Shown: one piece after another, positions 1 through 64,000 of the stretch | Position numbering within the stretch: the first letter of the stretch is position 1 | Layout: each line of letters starts with the position of its first letter | NCBI GenBank assembly: GCA_937801655.1 | Contig: CALMWC010000010.1 | Location: 1 to 64,000 of the forward strand | From: an uncultured Gammaproteobacteria bacterium | GTDB taxonomy: Bacteria > Pseudomonadota > Gammaproteobacteria > Steroidobacterales > UBA11654 | Length of the DNA: 64,000 nucleotides | Reading direction: 5' to 3' | Notes under the pieces: model-generated | The model's input: the letters and a program-made list of their open reading frames with translations, nothing else | Told to the model about the DNA's origin: nothing | The model's database searches: none | Position numbers and translations under genes: made by a program

Positions 1-505
1 TAGAATGATTCATTTATTAATCGATTCCTTCAATAATTATGACTATCATTTGGATCAATCTATAGAATTTATAATCAAACCACATCCTATAAATACCACA
101 CCTGCCATTAAGAAAAAAATAACTCAAGAGTTGCCTTCCTCTTTTTCTTTTACAAATGAAAAATCATTTTCTAAGCTTTTGATGAGCTCTTCAATATTGG
201 TAACAGAGGCATCCAGTACTTGTTTAGAGGCTTTTGCTTATGGCATCCCTGTAATTATAATTGAGAACCCTACAGGGTTAACTTACGATCCAGTTCCTAA
301 AGATATTTCGAAAGATTTATTTTTAAAATGTAAAATAGCTGAAGATTTTTCAAATGCTATCTTTCATTTTTTAAGTTATACATCAATGCAGAAAAGGAAA
401 AATCAGAAAAGAGGAAGTGAAATTAGAGAAAAGTATTTTGAAAAAGTTACTAAAAAGGGTATATATGCTTTTTTAGACATTATAAATAATAGTCATAAAT
501 CTTAA
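1..505 (+). CDS. Surface-glycan transferase-like protein, C-terminal fragment
   Basis: The reading frame is open from the left edge of the window, so only the C-terminal ~167 residues are present and the start lies outside. The fragment has an IIKPHP motif followed by a TEASSTCLEAFAYGIPVI segment. This pattern is typical of GT-B fold transferases of the CDP-glycerophosphotransferase/capsule type and of proteins annotated as surface carbohydrate biosynthesis protein. Such enzymes act at the cytoplasmic face of the inner membrane on a nucleotide-activated substrate. It is followed after about 30 bases by an RmlD-like reductase on the same strand and belongs to the glycan locus. The exact donor and acceptor cannot be told from the fragment. 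Confidence 0.6.
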   Translation, partial: RMIHLLIDSFNNYDYHLDQSIEFIIKPHPINTTPAIKKKITQELPSSFSFTNEKSFSKLLMSSSILVTEASSTCLEAFAYGIPVIIIENPTGLTYDPVPKDISKDLFLKCKIAEDFSNAIFHFLSYTSMQKRKNQKRGSEIREKYFEKVTKKGIYAFLDIINNSHKS

Positions 506-534
506 TTATTTTGAGTATTAAAATGAGGAAAAAT

Positions 535-1434
535 ATGAAAAAAATATATATGGCAGGCGCTGGAGGTATGTTGGGTCTTGCTTTTTATAAGGAGTTTAAA
601 GATGAATATTCTTTAATGTGCTCGGACATTGATACTAATGAGAAGTGGTTGTCACAACTTGATTTTAGAGATTACGATCAATACAAAGAAATGGTTACTA
701 GTTTTGAACCAGATTATTTATTTCATTTAGGAGCTTTTACTGATTTGGAATATTGTGAATTAAATATTGATGAGACATATGATACCAATACCAAATCTGT
801 AGAGAGTGCTGTTAAGATTGCAAATGAACTTAAAATACCTCTTTTGTATGTAAGTACAGCAGGTATATTTGGTGGCGAGAAAGATGTTTACGATGAATCT
901 GATAAGGCAGAACCACTTGGACATTATGGCAATTCAAAATATAAAGGCGAGGTGTATGTTCAAGAAAAATCAAAAGATTATATAATTTGTCGAGCTGGTT
1001 GGATGATGGGTGGCGGAGAGAAAAAGGATAAAAAATTTATTCAAAAAATTATAAAACAAATCCAAAACGGCAAAAGAAAACTCCAGATAGTTAATGATAA
1101 GCTTGGTACCCCTACTTATACTCATGATTTTGCCAATAATTGTAAAGTCTTGATTGAGAGTGAGCATCGTGGGTTATTTAATATGGTATGTGGAGGACTC
1201 ACTGGACGTTATGAAGTTGCTTCAGAGTTAATTATGTTATTGGGTTTATCACAAAAGGTAGAAATAGAAGAAGTAAGTTCTGATTTCTTTAGTGAAGAAT
1301 ATTTTGCTGAAAGACCAGCTTGCGAACGATTGGTGAATAAAAAGCTTAATCAGCTCAATTTAAATAGAATGAGAGACTGGAGGGTTGCTTTAAAAGATTG
1401 TCTAGAAGAATATTATCCTAATTTTAAAATCTGA
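535..1434 (+). CDS. RmlD-like NAD(P)-dependent sugar-nucleotide reductase/epimerase
   Basis: An extended SDR of the dTDP-4-dehydrorhamnose reductase (RmlD) type, about 300 residues, the usual family length. The N-terminal Rossmann motif is AGAGGMLG, followed by HLGAFTDLEYCE (the RmlD-like A-x-T-x-V/L-D region) and the catalytic YGNSKYKGE, which supplies Tyr and Lys. Such enzymes reduce a 4-keto sugar nucleotide in the cytoplasm. I chose ATG 535 because GAGG sits 6 bases before it; ATG 523 and TTG 511 are in frame but have no better ribosome site. It lies between a glycan transferase fragment and a GT2 enzyme, 5 bases before the latter, so probably one operon. Substrate unknown: no other rhamnose genes (rmlA/B/C) are in the window. 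Confidence 0.8.
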   Translation: MKKIYMAGAGGMLGLAFYKEFKDEYSLMCSDIDTNEKWLSQLDFRDYDQYKEMVTSFEPDYLFHLGAFTDLEYCELNIDETYDTNTKSVESAVKIANELKIPLLYVSTAGIFGGEKDVYDESDKAEPLGHYGNSKYKGEVYVQEKSKDYIICRAGWMMGGGEKKDKKFIQKIIKQIQNGKRKLQIVNDKLGTPTYTHDFANNCKVLIESEHRGLFNMVCGGLTGRYEVASELIMLLGLSQKVEIEEVSSDFFSEEYFAERPACERLVNKKLNQLNLNRMRDWRVALKDCLEEYYPNFKI

Positions 1435-1439
1435 CTTTC

Positions 1440-2489
1440 ATGCAATCACAAAAACCTGTAGTAACTGTTCTGACTACTGTTTATAATGGTTTGCCATTTT
1501 TAAAAGAGGCTATTGACAGTACTTTAAATCAATCTTTTACAGATTTTGAATATCTCATTATAGATGATGCAAGTCCCGATGAAAAAGTAGCTAATTTTAT
1601 AGAATCGTATGACGATAGAAGAATTAGATTTATCAGAAATGAAAACAATCTTGGTGTTTCGGAAACAATTAATAAAGCTCTAAATCTTATTGAAACCACC
1701 TATGTTATAAGACTTGATCAGGATGATATTAATTTACCAGATCGTATAAAGGATCAAGTTTCATACCTTCAAAAAAATCCAGACATCTCAATCCTTTGTT
1801 CTTGGCAAGAGATGATTGATGATAATGGTAGAAAAGTTAATACATGGAGAAAACGAATCAATAATTATGGTGAATTTCTTGCTCCAGTTTTATTAGGTAT
1901 ATGTCCTATTATTCATCCATCGCTAGCGTTTAGGACGGAGGATATGTTGAAATCTGGTGGGTTTAAACCTGATTACGTTCGGGCTGAGGATTTTGAACTA
2001 ACTGCTCGAATGGCACTGGAAAGGTATAATGCTGCGATTATTCCAAAATATCATTTGGAACAAAGATATCATCCTGGGAGTCAGTCACATGAATTTTCAG
2101 AAGAACAAAAAAGCGTCTCTAATAGAATTCAAACTGAGGCCATTAGTCAATTTATAGATTATGAGGATGCACAAAAGTTATCTTCTTTTTTAAGGTTAGA
2201 AAAAGGTTATAAAAGTAATATCTTTGATAAAAAGTATCTCCTTGAGATGCATGATCTATTGATCTTGATGTTGAGAAATGCGGAAAGAAAACAACAATTA
2301 AATAATGATGAATTATCTTCACTCAAACGAATTATTTATCTTAGGTTAGGCCTAGGAGTATATGTGATACCCGTCTTAAAATATTTGCCTTCTTTCTTTT
2401 TTGTATCTTTATTCCTATTATTTTCACCACTTTATTCAAACAAAATCCATAAGGTGGTTTCTAGGGTATATAATGTTTTTAAGTTTTAA
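1440..2489 (+). CDS. GT2 family glycosyltransferase
   Basis: A GT-A fold family 2 glycosyltransferase of 349 residues. The N-terminal domain starts VTVLTTVYNGLPFLKEAIDS, has the IIDDASPD nucleotide-binding motif near residue 40 and an RLDQDD metal-binding DXD-type motif near 95. A later RAEDFELTAR (ED, the usual catalytic-base region) and the hydrophobic C-terminal ~50 residues suggest attachment to the inner membrane. It would add one sugar from a nucleotide donor to the lipid-linked repeat unit. It starts 5 bases after the upstream reductase and is followed after 38 bases by the broken FAD-dependent gene. The sugar cannot be predicted. Confidence 0.87.
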   Translation: MQSQKPVVTVLTTVYNGLPFLKEAIDSTLNQSFTDFEYLIIDDASPDEKVANFIESYDDRRIRFIRNENNLGVSETINKALNLIETTYVIRLDQDDINLPDRIKDQVSYLQKNPDISILCSWQEMIDDNGRKVNTWRKRINNYGEFLAPVLLGICPIIHPSLAFRTEDMLKSGGFKPDYVRAEDFELTARMALERYNAAIIPKYHLEQRYHPGSQSHEFSEEQKSVSNRIQTEAISQFIDYEDAQKLSSFLRLEKGYKSNIFDKKYLLEMHDLLILMLRNAERKQQLNNDELSSLKRIIYLRLGLGVYVIPVLKYLPSFFFVSLFLLFSPLYSNKIHKVVSRVYNVFKF

Positions 2490-2527
2490 ATTCTATATGT
2501 TCAAAACCCTAATTTTAATTCTTAACT

Positions 2528-3832
2528 ATGATAAAAAATAAAGATGTACCAATAATTCTTGGTGGTGGCTTAGCTGGCTTAAGTGCTTGCTATCATGGCA
2601 ATGGAATAGTATACGAAAAAAAAAAGATAATAATTCGGGAGGTCATGCACGCTCTCATGCAGCTGATGGTTTTATTTTTGATGAAGGCATTCATGTGCTT
2701 CATACTTCAAATAAATATATTTTGAATTTGATGGAAAAAATAGATGCAGGACTTGAGATTAAGGAAAGAAATGCTTGGATACACTCCAATGGAGTTTTAA
2801 CTCGGTATCCTTTTCAAGCAAATACTTATGGATTACCTATTGATATAGTAAAAGAATGTTTATTAGGTTTTATTGAAAATGATTTTGGAGAATCAAACCA
2901 AATAAAACATTATCAAGATTGGGTTTATTATATGTTTGGTAAAGGCATTGCAGAGCACTTTATGATTCCATATAGCAAGAAATTTTGGGGAGTGGATCCT
3001 AAAAAACTGACAACTGATTGGGTAAATATTAGGCATCCTAAACCAACCTTGGAAGAGGTTATTAATGGAGCATTACATGATCAAGATAAAGGATTTGGTA
3101 TTAATGCTATATTTCGTTATCCAAAAGAAGGTGGTTTTGGTTATATTGGAAAAGCATTAGCAATGCAATGTGAGGATAGAATTCATCTAGGCATGAAAAG
3201 CAACTGAGATTGATATCTCTAAGAAAATAATTACTTTCAATGATCAGGAGAAAATAGCTTATAAAAAAATTCTAAGTAGTATCCCTCTGCCTGACTTAAT
3301 ATCTCTTATTCCAGATGCACCAGAAAATGTTATTGATGCATGCAATAAACTTAAAACAAATTCTATATTTGTTGTCAATTTAGGTGTAAAGAGAGAAAAT
3401 ATAACTGATAAAAGTTGGATATATTTTTTAGAAAAAGAATACTGTTTTGTTAGAGTTAGCTTCCCTTTTAATTTTATTGAAAATTCAAGTTCAGTTGTAC
3501 CTCATGGACATAGCTCAATTTCAGTAGAAATAGCTTATGGGAATAATAATAATCTACCTGTTTCTAAGGATAAGATTATAGATCGAGTCAAAGATGACTT
3601 AATTAAAGCAGATATATTACGAGTTACAGACGAAATTGTTTTTCAAGATACATATGATATCAAGTATGGTTATGTAATCTTTGACGAAGAAAGAAAGCCA
3701 GCAATCAAACAAATACATGATTATTTAAAAGCAAAGGATATTATTCCTTTTGGTAGGTATGGTCTTTGGGCATATTTATGGAGTGATGAAGCAATTATGA
3801 GTGGAAAAAAAGCTGCAGAGAAACTATTGTAG
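2528..3832 (+). CDS. FAD-dependent mutase/amine-oxidase-like protein, two frameshifts
   Basis: Three reading-frame segments join into one protein of about 434 residues: 2528 to the A10 run at 2616-2625, then to the A4 run at 3196-3199, then to TAG 3830-3832. The joined protein starts with an FAD-binding GGGLAGLSA motif and continues with SGGHARSHAADGF, FDEGIHVLHT and PYSKKFWG. It ends with GRYGLWAYLWSDEAIMSGKKAA, the usual C-terminal FAD contact region (G-R-x-G). This matches the NAD(P)/FAD-dependent oxidoreductases related to UDP-galactopyranose mutase and HemY that occur in glycan loci. Both breaks are one-base changes in A runs and everything between them is well conserved, so I think the gene is intact in the cell. 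Substrate not known. Confidence 0.75.
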
Positions 3833-3855
3833 TTGCATTACTTTTGATCATTGTT

Positions 3856-5244
3856 ATGTTTCATTCAAATAGAAAAAAAATGGATAGCAATAAAGAATTT
3901 GATTTTTTAGGAAAAATCTATGTTTGGTCTATTGTTTTTGAGCCATTATTATTTTTTGTAATATTTAGCCAAGCTCTTGTAGGTATTACTGGCAATGTAA
4001 GTAGAATTTTGCAATTCATAGTTATTCTACTTCTCCTTTATAAATATCTACTTTCATATAAGTCTAGGATTAAAATATTTAATCCATTTTTTAAACAGTA
4101 TAGATGGTATTTCTTTTATTTATCATTTGCTCTCATTTCAGGCATATTTGGCGTAATATCTAACGCTTATACTCCAACACTATCATCTAGCTTTTCTTCT
4201 ACTAATGCATCTTCATTTTCTTCTTTCATCAATTCTCCATATGCCAGACCTTTGTTTGAATATTTTATAGCTTTTTATTATTTTGCTTATTTTGTTATTT
4301 TACCTCAATCCTTACTAAGGAATAAGGATGCTATTGATTACTGTCTTAAAATATTTATTAGAGTCTTTTTTATCAGTTTCTTTATTGGTGTAGTTGATTA
4401 TTTGTCAGAAGCTTTGTTTCAAATAGCATTGGTACCTCGCCATTTTTGGGATTGGCAACATGTGGGACTCAGATTTCATGGGTTAGCGGGTGAGCCAAGA
4501 GATGCTTTTGTATACCTCTTTTTTGGCTTTGGGTTGCTGCTACTAAACGAAAAATGGTCAGGAAACAGAGGCTCTAAATATTTTTGGTTTTTATTATTTT
4601 TTATAGCAGCAATGCTAACTCAATCCGCATCAGGTTTTATAGGCTTAATTATTGCTGTTGTTTTGATTATTGTTTTTTACATTCCTAGAATGTCAATGCG
4701 TTTACTAATTCCTTTTATAGTTACTGGCATAATAATATCAGCAGCTAGTATATATGGGATCACTAATTCAGAAAGAATTATGGACTATTTAAAGTTAGCA
4801 CCAAATGCTCTAAAGGCAATAGAAACAGGTATTACTCTTCCATACCTTCTTCAGATACAAATAGTTAATATTTGGCCAATATGGATTAGATTATTGGAAA
4901 TTATGCAGTTAAATCTGATTCCATTATTTATAGGTACAGGTATGGGCTCAACATCGATTGCAAACAGCGTATGGTATTCAGAAAATGGTGTATTTAACCC
5001 TCATGCTAATATAATTAGAGTTGCATTTGAAGGAGGTATCATAGGAACAATGCTATATATAAAAGCTTTTTTGCAACCATTACGAGAGTTGCCTATTTAT
5101 CAAAAAAATAAGAATGAAATTATTATCTATATGCTCCTAATCCTTGGTGTGAATTTTGGACATAGAAGCTCAACTCTTTTTATCTTCTTGGGGTTAACTC
5201 TTTTAGTTTATAACGCTTTGTATAAAGATCATCAAAAATCATAG
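3856..5244 (+). CDS. Wzy-like O-antigen polymerase / ligase-family membrane protein
   Basis: An integral membrane protein of about 460 residues with roughly ten to twelve hydrophobic spans and a large loop in the C-terminal half (around residues 310-385). This topology is typical of Wzy polymerases and WaaL ligases. The short segment HGLAGEPRDAFVYLFFG near residue 215 resembles the conserved G-E-P-R region of Wzy/RfaL-like proteins. It would polymerise or ligate lipid-linked repeat units at the periplasmic face. ATG 3856 is chosen; TTG 3844 and ATG 3880 are alternatives, and no start has a good ribosome site. Sequence identity in this family is low, so polymerase versus ligase rests on context: genes on both sides make the repeat unit. 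Confidence 0.75.
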   Translation: MFHSNRKKMDSNKEFDFLGKIYVWSIVFEPLLFFVIFSQALVGITGNVSRILQFIVILLLLYKYLLSYKSRIKIFNPFFKQYRWYFFYLSFALISGIFGVISNAYTPTLSSSFSSTNASSFSSFINSPYARPLFEYFIAFYYFAYFVILPQSLLRNKDAIDYCLKIFIRVFFISFFIGVVDYLSEALFQIALVPRHFWDWQHVGLRFHGLAGEPRDAFVYLFFGFGLLLLNEKWSGNRGSKYFWFLLFFIAAMLTQSASGFIGLIIAVVLIIVFYIPRMSMRLLIPFIVTGIIISAASIYGITNSERIMDYLKLAPNALKAIETGITLPYLLQIQIVNIWPIWIRLLEIMQLNLIPLFIGTGMGSTSIANSVWYSENGVFNPHANIIRVAFEGGIIGTMLYIKAFLQPLRELPIYQKNKNEIIIYMLLILGVNFGHRSSTLFIFLGLTLLVYNALYKDHQKS

Positions 5245-5253
5245 ACAAGAATC

Positions 5254-6420
5254 ATGAAATCTAAATCAGGAATAACAATAGGTGTTGATGCATCTAATAT
5301 TCGTTCAGGTGGAGGATTAACTCATTTATTAGAACTGCTGAATCATTTAGTTCCGGAGCAAAACAATATTCGTCAGGTAATTGTTTGGTCGAATACCCAT
5401 ACATTAAATCAACTCCCTGAGAAGTCATGGCTTTCTAAGATAAAGCACAAGTTTCTAGAAGGAAGCCTTATAGGAAGAATATATTGGCAAGTTTTCTTTT
5501 TTACTTCTTCTATTATAGAAAATAAATGCGATCTGGTATTTATTCCTGGAGGTTCCTTTACAACTTCATTTAGACCTATAATCAGTATGAATCAGAACCT
5601 TCTTCCATTTGAGTGGAAGGAATTATTTAGATATGGAGTATCGCTAACAACTCTAAAATTTATTTTATTGAGATTAACTAATAAGTCAGCTTTTAAAAGA
5701 TCCAATGGAATTATATTTTTATCACGATACTCAAAAGATATTGTGCTTAAATCTCTACCCAGTAATAATTATAGTACAGTCATCATTCCTCATGGCATAG
5801 AAGAGAAATTCTTTTTAGAGCCAAGAAAGCAATTATCAATATCCTCATATAGTAATATCAAGCCAATAAAAATCATCTATGTTTCATCGATTGAGTGTTA
5901 TAAACATCATTGTAATGTTGTTGAGGCTATATCCAGAGTGAAGCGCTCTGGCTACCCTGTAATGCTTGATATTTATGGTACGGGAAATGCGAAAGCAGTT
6001 AAAAAACTAAAACAGTCAATTGCTATATATGATAAAGATGAAGAATATATAATCTATAAGGACAAGATTGCATATAACAATATTCAGGAAATATATTTCT
6101 CAGCAGATTTAGCAATATTTGCCTCCACCTGTGAAACATTTGGTCAAATTCTATTAGAATCTATGGCTGCTGGTTTGCCTATAGCTTGTTCTAAGTATTC
6201 ATCAATGCCTGAGATTATTTTAGATGCAGGTATCTATTTTGATCCACTAGATGTGAAAGACATTGAAGCTGTAATCACTAGTTTAATTATTTCTGAAGAA
6301 CTTAGAACTGATTTAAGTGAAAAAGCCCATAAACTTGCGAAAAATTATTCTTGGAGTAAAACTTCTTTTACAACATTTAAATATTTTAAGGATATAGTGC
6401 AAAGTAAGAAAGATTTCTAA
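5254..6420 (+). CDS. GT4 family glycosyltransferase
   Basis: A 388-residue GT-B fold enzyme. The N-terminal domain begins GVDASNIRSGGGLTHLLEL, the glycine-rich loop of GT4 enzymes. The C-terminal domain holds IIPHGIEEKFF, IIYVSSIECYKH (donor-site strand) and the E-x7-E region CETFGQILLESMAAGLPIA, with both glutamates present. It transfers a sugar with retention of configuration from an NDP donor in the cytoplasm. It starts 9 bases after the Wzy-like gene and probably shares its transcript. A 64-base gap before the next gene may hold a new start of transcription. Donor and acceptor unknown. Confidence 0.88.
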   Translation: MKSKSGITIGVDASNIRSGGGLTHLLELLNHLVPEQNNIRQVIVWSNTHTLNQLPEKSWLSKIKHKFLEGSLIGRIYWQVFFFTSSIIENKCDLVFIPGGSFTTSFRPIISMNQNLLPFEWKELFRYGVSLTTLKFILLRLTNKSAFKRSNGIIFLSRYSKDIVLKSLPSNNYSTVIIPHGIEEKFFLEPRKQLSISSYSNIKPIKIIYVSSIECYKHHCNVVEAISRVKRSGYPVMLDIYGTGNAKAVKKLKQSIAIYDKDEEYIIYKDKIAYNNIQEIYFSADLAIFASTCETFGQILLESMAAGLPIACSKYSSMPEIILDAGIYFDPLDVKDIEAVITSLIISEELRTDLSEKAHKLAKNYSWSKTSFTTFKYFKDIVQSKKDF

Positions 6421-6484
6421 TGTATAAAACTAAATAAAATCTTGTATACTCAGATCAATATTTTTTAAAAGAAGGACTACTAGT

Positions 6485-7498
6485 TTGTTTAAAGATAAAA
6501 CATTAATGATAACAGGTGGAACTGGTTCTTTTGGCAATGCTGTACTTACTCAGTTTATTGATAGCGATGTTAAAGAAATTAGAATCTTTAGTCGTGATGA
6601 GAAGAAACAAGATGATATGAGGATCTCTCTTAAGAGTAAGAAACTTAAATTTATTATAGGTGATGTAAGAGATTATAGTAGTGTTGATGATGCTATGGAT
6701 GGTGTGGATCTTGTTTTTCATGCAGCAGCACTAAAGCAGGTACCGTCATGCGAATTTTATCCAATGCAAGCAGTTCTTACAAACATTTTAGGGCCTGAAA
6801 ACATTTTAAAAGCTTGCATTAAGCATAATGTTACAAAAGCTATATTCTTAAGTACTGATAAGGCTGTATATCCCATTAATGCAATGGGTATAAGTAAGGC
6901 AATGATGGAGAAATTAGTTATTTCAAAGGCAAGAAATGGAAAAAAAGAATTAGTTTTTTGTGCAACACGTTATGGTAATGTTATGGCTAGTCGTGGTTCT
7001 GTTATACCCTTATTTATATCCCAAATTAAGTCTGGTAAACCTATCACTATTACAAATCCAGAAATGACAAGATTTATGATGAAACTGGATGAATCTGTAG
7101 ATTTAGTAAAATTTGCTTTTGAGCATTCTCATCCTGGCGATATTTTTGTAAAAAAAGCTCCCGCTGCAAAAATAATAATTTTAGCAGAGGCTTTAATAGA
7201 TTTGTTTGGAGTTAAAGCTAATATAGAGATTATAGGTACTAGACATGGAGAAAAAAAATATGAAACTCTTCTTACTAGTGAGGAAATGGTTAAAGCTCAG
7301 GATCTTGGAGATTACTATAGGGTTCCCTCTGATAATAGAGATCTAAATTATGAAAAGTATTTTGAAGAAGGAGAGAAAAGTAGTGGAAATGCTATTGATT
7401 ATAATTCTGACAATACAAATCAGTTAGATATTGAAAGCATGAAACATTTACTTCTTCAATTAGATTTTGTTCAAACAGAATTAGGTAAAAAAACTTAA
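6485..7498 (+). CDS. fnlA: UDP-GlcNAc 4,6-dehydratase/5-epimerase, FnlA/CapE/WbjB type
   Basis: An extended SDR of 337 residues. It has the Rossmann motif TGGTGSFG near residue 11, RDEKKQDDMR, HAAALKQVPSCEFYP and LSTDKAVYPINAMGISKAMMEK. The Tyr-Ala replacement of the classic YxxxK by MGISK is characteristic of the FnlA/CapE/WbjB/FlaA1 group. The enzyme converts UDP-GlcNAc to UDP-2-acetamido-2,6-dideoxy-L-arabino-4-hexulose, the first step towards L-FucNAc or L-QuiNAc. The start is TTG 6485: AAGGA at 6472-6476 lies 8 bases upstream, and the next ATG would remove the first beta strand. The next two genes complete the pathway. Confidence 0.87.
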   Translation: MFKDKTLMITGGTGSFGNAVLTQFIDSDVKEIRIFSRDEKKQDDMRISLKSKKLKFIIGDVRDYSSVDDAMDGVDLVFHAAALKQVPSCEFYPMQAVLTNILGPENILKACIKHNVTKAIFLSTDKAVYPINAMGISKAMMEKLVISKARNGKKELVFCATRYGNVMASRGSVIPLFISQIKSGKPITITNPEMTRFMMKLDESVDLVKFAFEHSHPGDIFVKKAPAAKIIILAEALIDLFGVKANIEIIGTRHGEKKYETLLTSEEMVKAQDLGDYYRVPSDNRDLNYEKYFEEGEKSSGNAIDYNSDNTNQLDIESMKHLLLQLDFVQTELGKKT

Positions 7499-7511
7499 TC
7501 ATAGATTTATT

Positions 7512-8396
7512 ATGAAAATTCTTATTTTAGGCTCAAGCGGTATGCTGGGCTATAGTCTTTTTAAGAATCTGAGCTATAGAAAAGATTTACAAGTTAGCGG
7601 CACTCTAAGAAATTTGCAAAAGTATAAGCCTTTTTATTCAAATGAAGAGTTTAGTAATCTGATACATTATGATGCATTAACAAGTAAAAATAATTTGGTA
7701 TCTATTATAGAAAAAATAAGACCAGAATATGTTATCAATTGTATAGGGTTAATTCATCATAAAGAATCATCAAATAACTTTATTTCAAAATATATTTCTC
7801 TTAATTCATTATTTCCTCATCTGTTGGCAGAGACTTGTGAGATAACATCATCAAAATTAATACATTTTTCTACTGATTGCGTATTCTCAGGTAGAGATGG
7901 AATGTATAATGAAGCTGATATTCCTGATGCAACTGATTTTTATGGGAGATCAAAGTTATTAGGAGAGATTAATTATGGCAATCACTTAACCTTAAGAACA
8001 TCCATTATAGGTCATGAGATTGATTCAAATATAGCTCTTGTAGATTGGTTTCTAAATAAACAAGGAAAAATTAAGGGTTTTTCAAATGCTTTTTTCTCTG
8101 GAATGCCAACTCAGTATATATCTGAAATTATATCTCAATATATAGTTGGTAAAAATATCAAAGGTTTGTATCATTTAAGTGTTAATCCTATAAGTAAATA
8201 TGAACTTCTGAGAAAAATAGCAAAAGTTTATAAAAAAGAAATTCAAATTGATGAGGATAAAAATCTGGATATTAATAAGAGTTTAGATGCTACAAAATTT
8301 ATACAGCTGACTGGCTATAAGCCTCCATCTTGGGATGAATTGATAGAATTAATGTATAAGGATTACTGTAGTCGATATAATATGATAATTCGATGA
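7512..8396 (+). CDS. qnlA: RmlD-like UDP-4-keto-6-deoxy-L-HexNAc reductase (QnlA/WbvR type)
   Basis: A 294-residue SDR of the RmlD type, with LGSSGMLGYSLF at the N-terminus, CIGLIHH, STDCVFSG and the catalytic YGRSKLLGE. It sits between an FnlA-like dehydratase and an FnlC-like 2-epimerase, and its TGA overlaps the next ATG (ATGA). In the UDP-L-FucNAc pathway this position is taken by FnlB/CapF/WbjC, about 370 residues with a C-terminal cupin domain. Here the protein is short and has no cupin, which matches WbvR/QnlA of the UDP-L-RhaNAc to UDP-L-QuiNAc branch. The family and context are clear. The choice of L-QuiNAc over L-FucNAc is inference from length and domain content. Confidence 0.78.
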   Translation: MKILILGSSGMLGYSLFKNLSYRKDLQVSGTLRNLQKYKPFYSNEEFSNLIHYDALTSKNNLVSIIEKIRPEYVINCIGLIHHKESSNNFISKYISLNSLFPHLLAETCEITSSKLIHFSTDCVFSGRDGMYNEADIPDATDFYGRSKLLGEINYGNHLTLRTSIIGHEIDSNIALVDWFLNKQGKIKGFSNAFFSGMPTQYISEIISQYIVGKNIKGLYHLSVNPISKYELLRKIAKVYKKEIQIDEDKNLDINKSLDATKFIQLTGYKPPSWDELIELMYKDYCSRYNMIIR

Positions 8397-9532
8397 AAAA
8401 ATTAAAAGTTACTACCATAGTTGGCACGAGACCAGAAATAATTCGCCTTTCAAGAGTTATTCCAAAGTTGGACAAATATTTTGAACATACTTTAATCCAT
8501 ACCGGTCAGAATTTCGATTATGAACTCAATGAGATCTTCTTTGAGGATCTCAATATGAGAAAGCCAGATATATTTCTTGATTGCTCATCAAATAGACCTG
8601 CAAAAACAATTGCTAATGTTATTGAAAAAACAGATGCTTTTCTAGAAAAGTCTCCACAAGATGCTTTGTTAATACTGGGAGATACTAATAGCAGCCTAGC
8701 AGCAATCTCAGCTAAAAGAAGAAAAATACCTATATTTCATATGGAAGCTGGTAATAGAAGTTTTGATCAAAGAGTTCCTGAAGAGATTAATAGAAAAATA
8801 GTTGACCATATTGCTGATATTAATCTCCCTTATACTTCCATAGCTAGAGATTACCTTCTAAGGGAGGGATTAAAGCCAGAGTTTATAATAAAAACAGGTA
8901 GTCCGCTTTATGAAGTCATTGAATACTACAAAAGTAGAATACAAAAGTCTGAAATTCTAAATGAATTAGAGCTTTCAAGTAAAGATTATTTCCTAGTTAG
9001 TATTCATAGAGAGGAAAATATAGATACCTATAATTTTGATATAATTCAAGAATCATTAAATGAATTAGCTAGGCTTTATCAACTACCTATATTGGTCTCA
9101 ACCCATCCCAGGACAAGAAAAAAAATTAAAGAAGGAAAGATAAAATTTCATAAGTTGGTTCAGTTACATAAACCTCTAAAATTCACGGACTATTGTAAAT
9201 TACAAATTGATGCTAAAACTGTATTAAGTGATAGCGGTTCTATAACAGAAGAATCTTCAATATTAAATTTTCCAGCTTTGAACTTAAGAGAAGCACATGA
9301 AAGGCCAGAAGGATTTGAAGAAGGTTCGGTTATGATGACTGGTGGACATATAGACACTATTCTTAATGGTATAAAAATTCTAGAAAACCAAACTTCTGGA
9401 AAAGAAAGAATATTAAATCTTGTTCCAGATTATTCAGCACCAAATCTTTCAGAAAAAATTATAAGAATAATACTAAGTTACACGAGTTATGTTAATTCTA
9501 ATATCTGGAAAAAAGATAACAAAAATAATTAA
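8393..9532 (+). CDS. qnlB: UDP-HexNAc 2-epimerase, FnlC/CapG/WbjD/QnlB type
   Basis: A 379-residue member of the non-hydrolysing UDP-GlcNAc 2-epimerase family (WecB-like, GT-B fold). It has VGTRPEIIRLS at the N-terminus, LILGDTNSS near residue 98 and HMEAGNRSFDQRVPEEINR. The Arg-Val-Pro-Glu-Glu stretch is typical of the CapG/FnlC group. SIHREENID and LSDSGSITEESSIL complete the UDP site. It would catalyse the last epimerisation that gives UDP-L-FucNAc or UDP-L-QuiNAc. Its start overlaps the reductase stop by four bases, so the two are probably translationally coupled. The symbol follows the L-QuiNAc reading; fnlC is the alternative. Confidence 0.82.
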   Translation: MKKLKVTTIVGTRPEIIRLSRVIPKLDKYFEHTLIHTGQNFDYELNEIFFEDLNMRKPDIFLDCSSNRPAKTIANVIEKTDAFLEKSPQDALLILGDTNSSLAAISAKRRKIPIFHMEAGNRSFDQRVPEEINRKIVDHIADINLPYTSIARDYLLREGLKPEFIIKTGSPLYEVIEYYKSRIQKSEILNELELSSKDYFLVSIHREENIDTYNFDIIQESLNELARLYQLPILVSTHPRTRKKIKEGKIKFHKLVQLHKPLKFTDYCKLQIDAKTVLSDSGSITEESSILNFPALNLREAHERPEGFEEGSVMMTGGHIDTILNGIKILENQTSGKERILNLVPDYSAPNLSEKIIRIILSYTSYVNSNIWKKDNKNN

Positions 9533-9565
9533 GAAAATAATGAAATATTCTAAACCAAATACTAT

Positions 9566-9586
9566 CTCAGAAAAAAAAATTCTGAG
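9566..9586 (+). other. Small perfect hairpin between two glycan genes
   Basis: CTCAGAA (9566-9572) pairs perfectly with TTCTGAG (9580-9586) around a 7-A loop, in the 114-base gap after the 2-epimerase gene. No T run follows, so it is not a standard terminator. It could slow transcription or protect an mRNA end. Nothing more can be said from sequence. Confidence 0.3.
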
Positions 9587-9646
9587 GGATAAGAGAGGAA
9601 ATAAAGAAAGGAAATATTTTTAACTCCTTCTTAAAAATAACATTCA

Positions 9647-10834
9647 ATGAATATTATTATTCTTACTGACAGATATCATCCTATCCCAGTTTCAGCTGCG
9701 GTTCTTGCTTATAATCTTGCAATTGAATTAAAAGAACAAGGACATCATGTCTTAGTTTTGACTGCTGATAGTAAATTGAATGCTGAATACACTATAAGCA
9801 AAGAAGAAGGCATTAGTTTAATAAAAGTTAGGGCAAAAAATCAAAAGATACTCAGTAAACCAAGGAGATTAATATTTGAATTATTTCTTCAGAGAAAAAT
9901 ATGGAATATCTATAAAAAAAATAAAGAAAGTATTAGTTTTGACCTACTGATTGCTCAGAGCCCAACCATATTTTGGAGTTTTCTAATAAAGAAACTCAAG
10001 GGAGAGTATAAAACATTATCAGTATATTTAATTTTAAGAGATATATTCCCTAAGTGGGCTGTTGATACTGGAATTATAAGTAAATATAATCCTATTTATT
10101 GGTTTCTTAGATGGCATGAGAAAAATCTATATAATCAAGTTGATGTAATTGGTGTGCAGAGTGAGAGTAATCTAGAGTATTTTTCTCAAAAAAAAGAAAA
10201 ATATAATCTAGAAGTTCTTCATAACTTTAAAAAGATTGGGCAGAAAGAAATACCAGTTTCTAATATTAGAGTAGATTTAAATATAAAAGATAAAATTATT
10301 TATGTTTTTGGGGGAAACCTTGGTTATGCTCAAGATCTAGATAACCTTTTAAGGCTTGTAAATTCTTTCAAAGGCGATGAAAGAATTCATTTTCTTTTCA
10401 TTGGTGAAGGAACAGAGTATAGAAACATTGAATCTTGGATACATTTACACTCATCTAAAAATCTAACTTTGTTACCTGCTATGTCTGACAAAGACTATCA
10501 AGGAGTCCTTAAAGAATGTGATGTCGGTATAATAAGCTTAAGAAAAAGTTTTAAAACAGATAATTATCCAGCTAAAATATTGAATTATATGGAGTATGGT
10601 CTTCCAATTCTTGCTAGCATTAATCCAGGAAATGATCTTAGGTTATTGATTGAAAAAAATCAGAATGGACTAGTTTGTGATAATGGACAGGATGGTCTTT
10701 TCATTGAGAATGCTAATATACTGTTGAATAATGAATCTAAACGAAATGAAATGGGTGCTAATGGTTATAATTTATTGAAAAAATACTTTGATGTAAATAC
10801 AGCTGCGAAGCAAGTAACTAAGATTGATCACTGA
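9647..10834 (+). CDS. wbuB: WbuB-like GT4 glycosyltransferase
   Basis: A 395-residue GT4 enzyme. The N-terminal part IILTDRYHPIPVSAAVLAYN is the pattern of WbuB-type transferases, as is the region LRDIFPKWAVDTG. The C-terminal domain has VFGGNLGYAQDLDNLL, FIGEGTEY and KILNYMEYGLPILASINPGND. WbuB homologues usually follow fnlABC or qnl sets in O-antigen loci and are thought to transfer the L-FucNAc or L-QuiNAc made by them. The position directly after such a set supports that role here. Donor specificity is inference, and the gene symbol is by family resemblance. It is separated from the next gene by 140 AT-rich bases. Confidence 0.8.
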   Translation: MNIIILTDRYHPIPVSAAVLAYNLAIELKEQGHHVLVLTADSKLNAEYTISKEEGISLIKVRAKNQKILSKPRRLIFELFLQRKIWNIYKKNKESISFDLLIAQSPTIFWSFLIKKLKGEYKTLSVYLILRDIFPKWAVDTGIISKYNPIYWFLRWHEKNLYNQVDVIGVQSESNLEYFSQKKEKYNLEVLHNFKKIGQKEIPVSNIRVDLNIKDKIIYVFGGNLGYAQDLDNLLRLVNSFKGDERIHFLFIGEGTEYRNIESWIHLHSSKNLTLLPAMSDKDYQGVLKECDVGIISLRKSFKTDNYPAKILNYMEYGLPILASINPGNDLRLLIEKNQNGLVCDNGQDGLFIENANILLNNESKRNEMGANGYNLLKKYFDVNTAAKQVTKIDH

Positions 10835-10974
10835 TTTAAGATATGTGTATTATTCATTTTTATTTAATGTTTTATTGTTTTTCTTCATTTATAATCAAAA
10901 ATCTTGAACAGATTTAACTTCAATTTAGGGATTATTTAAAAAGGATTAATAGATGCTTATGAGCATTTTTCATA

Positions 10975-12287
10975 ATGAATAATAGTCAACAAGAATTTCA
11001 AAATAAAAATATAGCTATCATTGGTTTGGGCTATGTTGGGCTTCCCTTAGCAATAGAGTTTGGGAAGAAATTTAAGACATGTGGTTTTGATATAAATAAA
11101 GATAGAATAGATCAGTTAAGCAAATTTGAAGATTCAACTGAGTGTATTGAAAGTTCAGAATTTAATTTATCTAAGTACCTAACATTTTCTTCAGATACCT
11201 CAAGTATAAAAGATTCTAATATCTATATAGTTGCTGTTCCAACACCTCTAGATAGCAACAACCAACCTGACTTGGGAAATCTAAAAAATGCCTGTAAGAT
11301 TATAGGAGAATTATTGAATCCTAATGATATCGTTATTTTTGAATCCACCGTTTACCCAGGAGCAACTGAAGAAGTTTGTGTCCCAATCTTAAAAAAAGGT
11401 TCTAATCTTCACTTTTTAGATAATGATGAATTCAAAGAAGCTGGTTTTTATTGTGGCTATAGCCCTGAAAGGTTTGCTCCAGGTGAAAATGAAAAAAAAA
11501 TCACGGAAATTATAAAAGTAACTTCTGGTTCAACTAAGAAAGTATCTGAAAAAGTAAATAACCTTTATAAAGCAATTATTTCAGCTGGTACTGTAAAAGC
11601 ATCTTCTATCAAGGTAGCTGAAGCAGCAAAAGTTATTGAGAATACACAACGGGATTTAAATATTGCGCTTGTTAATGAGTTGTCATTAATTTTTAACAAA
11701 TTAGATGTTGATACACAAGAGGTTATTAATATTGCTTCTACTAAATGGAATTTTGCCTTCCATACACCTGGATTAGTTGGGGGGACACTGTATTGGTGTA
11801 GATCCATATTATTTAGCACATAAGGCTATAGAATCGGGTATTTATCCTCATTTTAATACTATCAGGTAGAGAAATTAATAACAAAATGGGTAGACATATA
11901 GCCAGCCAAGTAATGCAATTGATGACTAAAAAAGAAATTCCCTTACTAAATTCTAGAGTTTTAATACTAGGTTTTACATTTAAGGAGGATTGTAAGGATA
12001 TAAGAAATACAAAAGTTATAGATATAGTAAGTGAGTTAAAAAAACTTGGATGTAGTGCTGATATTTTTGACCCTGTTTTGGATCGAGATTCGACTCTTGA
12101 TGAATATGATATCAACTTAATAGATGATCCCCAGATTAATAGTTATGATGCAATAATTATTGCTGTTAAACATGCTTACTTTTATGAATTAGGACTAAAA
12201 AGAATTAAAAAACTGGGCAAGAAAAATCATGTCCTCTATGATGTGAAGTATATGTTTACAAAAGATGAAACAGATGGAAGGATGTAA
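10975..12287 (+). CDS. UDP-N-acetylhexosamine 6-dehydrogenase (TviB/WbpO type), two frameshifts
   Basis: Two frame segments join into about 436 residues. The first has [16 protein letters not shown] (NAD site), [34 protein letters not shown] and [17 protein letters not shown]. The frame breaks at the G6 run 11779-11784 and again at 11855-11856. Removing one G and one A restores [19 protein letters not shown], with the catalytic Cys, and runs into the C-terminal domain ([17 protein letters not shown]). This is the four-electron oxidation of a UDP-HexNAc to the uronic acid. A better ribosome site, AAGGATT, precedes ATG 10953; losing one T from the T5 run at 10966-10970 would put that ATG in frame. 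The gene may therefore start at 10953 and carry a third indel. Confidence 0.82.
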
Positions 12288-12295
12288 ATAATTCG

Positions 12296-12964
12296 CTAAG
12301 CTACCATTCTTATTACATATAAAGCTTCACCAAAATCAAATCCAGATTGTGTTCCTCTAAACTCAGCTAAAGCTCTTACTGCTTTGATGGACCTAGGACC
12401 ATCATTTTCCGTTATCTGTGACTCATAGCATCTTAGGGCAGTGAGTTTTTGCTCAATATAATCTCCAATATCAATGACGAGATTCGCTGTAAAATTTGGT
12501 TCAATGTATGGTGCATTCCAATGCGTTTCTGAGAGAGTTTCATATGCTGCAACCATTTCTATATTTCTACCTTCATTTACTGGACGAGTTGCTACGAGTA
12601 CACTATCAAAAACTAACCTATGATCAATATGCCTATCGGGAAATGGAGAGAATACATAATGAGGCTTAAATTGATTGACTACAGAGCAAATTTTGCCATT
12701 TAATTCATGTATTGGCTCATTACCGAACATTGTAGATGGTATTTCTAGAAACTTTGACAGTTTAATTCCCATTATCTTATATGCATTGTGAGCCTCTTTT
12801 ATTGTTAAATCATAGTCCTTCCTTGTATACAAGGGAGGTAAGTGCCCAGCAACTGTTAGAATTTGAACTTCATGGCCCATATCTATCATTTTTGATATAG
12901 TTCCACCAAGGCTTAAAGTTTCATCATCTGGATGTGGCGCTACTATTAGTATACGTTTTTTCAT
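12296..12964 (-). CDS. PIG-L/LmbE family deacetylase
   Basis: A 222-residue zinc-dependent deacetylase of the PIG-L/LmbE family, the usual length. The zinc motif APHPDDE lies near residue 9 and the third ligand in HIDHR near residue 113. Family members remove an N-acetyl group from GlcNAc-type sugars or related substrates in the cytoplasm. It is the last gene of the leftward glycan arm, 18 bases after the C-methyltransferase, and ends 8 bases from the convergent dehydrogenase gene. The neighbours point to a modified amino sugar as substrate. Which amide it cleaves cannot be read from sequence. Confidence 0.85.
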   Translation of the reverse strand: MKKRILIVAPHPDDETLSLGGTISKMIDMGHEVQILTVAGHLPPLYTRKDYDLTIKEAHNAYKIMGIKLSKFLEIPSTMFGNEPIHELNGKICSVVNQFKPHYVFSPFPDRHIDHRLVFDSVLVATRPVNEGRNIEMVAAYETLSETHWNAPYIEPNFTANLVIDIGDYIEQKLTALRCYESQITENDGPRSIKAVRALAEFRGTQSGFDFGEALYVIRMVA

Positions 12965-12982
12965 ATATTGTCCCTTTAGATA

Positions 12983-14244
12983 TTATTCATTTGTAATAAT
13001 TTTTGGAATTGGCATGGGCAGTATAAATCTACCTCCTCCATCTGAGTATTGTTTATGATTACTTATAATTGCATCAGCAAAATTCCAGGCCAGAATTACT
13101 AGATAATCTGGTTTTTTTTCATAAATTTTATCCGCAGCATAAATAGGGATATGCTTTCCTGGTGAAAATACATTCTGTTTTAGTGGGTTTTCATCAACTA
13201 TAAATTCAATATCATTCTTATCAATTTGAAAATGATAACTTAAGGTAGTTGCTTTTGTGGCTGCTCCAAATGCTGCAATTGTCTTCCCTTCATTCTTTAT
13301 CTTAGTAATTAATGAAATAAAACCTATCTCTTACTTCATTAATTTGTTTTTGAAAAGTTTTAAGAGTTTTGGCCTTATCTAAACCTAATTCTCTCTCTAG
13401 AGTTACTAATTGATTTATCGAAGAGTCTTTATTTTGAGGACCTTTCTTTTTTTGAGTCATTACTCTAATTGATCCTCCCTGAGGGCTTACTCTCTCAACT
13501 TTAAAAACTTCCATATTAAATCTATCAAATAATTTTATAAGCGGTTGTACAGTATGAAAATCAAGGTGTTCATGATAGATAGTGTCAACCATTTTATTTT
13601 CAAAAACATCTACAAAATATCCAACTTCCATAATAAAGATTCCATTATCATCCAAAAGAGCTTCTATTCCAGAAATAACACTTCCAAGATCATCTATATG
13701 AGCACAAGCATTATGAGATGTAATTAATCTTGCTTTACCATAATTAGTTATGATCTCATTAGCTAACTTGGGTGAGAAAAAATCAGGTATTGTTTTTATA
13801 CCTTTATCTGATGCAAGTTTTGCAATTTTATCTGCTGGGTTCTACACCCAGAACATTCATTCCTAACTCTTGGAAATGCCCTAAACAAGTTCCATCATTG
13901 GATCCTATATCTATAATTAAAGAATTAGTTTCAATATCAAATAAATTAACTACATAATCCGCATACCTTTTTAAATGATTAACAAAAACAGAAGAAGTTC
14001 CAGATACATATGAATAATTATTCTGGAAGAGAAAGTTAGGATCAACTACATGCCCTAATTGAATATGATTACAGTCATTACAGAAATCAAGTTCTAAGGG
14101 GAATACCTGTTCTTCTTTATCTAGTTGATCTTCGGAAAGAAAATTATTTCCTGGAGGTGTTGGAGTAAGCTCTAATACTTTTTCTAAAGAATTTGATTCA
14201 CAAATCCTACATCTATCTTTCTTAAAATAATTTTCTTGCTTCAT
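12983..14244 (-). CDS. Sugar C-methyltransferase with N-terminal zinc domain, two frameshifts
   Basis: Restoring one base at the G3 run 13837-13839 and one at the A4 run 13319-13322 gives a continuous protein of about 419 residues ending at TAA 12983-12985. The domains are in the order of NDP-hexose C-methyltransferases. First is a zinc-binding domain with C12, C15, C55 and C58. Next is a SAM-binding Rossmann domain (LIIDIGSNDGTCLGHF, then VLGVEPS). Last is a C-terminal domain with MEVGYF, YHEHLDFH and SPQGGSIRVM. It would put a methyl carbon on a 4-keto sugar nucleotide. Its ATG overlaps the stop of the cupin gene (ATGA), so the two are coupled. Both breaks are one extra base in a short run. 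Confidence 0.82.
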
Positions 14245-14688
14245 CGATTAATATTATTAGGATCTATAACATGTATGCGCTTAACATCACTTTCATAAGT
14301 TGCCTGATCTCCTCTCGGGTTTCTACTTACGCAAACAAATAAAGTCTCCTCAGTAAAGACCATTGCATGATCTTCCATTGGAGGGGTAAAAACAAGATCA
14401 TTAGCAATACATTTCTCAAGTTTTGGTTTTTCATCTGAGCCATGTTTCCTATAATAATAGTCTACAGCACCATATACGATATACATATAATGCCAATCAG
14501 TAATATGAACATGGTTAGCTCTTAATTTCCCTTTATGTGAAAAAATCATAGAAAGATTTTTCATTGGAAAGTTAACAATTGATTGAATGGAACCCCCTAT
14601 CATCTTCAAATGGTTTTTCGAGCTCAACTTTTGTTTGATTTGGCCACATTGTTTCATCGTCTAAATGAATGTTATTAAATTTAAACAT
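14241..14688 (-). CDS. Cupin-fold sugar-nucleotide enzyme or binding protein, one frameshift
   Basis: The protein has about 148 residues once one base is removed from the C5 run at 14593-14597. The restored start is ATG 14688, with GGAG about ten bases upstream. The next segment is DDRGSIQSIVN, which resembles the entry strand of RmlC-like cupins. The core has HKGKLRANHVHITDWHYMY, with two histidines at metal or substrate positions, and TPPMEDHAMVF, typical of cupins. Such proteins epimerise or isomerise sugar nucleotides or act as small glycan-locus accessory proteins. It is coupled to the downstream C-methyltransferase, which hints at a shared substrate. Its exact reaction is not known. Confidence 0.7.
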
Positions 14689-14709
14689 ATTTATTTATTC
14701 TCCAGAATT

Positions 14710-15707
14710 CTAGATAGATTTGATTTTAATTTCATCTAATAAAAAGGCTAATTTGAGTATGCGTTTTTTTTTCTTTAATAATTTTATTTGGATCTCTAAC
14801 TATCTCTGAAAAAGATTTTATCATTAGTTCAAAATGATTACTTGCTTTAATGGTTGTTACAGTAGAACTGCCATATAAATCTTTTAAATGGAATTTAGGT
14901 TTATGTCCTTCTTTCTTTGAAAAGATAAACTCAGTACTTAGTGAGCTATCCTCTCCCCAAATATCAATATTATTCCTGTATGATCTATCATTTGCCCACT
15001 CAATTACACAGTCAATATTATCTCCTATCTTTAAGTAAGCTAGACCACTCATATCCACTTCATCAATAGATTTTTTTCTAATACTGGAGTGAATAACATT
15101 AATCGATTCTTCTTCAAATAAATTAGATATTTAATGATAATGGATAGCTTCCCACATCATAGAGTGAGCTTCCACCTAACTCTTTATTAAATCTAAAACC
15201 TGGTTTCCGCAGAGCTTTTTAACCAGTGAGCTCCAAAATTGTGAATAAATAGTATTTATTTCCCCCATAAGATTGTTATCTATATATTCCTTAAGCCTAA
15301 TAAAATGTGGATGATAGAGATACATAAAGCTTTCGCATATTGATAACAATTTTTTATTAGACAGTTCTATCAGATCTTTAGAGTTCTGGTAATCTATAGT
15401 TAATGGTTTTTCACACCATAGATGTTTATTAGATTCAAGAATTCTTTGAGCTTGTTGAAAGTGAAGACCAGGTGGGGTAGATAAATAAATAATATCTATT
15501 GTTGGATCAAATTAACATCTCTTCAGTAGTCCCCCAAGTTTTACAGTTAAATTTTTTGCTGTTTTGAGCTACTACATCGATATTTCTTGAATGAACTCCA
15601 ATAATTTCAATATTTTTTGTTTTATTAGAGTGCTGGTAAAATATTCTTGATAGCATGTTTACCAAGACCCCATATAGCTACTCTAATTTATTTTTCTCAT
15701 TAGACAT
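14710..15707 (-). pseudogene. Gfo/Idh/MocA family oxidoreductase, broken by about eight single-base indels
   Basis: Reading all three minus-strand frames gives pieces of one ~330-residue protein. An N-terminal RVAIWGLGKHAIKN is the NAD(P) site. It is followed by STPPGLHFQQAQ, WCEKPLTIDYQNS (the EKP signature), FMYLYHPHF, GAHWLKSSAETRFRFNKELGGS, YDVGSYPLS and a C-terminal domain. The frame changes about eight times, mostly one extra base in a short homopolymer, for example in the C, T and A runs. ATG 15707 and TAG 14710-14712 are the natural limits. The last break, near the C-terminus, moves the stop from 14732. This is the most damaged gene of the window. Either the read quality is worst here or the gene is decaying. 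A role in oxidising or reducing a sugar nucleotide is likely. Confidence 0.72.
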
Positions 15708-15736
15708 TTTATTTCATCTAATTTATAAGAATATTT

Positions 15737-16427
15737 TCATTTTATTTGTGGACCTTGCCAATTTTCAATGGTGGTTTGTTTTGTTCTTGCTAATGTTAGT
15801 TTGTTAGGAGGAACATTTTTTGTAATTGTAGAACCAAGAGCCTATAGTAGCATTATGTCCAATTCTAATTGGAGCGATCAGGAAAACACCGGAACCTATA
15901 AATGCTTCTTTTTCAATATAAGTTTTTTGTGTATTAGCTCCATCATAATTGCAAGTGATAGTTCCAGCACCAATTGTGACATCATTTTCTATTTTGGTAT
16001 CACCAATGAATGTTAGGTGATTGATTCTACAATTATTTCCAATAGTTGAATTTTTTATTTCAACAAAATTACCAATTTGTGAACTAGATCCAATCATTGT
16101 TTTAGGTCTGATTCTCGCATATGGCCCTATAAAAGAATTAGATTTAATTGTAGATCCTTTAATGATGGAATTACTTTTTATGTGTACATTTTCTCCAATA
16201 ATGCAATCTTCAAGAGTACAATTTTGCTCAATTATTACACTGTCACTTAGGACTACATTTTTCTTAAAAGTAATATCAGAATCCATAGTAATTTTTTTCC
16301 CTAGAGATAAATTTCCTCTAATTTGAATAGTCTCAGGCCGATGAATTTTTATACCTTGTAATATTAAGCCATATACTTTTATCCTATTTTTCAATCTAAG
16401 ACAGATATACTTAAGGTAGTTATTCAT
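15737..16427 (-). CDS. Stand-alone GlmU-C-terminal-like N-acyltransferase (left-handed beta helix), one frameshift
   Basis: The protein has about 229 residues after removal of one base at 15836-15837. It is built of hexapeptide repeats such as [12 protein letters not shown] and IGNNCR. It then shows [29 protein letters not shown] and [13 protein letters not shown], which are signatures of the acetyltransferase half of GlmU. The restored tail reads [15 protein letters not shown]. The uridylyltransferase half is absent, so this is not the housekeeping bifunctional GlmU. In this locus it probably N-acylates an amino-sugar nucleotide or sugar phosphate with acetyl-CoA in the cytoplasm. It starts 23 bases after the phosphoglycosyltransferase gene stop. 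The acceptor is unknown. Confidence 0.78.
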
Positions 16428-16450
16428 ATTCCTTTATCAATAATTAGTTT

Positions 16451-17485
16451 TCATTTAATTGAGAATAATGGGCCATATTTTATAACCATTATAACTATTG
16501 GTATTATTGCAGAAATAAACATTAGAAAACCAACATCTATATAGATAGAGGATAGAATAGCTAGTGGAAACAACCAACAGATATAAAAAATTATTGATCC
16601 TATTGTGACTTTTCTATGACTATTTAAAATACGTGCTAAATTTTGATACGAAAGACTTCTGTGGGCTTTATACCAATCTTTTGTCAGCTTGATTCTCATT
16701 AGTGTTGAGAGAGTAGTCTCAGTTAGGAAGTAAGATAAAATAATTAACCATGTCCAAATGTGGATATCGCCATCTATAAATGTTTTTACAATTATTCCTC
16801 CAAAGAAGTAACCTAAGAATAAACTACCAGCATCACCCATAAATATTGAAGCTGGTGGAAAGTTGAATAACAAGAAGGCAAGACAAATGAAACCTAGTAA
16901 GAAAAGCATTACTGAGTTTTCATTATTACCTTGGGTGAAGAAAATAATCAATGCTGCAGACCAAGCTATCATTATTGAGCCTGATAGAGCCATCCCATCT
17001 ATAGCATCCATAAAATTAAAAACATTGATTAGCCAAACTAATAGAAATATTGCAGCGAGCATAAGGGGCCAATAATATAGATTTGATGTTAGACTAAGAA
17101 TATTGTCAAGATTCCCAAGAAAAATAAAAATAATCCAAATACTAAGTATTATTTGAATTATTAATTTCGTAAAAGCTTTTGTATTAAAAATGTCATCAAT
17201 AAATCCAACGATTGTTATTGCAATACCTCCCATAGCTAGTCCAACTGCAACTTGAAAAATTTCTTTAGTAGTCTGTTCTAAAAAAAAGAGGAGATATATG
17301 AAAGAGATAATATATACAAAAGAGATAACAATGCCTCCTCCAGTTGGAATAGGTTTTTTATGCGACGATCTAAGATTTGGAATAGCAACAAAACCTAATT
17401 TTATTGCTATGAGCCTATATAAATAAGTGATAATTATTGTGGAAAAAAATACTATGGAAAAAAATTGGAAATAATCCTCATTCAT
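16451..17485 (-). CDS. WecA/WbpL-type undecaprenyl-phosphate sugar-1-phosphate transferase
   Basis: A polytopic protein of 344 residues with about ten to eleven membrane spans, in the MraY/WecA/WbpL superfamily. The diagnostic cytoplasmic motifs are present: IPTGGGI near residue 47, GFIDDIFN (Asp-Asp, Mg binding) near 94, NVFNFMDAIDGM, FMGDAGS and the basic AHRSLSYQ loop. It moves a HexNAc-1-phosphate (for example GlcNAc or QuiNAc type) onto undecaprenyl phosphate and so starts the O-unit at the inner membrane. Its start lies inside the epimerase gene (8-base overlap), as with WbpL-epimerase pairs elsewhere. This fits the idea that the epimerase makes its donor. Confidence 0.88.
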   Translation of the reverse strand: MNEDYFQFFSIVFFSTIIITYLYRLIAIKLGFVAIPNLRSSHKKPIPTGGGIVISFVYIISFIYLLFFLEQTTKEIFQVAVGLAMGGIAITIVGFIDDIFNTKAFTKLIIQIILSIWIIFIFLGNLDNILSLTSNLYYWPLMLAAIFLLVWLINVFNFMDAIDGMALSGSIMIAWSAALIIFFTQGNNENSVMLFLLGFICLAFLLFNFPPASIFMGDAGSLFLGYFFGGIIVKTFIDGDIHIWTWLIILSYFLTETTLSTLMRIKLTKDWYKAHRSLSYQNLARILNSHRKVTIGSIIFYICWLFPLAILSSIYIDVGFLMFISAIIPIVIMVIKYGPLFSIK

Positions 17486-18458
17486 ACTTTTTCTTTTTTT
17501 CAGTCGGCCAATCCCTTATGTTACTTGATTTCTCAATAACAATTTTTAATGCTTCTTCAAGGCCAACCTTCGGTTGGTAATTAAGAAGTGATTTAGCCTT
17601 ACTTATTTCTGGATACCGAATAAAAATTTCCCTTTCATGTTTTCTATCAGTATTTTTGAAATTAGGATCATTTTGTATTATTGAGCTATCAATATTTAAT
17701 ATCTTGCATATCATATGTGCCAATTCATTAATAGAAGTTAAATTATTAGGATTTCCTATATTGATAACTTCTCCATTTGCCTTTTCAGATTCCAGAGCTA
17801 ACATCAGTCCTTCAATAGCATCATCTACATAGCAATAGGCTCTTTCTTGATTTCCATCACCATTGATAATGATTGGTTTATTATCTTTAGCATTTTGTAT
17901 AAATTTAGAAATTACGAACTGGCCAACTTGATTAGGCCCAAAAACATTGAAAAATCGTAAAATGGAATATTTCATAGAAGTGTATTTTTGGGAGTATGCT
18001 TTTACAAACTCTTCTCCAGCTAGTTTACTAACTGCATATACTGTTTTTCCTTGTGTTATTGAATCTTCCGAAATTGGTGTCTTGAGAGGTTCACCATAAG
18101 TTTCTGAAGAGGAGGCAAATAAAAACTTTAATACTCCTTCATTAGCTGCTGCATCAAGAATGTTTCTTGTTCCTATTATATTGATATCAAGGCAGTTTTT
18201 TTTATTTGCCTCCGTATTACTTACACCTAGTGCTGCTGCTAAGTGAACAACATGTGTGCAATTTTTTATAGCATTAGAAATGTCAGATTCATTAAGAATA
18301 CTTCCCGCATTCAGCTCAGTCTGCGAATTAATTCTATTTTTATTAATCTCTATTTGTTCTTCTAAATCAAATATTGCTACTTCTATATCAGCTTTGATGA
18401 GGTTCTCTACTAGAGAAATTCCAATATTGCCAGCACCACCTGTTATTAAAACTTTCAT
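17478..18458 (-). CDS. NAD-dependent epimerase/dehydratase of sugar nucleotides
   Basis: An extended SDR of 326 residues. It has TGGAGNIG at the N-terminus, HLAAALG, ASSSETYGE and the catalytic YAVSKLAGE, plus RFFNVFGPNQ and GDGNQERAYCYVDDA in the substrate-binding half, as in GalE/WbpV-like enzymes. It acts on a UDP-hexose or UDP-HexNAc in the cytoplasm. Overlap with the WecA/WbpL-type gene suggests it makes or reduces the first sugar of the repeat unit (a 4-epimerase or 4-keto reductase). It begins 62 bases downstream of the cysQ stop. Exact reaction unresolved. Confidence 0.84.
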   Translation of the reverse strand: MKVLITGGAGNIGISLVENLIKADIEVAIFDLEEQIEINKNRINSQTELNAGSILNESDISNAIKNCTHVVHLAAALGVSNTEANKKNCLDINIIGTRNILDAAANEGVLKFLFASSSETYGEPLKTPISEDSITQGKTVYAVSKLAGEEFVKAYSQKYTSMKYSILRFFNVFGPNQVGQFVISKFIQNAKDNKPIIINGDGNQERAYCYVDDAIEGLMLALESEKANGEVINIGNPNNLTSINELAHMICKILNIDSSIIQNDPNFKNTDRKHEREIFIRYPEISKAKSLLNYQPKVGLEEALKIVIEKSSNIRDWPTEKKKKYE

Positions 18459-18520
18459 ATATAAATCAGAAACTATTAGTGTTATTTTGAAAGATACCTA
18501 TCAATTGTATAAAAGTAAAT

Positions 18521-19342
18521 TTATTGTTTGATAAAGTTTAGATGTTTAACAATATCTATAAATAGTTTTTTAGAAGTCACAGCTAAGAAATTAGGATTCA
18601 AGAAGCTTGATTTTTTATTATAAGTAATTTCTTTACCATCCAGATCATAAATATTGCCGCCAGCACCCAAAAGAATTGAGTGTCCAGCAGCAATGTCCCA
18701 TTCTGATGTAGGGCTAAGCCTAGGGTAAACATCTGCTTTACCCATAGCTAATAGGCATAACTTTAAAGAACTTCCTTTTTGAATAATTTCAGATTTTTTA
18801 AATTTTTTTATAAAGTTATATAATTTTTCATTTGGATGAGATCTACTAGCTAATATAGATATATAATTCCTATCTTTTTTTTTCACTTTAATCTTTAGTG
18901 TTTTTCTGCCATTTGAATAAAAAGAACCTACTTTTTTTGATCCCCAATAGGTTTCATTAGTTACAGGGACATAAATCATACCCAATGCAGGAGTGTTATT
19001 TTGAATCAATGCAATATTAACTGTAAATTCACCATTCTTTTTTATAAATTCTTTGGTTCCATCTAAAGGATCTATTAACCAATATCTTTCCCACTTTGAT
19101 CTTGTTTCAAAAGAGATATTAGTGCCTTCTTCTGAAAGAATTGGAATATTAGGAGTCAGAATATTAAGGCTATTAACTATAATTTTATGAGATCTCTCAT
19201 CAGCTTTTGTTAATGGAGATGAATCTTCTTTTATTTGATAATCAAAATCTGAATTATAGACTTTTAAAATAGCCTTTCCAGCTTCTTTTGAAATTGCAAT
19301 TAATTCGTCTATTAATTGTGTATTATGTAAAATATCATTCAT
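18521..19342 (-). CDS. cysQ: 3'(2'),5'-bisphosphate nucleotidase CysQ
   Basis: A 273-residue inositol-monophosphatase-fold enzyme. The metal-binding motifs are PLTKADERSH (near residue 43), ILSEEG, DPLDGTKEF and the C-terminal SEWDIAAGHSILLGAGG, all matching CysQ. It hydrolyses the 3'-phosphate of PAP, a by-product of sulfate activation, in the cytoplasm. CysQ also often sits in glycan loci next to sugar genes, as here, where it heads the leftward arm. The 212-base AT-rich region between it and trxA must hold the divergent promoters. No clear -35/-10 pair could be singled out there. Confidence 0.9.
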   Translation of the reverse strand: MNDILHNTQLIDELIAISKEAGKAILKVYNSDFDYQIKEDSSPLTKADERSHKIIVNSLNILTPNIPILSEEGTNISFETRSKWERYWLIDPLDGTKEFIKKNGEFTVNIALIQNNTPALGMIYVPVTNETYWGSKKVGSFYSNGRKTLKIKVKKKDRNYISILASRSHPNEKLYNFIKKFKKSEIIQKGSSLKLCLLAMGKADVYPRLSPTSEWDIAAGHSILLGAGGNIYDLDGKEITYNKKSSFLNPNFLAVTSKKLFIDIVKHLNFIKQ

Positions 19343-19554
19343 TTATGTTGTTTATTGATAGTTTAAATTATCTATAAGTATATGTAATATATAGATATTA
19401 TATAAATATTAAATAAAAAGTATTAAAAAAGCTTGCAAAATATTCTTTAAAAAGGAGAATATCTATTATCAAGTCCTTTTCAAGGCATTTAACCAAAAAT
19501 AATTTTGAAAAAACCATAACTTTAAATCAATTATATATTAATAATACCTAATTA

Positions 19555-19875
19555 ATGAGCGTATCACATACAACTGATCAAGAATTTCATAAAGATGTTT
19601 TAGAATCTCCTATACCTGTTTTAATAGATTTTTGGGCTGAGTGGTGTGGCCCATGTAAAATGATTGGACCTATCCTAGAGGAGTTATCCCAGGAGCTTGA
19701 AGATAAGATAAAAATAGTAAAAGTTGATGTTGATAAGAATGGTGAAACAGCTGTTAAATATTCAATTAGGAGTATACCAACACTTATTATTATTAATGCT
19801 GGGGAAGTTAAAGCACAACATATTGGTGCAGCTTCAAAAGCTCAACTTACACAATTTATTAATGGAAATATATAA
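19555..19875 (+). CDS. trxA: Thioredoxin 1
   Basis: A 106-residue thioredoxin of standard length with the active site WCGPCK (Cys31, Cys34), the buried Asp25 in LIDFWAEW and the cis-proline SIPTLIII. It is the general cytoplasmic dithiol reductant, kept reduced by thioredoxin reductase. It is followed directly by rho, the usual order in gammaproteobacteria: the stop TAA shares its last base with the ATG of rho (TAATG), so the two are coupled. Confidence 0.96.
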
Positions 19876-21278
19876 TGCCTAATAACGCACATAATAAGAA
19901 TCACTCAAAAGGAAGAAGAAGAAATCCAAGACATAAAAAGGATTTCCAAGACAGAGATAGAGCTCCTACTTTTACAGATGAAGATACAATCTCTAAATCT
20001 GAATTAGAAGGAGATAATGTCTTAAGTCTTCCAGAGCTGAGAAAAAAGTCTATTACGCAACTTCAAGCAACAGCTGAAGAGATGAATATTGAAAATATAA
20101 CAAGAGCAAGAAGACAAGACATAACTTTTGCAATATTAAAAGCTCATTCTGCTGATGATAAAAGTATTTTTGGAGAAGGAGTTTTAGAGATTTTGCAGGA
20201 TGGTTTTGGTTTTCTAAGATCTGCTGATACTTCTTATATTGCTGGACCTGATGATGTTTATGTATCTCCAACACAAATTAGAAGATTTAATCTTAGAACG
20301 GGAGATACTGTTTCAGGTTCTGTTAGGCCACCTAAAGATAATGAAAGGTACTTTGCTTTAATGAAAGTATCTGAGATAAATTTTGAAGATCCAGAAAATG
20401 TGAGATCAAAAGTTTTATTTGAAAATTTAACACCTTATTTCCCTGAAGAGAGATTCAAGCTTGAACAAGGAACTGGAAGTTTAGAAGATTTAACAGCAAG
20501 AATGATTGACCTTGCATCACCTGTAGGCAGAGGTCAAAGGGGTTTAATTGTTTCTCCTCCTAAAGCAGGTAAGACAATCTTATTGCAAAATGTTGCCTCA
20601 TCCATTACTTCAAATTATCCAGATGCTCACCTTATAGTATTATTGATAGATGAGAGGCCTGAAGAAGTTACAGACATGATTAGAACAGTAAGAGGAGAAG
20701 TAGTCTCTAGTACTTTTGATGAACCTGCCTCAAGACATGTCCAAGTTGCTGATATGGTTTTAGAAAAAGCAAAAAGACTTTGCGAACATAAAAAAGATGT
20801 CGTTATACTCCTTGATTCAATCACTAGACTAGCGAGAGCCTATAATACTGTTGCTCCATCTTCAGGAAAGGTGTTAACAGGAGGTGTTGATGCTAATGCT
20901 TTACAAAAACCTAAAAGATTCTTTGGTGCAGCTAGAAATATAGAAGAGGGTGGAAGCTTAACGATTATTGCTACAGCACTTGTTGATACAGGATCAAGAA
21001 TGGATGATGTGATTTTTGAGGAATTCAAAGGCACTGGTAATATGGAAATTCATTTGGATAGAAGAATTGCAGAAAAGAGAGTGTATCCTGCTATTCATAT
21101 CAATAGATCAGGCACTAGACGAGAAGACTTGTTAGTAGATCCTGATGAGTTACAGAAAATGTGGGTACTTCGAAAAGTGGTTCATGATATGGACGAGATT
21201 GCAGCCGTTGAGTTTCTGATGAGTAAAATGAAGGATACTAAAACCAATAAAGAATTCTTTGAATCTATGAAGAAATAG
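19875..21278 (+). CDS. rho: Transcription termination factor Rho
   Basis: A hexameric RNA helicase that ends transcription at Rho-dependent sites. The order is an N-terminal three-helix region ([12 protein letters not shown] onward), a cold-shock-like RNA-binding fold ([13 protein letters not shown], with [13 protein letters not shown]), Walker A SPPKAGKT near residue 228, Walker [17 protein letters not shown], the Q loop and a C-terminal [14 protein letters not shown]. At 467 residues it is about 48 longer than E. coli Rho. The extra part is a basic then acidic, low-complexity N-terminal tail ([20 protein letters not shown]). It starts at the trxA stop and ends 4 bases from convergent purD, with no hairpin terminator visible. 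Confidence 0.96.
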
Positions 21279-21282
21279 TCAT

Positions 21283-22569
21283 TTATTTAATTGCCTTATT
21301 TCCTATATCTTTTCTGTAATAGCATCCATCCCAATTAATTTTTGAAACAGCTTCATACGATTTAATCTTTGCAGCCTCTATTGAATCCCCTAATGATGTT
21401 ACACATAGAACTCTTCCACCAGAAGTAACAATCTCACCATTATTTTTAGTCGTGCCTGAATGGAAGATTTTCGTATCAATACTATTTTTTTCAGTATCAA
21501 TATTCTTAATTGCATAACCCGTTTTATATTTTTCGGGGTAACCTTTACTCGACATAACTACTCCTAATGACGATTCTTTTTTCCAACTAATTGGAAAATC
21601 AGCAATAGTATTATCAAAAGATGATTCTAGTAACTCTATAAAATCTGATTCCAATCTCATCATAATTGGCTGTGTTTCAGGATCACCAAATCTACAGTTG
21701 TATTCTAAAACTTTTACTTCATCGTTATGTATCATTAACCCTGCATAAAGAAATCCTCTGTATGAGAAACCTTCTTTGATTAATCCATCCGCTGTCGGTC
21801 GCATAATTTTATGCATAACATATTCATGCAATTCTTCAGTAATGATTGGTGCTGGAGAATAAGCACCCATGCCTCCAGTATTTAGGCCAATATCTCCCTC
21901 ACCTATAGTTTTATGATCTTGAGAGGTCGCCAAAGGAAGGATATTATGACCATCTACAATAGCAATAAAACTTGCTTCTTCACCAACTAAGAATTCCTCT
22001 ATAACAACTGTTTTTCCTGCTGATCCAAACGTCTCATCTTTCATAAAAGAACCAATAGTTATCAATGCAGTATTGATGTTTTCTTCAATTGTGACTCCTT
22101 TACCAGCTGCTAGTCCATTGGCTTTAATAACAATGGGATAAGAACAATTATTTAAATATTCTTTTGCACTATCATGATCGGTAAATACTTCATACTCTGC
22201 TGTAGGAATAGAATATTTCTTCATAAAATCTTTTGCATAAGATTTAGAACCTTCCAATTGAGCTGCATCTGAAGACGGACCAAAACATTTAACCCCATGT
22301 TCTGTAAAGAGGTCAACAATCCCTTTCACAAGAGGATTTTCTGGACCAACAATGGTTAGATCTATGTTTTCTTTTTTAGCAAAATTGAGTAGTGAATCTA
22401 TGTCACTTGAATCAATATCAATGTTTCTTGTTTTCTCTTCTCTTTCTGTCCCTGCATTACCTGGAGCAACGTAGATAGATTTTACGTGTTTTGATTGTGA
22501 GAGTTTCCAGGTAAATGCATGTTCTCTTCCACCATTACCTACTACCAGAACTTTATATTCATTATTCAT
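21283..22569 (-). CDS. purD: Phosphoribosylamine-glycine ligase (GARS)
   Basis: The 428-residue ATP-grasp enzyme of de novo purine synthesis that joins glycine to phosphoribosylamine. It has VVGNGGREHAF at the N-terminus, VAPGNAGTE, VGPENPLVKG, KANGLAAGKGV, the ATP-grasp segment LNTGGMGAYSPAP and EYNCRFGDPETQ. Standard length. It starts 6 bases after the stop of purH, so purHD are co-transcribed, as in E. coli and Pseudomonas. Frame is intact. Confidence 0.96.
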   Translation of the reverse strand: MNNEYKVLVVGNGGREHAFTWKLSQSKHVKSIYVAPGNAGTEREEKTRNIDIDSSDIDSLLNFAKKENIDLTIVGPENPLVKGIVDLFTEHGVKCFGPSSDAAQLEGSKSYAKDFMKKYSIPTAEYEVFTDHDSAKEYLNNCSYPIVIKANGLAAGKGVTIEENINTALITIGSFMKDETFGSAGKTVVIEEFLVGEEASFIAIVDGHNILPLATSQDHKTIGEGDIGLNTGGMGAYSPAPIITEELHEYVMHKIMRPTADGLIKEGFSYRGFLYAGLMIHNDEVKVLEYNCRFGDPETQPIMMRLESDFIELLESSFDNTIADFPISWKKESSLGVVMSSKGYPEKYKTGYAIKNIDTEKNSIDTKIFHSGTTKNNGEIVTSGGRVLCVTSLGDSIEAAKIKSYEAVSKINWDGCYYRKDIGNKAIK

Positions 22570-22575
22570 GTTAGC

Positions 22576-24145
22576 TTAATGTCTGAAGTGTCTAATTCCC
22601 GTGAAAACCATTGAAATATTATTTGCATCTGCTTCTGCTATCACTTCATTGTCTCTGATTGATCCACCGGGCTGAATGATGGAAGATATTCCATAATCAG
22701 AGGCCATTGCAATACTATCACTAAAGGGAAAAAATCCATCTGAAGCCATCACACAACCCTTAGTTCCCAGATTTGCATCAATTGCTTTTAGGCTAGCTAT
22801 TTTTGCACTGTTTACTCTGCTCATTTGTCCTGCACCGATACCAATTGTCTGATTATTTTTAGCGAAAACGATGGCATTAGATTTCACATATTTACCAACC
22901 GTCCATGCAAATATCATATCTTGAATTTCACTATTTGAAGGTTTTTTCTTTGTAACTACCTTAAGGTTATTTATATCAATATCTTTACTGTCATCCTCTT
23001 GTATTAAGAAACCCCCATCAATCGACTGAATCTGAAAATCAATTGTATTCTTTGCAAAGCTCTTAATACTGATCACTCTAATATTTTTTTTGATTGAAAA
23101 AATTTCTAACGCTTGTTTATCAAAGCTTGGGGCAATAATTAATTCAAGAAACTGATTGTCTATGATTTTTTTTGCTAACTTATAATCAACTTCTCTGTTA
23201 ACTGAAATCACACCTCCGAATGCAGACTCTGGATCTGTTTCAAATGCTTTATCATAAGCATTCATTAGATTATCATCTGATGCTACACCACATGGGTTGA
23301 CATGCTTAACAATGACGCATGAGGGCTCATTAAAACTTTGAACGCATCTTAGACGCAGTATTGGCATCCAATAGATTATTATACGAAAGAGGCTTGCCTT
23401 GATAGACATGCGCTCCAGTTAAACTACTTTCACTTGTTTCTCCTTGAGTGTATAGACCTGCTTTTTGATGTGGATTTTCTCCGTATCTCAATTCTTTTAT
23501 CTGTGACAAATGCATGTCTATTATTTTCTTTTGGGAGGAGTCATTATTTTTTGTATTAAAATAGTTATAGATACTCTCGTCATAGTCTGCTGTGTATCTA
23601 AAAGCTTTCAATGACAGGTTTTTCCTAACTTCAAATGATGTACTTCCAGAGTTCATTTTCAGTTCTTTTATAATTAGGTCATAGTCACTAGGATCTGTAA
23701 CAATTGTTTTAGTGTAAAAATTCTTAGCAGAAGCTCTGATCATTGCAGGACCACCAATATCAATATTTTCTATGGCCATTTCATCATTACAGTCTTCTCT
23801 GGCTATTGTTTTCTCAAATGGATATAGATTAACAATAATTAGATCTATGTTTTGAATCGAATGCTCCTCTTGGGTAGCATCATCAATTTCTTTTCTATTT
23901 AATAGACCACCATAGATTTTTGGGTGCAATGTCTTTACTCTTCCATCCATTATTTCTGGAAACCCAGTAATATCAGAAACTTTTTTAACTTTAATTCCAA
24001 GATTATCAATGAATGAGGCAGTTCCTCCTGTTGAGATAATATTTATACCTAATTCATTTAAAGACTGAGTTAATAGTTCTAATTGATCTTTGTTGGAGAC
24101 ACTGATCAATGCGTTTTTTATTTTAGTATTTTTATCTTTACCCAT
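22576..24145 (-). CDS. purH: Bifunctional AICAR transformylase/IMP cyclohydrolase, frameshifted
   Basis: The N-terminal segment (24145 to about 23345) is the MGS-type IMP cyclohydrolase domain with ALISVSNK, IISTGGTASF, PEIMDGRVKTLHPKIYGG and RYGENPHQKA. The C-terminal segment (about 23345 to 22576) is AICAR transformylase with VIVKHVNPCGVA, GAGQMSRVNSA and SDGFFPFSDS. The frame shifts by one base near 23345, in a stretch expected to be conserved (SYNNLLDAN then FNEPSCVIVKH). Together they give about 520 residues, the normal length. The enzyme carries out the last two steps to IMP. An essential enzyme next to intact purD is unlikely to be dead, so I treat the shift as probable sequencing error. 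Confidence 0.92.
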
Positions 24146-24158
24146 TGCTAAAGGTTAA

Positions 24159-24431
24159 TTACTTAATTAGTTTATATTCTTTAAGCTTGGTTCTTAATGT
24201 GGTTCTATTAATGCCAAGAATCTTAGATGCTTGAGTTTGATTGTTTTCTGTATATTCCATAATTTTTTTCATTAAGGGTGCCTCAACTTCTCTAATAACT
24301 AAATTATATAAATTATCAGGTTTAGTGCCATTGAGTGTTTTGAAATATTTATCGAGTGCAGATTCAGTTGAGTTTTTCAGAGTGCCATTAAGTTTTTTAA
24401 ATCTCTTGTTTTTCTTTACTTTTTTTATCAC
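24159..24431 (-). CDS. fis: DNA-binding protein Fis
   Basis: A 90-residue Fis family protein. The C-terminal half has MKKIMEYTENNQTQASKILG followed by the recognition helix INRTTLRTKLKEY, nearly the Fis consensus. It bends DNA and adjusts nucleoid structure and rRNA and other promoters. The start is GTG 24431, with AGGA about ten bases upstream; there is no ATG in a suitable place. It lies 13 bases before purH, as in Pseudomonas. The genes prmA and dusB that often stand between accC and fis in that order are not here. Confidence 0.9.
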   Translation of the reverse strand: MIKKVKKNKRFKKLNGTLKNSTESALDKYFKTLNGTKPDNLYNLVIREVEAPLMKKIMEYTENNQTQASKILGINRTTLRTKLKEYKLIK

Positions 24432-24547
24432 AAAGAATATTTTCCTTTCACAAATTAATGCATTTCTAATTTAATGGATTGCTTAAAAATTAAGCTATAA
24501 AAACTATATCATGGACTCAGCTAGATCTGTTAATGAAAATATAAAAA

Positions 24548-25888
24548 TCACAGTTTTAATTTTTTTTCTAGGTAGTGAATGTCGATTCCACCTCTTTTAA
24601 AGGCATCGTCTTCCATAATCTGAATTTGTAGATCTTTATTCGTTTTGATGCCTTCAATCACCATTTCTGATAGTGCGATACCCATTCTTGTGATTGCTGA
24701 CTGCCTGGTGTTGGCATGAGTAATCACTTTTGCAATCATTGAATCATAATAAGAAGGAACCTCATAACCAGTATAGATATGACTATCAACTCTGACTCCA
24801 GGTCCACCTGGTGTATGCCATAAGGTTACCTTCCCAGGAGATGGGATAAATGTTTGTGAATCTTCTGCATTAATTCTACATTCAATAGCATGCCCCTTGA
24901 TAAGGACATCTTCTTGTTTGACTGATAAAGGGAGATTATTTGCTATTTTAATTTGTTCTTTCACAATATCAATCCCAGTGATTAGTTCAGTGACTGGATG
25001 CTCTACTTGAAGCCTTGTATTCATTTCAATGAAGTAGAATTCCTCATCTTGATAAAGAAATTCCAAAGTTCCCGCATTTTGATAACCAATATGTTGGCAA
25101 AATGAAATACATTTATCGATCATTTCTTCTCTTTTTTCTTGAGGTATTCCTGGAGCTGGAGCTTCTTCAACAACTTTTTGATGACTTCTTTGCATGGAGC
25201 AATCTCTATCTCCTAAGCACACTACATTGCCAAAATTATCAGCTATAACTTGAAATTCAATATGTCTCGGATGCTCTAACAGCTTTTCTAGGAAGATAGT
25301 ATCGTCTCCAAATGCTGCTTTTGACTCAGCCTTTGTTATATCTATGGCATGTTGAAGATTGGCTTTTGTGTGTGCTACTTTCATTCCTTTTCCACCTCCA
25401 CCTGCAGCAGCTTTAATTAATACAGGATATCCAATTTCATCAGCAAGTTTATAGTTGTAATCCATATCATCTGTAAGAGCATCATCTGAACCGGGTATAC
25501 ACTTGATACCAACTTCTTTAACGGCTTCTTTTGCGTTAAGTTTATTACCCATTATCTTGATAGTCTCAGCTTTAGGTCCAATAAATACATAACCACTTTC
25601 TTCAACTTGTTCAGCAAAATCTCCATTTTCTGCTAAAAATCCATACCCAGGATGAATCGCCATAGCATCAGTGACTTCAGCTGCACTGATGATGGACGGT
25701 ATATTGAGATAACTCTTGGTTGATTCTGGTGGTCCAATACAAACAGATTCATCTGCTAATAGAACATGTTTTAGTTTACTATCAGCTGTTGAATGAACAG
25801 CAACAGTTTTTATGCCTAATTCCCGACAAGCTCTTTGTATTCTGAGTGCTATTTCACCACGATTTGCAATGACGATTTTATCCAACAT
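24548..25888 (-). CDS. accC: Acetyl-CoA carboxylase, biotin carboxylase subunit
   Basis: A 446-residue ATP-grasp biotin carboxylase of standard length. It has [14 protein letters not shown] at the N-terminus, [10 protein letters not shown], the glycine-rich ATP loop [45 protein letters not shown] and the catalytic [14 protein letters not shown]. It carboxylates biotin on AccB for the first step of fatty acid synthesis. It begins one base after the stop of accB, so accB-accC are one operon with aroQ upstream. Confidence 0.97.
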
Positions 25889-25889
25889 A

Positions 25890-26333
25890 TCAGTTTTGAC
25901 TAATCAAAAATAATACTTCATCGTATTCAACTGGGTCTCCATTTTGGACTAATATCCTTTCAATCGTTCCATCTACATCGCATTCAATTTGATTCATCAT
26001 TTTCATTGCTTCAATAATGCAAAGTGTGTCTCCTTTTGATACAGGATCACCAACTTTAACAAACGCTTTTGCCTCTGGCTCTGAAGATTGATAGAAGGTA
26101 CCAATCATTGGTGCTTGTATTTTATGAAAGTTATTATTGCGATGATTTTCAGCGACTACTTCATTGTCAATTGTATTATTTACTTGTTGTGTAGGGATGA
26201 CTTGGACTTCATTTACAGATGATGTTGATTGCCTAGAAATTCTTACCTTATCTTCACCTTCAGTAATTTCAATTTCAGATAATCCAGACTCTTCTAGAAG
26301 TTCTATTAATTTTTTAACTTTTCTAATATCCAT
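25890..26333 (-). CDS. accB: Biotin carboxyl carrier protein of acetyl-CoA carboxylase
   Basis: A 147-residue BCCP. The N-terminal part has [20 protein letters not shown], then a flexible Asn- and Gln-rich linker, then the biotinyl domain APMIGTFY ... [13 protein letters not shown] with the biotinylated Lys in EAMKM near residue 113. It carries carboxybiotin between AccC and the transferase. Its ATG overlaps the aroQ stop by one base (TAATG), which implies coupled translation. Confidence 0.96.
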
Positions 26334-26776
26334 TATGACTTTTTATTTAAAAAATCAATTGCAGCTAGAACTGCTAATTCATAACCCTTAAACCCCAAAC
26401 CAGAAATAGTACCAACAGCAATATCTGAGAAGTAAGATTCTTTTCTAAATTCCTCCCTTGAATGAATATTACTGATATGAATTTCAATGAATGGTATTGC
26501 CACTGCTAGAATGGCGTCTCTTATAGCTACACTTGTATGAGTATATCCGCCTGGATTGATAATAATAAAATCAGTATTTTCAGATTTATCTTGAATGATA
26601 TTAACTAAATCAGACTCGGAGTTACTTTGAAAAGCTTCTAAGCTAGAGCCATGATTTAAAACAATGTCCTTTAACTCACTTTCAATCTGACTTAAATCCT
26701 TATTGCCATAAATGTCTGGTTCTCTTTGGCCTAATAAGTTTAAGTTTGGGCCATTCAGTAATAATATATTATTCAT
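26333..26776 (-). CDS. aroQ: 3-dehydroquinate dehydratase, type II
   Basis: A 147-residue type II dehydroquinase of the shikimate pathway, forming a dodecamer. It has [19 protein letters not shown] at the N-terminus with the catalytic Tyr, [15 protein letters not shown] and [14 protein letters not shown], which carry the Asn, His and Arg of the active site. It is the first gene of aroQ-accB-accC, the order found in many gammaproteobacteria. A possible promoter precedes it at about 26816-26846. Confidence 0.96.
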
Positions 26777-26815
26777 AAAAAATCCTATTTATAGGAGTTA
26801 GCATTATTTTCTAAG

Positions 26816-26846
26816 ATTATAGCATCATAATCGAAGAATATAGCAA
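26816..26846 (-). promoter_or_regulatory. Possible sigma-70 promoter of aroQ-accB-accC
   Basis: On the minus strand a perfect TATAAT (26816-26821) lies 19 bases after TTGCTA (26841-26846), 40 bases before the aroQ ATG. The -10 is strong, the -35 is fair and the spacer is long, so this is only a likely candidate. Confidence 0.4.
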
Positions 26847-26852
26847 CATAAA

Positions 26853-28259
26853 CTATCTATTTTTATTAATTTGATTATTCGAATAGAATAATATTAAAAA
26901 ACCCGTTGCCATAGGCACCATTCTTTCTAAAATATCACCACCATTTGTAATGTCAGGAAGAAAATGAAATACAGCTGTGAGACTAAATCCACATACAACA
27001 GATATTCCTGCGGCTAAAGCAGAGACATTTTTAGACAGTAGTCTAAAAACAAGCATTGGAACGAATGCTGCTCCTAATGCTGTCCATGCAAAAATAACCC
27101 TTGTGAATATTGTTGCTGGTGCGTAAAGAGAAATTAGTGTTGCTAGAATAGTGACTAATATAATTGAGATTCTAGAGCGGCTTATATTGGATTCTTTGCC
27201 ACCGGTCCAGTCTCTGTCCACAGACGATGAGACGCTTAATAGCTGACTGTCTGCGGTAGACATAATGGCTGAGAGAACAGCAGCTGTAACAATACCAGAG
27301 AATAAAGGACCAAACGTTCGCTCACTTGCAAAAAATAAAATTGTTTCTGGATTATCGACTGATGACCACATAACCTTTGCACAAAGTCCCAGTGTTATCA
27401 TTCCTGAGAATATAATTGTTGCCCATACCATGGCAATGATTCGGCCTCTCTTAATGGATTTTAGATCTTTAGTGGCCATAAATCGATTGACTACAAAGGG
27501 TTGTCCAGGATAACCAAAGCCTATACTAATCGAGCCAATTATAAAGCCCAAGCCTGTTAATCCCAGTGCTCCCCCAGTAAAGCTTTTATACTCATCACTC
27601 CCAGTAGCATAGATACTGGTTAAAAGACCCTCATAACCTCCAACGAGCAGTAAAAGCAATAGTGGAAGGAAAATAGCAATTATCAACATTACCATCGCTT
27701 GAATGGTATCAGTTAAACTTACAGCCCAAAATCCACCAATCAATGTGTATAAAAGTATAATTGATGCTCCTAAGAGCACGCTTATGTCTTTTGAAAAACC
27801 CAAAGTAGTTGAAAATGCGGTTCCTGCGGCTTGAAACTGAGCCGCAACATAGACTGTCAGAGAAAATAGAATAATGATTGTGCTCAACCGAAGTAGAATC
27901 AATTTAGCATTAGAATCAAAGTTGCTAAAAAGAACTTCCGGAAGTGTCACTGCTTTAGTTTTATGGCTGATCACCATCAAACGCGGTGCAACCCATGTCC
28001 AACTGATATAGTATCCAATCAGAACACCAGGAAGCAGCCAAAAAGTTGATAAACCCCATGCATAAGCTGCTCCACTAACACCCAACAAGGTCCAAGCTGA
28101 GGAGGAGCTTGCAGAGGCACTTAATGCCGCAACCCATGCACCTAGATCCCTATTACCCAAGTAAAAATCTTGTTGATTCTTTGTTCTACGGGATGACCAA
28201 TAACCAATTCCTAATAAAACGATGTTATATGCAATGATGACTATTAAGACAATATCCAT
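26853..28259 (-). CDS. PutP-like Na+:solute symporter
   Basis: A sodium:solute symporter (SSS family) of about 468 residues with some thirteen membrane spans. QDFYLGNRDLGAWVAALSAS, the Ser-rich stretch after it, TLIGGFWAVSLTDTIQA and GYPGQPFVVNRFMA follow the Na+/proline symporter PutP closely. It brings a solute, perhaps proline, into the cell with sodium, as expected for a marine organism. ATG 28259 is preferred; TTG 28271 is in frame four codons upstream. It stands alone between the MDR-type reductase gene and aroQ. Substrate is inference. Confidence 0.85.
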   Translation of the reverse strand: MDIVLIVIIAYNIVLLGIGYWSSRRTKNQQDFYLGNRDLGAWVAALSASASSSSAWTLLGVSGAAYAWGLSTFWLLPGVLIGYYISWTWVAPRLMVISHKTKAVTLPEVLFSNFDSNAKLILLRLSTIIILFSLTVYVAAQFQAAGTAFSTTLGFSKDISVLLGASIILLYTLIGGFWAVSLTDTIQAMVMLIIAIFLPLLLLLLVGGYEGLLTSIYATGSDEYKSFTGGALGLTGLGFIIGSISIGFGYPGQPFVVNRFMATKDLKSIKRGRIIAMVWATIIFSGMITLGLCAKVMWSSVDNPETILFFASERTFGPLFSGIVTAAVLSAIMSTADSQLLSVSSSVDRDWTGGKESNISRSRISIILVTILATLISLYAPATIFTRVIFAWTALGAAFVPMLVFRLLSKNVSALAAGISVVCGFSLTAVFHFLPDITNGGDILERMVPMATGFLILFYSNNQINKNR

Positions 28260-28344
28260 TTTCTTATCCAATGTTGTTTTGATATATATTATTTATCATT
28301 TGATCATTTAGCAATATAGTTACTTAAACTATTTATTAATTAAT

Positions 28345-29343
28345 TTAATGATTGGGTAATAATATGACCTTACCGTCTCTCTCACTTCCTGTTTTATCAA
28401 TATGATCATAGGCTAACAGATAGTCTTCGAAAGAATATTTTTTAGCAATTTTTGCTTGCAGTAACTTTTGATTAGCCAGTTTTGCAAGATTCTTATGAAT
28501 TTCTATTGATCTTTTCTTACTTCTTGTTTTAAAGCCATTGAGTGTTGACATTCCTGTGAGTGAAATATCTTTTCTAAACATTGTCCAAAAAGAGATGTGG
28601 CATGGTCTTTTTGTCACTGTTCCATAATTAACTAGGAGTGAACCATCACCAAGACAAATAGCTAGATGCTCAGTAGCATCTCCCGCTACAGCATCTATGC
28701 CAAGCATGATTTCTCTTTTTAAAAATTTTGATAGGTACTTGGATGGGAATTCATCTGAGCTAACAATTACTTCAGTGCCACCTATTTTTTTTAGTTCTCT
28801 GGCTACTTCTTTTCTTCTAACAATGTTAATGGTTTTTATGCCTTCTTTTTTAGCCAGTGCAATCAAATATCTGCCCACATTTGAATTTGCAGCATTTTGA
28901 ATAATCCAATCGTTTTTTTTCAGTTTACGATAATCCTTGAGAAGAAAATAAGCTGTAAAACCATTGACCGTAATTAGTGCCAATTGCTCATCTGGAGCAT
29001 AAGGTTCTGGTACTTTTGTTAATTGAGAAGCATGGATCTTTAATTCTTGCCTCATTGAACCTGTACCCATTGGCAATAGTACCTTATCACCCTCTTTTAA
29101 ATTCTGAACACCTTTTCCTATTTTAGAGACAGTACCTACACCTTCAAAACCAGGAACACATGGCATTTTACGAGTGATCATTTCTCTGCCTCTAACAAAT
29201 AAACCATCAGCAATATGCATACCCACAGCATCCATCGAGACTATTGCTTCTGAGTTTTTTGGTTCCTCGGATGGAAGTTCCACCAATTTCAAAGCAGTTG
29301 CTGGCTCACCAAAATTTTTCAGCATAAGAGCAAGATAACTCAT
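28345..29343 (-). CDS. Zinc-less medium-chain dehydrogenase/reductase (quinone/enoyl reductase-like)
   Basis: A 332-residue MDR superfamily protein. It has the GroES-like N-terminal domain (VPGFEGVGTVSKIGKGVQ, GDKVLLPMG), QNAANSNVGRYLIALAKKEG for the NADPH site, and a C-terminal part with SFEDYLLAYDH and GKVILLPN. The structural-zinc cysteines are absent. QNAANSNVGR resembles the 2-enoyl thioester reductase (MECR/Etr1) group more than alcohol dehydrogenases. It probably reduces an enoyl or quinone-like substrate with NADPH. It starts one base after the TlpA-like gene stop, so it shares the dsbD transcript. Confidence 0.75.
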   Translation of the reverse strand: MSYLALMLKNFGEPATALKLVELPSEEPKNSEAIVSMDAVGMHIADGLFVRGREMITRKMPCVPGFEGVGTVSKIGKGVQNLKEGDKVLLPMGTGSMRQELKIHASQLTKVPEPYAPDEQLALITVNGFTAYFLLKDYRKLKKNDWIIQNAANSNVGRYLIALAKKEGIKTINIVRRKEVARELKKIGGTEVIVSSDEFPSKYLSKFLKREIMLGIDAVAGDATEHLAICLGDGSLLVNYGTVTKRPCHISFWTMFRKDISLTGMSTLNGFKTRSKKRSIEIHKNLAKLANQKLLQAKIAKKYSFEDYLLAYDHIDKTGSERDGKVILLPNH

Positions 29344-29344
29344 A

Positions 29345-29848
29345 TTATTTAACTCCCATCATTGCATTGAGATCCTCATACTTAATTTCTGTATTTTTGC
29401 TCCATGAGATTAATCCATCAGGTTCTACAAAGATTGTATAAGGTAATGTCATGGAACTATTACCAAGATCTTTCATCAGGCCATAAGCTTCACCTTGACC
29501 TACCAGAATAGGAAAATCTATACCTAACTCATTGACGAAGTCTCTGACTAATTCAGGCTCATCAATCGCAATACCTATCACCTTTAAATCATTAATATTA
29601 CTATCTGTATGTATAGAATTTAACAGAGGCATTTCTCTTCTGCATGGCGAGCACCAGGTGGCCCAAAAGTTAATAATTAATGGAGTTCCTTTGTATTCAT
29701 CAATATTTTTTATTTCTCCTTCTAAGTTTTCCAAGCTGAAAGAACTCAGATACATGGGCTCTTGTTCTTGTTCCATAGTATTCATAAAGAGGTAGATAGC
29801 TAATAAACTAACAGAAGAAATTATGATGATAGTTTTAAAGCTTTTCAT
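29345..29848 (-). CDS. TlpA/ResA-like periplasmic thioredoxin
   Basis: A 167-residue membrane-anchored thioredoxin. One N-terminal span (residues ~7-22) is followed by a TlpA-type domain with NFWATWCSPCRREMP (active Cys pair about residues 71 and 74) and the cis-Pro region MTLPYTIFVEPDG. It would act in the periplasm in thiol reduction, for example in cytochrome c maturation, and take electrons from DsbD. Its ATG overlaps the dsbD stop (TAATG), which supports that partnership. Confidence 0.86.
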   Translation of the reverse strand: MKSFKTIIIISSVSLLAIYLFMNTMEQEQEPMYLSSFSLENLEGEIKNIDEYKGTPLIINFWATWCSPCRREMPLLNSIHTDSNINDLKVIGIAIDEPELVRDFVNELGIDFPILVGQGEAYGLMKDLGNSSMTLPYTIFVEPDGLISWSKNTEIKYEDLNAMMGVK

Positions 29849-31590
29849 TATTGTATATTTTTAATGTCTCTTATTAATTCTTTAGCATTCACCACACCAA
29901 TTTTTCTAATATTTTCTCTCTCAATTCCATTTTGATCATAGACTATTAGAGTGGGCGGTCCGAATATTCTTAATTTTTTCATCAGTTCTATATCATCTTC
30001 AGTATTCTTTGAAACATCCGCTTTGATCGAGTTTATACTGGACAAAAGTTCAATCATATCTGGATCTGAAAATGTTTCTCTCTCGAGCCTTTTGCATGAA
30101 ATGCACCAATCCGCGGTAATATAAAGCAATGAAGTATCTCCACTCTTACTCGCAAGTTCTAGATTGTTATCCAAATCACTCAAAGAACCAATGGGCTTGA
30201 ATAAAGAGGCAATCATTCCAGATGAAGATTCTTGAGCATTGATTGATATTATTTGATCTCTTTGGTTTGCAACAATTGCTAAGCCTAAGATTATCGCTCC
30301 CAAACAAGCATAAAACTTGGGAGATTTACTATTTTCCTTATACGATCTTCTAGAGAGAGGCCATAGAAAATAGATTGCCGCTGTAATTAAAATGATGCCC
30401 CATAGAAGATTAATGACTTCATCACTAAGAAGCGGGTTGAGCACCCATATCGCCATAGCAAACATAATAAACCCAAAAAGATTTTTTATGCTCTCTAGGT
30501 AAGCTCCTGATTTAGGAAGCCATTTTCCAGCTGTAAGACCGATGATAATCAGTGGTATACCTAAACCAAGACTTAAAGAAGAGAGAGCAATAATGCCTCT
30601 AGCAATATTGCCACTTTCACCAATCACCATAAGAGTTGCAACCAATGGCGGTGCGACACAAGCGGTGACCATCAAGGCCGATAAGGCACCAATAATCATT
30701 ACCCCAACATAATTACCACCCGATTGATTTGAAAGACTATTATTGATTCTATTCATCACATTACTGGGCATTTGCATATTAAAGCTACCCAACATACTGA
30801 AACCTAAGATTCCAAATAAAATAGAGATAGCTACTATGAATGTAGGCAAAGTAAAGAGGGCTTGCAGTTGTTTTCCTGCAATTGCAGCAGCAATACCAGC
30901 AATAGAGTAAGTGATAGCCATACCTGCCACATAGGCTAAGGATAGCGTTAAACTCTTAAATTTATTATTTCCTGATTGACCAATAATGATCGAAGAAAGT
31001 ATAGGGATTGTGGGCAGATGACAAGGAGTAAAGGCCAATCCAAAACCAAGACCAAGGAAGATAAAGAAAACTAAAAAAATATTGCCATCAGTAATGATAT
31101 TTCCCAATCTTGCTTGTTCTGAAATTTGTATTTCTGTATTTGTTAATGCAGCCTCTTGATTTTTTAATGTTATTGAAAAGGTTTTAATCCATTTTTGCGG
31201 TGGATAGCATAAACCAATGTCAGCACACCCTTGTGAATTTACTTCTATATTAAACGTATCAATAGATCCATTATTTATTGTTACTGGAAGGTAGTGGGTA
31301 AATCCTGAGCGATAAATTTCTGTTGCTCCAAAAAATTCATCAGTGTATTCAATGCCACTTGGCAATTGTATTTTTCCTAATTCAAAATCATCATTTAATG
31401 CGGAATAGGAGATTTTATCTCTGTATAAGTAGTAACCTTTTTGTATCTCATGCGTGATCTGCAATACATTATTTTGGTAAGAAATTGATACTGGAAAAGC
31501 CTCTTGGGGCTTGAGTACCTGCTGCGCCAATAGCATTCCTGGCAGTATTAACATAATCAGAAATGCAATCTTTATTGTTCTTGTTACCAT
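29848..31590 (-). CDS. dsbD: Thiol:disulfide interchange protein DsbD
   Basis: A 580-residue transmembrane electron carrier in three parts. First is a signal peptide (to about residue 22) and a periplasmic alpha domain with GCADIGLCYPPQK. Next is a CcdA-like eight-span core with AFTPCHLPTIPI and TACVAPPL holding the two membrane cysteines. Last is a C-terminal thioredoxin-like gamma domain with ITADWCISCKRLE. It moves electrons from cytoplasmic thioredoxin to periplasmic partners. All three cysteine pairs are present. Upstream and divergent is groES; downstream and overlapping is the TlpA-like gene. Confidence 0.94.
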   Translation of the reverse strand: MVTRTIKIAFLIMLILPGMLLAQQVLKPQEAFPVSISYQNNVLQITHEIQKGYYLYRDKISYSALNDDFELGKIQLPSGIEYTDEFFGATEIYRSGFTHYLPVTINNGSIDTFNIEVNSQGCADIGLCYPPQKWIKTFSITLKNQEAALTNTEIQISEQARLGNIITDGNIFLVFFIFLGLGFGLAFTPCHLPTIPILSSIIIGQSGNNKFKSLTLSLAYVAGMAITYSIAGIAAAIAGKQLQALFTLPTFIVAISILFGILGFSMLGSFNMQMPSNVMNRINNSLSNQSGGNYVGVMIIGALSALMVTACVAPPLVATLMVIGESGNIARGIIALSSLSLGLGIPLIIIGLTAGKWLPKSGAYLESIKNLFGFIMFAMAIWVLNPLLSDEVINLLWGIILITAAIYFLWPLSRRSYKENSKSPKFYACLGAIILGLAIVANQRDQIISINAQESSSGMIASLFKPIGSLSDLDNNLELASKSGDTSLLYITADWCISCKRLERETFSDPDMIELLSSINSIKADVSKNTEDDIELMKKLRIFGPPTLIVYDQNGIERENIRKIGVVNAKELIRDIKNIQ

Positions 31591-31650
31591 TTACTCAGTT
31601 TTTCTCTTTAATCAAAATTTAAAAAAATACTAAAAAATGCATCATTGGCA

Positions 31651-31678
31651 CTTGAATTTTTCTAAACCATCCCTATCA
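31651..31678 (+). promoter_or_regulatory. Sigma-32 (heat shock) promoter of groESL
   Basis: CTTGAAT (31651-31657) is followed, after 13 bases, by CCCTATCA (31671-31678). This fits the RpoH consensus (CTTGAAA, 13-15 bases, CCCCATNT) well. It lies about 90 bases before groES and directly abuts the CIRCE operator, so the start of transcription falls within the operator. Confidence 0.82.
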
Positions 31679-31705
31679 TTAGCACTCCCCTATGGAGACT
31701 GCTAA
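31679..31705. promoter_or_regulatory. CIRCE operator (HrcA site) of groESL
   Basis: TTAGCACTC, nine bases, then GACTGCTAA. The known CIRCE element is TTAGCACTC-N9-GAGTGCTAA, so 17 of 18 arm bases match and the spacer is exact. HrcA binds this inverted repeat and represses chaperone genes until heat shock. Together with the adjacent sigma-32 promoter it suggests double control of groESL. hrcA itself is not in the window. Confidence 0.88.
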
Positions 31706-31768
31706 AATTGCAATCTTTAAAATAAGGGATTGATTTAAAAAGATGATAACAAATTGAGGAGATTATAG

Positions 31769-32059
31769 ATGAATATTCGTCCGCTTCAAGACAGAGTAAT
31801 TGTAAGACGCATGGAAGAAGAGAAAACTTCACCAGGCGGAATCGTTCTACCTGATAGTGCAACTGAGAAACCAATAAAAGGTGAAGTTGTTGCAGTAGGC
31901 AAGGGTTTAGTTCAAGAAAATGGTGATTTAAGACCATTGGATTTAAAAGTAGGGGATGAAGTTCTCTTTGGTAAATACAGTGGAACAGAGATCAAACTGG
32001 ATGGAGAAGAACTACTTGTAATGAAAGAAGATGATGTAATGGCAGTATTCGAAGGCTAA
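31769..32059 (+). CDS. groES: Co-chaperonin GroES
   Basis: The 96-residue GroES heptamer subunit. It has [17 protein letters not shown] at the N-terminus, the mobile loop [13 protein letters not shown] and [11 protein letters not shown]. It caps GroEL during ATP-driven folding in the cytoplasm. The ATG has GAGGAGA 6 bases upstream. The sigma-32 promoter and CIRCE site lie upstream. groEL follows after 50 bases. Confidence 0.97.
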
Positions 32060-32094
32060 TGCATCAAAATAATTTAAATATATATATTAATTAA

Positions 32095-33762
<1,668 letters not shown>

Positions 33763-33788
33763 AGAAACCATCCCAATCTACAAAAATT

Positions 33789-33815
33789 AAAGCCCTGCTT
33801 AGCGGGGCTTTTTTT
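33789..33815 (+). terminator. Rho-independent terminator of groESL
   Basis: A 10-base-pair stem from AAAGCCCTGC and GCGGGGCTTT (one G-U pair), with a 3-base loop, is followed by a run of T to 33815. It starts 27 bases after the groEL stop. Confidence 0.9.
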
Positions 33816-33872
33816 ATAGATTAGATTTATACTTTACTGTTGTTTATTATGAACTAAAACAAGGATTGAAAA

Positions 33873-34052
33873 ATGACTTCCGATCAGAGAAAAATAATTC
33901 AAATAAAAAAAGAAGATCTGCCTTTATCCTGCCCCATGCTTGGCAATGACGATTGGGATGGACATCCTAAGGTTTTTCTTGAGGTTGAGTCCAAAGATAC
34001 TAGATGCCCTTATTGCAGTACAGTTTATGAAATAATTGATTTTGATGGATAA
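33873..34052 (+). CDS. Small zinc-finger (CHCC-type) protein
   Basis: A 59-residue protein too short for many gene finders. It has CPMLGNDDWDGHPKVFLEV followed by DTRCPYCSTVYE, giving the C-x8-H and C-x2-C zinc ligands of the zf-CHCC family, related to the NDUFS6 subunit of complex I. In proteobacteria such genes lie next to LPS-core or branched amino acid transferase genes, and their role is not settled. The last eight bases overlap the ATG of the next gene, a GT4 transferase, so the two are coupled. Confidence 0.85.
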   Translation: MTSDQRKIIQIKKEDLPLSCPMLGNDDWDGHPKVFLEVESKDTRCPYCSTVYEIIDFDG

Positions 34053-35112
34053 AAATCTTTCAAGAGTGACTCACATCAATTTAGCATCCGGCTTCAGAGG
34101 GGGAGAGAGGCAAACCTTACTTTTGATGGATGCATTATCTGAAAGAGGCTTTAATCAATCACTGATATGTAGAAAAAATTCAGATTTACACAAAAAAGCC
34201 GAAAGAATTAAAAATTTAGAGATTAATGCAACAGGTTTAAGCACCATTGCATGCATTAGATATTTTTTTAATAAAGGCGCTCTTCATTTTCATGAATCAA
34301 GAGCTTTCTTTGCTCTTTGGTTGTCCACTTTATTTTCAAGAAAAAATTATTTAATCACAAGGAGAGTGCAAAGACTGCCAAAAAATAATGTATTGAATTC
34401 ATCCATCTATCAAGGCGCGTCTTTTATTGTTGCTTTGACTCACAATATTTCTGAGAACATAGATAAGAGCTTAGATCTTTCTTTGGATTGTCAAATCATT
34501 AACAGTGCTCATTCGTCACTCAGTTTCAATGAATTGAATGTTGAAAAAATAAAATCTGAGTTCAGAGGTAAATTTGTTGTTGGCCATATTGGAGCTCTTG
34601 ATGATAGCCATAAAGGACAGCATCAAATATTTTCTCTTGCAGAAAAAATGCAAAAGATTCATCCCAATATTATTTTTTTATTGGTGGGTGGAGGGAGAGA
34701 TGAAAAAGAATTCTTGAAGAAGGCTAAAAAGTTAAGCAATCTTAAAGTCATTGGATTCGTTGAGAATGTCGGTGATTATATGAAGGTATTTGATGTATTT
34801 TTATTTCCTTCTAGGCATGAAGGTTTGGGGTCTATATTGCTGGATGCACTTGCTTTTGGTTTGCCTATTATTGCTTCTAATATGGGTGGTATACCTGAAA
34901 TTATTGAACATAATAATAATGGCTACTTAGTAGAAGTGGACTCAATCGATGATTATATGTCTTGGTTGTTGATCTTGTTTAGCAATAAAGAAATTTATGA
35001 GAAAATTAAGGTTAATAATATTGAGAAGTCAAAAAATTATACAGTGGATCAAATGACGAATTCCTATATAGAAATATATAAGCAAATGGGAGTACAAAGA
35101 AATGGAAGATAA
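34045..35112 (+). CDS. GT4 family glycosyltransferase, probably LPS core
   Basis: A GT-B transferase of 355 residues. It has HINLASGFRGGERQTLLLMD at the N-terminus (glycine loop), FHESRAFFALWLS, a donor site with VGHIGALDDSHKGQ and LLVGGGRDE, and the E-x7-E part RHEGLGSILLDALAFGLPII. Start ATG 34045 is preferred over TTG 34036. Position next to a zf-CHCC protein and near heptosyltransferase, KdkA and LpxL-like genes suggests a role in LPS core assembly rather than in the O-unit. Donor unknown. The last 11 bases overlap the downstream PLP enzyme gene. Confidence 0.83.
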   Translation: MDKNLSRVTHINLASGFRGGERQTLLLMDALSERGFNQSLICRKNSDLHKKAERIKNLEINATGLSTIACIRYFFNKGALHFHESRAFFALWLSTLFSRKNYLITRRVQRLPKNNVLNSSIYQGASFIVALTHNISENIDKSLDLSLDCQIINSAHSSLSFNELNVEKIKSEFRGKFVVGHIGALDDSHKGQHQIFSLAEKMQKIHPNIIFLLVGGGRDEKEFLKKAKKLSNLKVIGFVENVGDYMKVFDVFLFPSRHEGLGSILLDALAFGLPIIASNMGGIPEIIEHNNNGYLVEVDSIDDYMSWLLILFSNKEIYEKIKVNNIEKSKNYTVDQMTNSYIEIYKQMGVQRNGR

Positions 35113-36058
35113 TTTTTATAAAGATGTCGAGATCGCTCTTCAGAGAATACAAAAAATTATTCGCAAAACACCATTACAGTTTTCACCTTCCTTAAGTGAA
35201 GAATCTGAAGCAGAAGTTTTTTTGAAATTAGAAAATTATCAGGTCACTGGTTCTTTCAAAGCAAGAGGGGCGAGCAATAAATTGATGTTGCTGTCTGAAG
35301 AAAATACTAAAAGAATAATAACAGCTTCATCTGGCAATCATGGTTCTGCTGTTGCCTATGCTGCAGGAATTCTTAATTTAGACACATTGATATTTCTTCC
35401 TGAGAATGTGTCTCCAGCAAAGTTGAATAAAATAAAATATTTAGGGGCAGACTTTAAGATTGAGGGAGAAACATCTGGAGATGCAGAAACTGCTGGCCGG
35501 CTATATGCTGAAAAGCATAATCTACCCTTCCTTTCTCCCTACAATGATTATGATGTAATTGTTGGACAAGGCACTACTGCTGCAGAAGCTTATAAACAGA
35601 TGAAGTCGATAGATGTTGTATTAGTTTGTGTTGGTGGAGGGGGTTTAATTTCAGGTATTGGAGGCTACTTAAAGCAAAAAAATCCCAATACAAAGGTGAT
35701 AGCTTGTTCCCCATCTCATTCAGCTGCTATGCATTATGCGTTGCAGGCTGGATATATTATAGATATTAACCATTTGGATACTTTGAGCGATGGATCTGCA
35801 GGAGCATTAGAGCGTGGATCCATTACTTTTGATTATTGCCAATCCATAGTGGATCAGTCCATTTTGTTGAGTGAAATTGAAATTGCCAGTGCCATGAAGT
35901 CTTTTATGGACTCACATCAAATGATGATTGAGGGTGCTGCTGGTACTGCTGTTGCTGGATTTATAAAGCTTAAAGAGCATTTAAAAGGCAAACGAGTACT
36001 AATCATCATTTGTGGTGCTAATATAAGCATGGATAAAATGAAGGAGATTATTGCATGA
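35102..36058 (+). CDS. Fold-type II PLP-dependent dehydratase (BhcB/EutB/serine-threonine dehydratase-like)
   Basis: A 318-residue threonine-dehydratase-family enzyme without a C-terminal ACT regulatory domain. VTGSFKARGA holds the PLP lysine near residue 52, SSGNHGSAVAYAA binds the substrate carboxylate and VGGGGLISGIGGYL binds the phosphate. It removes water from a beta-hydroxy amino acid (serine, threonine, or hydroxyaspartate-type). It overlaps the next gene, an ornithine-cyclodeaminase-family protein, by four bases. That pairing is seen in EutB/EutC (ectoine degradation) and BhcB/BhcD (beta-hydroxyaspartate cycle). Which one applies is open; see findings. Confidence 0.82.
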   Translation: MEDNFYKDVEIALQRIQKIIRKTPLQFSPSLSEESEAEVFLKLENYQVTGSFKARGASNKLMLLSEENTKRIITASSGNHGSAVAYAAGILNLDTLIFLPENVSPAKLNKIKYLGADFKIEGETSGDAETAGRLYAEKHNLPFLSPYNDYDVIVGQGTTAAEAYKQMKSIDVVLVCVGGGGLISGIGGYLKQKNPNTKVIACSPSHSAAMHYALQAGYIIDINHLDTLSDGSAGALERGSITFDYCQSIVDQSILLSEIEIASAMKSFMDSHQMMIEGAAGTAVAGFIKLKEHLKGKRVLIIICGANISMDKMKEIIA

Positions 36059-37011
36059 TTCAACCTATTGTTCTTGATTGGGAAAAAATATCATCTTTGC
36101 TTGATCAGATTGAGATACATGAACCAATGAAACAGGCATTTATTGAATACTCCAATGGCAATGCAGAGATACCTCCAGTGGGTGAACTACTTTTTGAAAA
36201 ACCACCAGGCGAAGTACATATTAAATATGGGTATATTAAAGGGGGATCTTTCTATGTGATTAAGATTGCTTCAGGCTTCTCTGAAAATAATCAATTAGGA
36301 ATAAAACCAGGACAAGGGATGATGCTTCTATTTGACATAGTTACAGGTATTCCAAAAGCAATATTGATTGATCAGGCTAATTTAACTGATTTAAGAACTG
36401 GTATTGCAGGAGCAATGGCCTCGGTCCTCTTGGCTAATGAAGGTATAGAAAGTATAGCTATTATAGGGAATGGTGTTCAAGCTAGATACCAAGCAAGATG
36501 CTTGATGGAGCTGATGCCAATCAAAATCATAAATGTTTGGGGACGAGACAAAGAAAAGAGCAAAGAATTGCAACAAGATCTTTCTGACCTAGAGGTTGAA
36601 TTGGTAATACATGAAGATTTGTCTGATGTGATAAAACAAAATAGACTGATTATTACCACCACTTCTTCAAAGAAGGCAATCATTCAATCCAATTGGGTGC
36701 AACCAGGAACTCACATCACAGCAGTAGGTTCAGATACGCCGGATAAATGTGAATTAGATTGTGATATCTTAGCCAGAGCAGACATAGTGGTTGCTGATAG
36801 CATCCCGCAAAATCAATTAAGGGGTGAAATTCATCAAGCCTTAAAAAAAGGAATGATACAAGCAAATGAATTGGTTGAAATAGGACAAATATTTGAAGGA
36901 TCGGTTCAAGGTCGAAATCATTTTGATCAGATAACAGTTGCAGATTTAACTGGAGTGGCCGTTCAAGACTTAGTGATAGCAGAAGCAGTTTATAAGGTCG
37001 CTATTAGCTGA
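36055..37011 (+). CDS. Ornithine cyclodeaminase/mu-crystallin family protein (BhcD/EutC-like)
   Basis: A 318-residue OCD/mu-crystallin family protein. HIKYGYIKGGSFYVIKIASGF carries the substrate-binding region. It also has GQGMMLLFD, DLRTGIAGAMAS, the NAD(P) site AIIGNGVQARYQ and the later ITAVGSDTPDKCELD. Family members reduce imines with NADPH or cyclise ornithine. Its ATG overlaps the stop of the PLP dehydratase, so the two enzymes are probably made together, and an imine made by the first could be reduced by the second. The 3' end overlaps the convergent heptosyltransferase gene by 22 bases. Confidence 0.8.
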   Translation: MIQPIVLDWEKISSLLDQIEIHEPMKQAFIEYSNGNAEIPPVGELLFEKPPGEVHIKYGYIKGGSFYVIKIASGFSENNQLGIKPGQGMMLLFDIVTGIPKAILIDQANLTDLRTGIAGAMASVLLANEGIESIAIIGNGVQARYQARCLMELMPIKIINVWGRDKEKSKELQQDLSDLEVELVIHEDLSDVIKQNRLIITTTSSKKAIIQSNWVQPGTHITAVGSDTPDKCELDCDILARADIVVADSIPQNQLRGEIHQALKKGMIQANELVEIGQIFEGSVQGRNHFDQITVADLTGVAVQDLVIAEAVYKVAIS

Positions 37012-38057
37012 TCAATATAGTGGGTTACTGTCTTGGGTAGAATAAGATGCATGGCCTCTGGATGTTTTATTTTCTGTCCCCATTTTACGTTTTCAGCATT
37101 AGTGCTCATGAAGGTACTCAGTGATTTTTCATAGGCATTGATAACCCATTCTTGAGAATTATAAGGACCACTTCTCAAAGGGTTACTCATGGCATAAAGA
37201 CCAATGACTGGTGTGTTTGTCACTGAGGCAATATGGGCAGGCCCTGAGTCGGGTGAAATAACAAAATCCGACAAGCTGATAATGGCAGCCAATTCTTTGA
37301 TGGAACTCTGACCAATTAAGTTAGTGATTTGGTTTGGGAAAATCTTAGAGATTTCTTCTGAATATTTTTTTTCTATTTCTGTATTGCCACCTGTAATGAC
37401 AATCTGTACATTCATTTTAATCAGATGATGAATCACCTCAATGTAGTTTTCAATGGGCCAACTCCTATTGTATTGATCACCATAACGTTGGCTACTGCAG
37501 GGACTGATCACGCATGTGACTTGATCTAAATTGATATGAGACCTCATAGTGTTTTCAGCTTTTTTACAAATTGGTAAGTTCCATTTTGGCTTATTGCAAT
37601 CGATCCCAATGAATTTTAAGAACTCAAGCATTCCATCTAAAACATGTTGATTGCTTTTTGAAGGTATTGATTCATGGCAGAAAATTTTTTGTAAATCTCT
37701 GGCTCTGACCTTGTCATAACCAATTTTTCTTTTTGATTTCACCATGAGGCTTACTAAATTTGCACTCATGGAAGCATGCATATTTAAGACCACATCAAAG
37801 GTTATATTTCTTAATTCTATAAAGACTTTTATTAAAGATTTAAAGAGCTTTGATTTATCAACCACGATGAATTGAATGTCTCTTATTTGATCAACAAGTT
37901 GATACTCAGTTTTACCAATAATCCATATGATATTAGCTTCAGGCAATTGATTTCTTAAATGTTGGGCTATCGCTAAAGCATGACAACAATCGCCAAGTGC
38001 TGATAATCTGATTACACAAATATTTTTTAGAGCTAAACTATCATTAAGAGAATTCAT
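36990..38057 (-). CDS. GT9 family LPS heptosyltransferase
   Basis: A GT9 enzyme of 355 residues, like WaaC/WaaF/WaaQ. VIRLSALGDCCHAL at the N-terminus, IISLSDFVISPDSGPAHIAS and PCSSQRYGDQYNRSWP (donor site) are the hallmarks. It adds heptose from ADP-heptose to the LPS inner core at the cytoplasmic face. ATG 38057 is chosen; TTG 38090 is in frame but would overlap the divergent kdkA. Which heptosyltransferase (I, II or III) it is cannot be told. Its 5' end is only 3 bases from divergent kdkA, so each promoter must lie in the other gene. Confidence 0.87.
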   Translation of the reverse strand: MNSLNDSLALKNICVIRLSALGDCCHALAIAQHLRNQLPEANIIWIIGKTEYQLVDQIRDIQFIVVDKSKLFKSLIKVFIELRNITFDVVLNMHASMSANLVSLMVKSKRKIGYDKVRARDLQKIFCHESIPSKSNQHVLDGMLEFLKFIGIDCNKPKWNLPICKKAENTMRSHINLDQVTCVISPCSSQRYGDQYNRSWPIENYIEVIHHLIKMNVQIVITGGNTEIEKKYSEEISKIFPNQITNLIGQSSIKELAAIISLSDFVISPDSGPAHIASVTNTPVIGLYAMSNPLRSGPYNSQEWVINAYEKSLSTFMSTNAENVKWGQKIKHPEAMHLILPKTVTHYIDQLIATL

Positions 38058-38060
38058 TGT

Positions 38061-38771
38061 ATGAGTAAAAAAATTGTAAAAGTTAATCAAAGTATCATTT
38101 TATATGATGATACTTTAATTCATGATGTGAGCGATGATATTTTCAATTCAGCCAATTGGCAAAATAATCAAACCTTAAATGAAAACAGAAAAGGAAGAGG
38201 CTCTGTTTTCTTTATTAATATAGAAGGAAAGTCTTGTGCTTTAAAGCATTATTGTCGTGGCGGAGTGCTCTCTAAATTAATTTACGACCAATACCTTTAT
38301 TTGGGTCTAGAAGAAACACGTTCTTTCATGGAATGGAATTTATTGAGTCAGATGCATGCTCTGAGTTTACCTGTGCCAGTGCCTATTGCTGCTAGGGTAA
38401 GGCAGTCGGGTCTAATCTATCAAGCCGACCTTTTGACGCAAGAAATCCCAAATGTGCAATCCATGGGAGATAAAATAAAACAAGAATTAATGACCAAAGA
38501 ACTGTGGATAAGAATTGGGCAGTGTCTTTCCAGGTTTCATCAACAAGGCATAGTTCATAAAGATCTCAATATTGAAAACATACAAATTGATGCCAATGAT
38601 AAGGTATTTTTTTTAGATTTTGATAAAACGAGATTCTCAAAATCATCACCGCAGATTCTTGAAGCTAATCTGAGGAGGCTCAGAAAATCAATATTAAAAT
38701 TGACCCTATTAAGGAATCAAGATTTTCCAGATAAAGGTTGGATTGATTTAGTCACCGCGACTTCTTATTAA
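38061..38771 (+). CDS. kdkA: 3-deoxy-D-manno-octulosonic acid (Kdo) kinase
   Basis: A 236-residue member of the LPS kinase family (InaA/WaaP/KdkA). GRGSVFFINIEGKSCALKHY (catalytic Lys) followed by RGG, then the kinase loop HKDLNIENIQID and the metal-binding DFDKTR, match KdkA. It phosphorylates Kdo at position 4 in Kdo-lipid A, a pattern of organisms with a single Kdo such as Haemophilus and Vibrio. This is inference for the core here. It is divergent from the heptosyltransferase gene with only 3 bases between. Confidence 0.85.
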   Translation: MSKKIVKVNQSIILYDDTLIHDVSDDIFNSANWQNNQTLNENRKGRGSVFFINIEGKSCALKHYCRGGVLSKLIYDQYLYLGLEETRSFMEWNLLSQMHALSLPVPVPIAARVRQSGLIYQADLLTQEIPNVQSMGDKIKQELMTKELWIRIGQCLSRFHQQGIVHKDLNIENIQIDANDKVFFLDFDKTRFSKSSPQILEANLRRLRKSILKLTLLRNQDFPDKGWIDLVTATSY

Positions 38772-38836
38772 CCCATTCAATAGCTATTCAGCAAATGTCA
38801 CTATTAAATACAGGCAGAATATCGTATTATTTTTGA

Positions 38837-39193
38837 ATGCATTTAACCTTAAAAAAACTCATCTTGCTCTCTGGAGTATTCATAATATTTCCATTGAATA
38901 TAGGGGCACAAGAGCTTCCTCCGGACGGTGAATTTATTGCTTATCATGAAAATAGTGCAATCTATCTTTCTGGTGAAGTAAAAAATAGAAAAAAACACGG
39001 TGTATGGGAATTTTTCTATGACAATGGAGAACTTCAAGCAAGAGAGCAATACAATGAGGGTGTAGCAACTGGCATATGGAAAACTTTTTCTCCTAATGGG
39101 AGATTGATCGAGAAAAAAGATTTTAGAAACATTGGTAGTCTGCCACCAACCAGCCGAGGAAACCCATATTCAGGAAAACCAAGAATCAGATAA
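38837..39193 (+). CDS. Small secreted MORN/YwqK-repeat protein
   Basis: A 118-residue protein with a signal peptide (hydrophobic core about residues 9-22) followed by about two MORN/YwqK repeats, HGVWEFFYDNGELQAREQY and GIWKTFSPNGRLIEKKDF. Such repeats occur in secreted or periplasmic proteins of unknown role and in what databases call YwqK family antitoxins. There is no toxin gene nearby. It starts 65 bases after kdkA, so it could be read from the same transcript. Function unknown. Confidence 0.72.
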   Translation: MHLTLKKLILLSGVFIIFPLNIGAQELPPDGEFIAYHENSAIYLSGEVKNRKKHGVWEFFYDNGELQAREQYNEGVATGIWKTFSPNGRLIEKKDFRNIGSLPPTSRGNPYSGKPRIR

Positions 39194-39213
39194 GATAATC
39201 CATAGGTCTTTTT

Positions 39214-40146
39214 TTAAAGGTATGGATTCTTATTTTCAGAGTTAGACTTGAATCTTCGATGTATCCAATAGTATTGTTCGGGGTTTTTCTTAATATGTTC
39301 TTCTAGGACGCGATAAAATTTTATAAGATATTCTCTTGGATCTTGATTAGCCCTGTACTCAATTTCTGGATATATATTGAGGCTATAGCCTTGATGATTG
39401 GGTAATCTTGTAGGAAAAAAAGGCAGTACACTGCAACCTGTCATTTCAATAAATCGAGTAATCGCACTATTTGTCATAGCTTTTTGATTGAAAAAATCCA
39501 ATTCAATTGCATTTTTACCACTGAAGTTTTGATCCGAAGCATACCAGATAATTTTCTTTTCTTTTAAAGCTTGGATTAAGCTTTTTACTTCAAACTTAGT
39601 TACCAAACCTTCAACTGATCTAAGTCTAGCTTCACGAAAGAATTGATTGATAATAGCGTTGTTACCTAAGCGATACATGCCCACCATAGAAGGAAGATCA
39701 GGCACTATTTCTTTTCTTCCAATTAAAGCACTGACTTCTAATGAAGTAAAATGAGCGCTCATAAGAATCACGCCTTTATCTTTGTTAATGGCATTCTTTA
39801 GATGATCCAAACCATTGATTGTTATGTATTTTTTTAAAACTTTAGTGGGTTTCCAACGCACCATAGCCACTTCAAGAAAGCCAATACCGAGAGAGCTAAA
39901 ATGTTGTTTCAATAATTTCTTTTTTTCAAATCCAGATAATTCCGGAAAACAAAGTTCAATATTCTTCATAGCAATGATGGATCGTTTAGATGGGATGCAA
40001 TAAAGTAATATCCCTAGTGTGTGTCCTAACTTTAAAATCCAATTAAATGGGAGCAGTGAGATCAATCTCGCTTTTAATAAAACAATGCTGATGATCCAGT
40101 TTTTGGGAAGCAAGTAAGTATGAAAATTTATTTTTTTATGTTCCAT
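39214..40146 (-). CDS. Lipid A late acyltransferase, LpxL/HtrB family
   Basis: A 310-residue membrane-associated acyltransferase of the LpxL/LpxM family. It has an N-terminal hydrophobic anchor, the catalytic H-x4-E motif HFTSLE near residue 137 and YASDQNFSG later (where LpxL has D-Q-x). It attaches a secondary acyl chain to Kdo-lipid A at the inner membrane. Whether it is LpxL or LpxM cannot be told. It converges with the MORN-type gene and is divergent from msrB over 89 bases. Confidence 0.85.
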   Translation of the reverse strand: MEHKKINFHTYLLPKNWIISIVLLKARLISLLPFNWILKLGHTLGILLYCIPSKRSIIAMKNIELCFPELSGFEKKKLLKQHFSSLGIGFLEVAMVRWKPTKVLKKYITINGLDHLKNAINKDKGVILMSAHFTSLEVSALIGRKEIVPDLPSMVGMYRLGNNAIINQFFREARLRSVEGLVTKFEVKSLIQALKEKKIIWYASDQNFSGKNAIELDFFNQKAMTNSAITRFIEMTGCSVLPFFPTRLPNHQGYSLNIYPEIEYRANQDPREYLIKFYRVLEEHIKKNPEQYYWIHRRFKSNSENKNPYL

Positions 40147-40235
40147 TGACTTAGTTTAATCACAATATTGATTATATAAATAGGCATCTTAAAAAATAAT
40201 CACTCATCGCATTTTAAATGTTTTAAAATGTTTTT

Positions 40236-40634
40236 ATGAATACTGATAAAAAGAATGAAATAAACTTGGATCATCTAACTGAGGATCAAGCGTTTGTAAC
40301 ACAGCAAAAAGGCACTGAGGCACCTTTTACAGGAGAGCTTCTTGCCAATAAAGATTCAGGTTTATACATATGTGTATGCTGCGGCAATAGGCTTTTTGAT
40401 TCTGAAACCAAATTTGATTCAGGAACTGGTTGGCCCAGTTTTTATGATATTGAGAATGCTGATTCTGTGAGTGTAGAGTCAGATCGCAGTCATGGTATGG
40501 CGAGAGACGAAGTTTTATGTGCCAAATGCGAAGCCCATCTTGGCCATGTCTTTAACGATGGTCCTCAGCCAACCGGACTTAGATATTGCATCAACTCATT
40601 GGCATTAAATTTTGAATCCGATGGAGAAATATAG
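40236..40634 (+). CDS. msrB: Peptide-methionine (R)-S-oxide reductase
   Basis: A 132-residue MsrB of standard length. Zinc ligands lie in CVCCG and [12 protein letters not shown] (two CxxC pairs), substrate binding in [10 protein letters not shown] and the catalytic Cys in RYCINSLAL. It reduces methionine-R-sulfoxide in proteins with thioredoxin as donor. Its stop TAG shares a base with the GTG start of the next gene, so both are coupled. Confidence 0.95.
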
Positions 40635-41695
40635 TGAGTGAGTGGATGATTTATGGCGCCAACGGCTATACTGGAGAATTAACAGCCCGAAGAGCTAAAT
40701 TGCAAGGCATGAAACCCATTTTGGCTGGTCGAAATGAAAAGAGTATTCAGGCATTGGCTGATGAATTAGATTTACCTTTTCGATGCTTTTCTCTTGAGGA
40801 TGATCATTTAGTTGAATGCATTAAAGATGTTTCAGTAGTTGTACATTCTGCTGGACCTTTTTCTAAGACAGCCAAACCCATGATGGAGGCTTGCATTAAA
40901 GCCAAGACCCATTATTTGGATATCACAGGAGAGATTTCTGTTTTCGAAGCTTCTCAAAAATTATCCCATCAAGCCAGAGAGGCAGAAATAGTTATTTGTC
41001 CTGGGGTCGGTTTTGATGTGATACCTACCGATTGTGTTGCTGCTCAGTTAAAATTAAAAATGCCAGATGCCATTCATTTAAGAATGGGATTTGACTCCAA
41101 TGGAAGCTTCAGTAGAGGCACTGCTAAAACCAGTATCGAGGGGATACCACAAGGTTGCAAGATTAGAAAAGATGGAAAACTGACTACCATTCCTCTTGGT
41201 GCTTTAGATAGAAAGATTGATTTTGGTAATGGGGAAAAACTTGCAGTTGCTATTCCATGGGGAGATATTTCCACTGCATTTTATAGCACTTCGATTCCAA
41301 ACATAGAAGTCTATATGCCGACTTCAGCAACAGCTCTTAAGTCTATGAAATTGGCGAATTATGTGCGTTGGTTTTTGGGATTAAGTATTGTTCAAAAAAT
41401 ATTAAAAAATAAAATAGACCAAGGCCCTAAGGGACCTGATGAGAACCAGCGTCAGAAATCACCCATGCATGTTTGGGGTGAGGTGGAGAATGATGCAGGT
41501 AAAAAAGTTATATGCCGCATAAAAACAAACAATGGCTACGAGGTTACCGTTAATGGATCTATAATCTGTGCTAATCATCTACTGGAAAATTACCAGGGCA
41601 ATTTTGGTACCTTAACTCCCAGTCAATTGGTTGGTCCAAATTTGGTTGAGAGCCTTCCTGATTGTGGTTCATTCAGTTTCGAAACGTCAACCTAA
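40634..41695 (+). CDS. Saccharopine-dehydrogenase-like NAD(P) oxidoreductase
   Basis: A 353-residue protein with an N-terminal Rossmann fold, MIYGANGYTGELTARRA, then HSAGPFSKTAKPMMEAC and THYLDITGE, and CPGVGFDVIPTDCVA. This is the pattern of the saccharopine dehydrogenase-like/trans-acting enoyl reductase family (Lor, Rv2449c-like). True substrates of this group are mostly not known and include polyketide-type lipids. The GTG start overlaps the msrB stop. The 3' end overlaps the convergent PEBP gene by nine bases. Confidence 0.8.
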   Translation: MSEWMIYGANGYTGELTARRAKLQGMKPILAGRNEKSIQALADELDLPFRCFSLEDDHLVECIKDVSVVVHSAGPFSKTAKPMMEACIKAKTHYLDITGEISVFEASQKLSHQAREAEIVICPGVGFDVIPTDCVAAQLKLKMPDAIHLRMGFDSNGSFSRGTAKTSIEGIPQGCKIRKDGKLTTIPLGALDRKIDFGNGEKLAVAIPWGDISTAFYSTSIPNIEVYMPTSATALKSMKLANYVRWFLGLSIVQKILKNKIDQGPKGPDENQRQKSPMHVWGEVENDAGKKVICRIKTNNGYEVTVNGSIICANHLLENYQGNFGTLTPSQLVGPNLVESLPDCGSFSFETST

Positions 41696-42313
41696 ATCAG
41701 GGTTTAAGCTATACAATCCAGTAAGTTCTACTTCATCGATAATATGCCCCTCTAGCGCTGCTTTCACATCCGCTTCTGTAAATGCACCTTCAACTGGGCA
41801 TTTATCAAAATCACAAGCAAAAAGCTTGAATCGATAATGATGAATTAATTCATCATTCCAAGGAGGACATGGTCCTTCATAGCCAAAGTAATTGCCTTCC
41901 ATTTCAGGATCACCGGACATAAATTGTGTGTAATCATTAATGCCTTGACGGCTTCCTTCCGGTCCAGATGGATTTTTTTTGCCACCCGGTGTAATGCCAT
42001 CTGAGCACTCGGCTTCTTCAATACTGCCATCGATTGGCCTGATGTCGACCATCACCCAGTGAGCAAAGTTCACTCGGGGTAAATCTTTTGAGATCTTTCT
42101 GTCCTCTTTATTGAAATCATCCAAAGAGGATGGAACATCCGTATCGATGCATAGTAGGACCAAGGAGAGGGTATTTTTTGGTATCTCAGACCAAGATAAT
42201 TGAGGACTTTTATTAGACCCAAGTGCCATATGACTTTCTGTGTCTTTGATCCCAAAAGCACAGCGTTCCGGGATTAATTTATTATTCAAGAATGTAGTGG
42301 ATTGCAGTTTCAT
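41687..42313 (-). CDS. YbhB/YbcL-type Raf-kinase-inhibitor-like (PEBP) protein
   Basis: A 208-residue phosphatidylethanolamine-binding-protein fold. LGSNKSPQLSWSEIP, VLLCIDTDVPS, FAHWVMVDI and YEGPCPPWNDELIHHYRF are the conserved pocket of bacterial PEBPs (YbhB/YbcL). There is no signal peptide, so it is cytoplasmic. Function in bacteria is not settled. Its start overlaps the stop of the upstream membrane-protein gene by four bases (ATGA), so they are coupled and may work together. Confidence 0.86.
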   Translation of the reverse strand: MKLQSTTFLNNKLIPERCAFGIKDTESHMALGSNKSPQLSWSEIPKNTLSLVLLCIDTDVPSSLDDFNKEDRKISKDLPRVNFAHWVMVDIRPIDGSIEEAECSDGITPGGKKNPSGPEGSRQGINDYTQFMSGDPEMEGNYFGYEGPCPPWNDELIHHYRFKLFACDFDKCPVEGAFTEADVKAALEGHIIDEVELTGLYSLNPDLG

Positions 42314-43314
42314 GATTGTATTTTTTTAGTGTTGAATAAATTTTTAATAAAATCGGATTGAAAAAATAATATCAAAGCTGAGAGCAGCATTGCACATCCC
42401 CATTCAGTTGAAGTAATGAAAATGATTTCATAAAAATTTTCCCATTCTTGAAAATTATAGACCAAAAAATAAAAAGCAAGAAATAAAGCCCAGAGGAACA
42501 TCCTCATTTTTTGACTGATCGGCAACCCATATAATTGAGTCACCATAAAGATACCTAAGAATCCAAATACAAACATGGGCCAATTATGACCAATCATAAG
42601 AGCCACCATCAGAGCATGAATAACAACCATCACTTCCACGAAAGTTGTCCAATTAGAGTTTAAGTGTGCTCGGGTAAAAAATAAACTGCCTTGAAGCAGT
42701 AATAAAAACATGTAAAAGAAACCAAAGATATGAGCTTGAGTCATTAGCATCGGGTGATACCAAAAAGTATAAATTGTAGCCCAAGAAAAATAGTAGCCAT
42801 GATATTTTCTCAGTCCATGAGCTGCCGCTGTAACAAAATTTAAAGGCTTGCCAAAAAACATACCTCGTCTTTGATTCTCCATAATCAATACTACAAATAA
42901 TAGAACAATCACAGACCATTGAGCTGAGACTTCAGTCACATCTTGAGCCAAACCATCATACCAGATGGAAGTTTGTATGAGATGAAGCAAAATGAATGTT
43001 GCATTAACGATGAGTGCAGCAATATTAAACCAATGCAAGCCTGCGGTATATTTCGGTTGGCTTTGCTGTGCTTTATAAATCAGCCACCAAATACTGCATT
43101 GATGAAAAAGAAAAAGTGTCCAAGCTGTAAATCTTGATGTAAAGCTGGGCTCAAGCAATTGCCACTTATACCAAAAAGCAATCCCTTCCGGCTTAGGCAA
43201 TAATATGGGTTCTTGAAACCAGAGTTGATCTGTAACCCAAATTAGAATGGTAAAAAATACACTCGCAAGAATGCCAAATTTTAGAGCTTTTGCAGAATTT
43301 ATTTCAGTATTCAT
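42310..43314 (-). CDS. Unrecognised multi-span membrane protein
   Basis: I do not recognise this 334-residue protein. It has about nine hydrophobic spans and is rich in Trp, Phe and Tyr. Several histidines lie in or near membrane segments, such as LFLFHQCSIWW, HLIQTSIWY, LRKYHGYYFSW, WYHPMLMTQAHIFGFFYM and VVIHALMVALMIGHNWPMF. Paired histidines on neighbouring spans can hold heme or metal, but I see no named family signature. It is coupled to the PEBP gene after it, and divergent over 105 bases from a TerB-like gene. Confidence 0.7.
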   Translation of the reverse strand: MNTEINSAKALKFGILASVFFTILIWVTDQLWFQEPILLPKPEGIAFWYKWQLLEPSFTSRFTAWTLFLFHQCSIWWLIYKAQQSQPKYTAGLHWFNIAALIVNATFILLHLIQTSIWYDGLAQDVTEVSAQWSVIVLLFVVLIMENQRRGMFFGKPLNFVTAAAHGLRKYHGYYFSWATIYTFWYHPMLMTQAHIFGFFYMFLLLLQGSLFFTRAHLNSNWTTFVEVMVVIHALMVALMIGHNWPMFVFGFLGIFMVTQLYGLPISQKMRMFLWALFLAFYFLVYNFQEWENFYEIIFITSTEWGCAMLLSALILFFQSDFIKNLFNTKKIQS

Positions 43315-43419
43315 AGCATAATTATTTTTAATTAAACCATTCTATGTTAATTGGAAACTATATAAAACTGCTTACAGATCAATTATCATTAATTCTTACA
43401 ATTTTTTGGAACAAAAGAG

Positions 43420-43863
43420 ATGGCATCATTTTTCAATTTATTTAAATCAAAAAAAGAAGAGATCACTCCTGAAGCTGAATTTCATTCTCATCAAATTGCT
43501 GTGGGCGTTCTTTTGATTGAAATGGCTAGAGCTGATTTTCACCAAGATGAATCGGAGAATCAGTCCATTGTTGATTTACTGAAAATACATTTTGAGTTGA
43601 CTCCTGAGGATTCAAAACTCCTATTCAGTCTTGCTGAAGAAAAGTTAGATGCAAGTGTATCATTGCATGAATTTACAAAAGATTTACATGATACTCTCAG
43701 TCACAAGCAAAAAGAAGATGTGATTGCTCTGCTCTGGAAATTAGCAGTTTCTGATAATACTCTTGATAAGTATGAAGATTATTTAGTTCGTAAGATTGCA
43801 GATTTACTCTATGTATCCAACTCAATAGTATTAAAGATTAAACACCAAGTATTTACAAAATAG
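43420..43863 (+). CDS. TerB-family (COG4103-like) protein
   Basis: A 147-residue all-helical protein. HQIAVGVLLIEMARADFHQDESENQS and LWKLAVSDNTLDKYEDYLVRKIADLLYV are the acidic, EF-hand-like repeats of the TerB/DjlA-N family. The related COG4103 proteins are uncharacterised. It probably binds metal or acts as an adaptor at the membrane. It is a single gene, ending 11 bases inside the convergent DgcN-like gene. Confidence 0.78.
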   Translation: MASFFNLFKSKKEEITPEAEFHSHQIAVGVLLIEMARADFHQDESENQSIVDLLKIHFELTPEDSKLLFSLAEEKLDASVSLHEFTKDLHDTLSHKQKEDVIALLWKLAVSDNTLDKYEDYLVRKIADLLYVSNSIVLKIKHQVFTK

Positions 43864-44902
43864 TATTCTTAATTTTTTCAATAATCGGTGAAAGGTTTTG
43901 ATAAATTGGGTTAATGGCGGGAATCCCAGTTTGTTGAATTATTGTCTCAGAGTTGAAGTTTTGATCATTGCAATTGATGCAAATACCTAGAGTTTCTTTT
44001 CCATAATTTTTTATTAATTCTAATTCTTCTATTAGAGTGGGCACTTCACATTTAAATTCTTCAAAGTTATCAAAGTATTTTCTATCAAATGGATGCACCA
44101 AAATAACGCCCTGAACATCTGCAGATAAAAGCAATTCAGAGCCGCACGGTCCAGAAGGATTTCTTAAAGAGGATTGGCCTTCGATCAGCATCAAGTCGGG
44201 CTGACTCTCTTTTTCACACTCTAAGATTGCTTTTTCCAACTCACCCGAAACAAAGTCATTCATTGTTGAGTCTAGAATAAAACCATGTTTAAAACCTTGC
44301 AGAAAGCCTGTTTGTCCAGTGTAAATAACCTCTGTTTTAATGGATTCTTGATTCAATGCATTGGTTAGAAATTGACATGCTGTTCTTTTACCTACTGCAC
44401 AGTCGCTTCCTAATACAGCTATTCTTGGTGTTTCTAAACTGAGTATTTCCCCACTCCAAAAAGAGAGCTCATTGATATTTTTTGGTTTTCTAATATCAAA
44501 AATTTCTGCACCATTTTGTTCAGCAAGAATTTTAAAGTTTGGATCCTCTCCTAGAATTTCATGCAACCCACAGACCACATTAACGCCATTCTTTAAAGCA
44601 TCTTCAACCACCTGACGATGCTCGTTGGGAAGCTTTCCTCCTCCAAATGCAACTCCTATAACAAGAAAATCAGGATTTTGATTCAACGACTGGCATGCAG
44701 TATCAAAATTTTTATAGATTGGAATATTTATTTTACAATTTGAGATGATCTCATCTGAATTACAACCTTGAAACTTTTGGTCAAGCATTCCTAGAATATT
44801 AAATCGCTCAGAATATCTGAGCAAACCATGCGCTGTTTTTGCATGTATCTCATCTAGTAAGCCGCCACTATAAACTAATGCACTGCCTCTCGGATCATTC
44901 AT
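43853..44902 (-). CDS. dgcN: D-glutamate N-acetyltransferase-like protein (DUF1611)
   Basis: A 349-residue DUF1611 protein with an N-terminal domain (YSGGLLDEIHAKTAHGLLRY), then a P-loop domain with AVLGSDCAVGKRTACQFL, TGQTGFLQGF, LIEGQSSLRNPSG and VILVHPFDRKYF. The DgcN members N-acetylate D-glutamate so that DgcA can racemise it. It overlaps the DgcA-like enolase gene by eight bases. The pairing is the main support for the name. Other DUF1611 members have no known role. Confidence 0.78.
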   Translation of the reverse strand: MNDPRGSALVYSGGLLDEIHAKTAHGLLRYSERFNILGMLDQKFQGCNSDEIISNCKINIPIYKNFDTACQSLNQNPDFLVIGVAFGGGKLPNEHRQVVEDALKNGVNVVCGLHEILGEDPNFKILAEQNGAEIFDIRKPKNINELSFWSGEILSLETPRIAVLGSDCAVGKRTACQFLTNALNQESIKTEVIYTGQTGFLQGFKHGFILDSTMNDFVSGELEKAILECEKESQPDLMLIEGQSSLRNPSGPCGSELLLSADVQGVILVHPFDRKYFDNFEEFKCEVPTLIEELELIKNYGKETLGICINCNDQNFNSETIIQQTGIPAINPIYQNLSPIIEKIKNTIL

Positions 44903-45962
44903 TGTAATAAACCCCCAACCCTAGTTTTCCATTGGTTTCCAGCATTCCATTATTGCAAGTATAACCACCACTGACTAAATCCCAACCCAAATCAAAAAAA
45001 CCATCCAAATCAATATACTTAGTCGCGGGCGATGAAAATGCAGCATGCAGAGCGGCAGCAATACTGATTTTACTTTCATCCATACAACCCCACATCAAAG
45101 CAATGCCCTCATTTTCAGCAATCGTAGCAATTTTCAAGGCTTCCCTTATGCCTCCGCATTTCATTAGTTTGATATTAAAAACTCCAAAAGGTTTTGGATT
45201 TGAAACCAAGGCGATGGCATCATCTGGCGAGTGCAGGCTTTCGTCAGCAACACAGATTGCCCTGATGTCATCGGAAAAATTTAACATTTCTAAATTTTTA
45301 TCTACTTCCAATGGCTGCTCAATTAATTCCAAACCTAAATGATGAGTACGATCGTAAAACTTTTCTAAATCTTTCAATGAATAACCTCGATTTGCATCCA
45401 CACGAATTGCCACAGATTCAGGGCTTAAGTCAAAAAGAGCGGATACTTTTTCAATGTCTTCATCAACATTTTCACCAATCTTAATTTTTAGATGAGAAAA
45501 TCCATTATCAATGTGTGCTTTAGCATCATCCACAGTTTTTTTGAAAGAAGATACACCTATAGTAATAGAAGTAGGCAGTGTCTTGTGTGATCTGCCCAAG
45601 AGATCAATAAGTGATTTACCTTCTGATTTAGATAGTAAGTCATAGATTGCCATGTCGATAGCAGATCTTGCAGCAGGGAAATGCTTTAAATTATTCTCTA
45701 GTAAGTCGAATAAATGGTTTGTATCATCTAGGTTCACTCCTATTAAATCCTTAGAGAAATGCTTCATTTTTTCATGAGAACTTTCAACAGACTCTCCCGC
45801 TACATCAAGTGAGGGAGCGCCGGATCCCAGACCAATGAGTCCCTCTTCGGTTGTCAGTTCAATAAAAATATTTTCAACCGATTCCGTAACTTTTCCTGCA
45901 ATCGCCCACGGTGCTTTGAGCTGCATATCGTGTTTATTAATTTCTGCCTTTGTTATCTTCAT
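44895..45962 (-). CDS. dgcA: N-acetyl-D-glutamate racemase / dipeptide epimerase (enolase superfamily)
   Basis: A 355-residue muconate-lactonising subgroup enolase. It has a capping domain, SITIGVSSF, KIKIGENVDED (K-x-K base), RVDANRGYS, ADESLHSPDDA and FNIKLMKCGGIREALK (second Lys base), with the Asp, Glu and Asp metal ligands. It resembles L-Ala-D/L-Glu epimerases. With a DUF1611 partner in the same operon it fits DgcA of D-glutamate use, where it racemises N-acetyl-D-glutamate to the L form. Dipeptide epimerase (peptidoglycan recycling) is the alternative. Confidence 0.8.
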   Translation of the reverse strand: MKITKAEINKHDMQLKAPWAIAGKVTESVENIFIELTTEEGLIGLGSGAPSLDVAGESVESSHEKMKHFSKDLIGVNLDDTNHLFDLLENNLKHFPAARSAIDMAIYDLLSKSEGKSLIDLLGRSHKTLPTSITIGVSSFKKTVDDAKAHIDNGFSHLKIKIGENVDEDIEKVSALFDLSPESVAIRVDANRGYSLKDLEKFYDRTHHLGLELIEQPLEVDKNLEMLNFSDDIRAICVADESLHSPDDAIALVSNPKPFGVFNIKLMKCGGIREALKIATIAENEGIALMWGCMDESKISIAAALHAAFSSPATKYIDLDGFFDLGWDLVSGGYTCNNGMLETNGKLGLGVYYNE

Positions 45963-45974
45963 AATCTAGTCATA

Positions 45975-46550
45975 TTATAGTATTTGATATAAATTAGTGC
46001 AGACCACTTCGGCCAATACACTATTAATTGGAACTATCATTATCAGAGATTGAATAATCACTATGGCAATAAAGGGTGAAAAATCTAAACCAGCTGGGTA
46101 AGGTAATTTCTTTTGTATGGGTCGAAGAATCGGTACGATTAATTGCCTGATAAAATCCGATGCAGGACTGTAATTATTTGGAGCCAGCCAACTTAAAATG
46201 GCGTGTGCTAAAACACCAAAGAAAAAGAGTTTTAAAACAAAGGTTATCAAGGTCATTACACTCAAAGCTAACAATTGAAGCAGGTTCAGTCCTACCAAGC
46301 AATAAAGGGAGAATGCAAACCAGAGAGAGAAAAATTTAATCATTACGGACAAACCAACTAGGAGGAGAATCAATTGATTTTTGTTTCTGATATATGGCGA
46401 CAATGGTCTAATCAATGGATTGGTCATTAACACTATGGCCTGATGAATTGGATTGGTGTTATTGATCCAGAGTGAACAGAATATTCTGAGCATTAAACCA
46501 ATTATCAGTAAATCAACCAGCGTTTTAAATAAGAATAAAAAAAGGTGCAT
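45975..46550 (-). CDS. yggT: YggT family inner-membrane protein
   Basis: A 191-residue protein with two YggT repeats, each with two spans and the pattern LRIFCSLWI/ILSWLAPN with NPLIRPLSPYIR or PILRPIQKKLPYPAGLDFSP. It lies after proC as in Pseudomonas and E. coli. The family has been linked to membrane integrity and osmotic stress, but the mechanism is not known. It is 30 bases downstream of proC. Confidence 0.88.
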   Translation of the reverse strand: MHLFLFLFKTLVDLLIIGLMLRIFCSLWINNTNPIHQAIVLMTNPLIRPLSPYIRNKNQLILLLVGLSVMIKFFSLWFAFSLYCLVGLNLLQLLALSVMTLITFVLKLFFFGVLAHAILSWLAPNNYSPASDFIRQLIVPILRPIQKKLPYPAGLDFSPFIAIVIIQSLIMIVPINSVLAEVVCTNLYQIL

Positions 46551-46580
46551 CTTACTTTATCTCTCTACCAAGAACTGCGA

Positions 46581-47405
46581 TTAATCTTCTTGATCGCCTA
46601 ATTCAATTGATCTTTGTTTTGCTGAAGCTATCGCTTCTTCCCATATTCTATCAAGCTTATTCTCCATTAAAGAATCAAATGCTGCTTCAGTGGTTCCTCC
46701 GGGCGACATGACTTTCTTTTTTAAGGTTTCAAGATCATCCGAACTATTCAATGCTAAATGACTCGCACCTAAAGCTGTTTGTATGGCAAGAGCTTTTGAT
46801 ATTTCTTCTGGAATACCAGCTTTGTTTCCAGCGAGCTTAAGGACATTCATCATATGAAAAAAGTAAGCTGGTCCACTCCCAGAAACAGCAGTGATGGTGT
46901 GCATCCATTCTTCATCTTGGATCCAAATCGTTTTTCCTACAGAATTAAAAATGTAAGTAGCTAGAACAATTTCTGACTCACTTAAATTGGATTGTATTAG
47001 GGCCGATATCCCTTGGCCAACCAAACAAGGCGTATTAGGCATCACTCTGCATATTTTTGTTCTATCTCCAAAAATATTTTGCATTTGCTTCATTTCAATT
47101 CCAGCTGCAACCGACATAATCATTGCATTCTTTTGAGACTGAATGATTTTTATATCCTCAGCAACACTCATAAAGACTTGGGGCTTGACAGCCATGATAA
47201 TAATTTCAGATTGTTCAACAATGGCATTATTACTCACATCAATATTCAATTTTTTATTGAGTATTGATAGTAATTCTCTTCTTTTCTCAGAAGGGTCTGA
47301 TACATAAATATTGCTTGCATTGTGTCCATGCAGAATTAATCCTCGAATAATTGCTTCCGCAACCATGCCGCCACCTATAAAGCCTATTTTTTTATTCTCA
47401 TACAT
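46581..47405 (-). CDS. proC: Pyrroline-5-carboxylate reductase
   Basis: A 274-residue P5C reductase, usual length. It has KIGFIGGGMVAEAII (NADPH site), VKPQV, MSVAAGIEM, RVMPNTPCLVGQG and AVSGSGPAYFF followed by the MSPGGTTEAA loop. It makes L-proline in the cytoplasm. It lies between yggS and yggT, a conserved order. Start ATG 47405. Confidence 0.95.
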   Translation of the reverse strand: MYENKKIGFIGGGMVAEAIIRGLILHGHNASNIYVSDPSEKRRELLSILNKKLNIDVSNNAIVEQSEIIIMAVKPQVFMSVAEDIKIIQSQKNAMIMSVAAGIEMKQMQNIFGDRTKICRVMPNTPCLVGQGISALIQSNLSESEIVLATYIFNSVGKTIWIQDEEWMHTITAVSGSGPAYFFHMMNVLKLAGNKAGIPEEISKALAIQTALGASHLALNSSDDLETLKKKVMSPGGTTEAAFDSLMENKLDRIWEEAIASAKQRSIELGDQED

Positions 47406-47421
47406 AATAAAAAATCTAAAT

Positions 47422-48102
47422 TTATTTTCTCATACCAAATAATGCTGTGCCTATTCTAATCATATTTGAATGATTTTGAATGGCTAATTCATAATCGTCA
47501 GACATTCCAAGAGAGATTGTATCCATACTATAGCCACTTTGATTGACGGCATCAAAAGCTTCTTTTAATCTTTTAAAGCATTGAACACGATGTTGCATTG
47601 AAGCATCTGGCTGAGTTATTCCCATAAATCCTCTAACGTTTAAGTTGGAGCAGACGTCTAATTCTTTCATTAATTGTGGAATCTGGTCAATAGATAGACT
47701 CTCTCTAGTATCATTCTCATCGAGTTTTACTTGAATGCAAATGTTTAATGACGGCATTTTTGAAGTTCTGTATTCATTGAGTTTTTTTGCCACTTTAATT
47801 CGGGTAATTGTATGGACCCAATCAAAATGCTTGGCAATTAATTTTGTTTTATTTGATTGAATTGAACCAATAAAGTGCCAAGTTGCTTGTTCTTTAAATA
47901 AATTAATTTTTTCAATTGCTTCTTGAAGGTAGTTTTCACCAAAGTGATTCATTCCTAATTGATAGGCCCTATTTATTTCTGCAATAGACCTTTTTTTTGT
48001 TACTGCAATAATAGTAGGAGCCTGAATCATGCGACTATTGTCTTCAATTAATTTTGCAATATTATCCTGGATTAAAAGATAGTTCTTTTCAATCTGATTC
48101 AT
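47422..48102 (-). CDS. yggS: PLP homeostasis protein YggS
   Basis: A 226-residue alanine-racemase-fold PLP-binding protein. IIAVTKKRS holds the PLP lysine near residue 36; HFGENYLQEA, WHFIGSIQSNK and GLSMSDDYE-type LGMSDDYELA are the signatures. It keeps free PLP in balance. Its start overlaps the stop of the PyrK-like gene by 14 bases and proC follows after 16, so they are one transcript. Confidence 0.93.
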   Translation of the reverse strand: MNQIEKNYLLIQDNIAKLIEDNSRMIQAPTIIAVTKKRSIAEINRAYQLGMNHFGENYLQEAIEKINLFKEQATWHFIGSIQSNKTKLIAKHFDWVHTITRIKVAKKLNEYRTSKMPSLNICIQVKLDENDTRESLSIDQIPQLMKELDVCSNLNVRGFMGITQPDASMQHRVQCFKRLKEAFDAVNQSGYSMDTISLGMSDDYELAIQNHSNMIRIGTALFGMRK

Positions 48103-48973
48103 TGGGATAAATACTTATTGCATCAAATACAGGACCATCCACACATACTCTTTTCATGGCTTCACCTTCAGGCAAATAAACTTTAACAGTACACCCTGCA
48201 CAACCCCCTATAGCACATGCCATAAATTCTTCCAGAGATAGTTTGCAGTCTACCTGATGAGAGCGAGCTAATTTACTAGTGGCTTCCAGCATTGGCTCAG
48301 GACCACACGCATAAATGATGACTTCATCTTTTTCTTCCCTAGTTAGACCACATAACCATTGATCAGCCAATTCTGTAACATAGCCTTGATAGCAGCCTTC
48401 AAAATTAGAAAAGCTCGATAATCGACAAGCGATATCAAGATTCTCCATGGATTGAATAGTGGTATTAATTTCTTTTTTTATACCAGTGATGTTTATGTTT
48501 GACTGAGTTAAGTCAAAAGGAAAAGATAGTTCAGAGCCAAAAAAAGCGATAGGCTGGCAATCTTCATTGCTCTTTTTTAGATATTCCGCTAGAAATAGCA
48601 CCGGCGGTATGCCGACGCCACCACCAATCATAACCGGTTGTTTAATAGGGTCTTCATGGCTGAAGCCATTTCCAATGGGACCCATAAGATTTACATGATC
48701 GCCTTTTTTTAGCTTGCTTAAGGCTTCGAGTCCGGGTCCCAAGGTCTTATACATAAATTCGACAGTGTGGTTACTCGCATTATTTCTCAAATAGGAAAGC
48801 GGTCTTCTCAGTAGATGGTTTTCCCCACAATCGATAAAGGCAAATTCTCCTGGCTTTGCTTTTGATGCTGACTTTGGTGCTTCAACAGTCAGAACAAATT
48901 GTCGATCGGCATACTCTTTTTGTGAAATAACCTTTGCTTTTTCCTCAAAAACAGTTGAAGACTTTTGACTCAT
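48089..48973 (-). CDS. Dihydroorotate dehydrogenase electron-transfer subunit-like (PyrK)
   Basis: A 294-residue ferredoxin-reductase-family protein. FAD binding is by RRPLSYL, NAD binding by MIGGGVGIPPVLFLA and IIYACGPEPMLE, and the C-terminal [2Fe-2S] site has all four cysteines (CAIGGCAGC, then VC in RVCVDGPVF). This is the layout of PyrK, which passes electrons from PyrD type 1B to NAD. It overlaps pyrB by four bases. The longer C-terminus and the absence of pyrD next to it leave the true partner open. Confidence 0.82.
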   Translation of the reverse strand: MSQKSSTVFEEKAKVISQKEYADRQFVLTVEAPKSASKAKPGEFAFIDCGENHLLRRPLSYLRNNASNHTVEFMYKTLGPGLEALSKLKKGDHVNLMGPIGNGFSHEDPIKQPVMIGGGVGIPPVLFLAEYLKKSNEDCQPIAFFGSELSFPFDLTQSNINITGIKKEINTTIQSMENLDIACRLSSFSNFEGCYQGYVTELADQWLCGLTREEKDEVIIYACGPEPMLEATSKLARSHQVDCKLSLEEFMACAIGGCAGCTVKVYLPEGEAMKRVCVDGPVFDAISIYPNESD

Positions 48974-49899
48974 GATGATGCATGCCTTTTCTTGATTAAA
49001 GACAATAGAGCCATTCTCATTGCTATACCATTTGTGACTTGTTCATTAATTACTGAGTGAGGACCATCGGCAACTTCATTAGAAATCTCTATACCTCTGT
49101 TCATTGGTCCTGGGTGCATGACAATAACTTTCTCTTTACAATTTGCTATTTTTTCATGAGTTAGGCCATAGCCTTCAAAATAATGACCAGAATCTATATC
49201 ATTATTCAACTCTTGAATTCTTTCTTTCTGCACTCTAAGTGCAACAACCACATCTGCTTCTTTCAAGCCAATGGATAGGTCATCGGTATGATTCGTATTC
49301 TGGTAATGGCTCATATCTGGTTTAAATTCATTCGGGGAGACCAAGAATATTTGATCGGTCCCCATAATTGATAGACCCTCTACCAGTGACCTAGCAACCC
49401 TTGAGTGTTTGATGTCACCCACTATGGTGACTTTAATGTCCTTAAAATTACTCTTATGTCTTTTAATGGTTAGAAGGTCAAGCAAACCTTGTGTTGGGTG
49501 AGACACTGATGACTCACCTGCATTGATTAAGTGTGAATCTTCTCCAATTTTCTCTAAGACGGTTTCTAAAAATCCTTGTTCTTTATGGCGAATGATAAAG
49601 TAAGTAACACCCATTGCCTCAAGTGTTTTGATTGTATCAATGATTGTTTCACCTTTCGTTCTTGAGGAGTGTTCTTCATCAATGTTCAGTACATTACTTC
49701 CTAGTTTTGTCGCAGCTATTTGAAAGGAACTACGAGTTCTTGTACTGGGTTCGAAAAAGATATTAGCAAGATCAATGCCTTGTAATATTTTTTCTGACAT
49801 TGAGACGCTATTATTCTTCGATAAGAAATATTCTGCTGACTCAAGGAGTTCATCGATTAAGTTTTTATTAAGATCTCTTAAATAAAGCAGATGTTTCAA
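48970..49899 (-). CDS. pyrB: Aspartate carbamoyltransferase catalytic subunit
   Basis: A 309-residue ATCase. FFEPSTRTRSSF binds carbamoyl phosphate near residue 50. HPTQGLLD, VGDIKHSRVARS, HPGPMNRGIEI and the Gln-Lys-Glu stretch VQKERI complete the site. It makes carbamoyl-L-aspartate in pyrimidine synthesis. It starts with TTG 49899: AAGGA lies 8 bases upstream and no in-frame ATG fits. yqgF is 33 bases upstream and PyrK-like overlaps its end. No pyrR or pyrI is seen. Confidence 0.94.
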   Translation of the reverse strand: MKHLLYLRDLNKNLIDELLESAEYFLSKNNSVSMSEKILQGIDLANIFFEPSTRTRSSFQIAATKLGSNVLNIDEEHSSRTKGETIIDTIKTLEAMGVTYFIIRHKEQGFLETVLEKIGEDSHLINAGESSVSHPTQGLLDLLTIKRHKSNFKDIKVTIVGDIKHSRVARSLVEGLSIMGTDQIFLVSPNEFKPDMSHYQNTNHTDDLSIGLKEADVVVALRVQKERIQELNNDIDSGHYFEGYGLTHEKIANCKEKVIVMHPGPMNRGIEISNEVADGPHSVINEQVTNGIAMRMALLSLIKKRHASS

Positions 49900-49932
49900 A
49901 AGTTCTGATCCTTATGTTTTCCAATAATCATA

Positions 49933-50361
49933 TCAATTTGATTGGAGCCATTGTTCCAAAATAATTTTTGCAGCTGTGCTGTCCGCTTGCCCTTTCTTAA
50001 TTCTATTTTTTAAGATTCCAGAGTTTCTCTTTTCTTTCAACTCTTGTTTTGCCATTTGAGTGCTAAAACCCTCATTTATCAATATTGTTGGAATTGTATA
50101 TTTTTTTTCTAAAGCAGATGAGAATATTTTAATTTTTTTGATGAGATTGGTAGTGTTTTCATTCTTTGAATCTGGAAGACCAATAATGGCTTTATTGGGT
50201 TTATAATCTGAAATGATTGTATCCAGTTCATTCCATCTTGGTTGACCATTAATCATTTTTATTGCAGGCATAGGCGTAGCAGTTTTGGTAATGGTTTGTG
50301 CAATGGCTACGCCAATTTTTTTTGTACCAAAGTCAAAGCCTATTAAAACAATTGCATTCAT
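49933..50361 (-). CDS. yqgF: Holliday junction resolvase-like YqgF/RuvX
   Basis: An RNase H-fold nuclease of 142 residues. It has LIGFDFGTKKIGVAIAQ with the first acidic residue, IIGLPDSKN and NEGFSTQMAK, and DSTAAKIILEQWL near the end. It processes the 5' end of pre-16S rRNA. ATG 50361 is preferred; TTG 50370 is in frame. It lies between yqgE and pyrB, the common gammaproteobacterial order. Confidence 0.92.
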   Translation of the reverse strand: MNAIVLIGFDFGTKKIGVAIAQTITKTATPMPAIKMINGQPRWNELDTIISDYKPNKAIIGLPDSKNENTTNLIKKIKIFSSALEKKYTIPTILINEGFSTQMAKQELKEKRNSGILKNRIKKGQADSTAAKIILEQWLQSN

Positions 50362-50388
50362 TTCACTCAATGTTGTTTAAATTTAAGG

Positions 50389-50958
50389 TTAAGCATGACC
50401 AATTTCATCGGACATATTGTTGATATTGATACCAAGCCCTTGAATGGCATAGTCCCATCTATTTTGGTAGGGCGTATTAAATAAAATATCTTCATCTGAG
50501 GCTGCGCAGAGCCAAGAATTAGTTTTTAGCTCTTCCTCCAATTGACCCGGCCCCCAACCTGCATAACCTAGGACTAAAAGAGAGTCTTTGGGCCCATTGC
50601 CAGTTGATATGTCCTCTAAGATATCTTTTGAAGTAGTGATATTGAATTGTTTATTGATGGTTGAGGTGTGCTTGTATTGACCATCATTATGGATAACAAA
50701 GCCTCTTTCCATTCCCATAGGGCCTCCTTGCATTATGGGTATATTGTTAAATTCATCCAAGGTTTGAAGGTCAAGCTCATTAAAAATTTCCTCTATAGTG
50801 CTTTCTGCAGGTTTATTAATAATGAGTCCAAGGGATCCCATTGCATTATTTTCACAGATGAGAGTGACAGTTTTAATAAAATTTGGATCGTTTAAATTCG
50901 GCGAAGCAATCAGTAATTGACCGGTTAAATCATGAATGATCGATTGATTACTTTTCAT
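50389..50958 (-). CDS. yqgE: YqgE/AlgH family protein
   Basis: A 189-residue protein of the UPF0301 family. LTGQLLIASPNLNDPNFIKTV at the N-terminus, GSLGLIINKP, IMQGGPMGMERGFVIH and LVLGYAGWGPGQLEEEL are typical. Known as AlgH in Pseudomonas, where it affects alginate genes. Molecular role unknown. It overlaps the gshB stop by 11 bases and precedes yqgF. Confidence 0.93.
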   Translation of the reverse strand: MKSNQSIIHDLTGQLLIASPNLNDPNFIKTVTLICENNAMGSLGLIINKPAESTIEEIFNELDLQTLDEFNNIPIMQGGPMGMERGFVIHNDGQYKHTSTINKQFNITTSKDILEDISTGNGPKDSLLVLGYAGWGPGQLEEELKTNSWLCAASDEDILFNTPYQNRWDYAIQGLGININNMSDEIGHA

Positions 50959-51895
50959 TCAATATCTTTTCTAATTGATTAAAGAGAATCGCAGAAACAC
51001 TATATTGATGGTATTGATCAATTTCTCTCATGCCAGTAGGACTTGTGATGTTGATTTCTGTTAGAAAATCTCCAATTACATCAATTCCAGCAAATAGAAT
51101 TCCATTTTTCACTAATGTAGGTGCAATGGTATTGCATATTTCCTTATCTCTATCACTTAAGGGCTGTACTTCAGGCTTAGCACCCATAACTAGGTTTCCA
51201 CGATGTTCCACTTCAGAGGGTATTCTTGCAAGAAGAACTTCACAATGTTTTCCATTAATGATATGTATTCTTTTATCACCAGCTGTAATTTCTGGTACAT
51301 AAGTTTGCGCCATAATAGTTTTTGTAAAATCATCAGTTACTGCTTCAAGGATAGATCTGATATTGAGATCATTTTTATCAATAATAAAGATTGATTTACC
51401 TCCCATACCATCGAGGGGCTTAACCACTGTTTTATCTTGTTTTGCAATGAAGTTTCGGATTTCTTTTTCTGCACAACTGATTAAAGTTTTAGGAGTTAAG
51501 TTGGGAAAGAGGCTGATACTAACTTTTTCATTAAAATTTCGTAAAGCATCAGGTCGATTGACCACCAATGATCCACCTTTAGCTGCCAAGTCAAGTATAT
51601 AGGTGGCGTAGATGTATTCAGTATTAAATGGTGGATCTTTTCTCATTAGGATAATATCAAAATAAGACAGTTCTGTTTCATGATCTTCTTGGAATGAAAA
51701 CCATTTATCTGAGCTGTCTTCAACCTGTAATTTTTTCCCTAAGCCGATAGCTTTTCCATTCATTATTTTGAGGTCTTTTTGCTCAAAATAAGTCATTTCA
51801 TAAGATCTAGATTGTGCCTCTAATAGTAGATCCAAAGTGCCATCTTTTTGAGGAATGATCTCATTGATTGGATCCATAATTACTGCTAATTTCAT
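50948..51895 (-). CDS. gshB: Glutathione synthetase
   Basis: A 315-residue ATP-grasp enzyme of usual length. It has MDPINEIIPQKDGTLDLLLEA at the N-terminus, LMRKDPPFNTEYIYATYIL, VNRPDALRNFNEK, KPLDGMGGKSIF and EINITSPTGMREID. It joins glycine to gamma-glutamylcysteine. The place between rsmE and yqgE is the conserved order. Glutathione matters also for the DsbA-like and GST-kappa-type proteins further along. Confidence 0.96.
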   Translation of the reverse strand: MKLAVIMDPINEIIPQKDGTLDLLLEAQSRSYEMTYFEQKDLKIMNGKAIGLGKKLQVEDSSDKWFSFQEDHETELSYFDIILMRKDPPFNTEYIYATYILDLAAKGGSLVVNRPDALRNFNEKVSISLFPNLTPKTLISCAEKEIRNFIAKQDKTVVKPLDGMGGKSIFIIDKNDLNIRSILEAVTDDFTKTIMAQTYVPEITAGDKRIHIINGKHCEVLLARIPSEVEHRGNLVMGAKPEVQPLSDRDKEICNTIAPTLVKNGILFAGIDVIGDFLTEINITSPTGMREIDQYHQYSVSAILFNQLEKILNEK

Positions 51896-51936
51896 ACTGA
51901 TTACTTTTTTCTTATATTAATACTCATCATCTTAAA

Positions 51937-52677
51937 CTAATTGGCTAGATCCCCATATAGATATTGCAAAATACTGATAGCCATAATTGGAGCAGTTTCA
52001 GTTCTTAAGAGTCTAGGACCAGTTTTCACAATATGATAACCAGCTTGATCTGCCATATTTCTTTCAACCTCAGTAAAGCCACCCTCAGGGCCAATAGCTA
52101 TGGTTATATTACTTACTTTTTTTGATCCTAAGTCAGTTGTTCCAGTTGTATCCAGAAAGAGGGCATATTCATTTTTATACAAATGGAGTAATGTTTCATC
52201 CAGTTGAGTTGGCTCTTCTATTAACGGCAAACTCACTCTCCCAGATTGTTCAGCAGCATTAATAATAATATTTTTCCAATGATTCATTTTTTTCTTAGCA
52301 TGTTTACGATCCAATTGAACCACTGTGTTATTGGTTAGGATAGGCACAATTCGATGAACTCCTAATTCAGTTGCTTTCTGAATCGCTAAATCCATTCTTT
52401 GACTCCTCGATACCGATTGCATCAAAGTAATTTTTAGTGGCGACTCTACAATGGGTTTACTTTTTTTAAGTAGCTTAACCACAACAGCCTTTCTTTTTTT
52501 ATCCAGTATTTTTGCATCCCATTCAAACCCACTGCCATCAAAAACTGTCAGTATGTCACCTGGCTTAAATCGTAAAACTTTTGTTAAATGATGAGCGGTA
52601 TCGCCGGACAGGATGATTTCTCCTTCACCTTTTTGAACAGGCTGACAATAAAACCTTTGTTTTCTTTTGCTTCTCAT
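51937..52677 (-). CDS. rsmE: 16S rRNA m3U1498 methyltransferase
   Basis: A 246-residue SPOUT-fold methyltransferase. The N-terminal PUA-like domain begins RKQRFYCQPV. The C-terminal knot has KATELGVHRIVPI, IAIGPEGGFTEVE and LRTETAPIMAISILQY. It methylates U1498 of 16S rRNA with SAM. It starts the leftward run and is divergent from the fatty-acid genes over 91 AT-rich bases. Confidence 0.95.
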   Translation of the reverse strand: MRSKRKQRFYCQPVQKGEGEIILSGDTAHHLTKVLRFKPGDILTVFDGSGFEWDAKILDKKRKAVVVKLLKKSKPIVESPLKITLMQSVSRSQRMDLAIQKATELGVHRIVPILTNNTVVQLDRKHAKKKMNHWKNIIINAAEQSGRVSLPLIEEPTQLDETLLHLYKNEYALFLDTTGTTDLGSKKVSNITIAIGPEGGFTEVERNMADQAGYHIVKTGPRLLRTETAPIMAISILQYLYGDLAN

Positions 52678-52768
52678 AGCACTCTAATATTAATATTGGA
52701 TATATAATATTGATTATTTTATCTTTAGTTTCTATTCTAAACTATGCAACCTCAGGAGTGATAATAAA

Positions 52769-54055
52769 ATGGCTTTGAGTAAAAATATCGTATTTGTAGA
52801 AGGCGCCAGAATCCCTTTTTTAAGATCAGGGACTGGGTATGATGATCTATCTACGTATGAATTAGGTCACCTTGCTATTAAAGGTCTTTTAACTCGATCG
52901 GGTATTAGCCCTTTTGATATTGATGAAGTCATTATGGGAAATGTAGTCTCCAATGTTAAAACACACAATGTAGCTAGAGAATCTGCATTGCTTGCTGGTA
53001 TTCCGGACTCAGTGCCATGTTATACCGTTAGCCAAGCCTGTATTTCTGCCAATCGAGCCATAGCTGATGCTATTGGAAATATATCATCAGGGCAATCAGA
53101 AGTCATAATAGCAGGAGGCGTTGAGAGTGCTTCGGACGCTCCCATTGGGTATAAGAAAAGAATGAGAAAAAAACTCATTAAGGCACAAAAAATAAAATCA
53201 CCACTGCAAGGTCTTCAGTTTTTGCTGTCATTGAGGCCAACTGATTTTTTGCCTGATCCACCTAGTATTTCAGAGTTTTTCACAAAAAGAAGCATGGGAG
53301 ATGATGGAGAAATTATTGCTTCAAAATACGGCGTTACTAGAGAAGAAACAGATGCTTTTGCTGCTCGTTCGCATCAACTGGCATCGAAAGCAAATAAAGA
53401 GGGTGCTTTTGAAGACATTGTTGAGGTTTCACTCCCACCTAAATTTATACCTATTAAAGAAGACAATGGGATTAGAGGGGACACCACAATTGAAGCTATT
53501 GCAAAATTAAAACCAGTTTTTGATAAAAAACATGGCACTTTTACTGCTGCCAACTCTTCTTTTTTAACCGATGGAGCTGCTGCATCCTTGATTATGACTG
53601 AAGAAAAAGCAGATGAACTTAATTTGAAACCCAAATCAAGAATTGTTGATTTCGTATTCACTGGCCAAAGCCTAGACGATGAGTTGCTGCTAGGACCTGC
53701 CTATGCAATTCCCAAGGTATTACAAAAAACTGGACTCAGTTTGGATGAAATTGATTTCTTTGAGCTGCATGAGGCTTTTTCTGGACAGGTATTAGCAGTA
53801 TTAAAAGCTCTAGAGTCAGAAGAATTTGCGAGAAGTAAGCTTGGCTTAAATAAAAGCATAGGGAAGATTCCAATGGAAAAAATTAATACTGAAGGCGGCT
53901 CACTTTCCATTGGCCATCCCTTTGGGGCAACAGGCTCACGCTTACTTACAATGGCCTCTAATAAATTAATCAGAGAGAATGGGAGATATGCTTTAATTGC
54001 CGCTTGTGCTGCAGGTGCTCATGGCCATGCGATGATTATTGAAAAGTATAAATAA
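52769..54055 (+). CDS. fadI: Acetyl-CoA acyltransferase, FadI type
   Basis: A 428-residue thiolase close in length to FadI. SQACISANRA holds the nucleophilic Cys near residue 94. IIAGGVESASDAPIGYKKRM, ELHEAFSGQVLA, GHPFGATGSRL and AACAAGAHGHAM (second Cys) follow. It cleaves 3-ketoacyl-CoA in beta-oxidation as partner of the FadJ-like protein. AGGAGTGA precedes the ATG. The FadJ-like gene begins 6 bases after its stop. The first pair of the fadIJ operon. Confidence 0.92.
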   Translation: MALSKNIVFVEGARIPFLRSGTGYDDLSTYELGHLAIKGLLTRSGISPFDIDEVIMGNVVSNVKTHNVARESALLAGIPDSVPCYTVSQACISANRAIADAIGNISSGQSEVIIAGGVESASDAPIGYKKRMRKKLIKAQKIKSPLQGLQFLLSLRPTDFLPDPPSISEFFTKRSMGDDGEIIASKYGVTREETDAFAARSHQLASKANKEGAFEDIVEVSLPPKFIPIKEDNGIRGDTTIEAIAKLKPVFDKKHGTFTAANSSFLTDGAAASLIMTEEKADELNLKPKSRIVDFVFTGQSLDDELLLGPAYAIPKVLQKTGLSLDEIDFFELHEAFSGQVLAVLKALESEEFARSKLGLNKSIGKIPMEKINTEGGSLSIGHPFGATGSRLLTMASNKLIRENGRYALIAACAAGAHGHAMIIEKYK

Positions 54056-54061
54056 AAAAAT

Positions 54062-56197
54062 ATGAATTCAGATCAAGGTAAAAATGTAACGATAGAAATT
54101 AGAGATAATGTAGCTGTTATTTGGCTTGATAAATTGAATTCAGAGCAAAATGTTATGTCCTTTGATTTACTCAGCGATTTTGAAGATACATTTCTCTCTT
54201 TGGCCAATGATGACTCTATTGAAGGTATGGTATTGATCAGTAAGAAAAAGGATTTTATTGCTGGTTTTGATATTCATTCTTTCAAAGCGGAAAAGAAAGG
54301 AGATTTCATTCCAGTCTTTGAGGAAGGACATCGATTTCTTCAATACTTAGAGGATTTTCCAAAACCAATTGTCTCTGCAGTTCATGGTGTTTGCTATGGG
54401 CTTGGTCTAGAAATTACTTTAGCTTGTCAGGGCAGAATAGCTTCAGACGATAGTCGGACAAAATTTGGTCTACCTGAAGTAAAATTAGGCATTCTACCAG
54501 CAGGAGGAGGGACTCAGAGGCTTCCTAGATTAATTGGTGCAAGTGCTGCGTTGGATATGATGCTCACGGGTAAAAATATCTTTGCAAAAAAAGCCTTAAG
54601 AATGGGCTTGGTGGATGAAGTAGTCAATCAAAGCAAACTCTTAATTGCAGCTTGCTCCATGGTTAAAAAGCTAAAAGATAATCCTTTAAAAAGGAAGCGT
54701 AAGCAAACTTTAATGAACCGATTCTTAGATCATACATCTCTTGGTAATCGTTTGGTTTTTAGTCAAGCAAGAAAGACCGTTCAAAAGATGACTAAAGGAC
54801 ATTATCCAGCACCACTAGCTATTATTGATTGTGTTGAGACAGGATTAAAGAAAGGCATCAAGGTGGGGTATCAGAGAGAATCTGAATTATGTGAAGAATT
54901 GATTATTGGTGACGTGAGTAAAGAATTAATGAACATCTTTTTTACATCCACAGAGAAAAAGAAAAATCCCATTGATTCATCTTTTTCAAGGATTGAGTCC
55001 ATGGGCATCATGGGCGCTGGGTTCATGGGCGCTGGTATTGCAGAGATCTCTATAAAAAATGGATTGGATGTATTGATAACAGATGTAGCAGACAAAAGTA
55101 TCTCACATGCAAGAACAGAAATATGGAAGCGACTCTCGAAAAAAGTAAAAAGAAAAGCCATGACACCCCTAGAGGCCAAAGAGGTTATTCATCGTATGAG
55201 AGGCAATGTTACTCTCAGTGAGTTTTCAAAAGTCGATTTAGTCATAGAAGCTGTTTTTGAAAATATGAATCTAAAAAAAGAGATTATCGCTGACCTTGAA
55301 GACCAAATAAATAGAAATACAATTATTGCATCGAATACATCATCTCTCTCTATTTCGGAAATGGCTGAGTCTGCTAAGAGACCTGAGAATATTATTGGAA
55401 TGCACTATTTTTCTCCTGTGCCACTTATGCCTCTATTAGAGATAATAAGAACTCCATTCACTTCGGAACATGTAGTGGCCGCGAGTTATGATCTTGGTGT
55501 TCGGCAAGGCAAGACTTGTATCATAGTTAAAGACAGTCCTGGGTTTTATGTGAATAGGATTTTAGGGCCTTATATGAATGAAGCACTAAAAATGTTTGAC
55601 GAAGGCGTAGACGCAAAGTCAATAGATAATGCCATAGTGAAAATTGGTTTTCCTATGGGACCACTAGCACTTATGGATCATGTCGGCTTGGATGTTTGTG
55701 CCGATGTTATTAGTGAAGATCGGATTCTAGCAATGGATGAAAAAACAAGGTTGGAAGTCTCTTTTACTGCTAAGAAGATGCATGATGAAGGAGGGTTGCT
55801 TGGTAAAAAAGGCGGTAAAGGTTTTTATCTCTATGATCATAAAACGGGTAAAAAATCGAGTGTTAATTCCTCTGTTGATACTTTGATTGAAAGAGGGAGT
55901 CAAAATAAAATTCCATTGATAGATATTCAGAATCGATTACTTTACTCCTTACTAAATGAAGCAGCATTAACTCTTTCAGAAGGTATTATAAGCAATCCAA
56001 AAGATGGGGATATAGGAGCTATATTTGGTATGGGGTTCCCTCCTTTTGAAGGCGGTCCCTTTAGAATGCTGGATAAAAATCTTGAACTCATTTTATCTCA
56101 GATGGAAAAATTAGTTGATCAGTATGGAGAGAGATTTAAACCAGTTGATTTTTTGAAAGAGCATCAAAAAACGACTAAATATTTTTATAAAAATTAA
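54062..56197 (+). CDS. fadJ: Fatty-acid oxidation multifunctional protein, FadJ type
   Basis: A 711-residue bifunctional enzyme. An N-terminal enoyl-CoA hydratase domain (residues ~1-200) has KKDFIAGFDI, GVCYGLGLEITLACQG and PEVKLGILPAGGGTQRLPRL. A 3-hydroxyacyl-CoA dehydrogenase follows, with GIMGAGFMGAGIAE near residue 318, ASNTSSLSISEMAE, GMHYFSPVPLMPLLEII and DSPGFYVNR. A final helical domain has GFPMGPLALMDHVGLD. It makes 3-ketoacyl-CoA for the thiolase upstream. It is 6 bases after fadI, and the next gene starts 12 bases after it with a strong ribosome site. Confidence 0.93.
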   Translation: MNSDQGKNVTIEIRDNVAVIWLDKLNSEQNVMSFDLLSDFEDTFLSLANDDSIEGMVLISKKKDFIAGFDIHSFKAEKKGDFIPVFEEGHRFLQYLEDFPKPIVSAVHGVCYGLGLEITLACQGRIASDDSRTKFGLPEVKLGILPAGGGTQRLPRLIGASAALDMMLTGKNIFAKKALRMGLVDEVVNQSKLLIAACSMVKKLKDNPLKRKRKQTLMNRFLDHTSLGNRLVFSQARKTVQKMTKGHYPAPLAIIDCVETGLKKGIKVGYQRESELCEELIIGDVSKELMNIFFTSTEKKKNPIDSSFSRIESMGIMGAGFMGAGIAEISIKNGLDVLITDVADKSISHARTEIWKRLSKKVKRKAMTPLEAKEVIHRMRGNVTLSEFSKVDLVIEAVFENMNLKKEIIADLEDQINRNTIIASNTSSLSISEMAESAKRPENIIGMHYFSPVPLMPLLEIIRTPFTSEHVVAASYDLGVRQGKTCIIVKDSPGFYVNRILGPYMNEALKMFDEGVDAKSIDNAIVKIGFPMGPLALMDHVGLDVCADVISEDRILAMDEKTRLEVSFTAKKMHDEGGLLGKKGGKGFYLYDHKTGKKSSVNSSVDTLIERGSQNKIPLIDIQNRLLYSLLNEAALTLSEGIISNPKDGDIGAIFGMGFPPFEGGPFRMLDKNLELILSQMEKLVDQYGERFKPVDFLKEHQKTTKYFYKN

Positions 56198-56209
56198 AGG
56201 AGTTTATTG

Positions 56210-56941
56210 ATGGAGCATCAGAATATCTTCGGACGGATTGCCTATACATCAAAAAAAGAAGAATTGATGAATCAGCCTAGAGGGCATGAAACATTTCATA
56301 TAACCAAGCATAATGATGGTAATGTCACTTTGAGAGCTCATTGTGAAATTGAAGAGCCAAAGCCATCAGTAATGCGAGATGTCATTCTAGCTCAAGACAA
56401 GAATAATAAACCAACAGATTGTTTCATTCGATTGACAGTTGGGGATGAATTCATGGGTTCGGGTTGGTTTCGTTTCGATTTAGATGAAACGGGTGATGGG
56501 ATTATAGAGTGTGAGTCTTTTGGGCCGTCGATAGATCGCGTCTCCCAAAAAGAAAAAACAAACGGATCTTTTCATGCATTTGGAACACACCCAATAGTGG
56601 GAGACGGCTTTAACTGTAAATCAATAGATATCAGTAAAGGACCAGTGATTGAAACCATGAGATGCTTTATGCCATCTCTCGATCATAGAGGTGCCACACC
56701 ACCGTTAATATCAGAGTTAACCATAGATTGTCAGTATCATGGTATGGAGGAGGTAACAGTTCAAGCAGGGGTATTCAATTGCCATCACTTTAGTTATATT
56801 GATGATGTGGGATTCAATGAAGGTGTTAAGCATCCACCTTATGATATATGGCTTACTGAAGATGACTTTATTATTGTACAGGCTTCAGTAACTGGTTATA
56901 TGCAGACTTGGTATGAATTGGTTGAATTAAGGTATGACTAA
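56210..56941 (+). CDS. Unrecognised lipocalin-like protein in the fad operon
   Basis: A 243-residue protein I cannot place in a named family. It has no signal peptide or membrane span. It has alternating strands, for example GNVTLRAHCEI, GSGWFRFDLDETGDGIIECESFGPS, HGMEEVTVQAGVFNCHHFSYI and DFIIVQASVTGYMQTWYELVEL, which suggest a beta barrel or a ligand-binding fold. AAGGAG lies 7 bases before ATG 56210 (TTG 56207 is less likely). It is co-transcribed with fadI and fadJ, so a role in handling fatty acids or their CoA esters is likely, but unproven. Confidence 0.75.
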   Translation: MEHQNIFGRIAYTSKKEELMNQPRGHETFHITKHNDGNVTLRAHCEIEEPKPSVMRDVILAQDKNNKPTDCFIRLTVGDEFMGSGWFRFDLDETGDGIIECESFGPSIDRVSQKEKTNGSFHAFGTHPIVGDGFNCKSIDISKGPVIETMRCFMPSLDHRGATPPLISELTIDCQYHGMEEVTVQAGVFNCHHFSYIDDVGFNEGVKHPPYDIWLTEDDFIIVQASVTGYMQTWYELVELRYD

Positions 56942-56946
56942 AAAAT

Positions 56947-57450
56947 TTATAGTTGGATATTAATCAATTCTTTTTCAATTAATTCAATATCATCTTTATT
57001 GGCTTGATAGCGTATACCAAAACCCCCAGCTTCTTTCCATTGAATAATATTGTCTGGACGGTCATCGATTAAAATATTTTTTGTTCCTTGATATTGAGCA
57101 AAAGGAGATTTCTCTCTAACAATAAAAATTTCTTCTGGTAAGGGAGATAAATTTTTTTGAATCCATATTTTTTTTTGAATGATTGTATTTTCTTCATCAT
57201 TTCTTAATGGGGATGAAAGTATTGAATAGGATCCAGAAAAACCAAGAGCTAATTGTATAATCTGATCACAGGAAGGAGTCTTAGGTATATTTGCAAAAAA
57301 ATCACTTCCTATTATTCGATCCAATTCTTCTGCCAACTCCTCTTCAGTAAGTTCTTTCCAGTGATTAACGCCTGCCCAATCAGCAAAGGCTCTGAAAAAA
57401 TCTGCTAGGACACCATCCATGTCCAAAAAAACAATGGCTCGATTGTGCAT
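56947..57450 (-). CDS. HAD family 5'(3')-deoxyribonucleotidase-like protein
   Basis: A 167-residue HAD hydrolase. FLDMDGVLADFFRAFADWAG holds motif I (two Asp) and SILSSPLRND corresponds to motif II. IREKSPFAQYQGTKNILIDDRPDNI carries motif III and the metal-binding Asp pair. The NT5C-type nucleotidases have this layout. It may recycle deoxynucleotides. It follows the SDR gene after 6 bases at the end of the leftward run. Confidence 0.78.
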   Translation of the reverse strand: MHNRAIVFLDMDGVLADFFRAFADWAGVNHWKELTEEELAEELDRIIGSDFFANIPKTPSCDQIIQLALGFSGSYSILSSPLRNDEENTIIQKKIWIQKNLSPLPEEIFIVREKSPFAQYQGTKNILIDDRPDNIIQWKEAGGFGIRYQANKDDIELIEKELINIQL

Positions 57451-57456
57451 AGAATT

Positions 57457-58203
57457 TTATATTCTTGATAAAAGGCGTTTGCCTAGCAAATTAGAGATAA
57501 AAATAACTGGTCTCCATTGCCAGGGTAAAATATAGGTTTTCTTACCATTATCAATTGCTTTGACCATCTTAGTTGCAGCCACATCAGTGTCCATTAAAAA
57601 AGGCATATTAAATTCATTGATGTCTGTCATTTCACTTTTAATATAGCCGGGGCATATCGTTGTTACCTGAATATTATATTTTTTAAGATAACCCCTCCAG
57701 CTATCCGCTAGTCTTCTAACCGCTACTTTTGATGCAGCATAGCCTCCAAAGAATGCTGGTAAAGTAAAGCTTGCGATTGAAGAAATGATAACAATCTTGC
57801 CATTTTTTGTATCTTTCATACTAGGAATGAAGGGCAATATTGTATTGGTTACACCAAGTATATTGGTAATTAATGTTTGATTTATTTGTGTGGCATCCCC
57901 AGATGATAAATGGTCTGAATAAGCTACACCTGCATTGGCTATAATTATATCAATTCCTTTTTCTGAGTAGTTCATGAATTCCAGACAGATACGACTAGAT
58001 TTTTCTTGATCAGCAACATCAAGTGAGTAGGTAATCACTTCTTTAGCCCCTTCATCCAAGCATTGTTGTTTTATTTTGATGAGTTTTTCTTCTCGTCTAG
58101 CAGCTAAACCTAGTATAGCTCCTCGTCTTGCATACTCTATTGCGATCTGGGCACCAATTCCACTGCTTGCTCCAGTTATAAATACTTTTTCATTTTCTTT
58201 CAT
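57457..58203 (-). CDS. Short-chain dehydrogenase/reductase
   Basis: A 248-residue classical SDR. It has VFITGASSGIGAQIA, ANAGVAYSDH, IISSIASFTL and the catalytic YAASKVAVRRL. It uses NAD(P)H on an unknown substrate. The C-terminal region with LPWQWRPVIFISNLLGK is hydrophobic, typical of SDRs that bind to membranes. It lies between the double DsbA-like gene and the HAD gene. Confidence 0.85.
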   Translation of the reverse strand: MKENEKVFITGASSGIGAQIAIEYARRGAILGLAARREEKLIKIKQQCLDEGAKEVITYSLDVADQEKSSRICLEFMNYSEKGIDIIIANAGVAYSDHLSSGDATQINQTLITNILGVTNTILPFIPSMKDTKNGKIVIISSIASFTLPAFFGGYAASKVAVRRLADSWRGYLKKYNIQVTTICPGYIKSEMTDINEFNMPFLMDTDVAATKMVKAIDNGKKTYILPWQWRPVIFISNLLGKRLLSRI

Positions 58204-58245
58204 GATTAGGGTTTTAATAAGTTAAAAATTGTTTACTAATTTATA

Positions 58246-59583
58246 TTATTTATCTTTATCTTTCATTAAATACATCATTTCTTCAATCAACCATAATCTA
58301 TCCTGCCCCCAAAGATTTATAAGAACTTCATTGTTTTGGTTTTTTACTGCAAAGCTAGGCGGTCCCCATTTACCAATTTTATACATCGCTTTTCTATTGT
58401 TTTCTATTTCTTCTCTCCAGTAATCTGTATCTAACTCTTTTTTTGCATCATCCCAGGGTAAGTCGAGTTTCCGAATTATATTTTTTAAAGTGCTATCTAA
58501 ATAACCATGTTTTCCATTTGCCCAAACAGCGGTAAGAAATAGATCAAAAAACTCTTCTTCTTTATTGAGTTCTTTGACATATGGAAATAAAGAATAAAAA
58601 CGCTCGACAGCCCTTCCTAGAGGGTCAGTAATATTTCCAAAAGAGATTTCTTTTTGATTTGCTATTCTTTTGCAATCACTCAATATATACATACCTTTTT
58701 CAAGATCAATTTTCATACCTCGCATTACCATAGGTAGAATTGGACGATAATTAATCTTCAGTGGCAATTGTTTTTTGAGTTCTATCAGTTGTTTTAGAGC
58801 CAGATAACTATATGGGCTTCTAGCTGAAATGAAAAAATCAATTGTCATTTTTTGGGAAGAGATCAAGGGTGTATTTTTTTTCAAAGAATGTCGTTTTATC
58901 ACTAATTCTTTATTGTCTTTTCTCACATTTAGATCTTTCAACCTTTCTTCTAAAAATGGTAAACGGTCAATGCTCCAGTAACACTCACCTTCATAAGCAA
59001 ATACAGCACCAAGGTAGTGACCAAGTTGTTTTCGTTTTTTGTTATTGGCCTCAATCCTTTCTTTTACATCTTGATGAGTAATTGGTTTAGTTTTTTTCAG
59101 CATCTCATCAAGAGCTATCCTATTATTCTGCCAAAGAGCTTCACCAACTCTTTTAGCTTTAGAGGCAAATTGAGTAGAGTTTGTTGATAGCAGAATAGAT
59201 TGTGCTTTTTCTATCATCTCTATAGGTATCTCATTTCTCTTAGTAGAAAAATTCAAACCATAGTATGGAGCAATAATAGTGGCATCATCAATACTATGTT
59301 GTTTTAAAAGCTCTACCTCAGGTGTAGTTGATTGAGGAGGCATGCCTACAACCAAAGGTATTATTTTTATTTCATAGCTAGCGGTCAATTGATCGAGAAC
59401 TTGGCAACAAAGATGACTGTAAGGGTCATCAACCTGATGGAGATAAAATACCTCATGAGGTCTGTTATTCTTTATTCTTAAAGATTCTTTTTTATTTCTT
59501 TTCTTATGTTGTGTTGATTGAGATAAGAATTTTTTTAGATATCGTCGTCTACCTTCAAGTATTAACCAATCGATAATCATCAT
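58246..59583 (-). CDS. Double DsbA/HCCA-isomerase-like protein
   Basis: A protein of about 445 residues with two thioredoxin-fold halves. The N-terminal half starts EVFYLHQVDDPYSHLCCQVLDQL. The C-terminal half starts TIDFFISARSPYSYLALKQL and has FLTAVWANGKHGYLD and KWGPPSFAVKNQNNEVLINLWGQDRL. The second half matches 2-hydroxychromene-2-carboxylate isomerase (GST kappa) and the first is like DsbA but lacks CxxC. No signal peptide, so it probably works in the cytoplasm, perhaps with glutathione. The start is either ATG 59583 or GTG 59616 (then 29 bases overlap with the LLM gene). Function unknown. Confidence 0.78.
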   Translation of the reverse strand: MMIIDWLILEGRRRYLKKFLSQSTQHKKRNKKESLRIKNNRPHEVFYLHQVDDPYSHLCCQVLDQLTASYEIKIIPLVVGMPPQSTTPEVELLKQHSIDDATIIAPYYGLNFSTKRNEIPIEMIEKAQSILLSTNSTQFASKAKRVGEALWQNNRIALDEMLKKTKPITHQDVKERIEANNKKRKQLGHYLGAVFAYEGECYWSIDRLPFLEERLKDLNVRKDNKELVIKRHSLKKNTPLISSQKMTIDFFISARSPYSYLALKQLIELKKQLPLKINYRPILPMVMRGMKIDLEKGMYILSDCKRIANQKEISFGNITDPLGRAVERFYSLFPYVKELNKEEEFFDLFLTAVWANGKHGYLDSTLKNIIRKLDLPWDDAKKELDTDYWREEIENNRKAMYKIGKWGPPSFAVKNQNNEVLINLWGQDRLWLIEEMMYLMKDKDK

Positions 59584-59587
59584 TACT

Positions 59588-60658
59588 TTATTGAAGAGCG
59601 GGTAATATTTTTTCACCTATCATCTTTAGACCATTCATTGGGTCATCAAAGAGCCTGATGGAAAGATCCGTCATACCACCAGCTTTAAATTTCTTAAAAC
59701 GCTCCAATTCTCGATCAATATCATTGAAGTCTCCAGCTGAACACAAATCATCTATGAGTTTATTAACCAATGAGTCTGGTACATTTTCGATAATGCCTGA
59801 TCGGCTAATGTAAGCTTTAGCGAATTCATTATTCGCTCCCGCATTCCAATTATCCATAACGATTTGTACTTCTTCGTCATCCAAGAAATGATGAAGTGTG
59901 AAGGGAGGTAATAACGATCCTCTAAAAACAAGCTCTCTCCTTGCTTCTTTAAGCGATAGTTCTTTTTCTTCTTTAATATGCCATGCCCAAAAATTACCAA
60001 TTCTAAAATCCTCAGGAGGTTCAGATCTTTTCTCCACGCCAATGTGTATATTTTTCATTGCTTCATCAAGCATGGGCAGAGCGACATCACTCATTTGCAG
60101 GCCATCAGCATATTGACCTCCCAACCTGAGCATTTGTTCTTCTGTAGAACATGTGTATATTTTTGGACGATTTGATTTTGCCCAGGTGAAACCTTGCATA
60201 TATGGTCTTGTGATATTAAATATTTCACCTTCATACTTGAGATTAAATTTTTTCTGAGAAGCTGAAGTCAAAATTTCCACAGCTTCCCTCACAGCTCTTA
60301 TAATACGAAAGGGCTTCAATCCAGGACAAGCTTCTTCTTCACATGAAAATTTCATTGCACCCAATGTTCCACCACCCGCACCTACAGCGATGATTGCTCG
60401 TCCATTAGAAAGTTCATTTAGAGTCAGCAAGGCATTAGCCATTTTTAATGGATGCATCTCAAAAGGACTCACTGCTAGAGGTCCTAGTAGTATTTTACTT
60501 GTTCTTTGTGCTGCTGGAATCAGACTCATAAATGCATCCCATTGTTGATGATAGTTAGAAGTCCATAGAGCTCTGACACCATATTCTTCAGCCTTTACAG
60601 CAATTTCTGCAACTTCATTTGGATGTAAGTCCGGTTCGAGAATTATTTCTATATCCAT
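59588..60658 (-). CDS. LLM class flavin-dependent oxidoreductase
   Basis: A 356-residue luciferase-like TIM-barrel protein. It has ALWTSNYHQQWDAFM, LLGPLAVSPFEMHPLKMANALLTLNELSNGRAIIAVGAGGG and YTCSTEEQMLRLGGQYADGLQMSD. These match F420/FMN-dependent LLM enzymes such as methylenetetrahydromethanopterin reductase. The cofactor (F420 or FMN) cannot be told. It begins 19 bases after the PduO-type gene stop and lies within the putative B12-controlled run. Confidence 0.84.
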   Translation of the reverse strand: MDIEIILEPDLHPNEVAEIAVKAEEYGVRALWTSNYHQQWDAFMSLIPAAQRTSKILLGPLAVSPFEMHPLKMANALLTLNELSNGRAIIAVGAGGGTLGAMKFSCEEEACPGLKPFRIIRAVREAVEILTSASQKKFNLKYEGEIFNITRPYMQGFTWAKSNRPKIYTCSTEEQMLRLGGQYADGLQMSDVALPMLDEAMKNIHIGVEKRSEPPEDFRIGNFWAWHIKEEKELSLKEARRELVFRGSLLPPFTLHHFLDDEEVQIVMDNWNAGANNEFAKAYISRSGIIENVPDSLVNKLIDDLCSAGDFNDIDRELERFKKFKAGGMTDLSIRLFDDPMNGLKMIGEKILPALQ

Positions 60659-60677
60659 GCGTAAAAAAAACCTTTAA

Positions 60678-61226
60678 TTATTTTCTTTCATGATCCCAGA
60701 TTGTCTCTTCGCCTACTTCCCTTGCTAATGTTCTGGCTATGACAAAGAATGCATCCGATAGTCGATTGATGTATTTGAGTGATTGTTTATTCACCTCTTT
60801 TTCTTCTGCTAATTTGAATAATTCTCTCTCAGCTCTTCTGCATATTGCTCTGGATTGATGAGTAAATGCAGAGCTTTTATTCACTCCTGGGACAACAAAA
60901 TCCTTTAATGCTGGAAGTTTTTCATTCAATTCATCTATAAATATTTCAATGGCTGTTACTTTATTTTCATCAATACTTTGGAACTGAGGGGCTGATATTT
61001 CTCCGGATATATTGAATAAGTTTTGTTGCACTCCATTGAGGAAGTCCAAAATATGTATGGGGATGTTTTCTTCAGTTGTAATCAAACCAATAGCAGCGCT
61101 TAACTCATCAATTGACCCATAGACTTGTATCGTTTGATCGTATTTAGGCACTCTTTGATTGCCACCAATATCAGTGGAACCATCATCCCCTTTTTTTGTG
61201 AAAATTTTTGTTAATCTATTGCCCAT
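60678..61226 (-). CDS. pduO: Cob(I)yrinic acid a,c-diamide / cob(I)alamin adenosyltransferase, PduO type
   Basis: A 182-residue PduO/MMAB-type enzyme, forming a trimer. It has IFTKKGDDGSTDIGGNQRVPK at the N-terminus (ATP-binding), YGSIDELSAAIGL, FVVPGVNKSSAFTHQSRAICRRAERE and YINRLSDAFFVIARTLARE. It adds the adenosyl group to cobalamin. It follows the BtuB-like receptor gene after 60 bases under the riboswitch, so uptake and activation of B12 are together. Confidence 0.93.
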   Translation of the reverse strand: MGNRLTKIFTKKGDDGSTDIGGNQRVPKYDQTIQVYGSIDELSAAIGLITTEENIPIHILDFLNGVQQNLFNISGEISAPQFQSIDENKVTAIEIFIDELNEKLPALKDFVVPGVNKSSAFTHQSRAICRRAERELFKLAEEKEVNKQSLKYINRLSDAFFVIARTLAREVGEETIWDHERK

Positions 61227-61286
61227 AATTTAATCCTCTCTCTTATAGATATCTTATCGTTTATGAAGCTATAGAAGCAAAGAATT

Positions 61287-63077
61287 TTACAACGAAGGCC
61301 TGTAGGTGAATCCTATGAATGCTTTTCTTTTAGCCGTTTGATAACCGTTAGCTAGAGTGTACTCTTCATCAGTAAAATTATTTAATGCTGCTTTGAAAGA
61401 TAAGCGATTATTCATACGATATCTCATGACTATATTTCCAATTAAATATTGATTTAATTTTACACCTCCAAAATCAATACGGGATGAGTTTTTAGACATA
61501 TTTATATTAAGATCTAGTTTTCCAAAACTTCTTCTTAAGCCCATTCCAATAGAACTTTTAGGCCTTCTCAATAAACGACTATGATTGGTGATGTTATCTG
61601 CTTCTTGAATTATGGCATTAAAATTAAATTCCCAATTCATAATTAAGGTGGAGAACTCAAAATCAAGCCCTTTTATTAATGCTTCTTCAATATTGTAGAG
61701 TTTATAATCAGAATAGTTAAAAGCTATTAACTCATCAATTGAATTTTCAAAAAATCTTAGTCCAATACTACCCAATTCATTCGGTGTATATTGGACTCCA
61801 ATGCTTTTATTATTTGATACTTCGGGAAGTAATGTTTGGTTTCCGCCAAAACCATAAAGATCAAAATTTGAAGGGTTACGAATTGCTTTACCGAGATTGA
61901 TAATGAACTTGATCTTGGTATTTACTTTATATCCATATTCTAAATTCCAGGTGTCTTCATCTTCGATTGCTTCTTTATTATTCAATCTCATTGCTATTAA
62001 TAATTGATGTTTATCAAGAAGCATAAGATTTTCTAAATAAATCGCATCACTGGATAAATCAGTATTCACAACCAAGCCATAATTACTTGCATCAAATTCT
62101 TCTTTTTCATGGACGTATCCAATAATTAACTCATTGGAGGGATTCCACTGGAAATTATTCTGCCATTCCAATGATAACTTTTTGCTGTGATTAAAGTCTG
62201 CAGAATTATTCTGATCAATTTTATCTTTACTTAAATTAAGGCTGAGGCTGGATAACCATAAATCATTGATTGGATTTTTTATATTTATAGCAGAGACTAT
62301 ATTGTCAAAATCCTGACTGACTGGACTGAGAAAAAAGTCCATATATTCAGTTGTGCCTGATGAACTCCAGATGCTAGTTTTAATTACCCTTTGACCATCG
62401 TTAATTTGAAAGTAGCCATGCAATGAATTATTGTCATAGCCATTATCAATAGTACTATTAACTTTAGCGGGGAAGCCATCAGTTTGGTAATGACTCCATT
62501 GCAAACCAGTTGTAATATTCTCATTATTTCTAGAGGCCATAAGATTTATGTTTTTCATATTATCTGAGCCAGTTGTGAGAGAGGTTTGCACATTATTTCC
62601 CTTATCTTTCTTAGTGAAGATATTGATTACACCACCTATAGCATGAGATCCATATAGGCTGGTTCTAGGCGCTTTAACAATTTCAATTTTATCAATTAAG
62701 TCAGGATTAATATTTTGGATAGCAGCTATTCCAGTAGCTGAATCATTGATAGCTACACCATCAAGCAAAACAAGGACATGATTACTATTTGAACCTTGAA
62801 CAAATAAAGATGTTAGCTGACCTGGGCCTCCATTGACTGAAATATCTATTCCGCCCACAAAACGGAGTAACTCTGCTAAATTATTTGCTCCTGAAAGGGC
62901 AATATCTTCAGAAGAGAGAATCGTCATTGGTGCAGTTATATTGTCTTTGGTAACACTCGTTTTTGTAGCAGTAACAATAAGATTCTCAAGATCGTCAATA
63001 CTTTCTGAGAATGAAGGGACAGTGAATATTGAAACACAAAGAACTGAGAGAGTGGTTCTTTTTAATAGTTTGATCAT
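61287..63077 (-). CDS. btuB: TonB-dependent cobalamin receptor, BtuB-like
   Basis: A 596-residue outer-membrane barrel. It has a signal peptide (to about residue 24), a TonB-box-like ENLIVTATKT, a plug domain (ITAPMTILSSEDIAL, LLDGVAINDSATG, RTSLYGSHAIGGVINIFTK) and a C-terminal barrel that ends FTYRPSL. It brings B12 across the outer membrane with TonB energy. BtuB is the best name because a cobalamin riboswitch lies directly upstream and a B12 adenosyltransferase downstream. No btuFCD genes are in the window. Confidence 0.92.
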   Translation of the reverse strand: MIKLLKRTTLSVLCVSIFTVPSFSESIDDLENLIVTATKTSVTKDNITAPMTILSSEDIALSGANNLAELLRFVGGIDISVNGGPGQLTSLFVQGSNSNHVLVLLDGVAINDSATGIAAIQNINPDLIDKIEIVKAPRTSLYGSHAIGGVINIFTKKDKGNNVQTSLTTGSDNMKNINLMASRNNENITTGLQWSHYQTDGFPAKVNSTIDNGYDNNSLHGYFQINDGQRVIKTSIWSSSGTTEYMDFFLSPVSQDFDNIVSAINIKNPINDLWLSSLSLNLSKDKIDQNNSADFNHSKKLSLEWQNNFQWNPSNELIIGYVHEKEEFDASNYGLVVNTDLSSDAIYLENLMLLDKHQLLIAMRLNNKEAIEDEDTWNLEYGYKVNTKIKFIINLGKAIRNPSNFDLYGFGGNQTLLPEVSNNKSIGVQYTPNELGSIGLRFFENSIDELIAFNYSDYKLYNIEEALIKGLDFEFSTLIMNWEFNFNAIIQEADNITNHSRLLRRPKSSIGMGLRRSFGKLDLNINMSKNSSRIDFGGVKLNQYLIGNIVMRYRMNNRLSFKAALNNFTDEEYTLANGYQTAKRKAFIGFTYRPSL

Positions 63078-63159
63078 AATTATTCCTCATAATGAAGTAT
63101 ATATGCAGGAAAACGCCAAACTTAATGAACGCACCCACCCGTACTATAATTTATGTTAA

Positions 63160-63326
63160 GTCGGTCTCCGGGCTAACAAGCAGTTACCTTAGCAATAAAC
63201 CTTCCCATCTTTTGACAGTGGCTTGAATAGATTACTATTCTTTTATTGCCTTTAACTTGATTACCGTTGCGGGGGCAGCGTTGGAATATTTTATTTCACC
63301 AACTTCCCAATCAGCTTTCACTGAAA
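63160..63326 (-). promoter_or_regulatory. Cobalamin riboswitch upstream of btuB
   Basis: On the minus strand the conserved parts appear in order: GGGAAG and GGTGAAA, GCTGCCCCCGCAACGGTAA, AAGCCACTG, GATGGGAAGG, and the B12 box AGCCCGGAGACC (63163-63174). This is the class with all core segments. About 85 bases lie between it and the btuB ATG at 63077, with AGGA near the start. Binding of cobalamin would lower expression of btuB and probably of the genes after it. Confidence 0.95.
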
Positions 63327-63368
63327 CTCAACAAATTCATTTAACCCTAAAAGTATTAATTTGTAAAC

Positions 63369-63998
63369 TTAGGGTTGAAGTCTTTTTTTTATCCATCCTT
63401 TAGTTGAAATATATCGACCATCTTTTAGTGATAAATCTCGTTGAAAAAGTAAACGATCATGAAATCTATCATTTTGATTTAGCCAAATTTCTATTTCATG
63501 GATCCAGATTCTATAGCCACCCCAAAACGGCGGTCTGGGTAATTTTTGATCATTTTCCATGAGTTGTTTTTGTTTGATATTAAATTTTTTTAATGTGGCA
63601 TCAAATTGTTTTTCAAGATCCTTTCTATTGCCAATACTATTGCTTTGTTCACTCGCCCAAGCCGCAACTTGACTGCCTAGAGAACGTGATAAGAAGTAAT
63701 CATCACTTTCATCTCTTGGTGATTTTAAGGCGAAACCCTTAATTCGAACTTGATAGCCATAATTATCCCAATGAAATACACCGCTGCATTCAGATTGATA
63801 ATCAAGCTCAATTGCTTTTGTAGAATTGTAATTGGTGTAGAAGACAATATATCCATCTTCAATATCAATCTCTTTGCAAAGAACCATACGGGCATTCGAA
63901 GAGCCTTCTCGGTTTGTTGTAGCAATAGAAAAACAATTAGGGTTGGGTTGCTTTCCATCATTACTGACTTCCTTCATCCAATCGTTTAAGACCTTCAT
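63369..63998 (-). CDS. pdxH: Pyridoxamine 5'-phosphate oxidase, probably missing a short N-terminus
   Basis: A 209-residue FMN enzyme. It has SSNARMVLCKEID, IVFYTNYNSTKAIEL (FMN phosphate), VFHWDNYGYQVRIKGFALK, SRSLGSQVAAWASEQS and a C-terminal WGGYRIW plus RLQP. It oxidises PNP/PMP to PLP. ATG 63998 is the first usable start but lies 2 bases from the window edge. Family members are 210-218 residues, so a few more residues may lie beyond. It is convergent to nothing in the window and sits upstream of the riboswitch. Confidence 0.93.
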   Translation of the reverse strand: MKVLNDWMKEVSNDGKQPNPNCFSIATTNREGSSNARMVLCKEIDIEDGYIVFYTNYNSTKAIELDYQSECSGVFHWDNYGYQVRIKGFALKSPRDESDDYFLSRSLGSQVAAWASEQSNSIGNRKDLEKQFDATLKKFNIKQKQLMENDQKLPRPPFWGGYRIWIHEIEIWLNQNDRFHDRLLFQRDLSLKDGRYISTKGWIKKRLQP

Positions 63999-64000
63999 AG

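Follow-up and report, generated by a model that had tools for sequence, protein, structure and literature searches.

The window, the whole 64,000-nucleotide stretch of DNA analysed here, comes from an uncultured gammaproteobacterium and starts contig 10 of a 1.40 Mb assembly. Near its right end lie a cobalamin riboswitch, the only RF00174 riboswitch in the assembly, and six genes that read leftward from it. Comparisons drew on a family sample of 11 genomes from two genera of marine Gammaproteobacteria and, across the order, on the same 196 genomes searched for each part. From upstream to downstream, the features are:

63369..63998, minus strand: pdxH-like PNPOx gene (PF01243, 57 bits; PF10590, 46 bits), outside the B12 unit
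63339..63367, minus strand: candidate sigma-70-like promoter, TTTACA-17 bases-TTAAAT, a consensus match only, reaching into the 5' end of the annotated aptamer
63142..63346, minus strand: cobalamin riboswitch aptamer RF00174 (cmscan, 80.7 bits, E 2.7e-18)
63078..63141, minus strand: putative expression platform between aptamer and btuB start, with a GTAC-loop-GTAC-like hairpin and without an intrinsic terminator
61287..63077, minus strand: BtuB-like TonB-dependent receptor, 596 aa (TIGR01779, 299.7 bits, full length; Plug domain PF07715)
60678..61226, minus strand: PduO-type ATP:cob(I)alamin adenosyltransferase (ATR), 182 aa (TIGR00636, 162.7 bits; PF01923, 168 bits)
59588..60658, minus strand: LLM-class (bacterial luciferase-like) oxidoreductase, 356 aa (PF00296, 101 bits)
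58246..59583, minus strand: tandem HCCA-isomerase/kappa-GST-like protein ("double-DsbA"), 445 aa (PF01323 on the C-terminal half)
57457..58203, minus strand: short-chain dehydrogenase/reductase (SDR), 248 aa (PF00106, 146 bits; best NCBIfam model below its cut-off)
56947..57450, minus strand: HAD-superfamily NT5C-type phosphatase/nucleotidase-like protein, 167 aa (PF06941, 31 bits against 24.8)

An initial annotation, made from the sequence without database searches, had proposed a cobalamin riboswitch at the head of these six genes, and both parts of that description hold. The aptamer scored far above the gathering score of 31.5 bits and covered positions 1-189 of the 189-position model, while ORF, Pfam and NCBIfam evidence agreed on the genes. 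The intergenic gaps were also as described, with 60 bases between the receptor and ATR genes, 19 between ATR and LLM, 4 (touching) between LLM and double-DsbA, 42 between double-DsbA and SDR, and 6 between SDR and HAD. The interval given for the run, 57457-63326, omits the HAD gene that it names and 20 bases of the aptamer. The next gene beyond HAD (56207-56941) lies on the plus strand, and the run therefore ends at HAD. The 244-aa product of this neighbour had no match in Pfam or NCBIfam, and its gene lies beside HAD in most family genomes.

TIGR01779 was the best of all TonB families for the receptor, yet its 299.7 bits fall short of the equivalog cut-off of 599.7. The name BtuB-like, already used in the initial annotation, is kept on the basis of this full-length, sub-cut-off match together with the riboswitch. 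The ATR passed the equivalog-domain cut-off of TIGR00636 (108.45 bits) and aligned over its full length with 2zhy (1-183), including the CRRAER and NRLSD stretches. With PF06941 above its gathering score, the HAD protein falls among NT5C-type phosphatases. For the double-DsbA gene, the start at 59583 was favoured over a GTG at 59616 and is conserved in several relatives.

Eight family genomes have a contig that extends over this site, and the aptamer was found in each. Upstream of it, the pdxH-like gene stops 22 bases ahead of the aptamer in the window and 7-28 bases ahead in all eight readable family genomes. The best -35/-10 pair fell at the same site in each of these eight, which amount to about four independent groups, and overlapped the pdxH/aptamer junction throughout. 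It had a 17-base spacer and 9-10 of 12 matches, with TTTACA-like (TTGACA in genome G010) and TATAAT-like hexamers starting at -22/-21 and +1/+2 relative to the aptamer start. Given this conserved promoter-like pair, the riboswitch appears to start a transcription unit of its own despite the same-strand pdxH gene upstream.

Between the aptamer and btuB no intrinsic terminator was found. A small GTAC-loop-GTAC hairpin lies 3' of the aptamer (comparison by eye), and some folds of the aptamer-to-start RNA put the btuB start inside a stem; one relative excepted, these folds were not clearly better than those of shuffled sequences. Covariation-type support for the hairpin was set aside, as fold energies were mostly no better than shuffles. 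In E. coli, AdoCbl binding to the btuB riboswitch shuts off translation, and Rho-dependent termination follows, which lowers the mRNA (PMC11162775). From this precedent and the missing terminator we infer that the riboswitch probably acts on btuB translation.

A scan of the region revealed no terminator-like site between genes, in agreement with the initial annotation, and no excess of signals over shuffled sequences (terminator-like 3 versus 4.4; promoter-like 24 versus 33). Ahead of the ATR and LLM genes it returned weaker promoter candidates at scattered positions, none of them conserved. A separate promoter before the LLM gene had been named as one observation that would count against a shared unit; no conserved one was found. 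A possible terminator at the T8 run before LLM was rejected because it has no convincing stem and the ATR-LLM gap is only 2-3 bases in six of the seven other LLM-bearing genomes. The LLM and double-DsbA genes overlap or touch in relatives. At the level of sequence, the run has what a single six-gene unit should have, namely one conserved promoter and neither an internal terminator nor a conserved internal promoter. Considering that the conserved promoter lies at the aptamer, that none precedes ATR or LLM and that terminators are missing, the sequence is most simply read as one transcript running from aptamer to HAD, and such co-transcription is likely.

The best NCBIfam match of the LLM protein was Mer, and its nearest solved structures were all F420-dependent Mer enzymes, which only hints at F420 rather than FMN as the cofactor. 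Three host F420 genes scored above curated cut-offs (CofD 285 versus 257, CofE 264 versus 181, NpdG 168 versus 150) in a search that took in these three, and CofE was present in 11 of 11 family genomes. F420 production by Proteobacteria is already known (PMC8498797). The presence of CofD, CofE and NpdG in the host and of CofE throughout the family makes an F420-dependent LLM plausible, and we consider the enzyme probably F420-dependent. The cofD, cofE and npdG-like genes lie at L306 391-2845 (G000:C9), in a 1.4 Mb marine gammaproteobacterial genome. We also considered a Mer-like one-carbon enzyme paired with a corrinoid methyltransferase system. This was rejected on account of the sub-cut-off Mer scores, the loss of LLM from two relatives, and the context of LLM homologues (60-61% identical) in another family, which adjoin an uppP-looking gene (by eye) and not B12 or one-carbon genes.

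The product of the fourth gene had been called "double DsbA-like". It is indeed a double thioredoxin-fold protein, but the DsbA-type CxxC is absent from all 10 aligned sequences, and it is better described as tandem HCCA-isomerase/kappa-GST-like. The CxxC site is replaced by SARSPYSYLA in the C-terminal half and by (D/N)DPYSHLC in the N-terminal half, SARSPYSYLA and DPYSHLC being invariant in 10 of 10 sequences. A sequence profile of the C-terminal half matched the HCCA isomerase 2imd (E 3e-10). In an AlphaFold2 model (pLDDT 86), the best matches were HCCA isomerase and GST kappa, with E-values of 2e-8 to 1e-7 and a TM by target of 0.71-0.80 against 2imd/GST kappa. The C-terminal half thus combines the fold with the active-site serine in SPxSxL. 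By this model, the protein is a tandem 2-hydroxychromene-2-carboxylate isomerase/kappa-GST-like protein, predicted to be glutathione-dependent and isomerase/transferase-like. A DsbA-type redox partner of cobalamin was rejected on account of the missing CxxC.

Relatives of this protein are encoded in 226 genome stretches of one collection. The neighbours sampled there were GST and beta-oxidation genes (FadJ-like and acyl-CoA dehydrogenase), along with genes for an AMP-binding ligase, DUF3604, nitronate monooxygenase and radical SAM proteins. Among SAR86, SAR92 and Limnobacter genomes, tandem HCCA-isomerase-like proteins are found very frequently, and their genes often have DUF3604, GST or acyl-CoA enzyme genes as neighbours. 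We searched 35 SAR86-type genomes that carry the double-DsbA protein; a B12-binding protein above cut-off was present in 4 and missing from 31. These genomes are often partial, so that missing B12 enzymes are uncertain in any single one, but the trend is strong. The occurrence of the protein in genomes without a detectable B12-binding domain makes a basic cobalamin-requiring role unlikely. A literature search for an HCCA isomerase tied to cobalamin turned up a single paper, which was unrelated.

Within the family, the block of riboswitch, btuB, ATR, usually LLM, double-DsbA, SDR and HAD was present in 11 of 11 genomes as far as their contigs reach. The exceptions to this order were contig ends, two losses of LLM (G006 and G007, both retaining riboswitch, btuB and ATR) and one absence of HAD (G010, with another gene at that place). 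G006 is closely related to the window; there, about 1 kb has been lost at LLM while its neighbours were kept, and the first nine LLM codons now run straight into the sequence that precedes the double-DsbA start. Purifying selection acts on all genes, and where LLM is present it is the gene under the tightest constraint (dN/dS 0.014-0.020). LLM appears to be an optional operon member.

The LLM remnant of G006 (L071 6730-6770) is an 11-codon frame ending in a TAATG overlap with the next gene, and could be an assembly fault. Window positions 56400-59593 are 98-100% identical to G006 (L071) over about 3.2 kb, with a dS of about 0.03. This tract takes in the double-DsbA, SDR and HAD genes together with the greater part of the 244-aa gene on the opposite strand. 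In the same comparison, btuB and ATR were 82-91% identical (dS 0.5-0.7) and the FadJ side 88-96%. The pattern points to a recent recombination tract with its edge at the LLM deletion point.

Outside the family, at least 20 genomes of the order, from several families, carry the riboswitch followed by a same-strand ATR gene about 2-3 kb on, and riboswitch-btuB-ATR is the usual arrangement across the order. Five loci extracted from other families had btuB and then ATR, without LLM, double-DsbA, SDR or HAD. Among the order genomes examined, these four genes (hereafter the tail) followed ATR only in the 11-genome family. The double-DsbA protein itself occurred in 45 genomes outside the family (196 searched), 41 of which also had a listed ATR. 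None of these 41 showed linkage between the two; they lay on separate contigs in 40 and about 2 Mb apart in one, and since a few of these contigs end near the double-DsbA gene, single linked cases could be missed. LLM relatives were found in at least 42 genomes outside the family, none within 10 kb of ATR among the matches listed, and no riboswitch adjoined a double-DsbA gene there among the matches listed. The linkage of the LLM and DsbA-like genes to btuB or pduO, which the initial annotation had suggested looking for in other genomes, therefore holds within the 11-genome family and was absent outside it among the matches listed. The occurrence of btuB-ATR without the tail across other families suggests that the B12 unit is older and shared and that the tail was added by this family. 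On comparative grounds, the tail appears to be a real, lineage-specific operon extension.

The genome has users for the cofactor. A methylmalonyl-CoA mutase cluster (mutase-pccB-pccA-meaB-epimerase-like) is present, and the mutase is the expected AdoCbl customer. At L307 8833-14656 (G000:C10), an MttB-type methyltransferase, an MtgC-like corrinoid protein, an MTHFR-like protein and a GCV_T-domain dehydrogenase are encoded in a row that, by its domains, looks like a corrinoid-dependent demethylation cluster.

Our preferred explanation, with a probability of about 0.68, is that riboswitch-btuB-ATR is a standard B12-scavenging unit to which one marine family appended four genes of other metabolism, which travel as passengers on the transcript. 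What the analysis shows directly are the parts and how well they are conserved, a candidate promoter, an AdoCbl-using enzyme, F420 genes and a tail restricted to this lineage. The transcript would start at the promoter just ahead of the aptamer. When AdoCbl is scarce, the aptamer would leave the btuB start accessible, BtuB would import corrinoid, and ATR would form AdoCbl, most of it destined for methylmalonyl-CoA mutase. With plentiful AdoCbl, the aptamer would shut the btuB start; the untranslated RNA would then end early, and the trailing genes would be lowered by polarity. The tail, made up of an LLM of the F420 type, an isomerase/transferase-like protein that would use glutathione, an SDR and an NT5C-type HAD, would act on organic substrates, probably acyl or lipid-like, and not on cobalamin. 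What we infer here is co-transcription, an OFF switch that acts on translation and has polar effects on the genes behind, and the kind of substrate used by the tail. That the LLM and DsbA-like genes may just share the transcript was one of two options in the initial annotation, and it agrees with the compact block in 11 of 11 family genomes and the single conserved candidate promoter ahead of it.

The other option was that the LLM and DsbA-like proteins take part in cobalt reduction or removal of the upper ligand, one reducing cob(III/II)alamin for ATR and the other stripping the upper ligand with glutathione. Both genes lie directly behind ATR, glutathione-using enzymes share the isomerase-like fold, and MMACHC, which dealkylates cobalamin in a glutathione-dependent manner, offers a precedent. 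This reading is nevertheless very improbable. Linkage to B12 genes was seen in one family and nowhere else among the matches listed, ATR follows btuB without either gene in other families, and LLM is missing from two relatives in which btuB and ATR stayed. Another family of the order has at least ten LLM paralogues per genome, and the double-DsbA protein lacks CxxC and is common in genomes without a B12-binding protein above cut-off. Cobalamin handling by the tail proteins is thus unlikely.

The retention of the tail behind ATR in two genera could still reflect a real functional coupling, although gene-order linkage by itself says little about shared function or regulation in a family whose gene order is generally conserved, the upstream pdxH being kept at the same place just as well. 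One form of coupling would be a B12-starvation response, in which the tail is switched on at low B12, like metE, and spares B12 or replaces an AdoCbl- or methylcorrinoid-dependent step. Cobalamin riboswitches can control isozymes that replace B12-dependent enzymes (PMC3766115), and the AdoCbl- and corrinoid-dependent pathways of the host could need a bypass. We consider this unlikely, as the four tail proteins show no likeness to any known B12-independent isozyme, two relatives do without LLM, and the double-DsbA protein is present where B12-binding proteins were undetectable. That the riboswitch governs a starvation-induced set of F420- and glutathione-type enzymes replacing or sparing an AdoCbl-dependent step, a new kind of B12-regulon member, is quite improbable. 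If the riboswitch acts solely on btuB translation, ATR and the tail would be expressed independently of B12, via read-through or undetected internal promoters, and B12 might then have no effect on the tail. The missing terminator between aptamer and btuB fits such translational control, and the tail proteins are elsewhere unrelated to B12. We find this improbable too, given the overlapping or touching LLM and double-DsbA genes of relatives, the lack of a positionally conserved promoter before ATR or LLM, and the E. coli btuB riboswitch, which lowers mRNA too, through Rho (PMC11162775).

Under the passenger explanation, one streamlined marine lineage would have lengthened its B12-riboswitch operon with genes of other metabolism, a caution that riboswitch linkage alone is a poor guide to function. 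If the tail does respond to B12, these bacteria would couple catabolism that depends on F420 and glutathione to the vitamin supply of the ocean.

Compared with known systems, the window LLM shares its family and nearest structures with Mer and other LLM F420 enzymes, and its host encodes CofD, CofE and NpdG; unlike Mer, it scores far below the Mer equivalog cut-offs (PRK02271 model, 109.6 versus 276; TIGR03555, 76.7 versus 348.7). The double-DsbA protein has the fold of 2imd and of the kappa-class GSTs 1r4w and 3rpn, and its C-terminal half shares their SPYSYLA motif with the serine position. It differs from them in being a tandem protein of 445 aa whose N-terminal half has DDPYSHLC instead of the serine motif. 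The riboswitch-btuB-ATR operons of other families in the order resemble the window in having a PduO-type ATR about 2-3 kb from the riboswitch, whereas the five extracted loci have no tail gene behind it. The E. coli btuB locus (RF00174) likewise has an aptamer before a TonB-dependent corrinoid receptor, no intrinsic terminator and probable translational OFF control; at the window locus, in contrast, btuB is followed on its own strand by ATR and then by four more genes.
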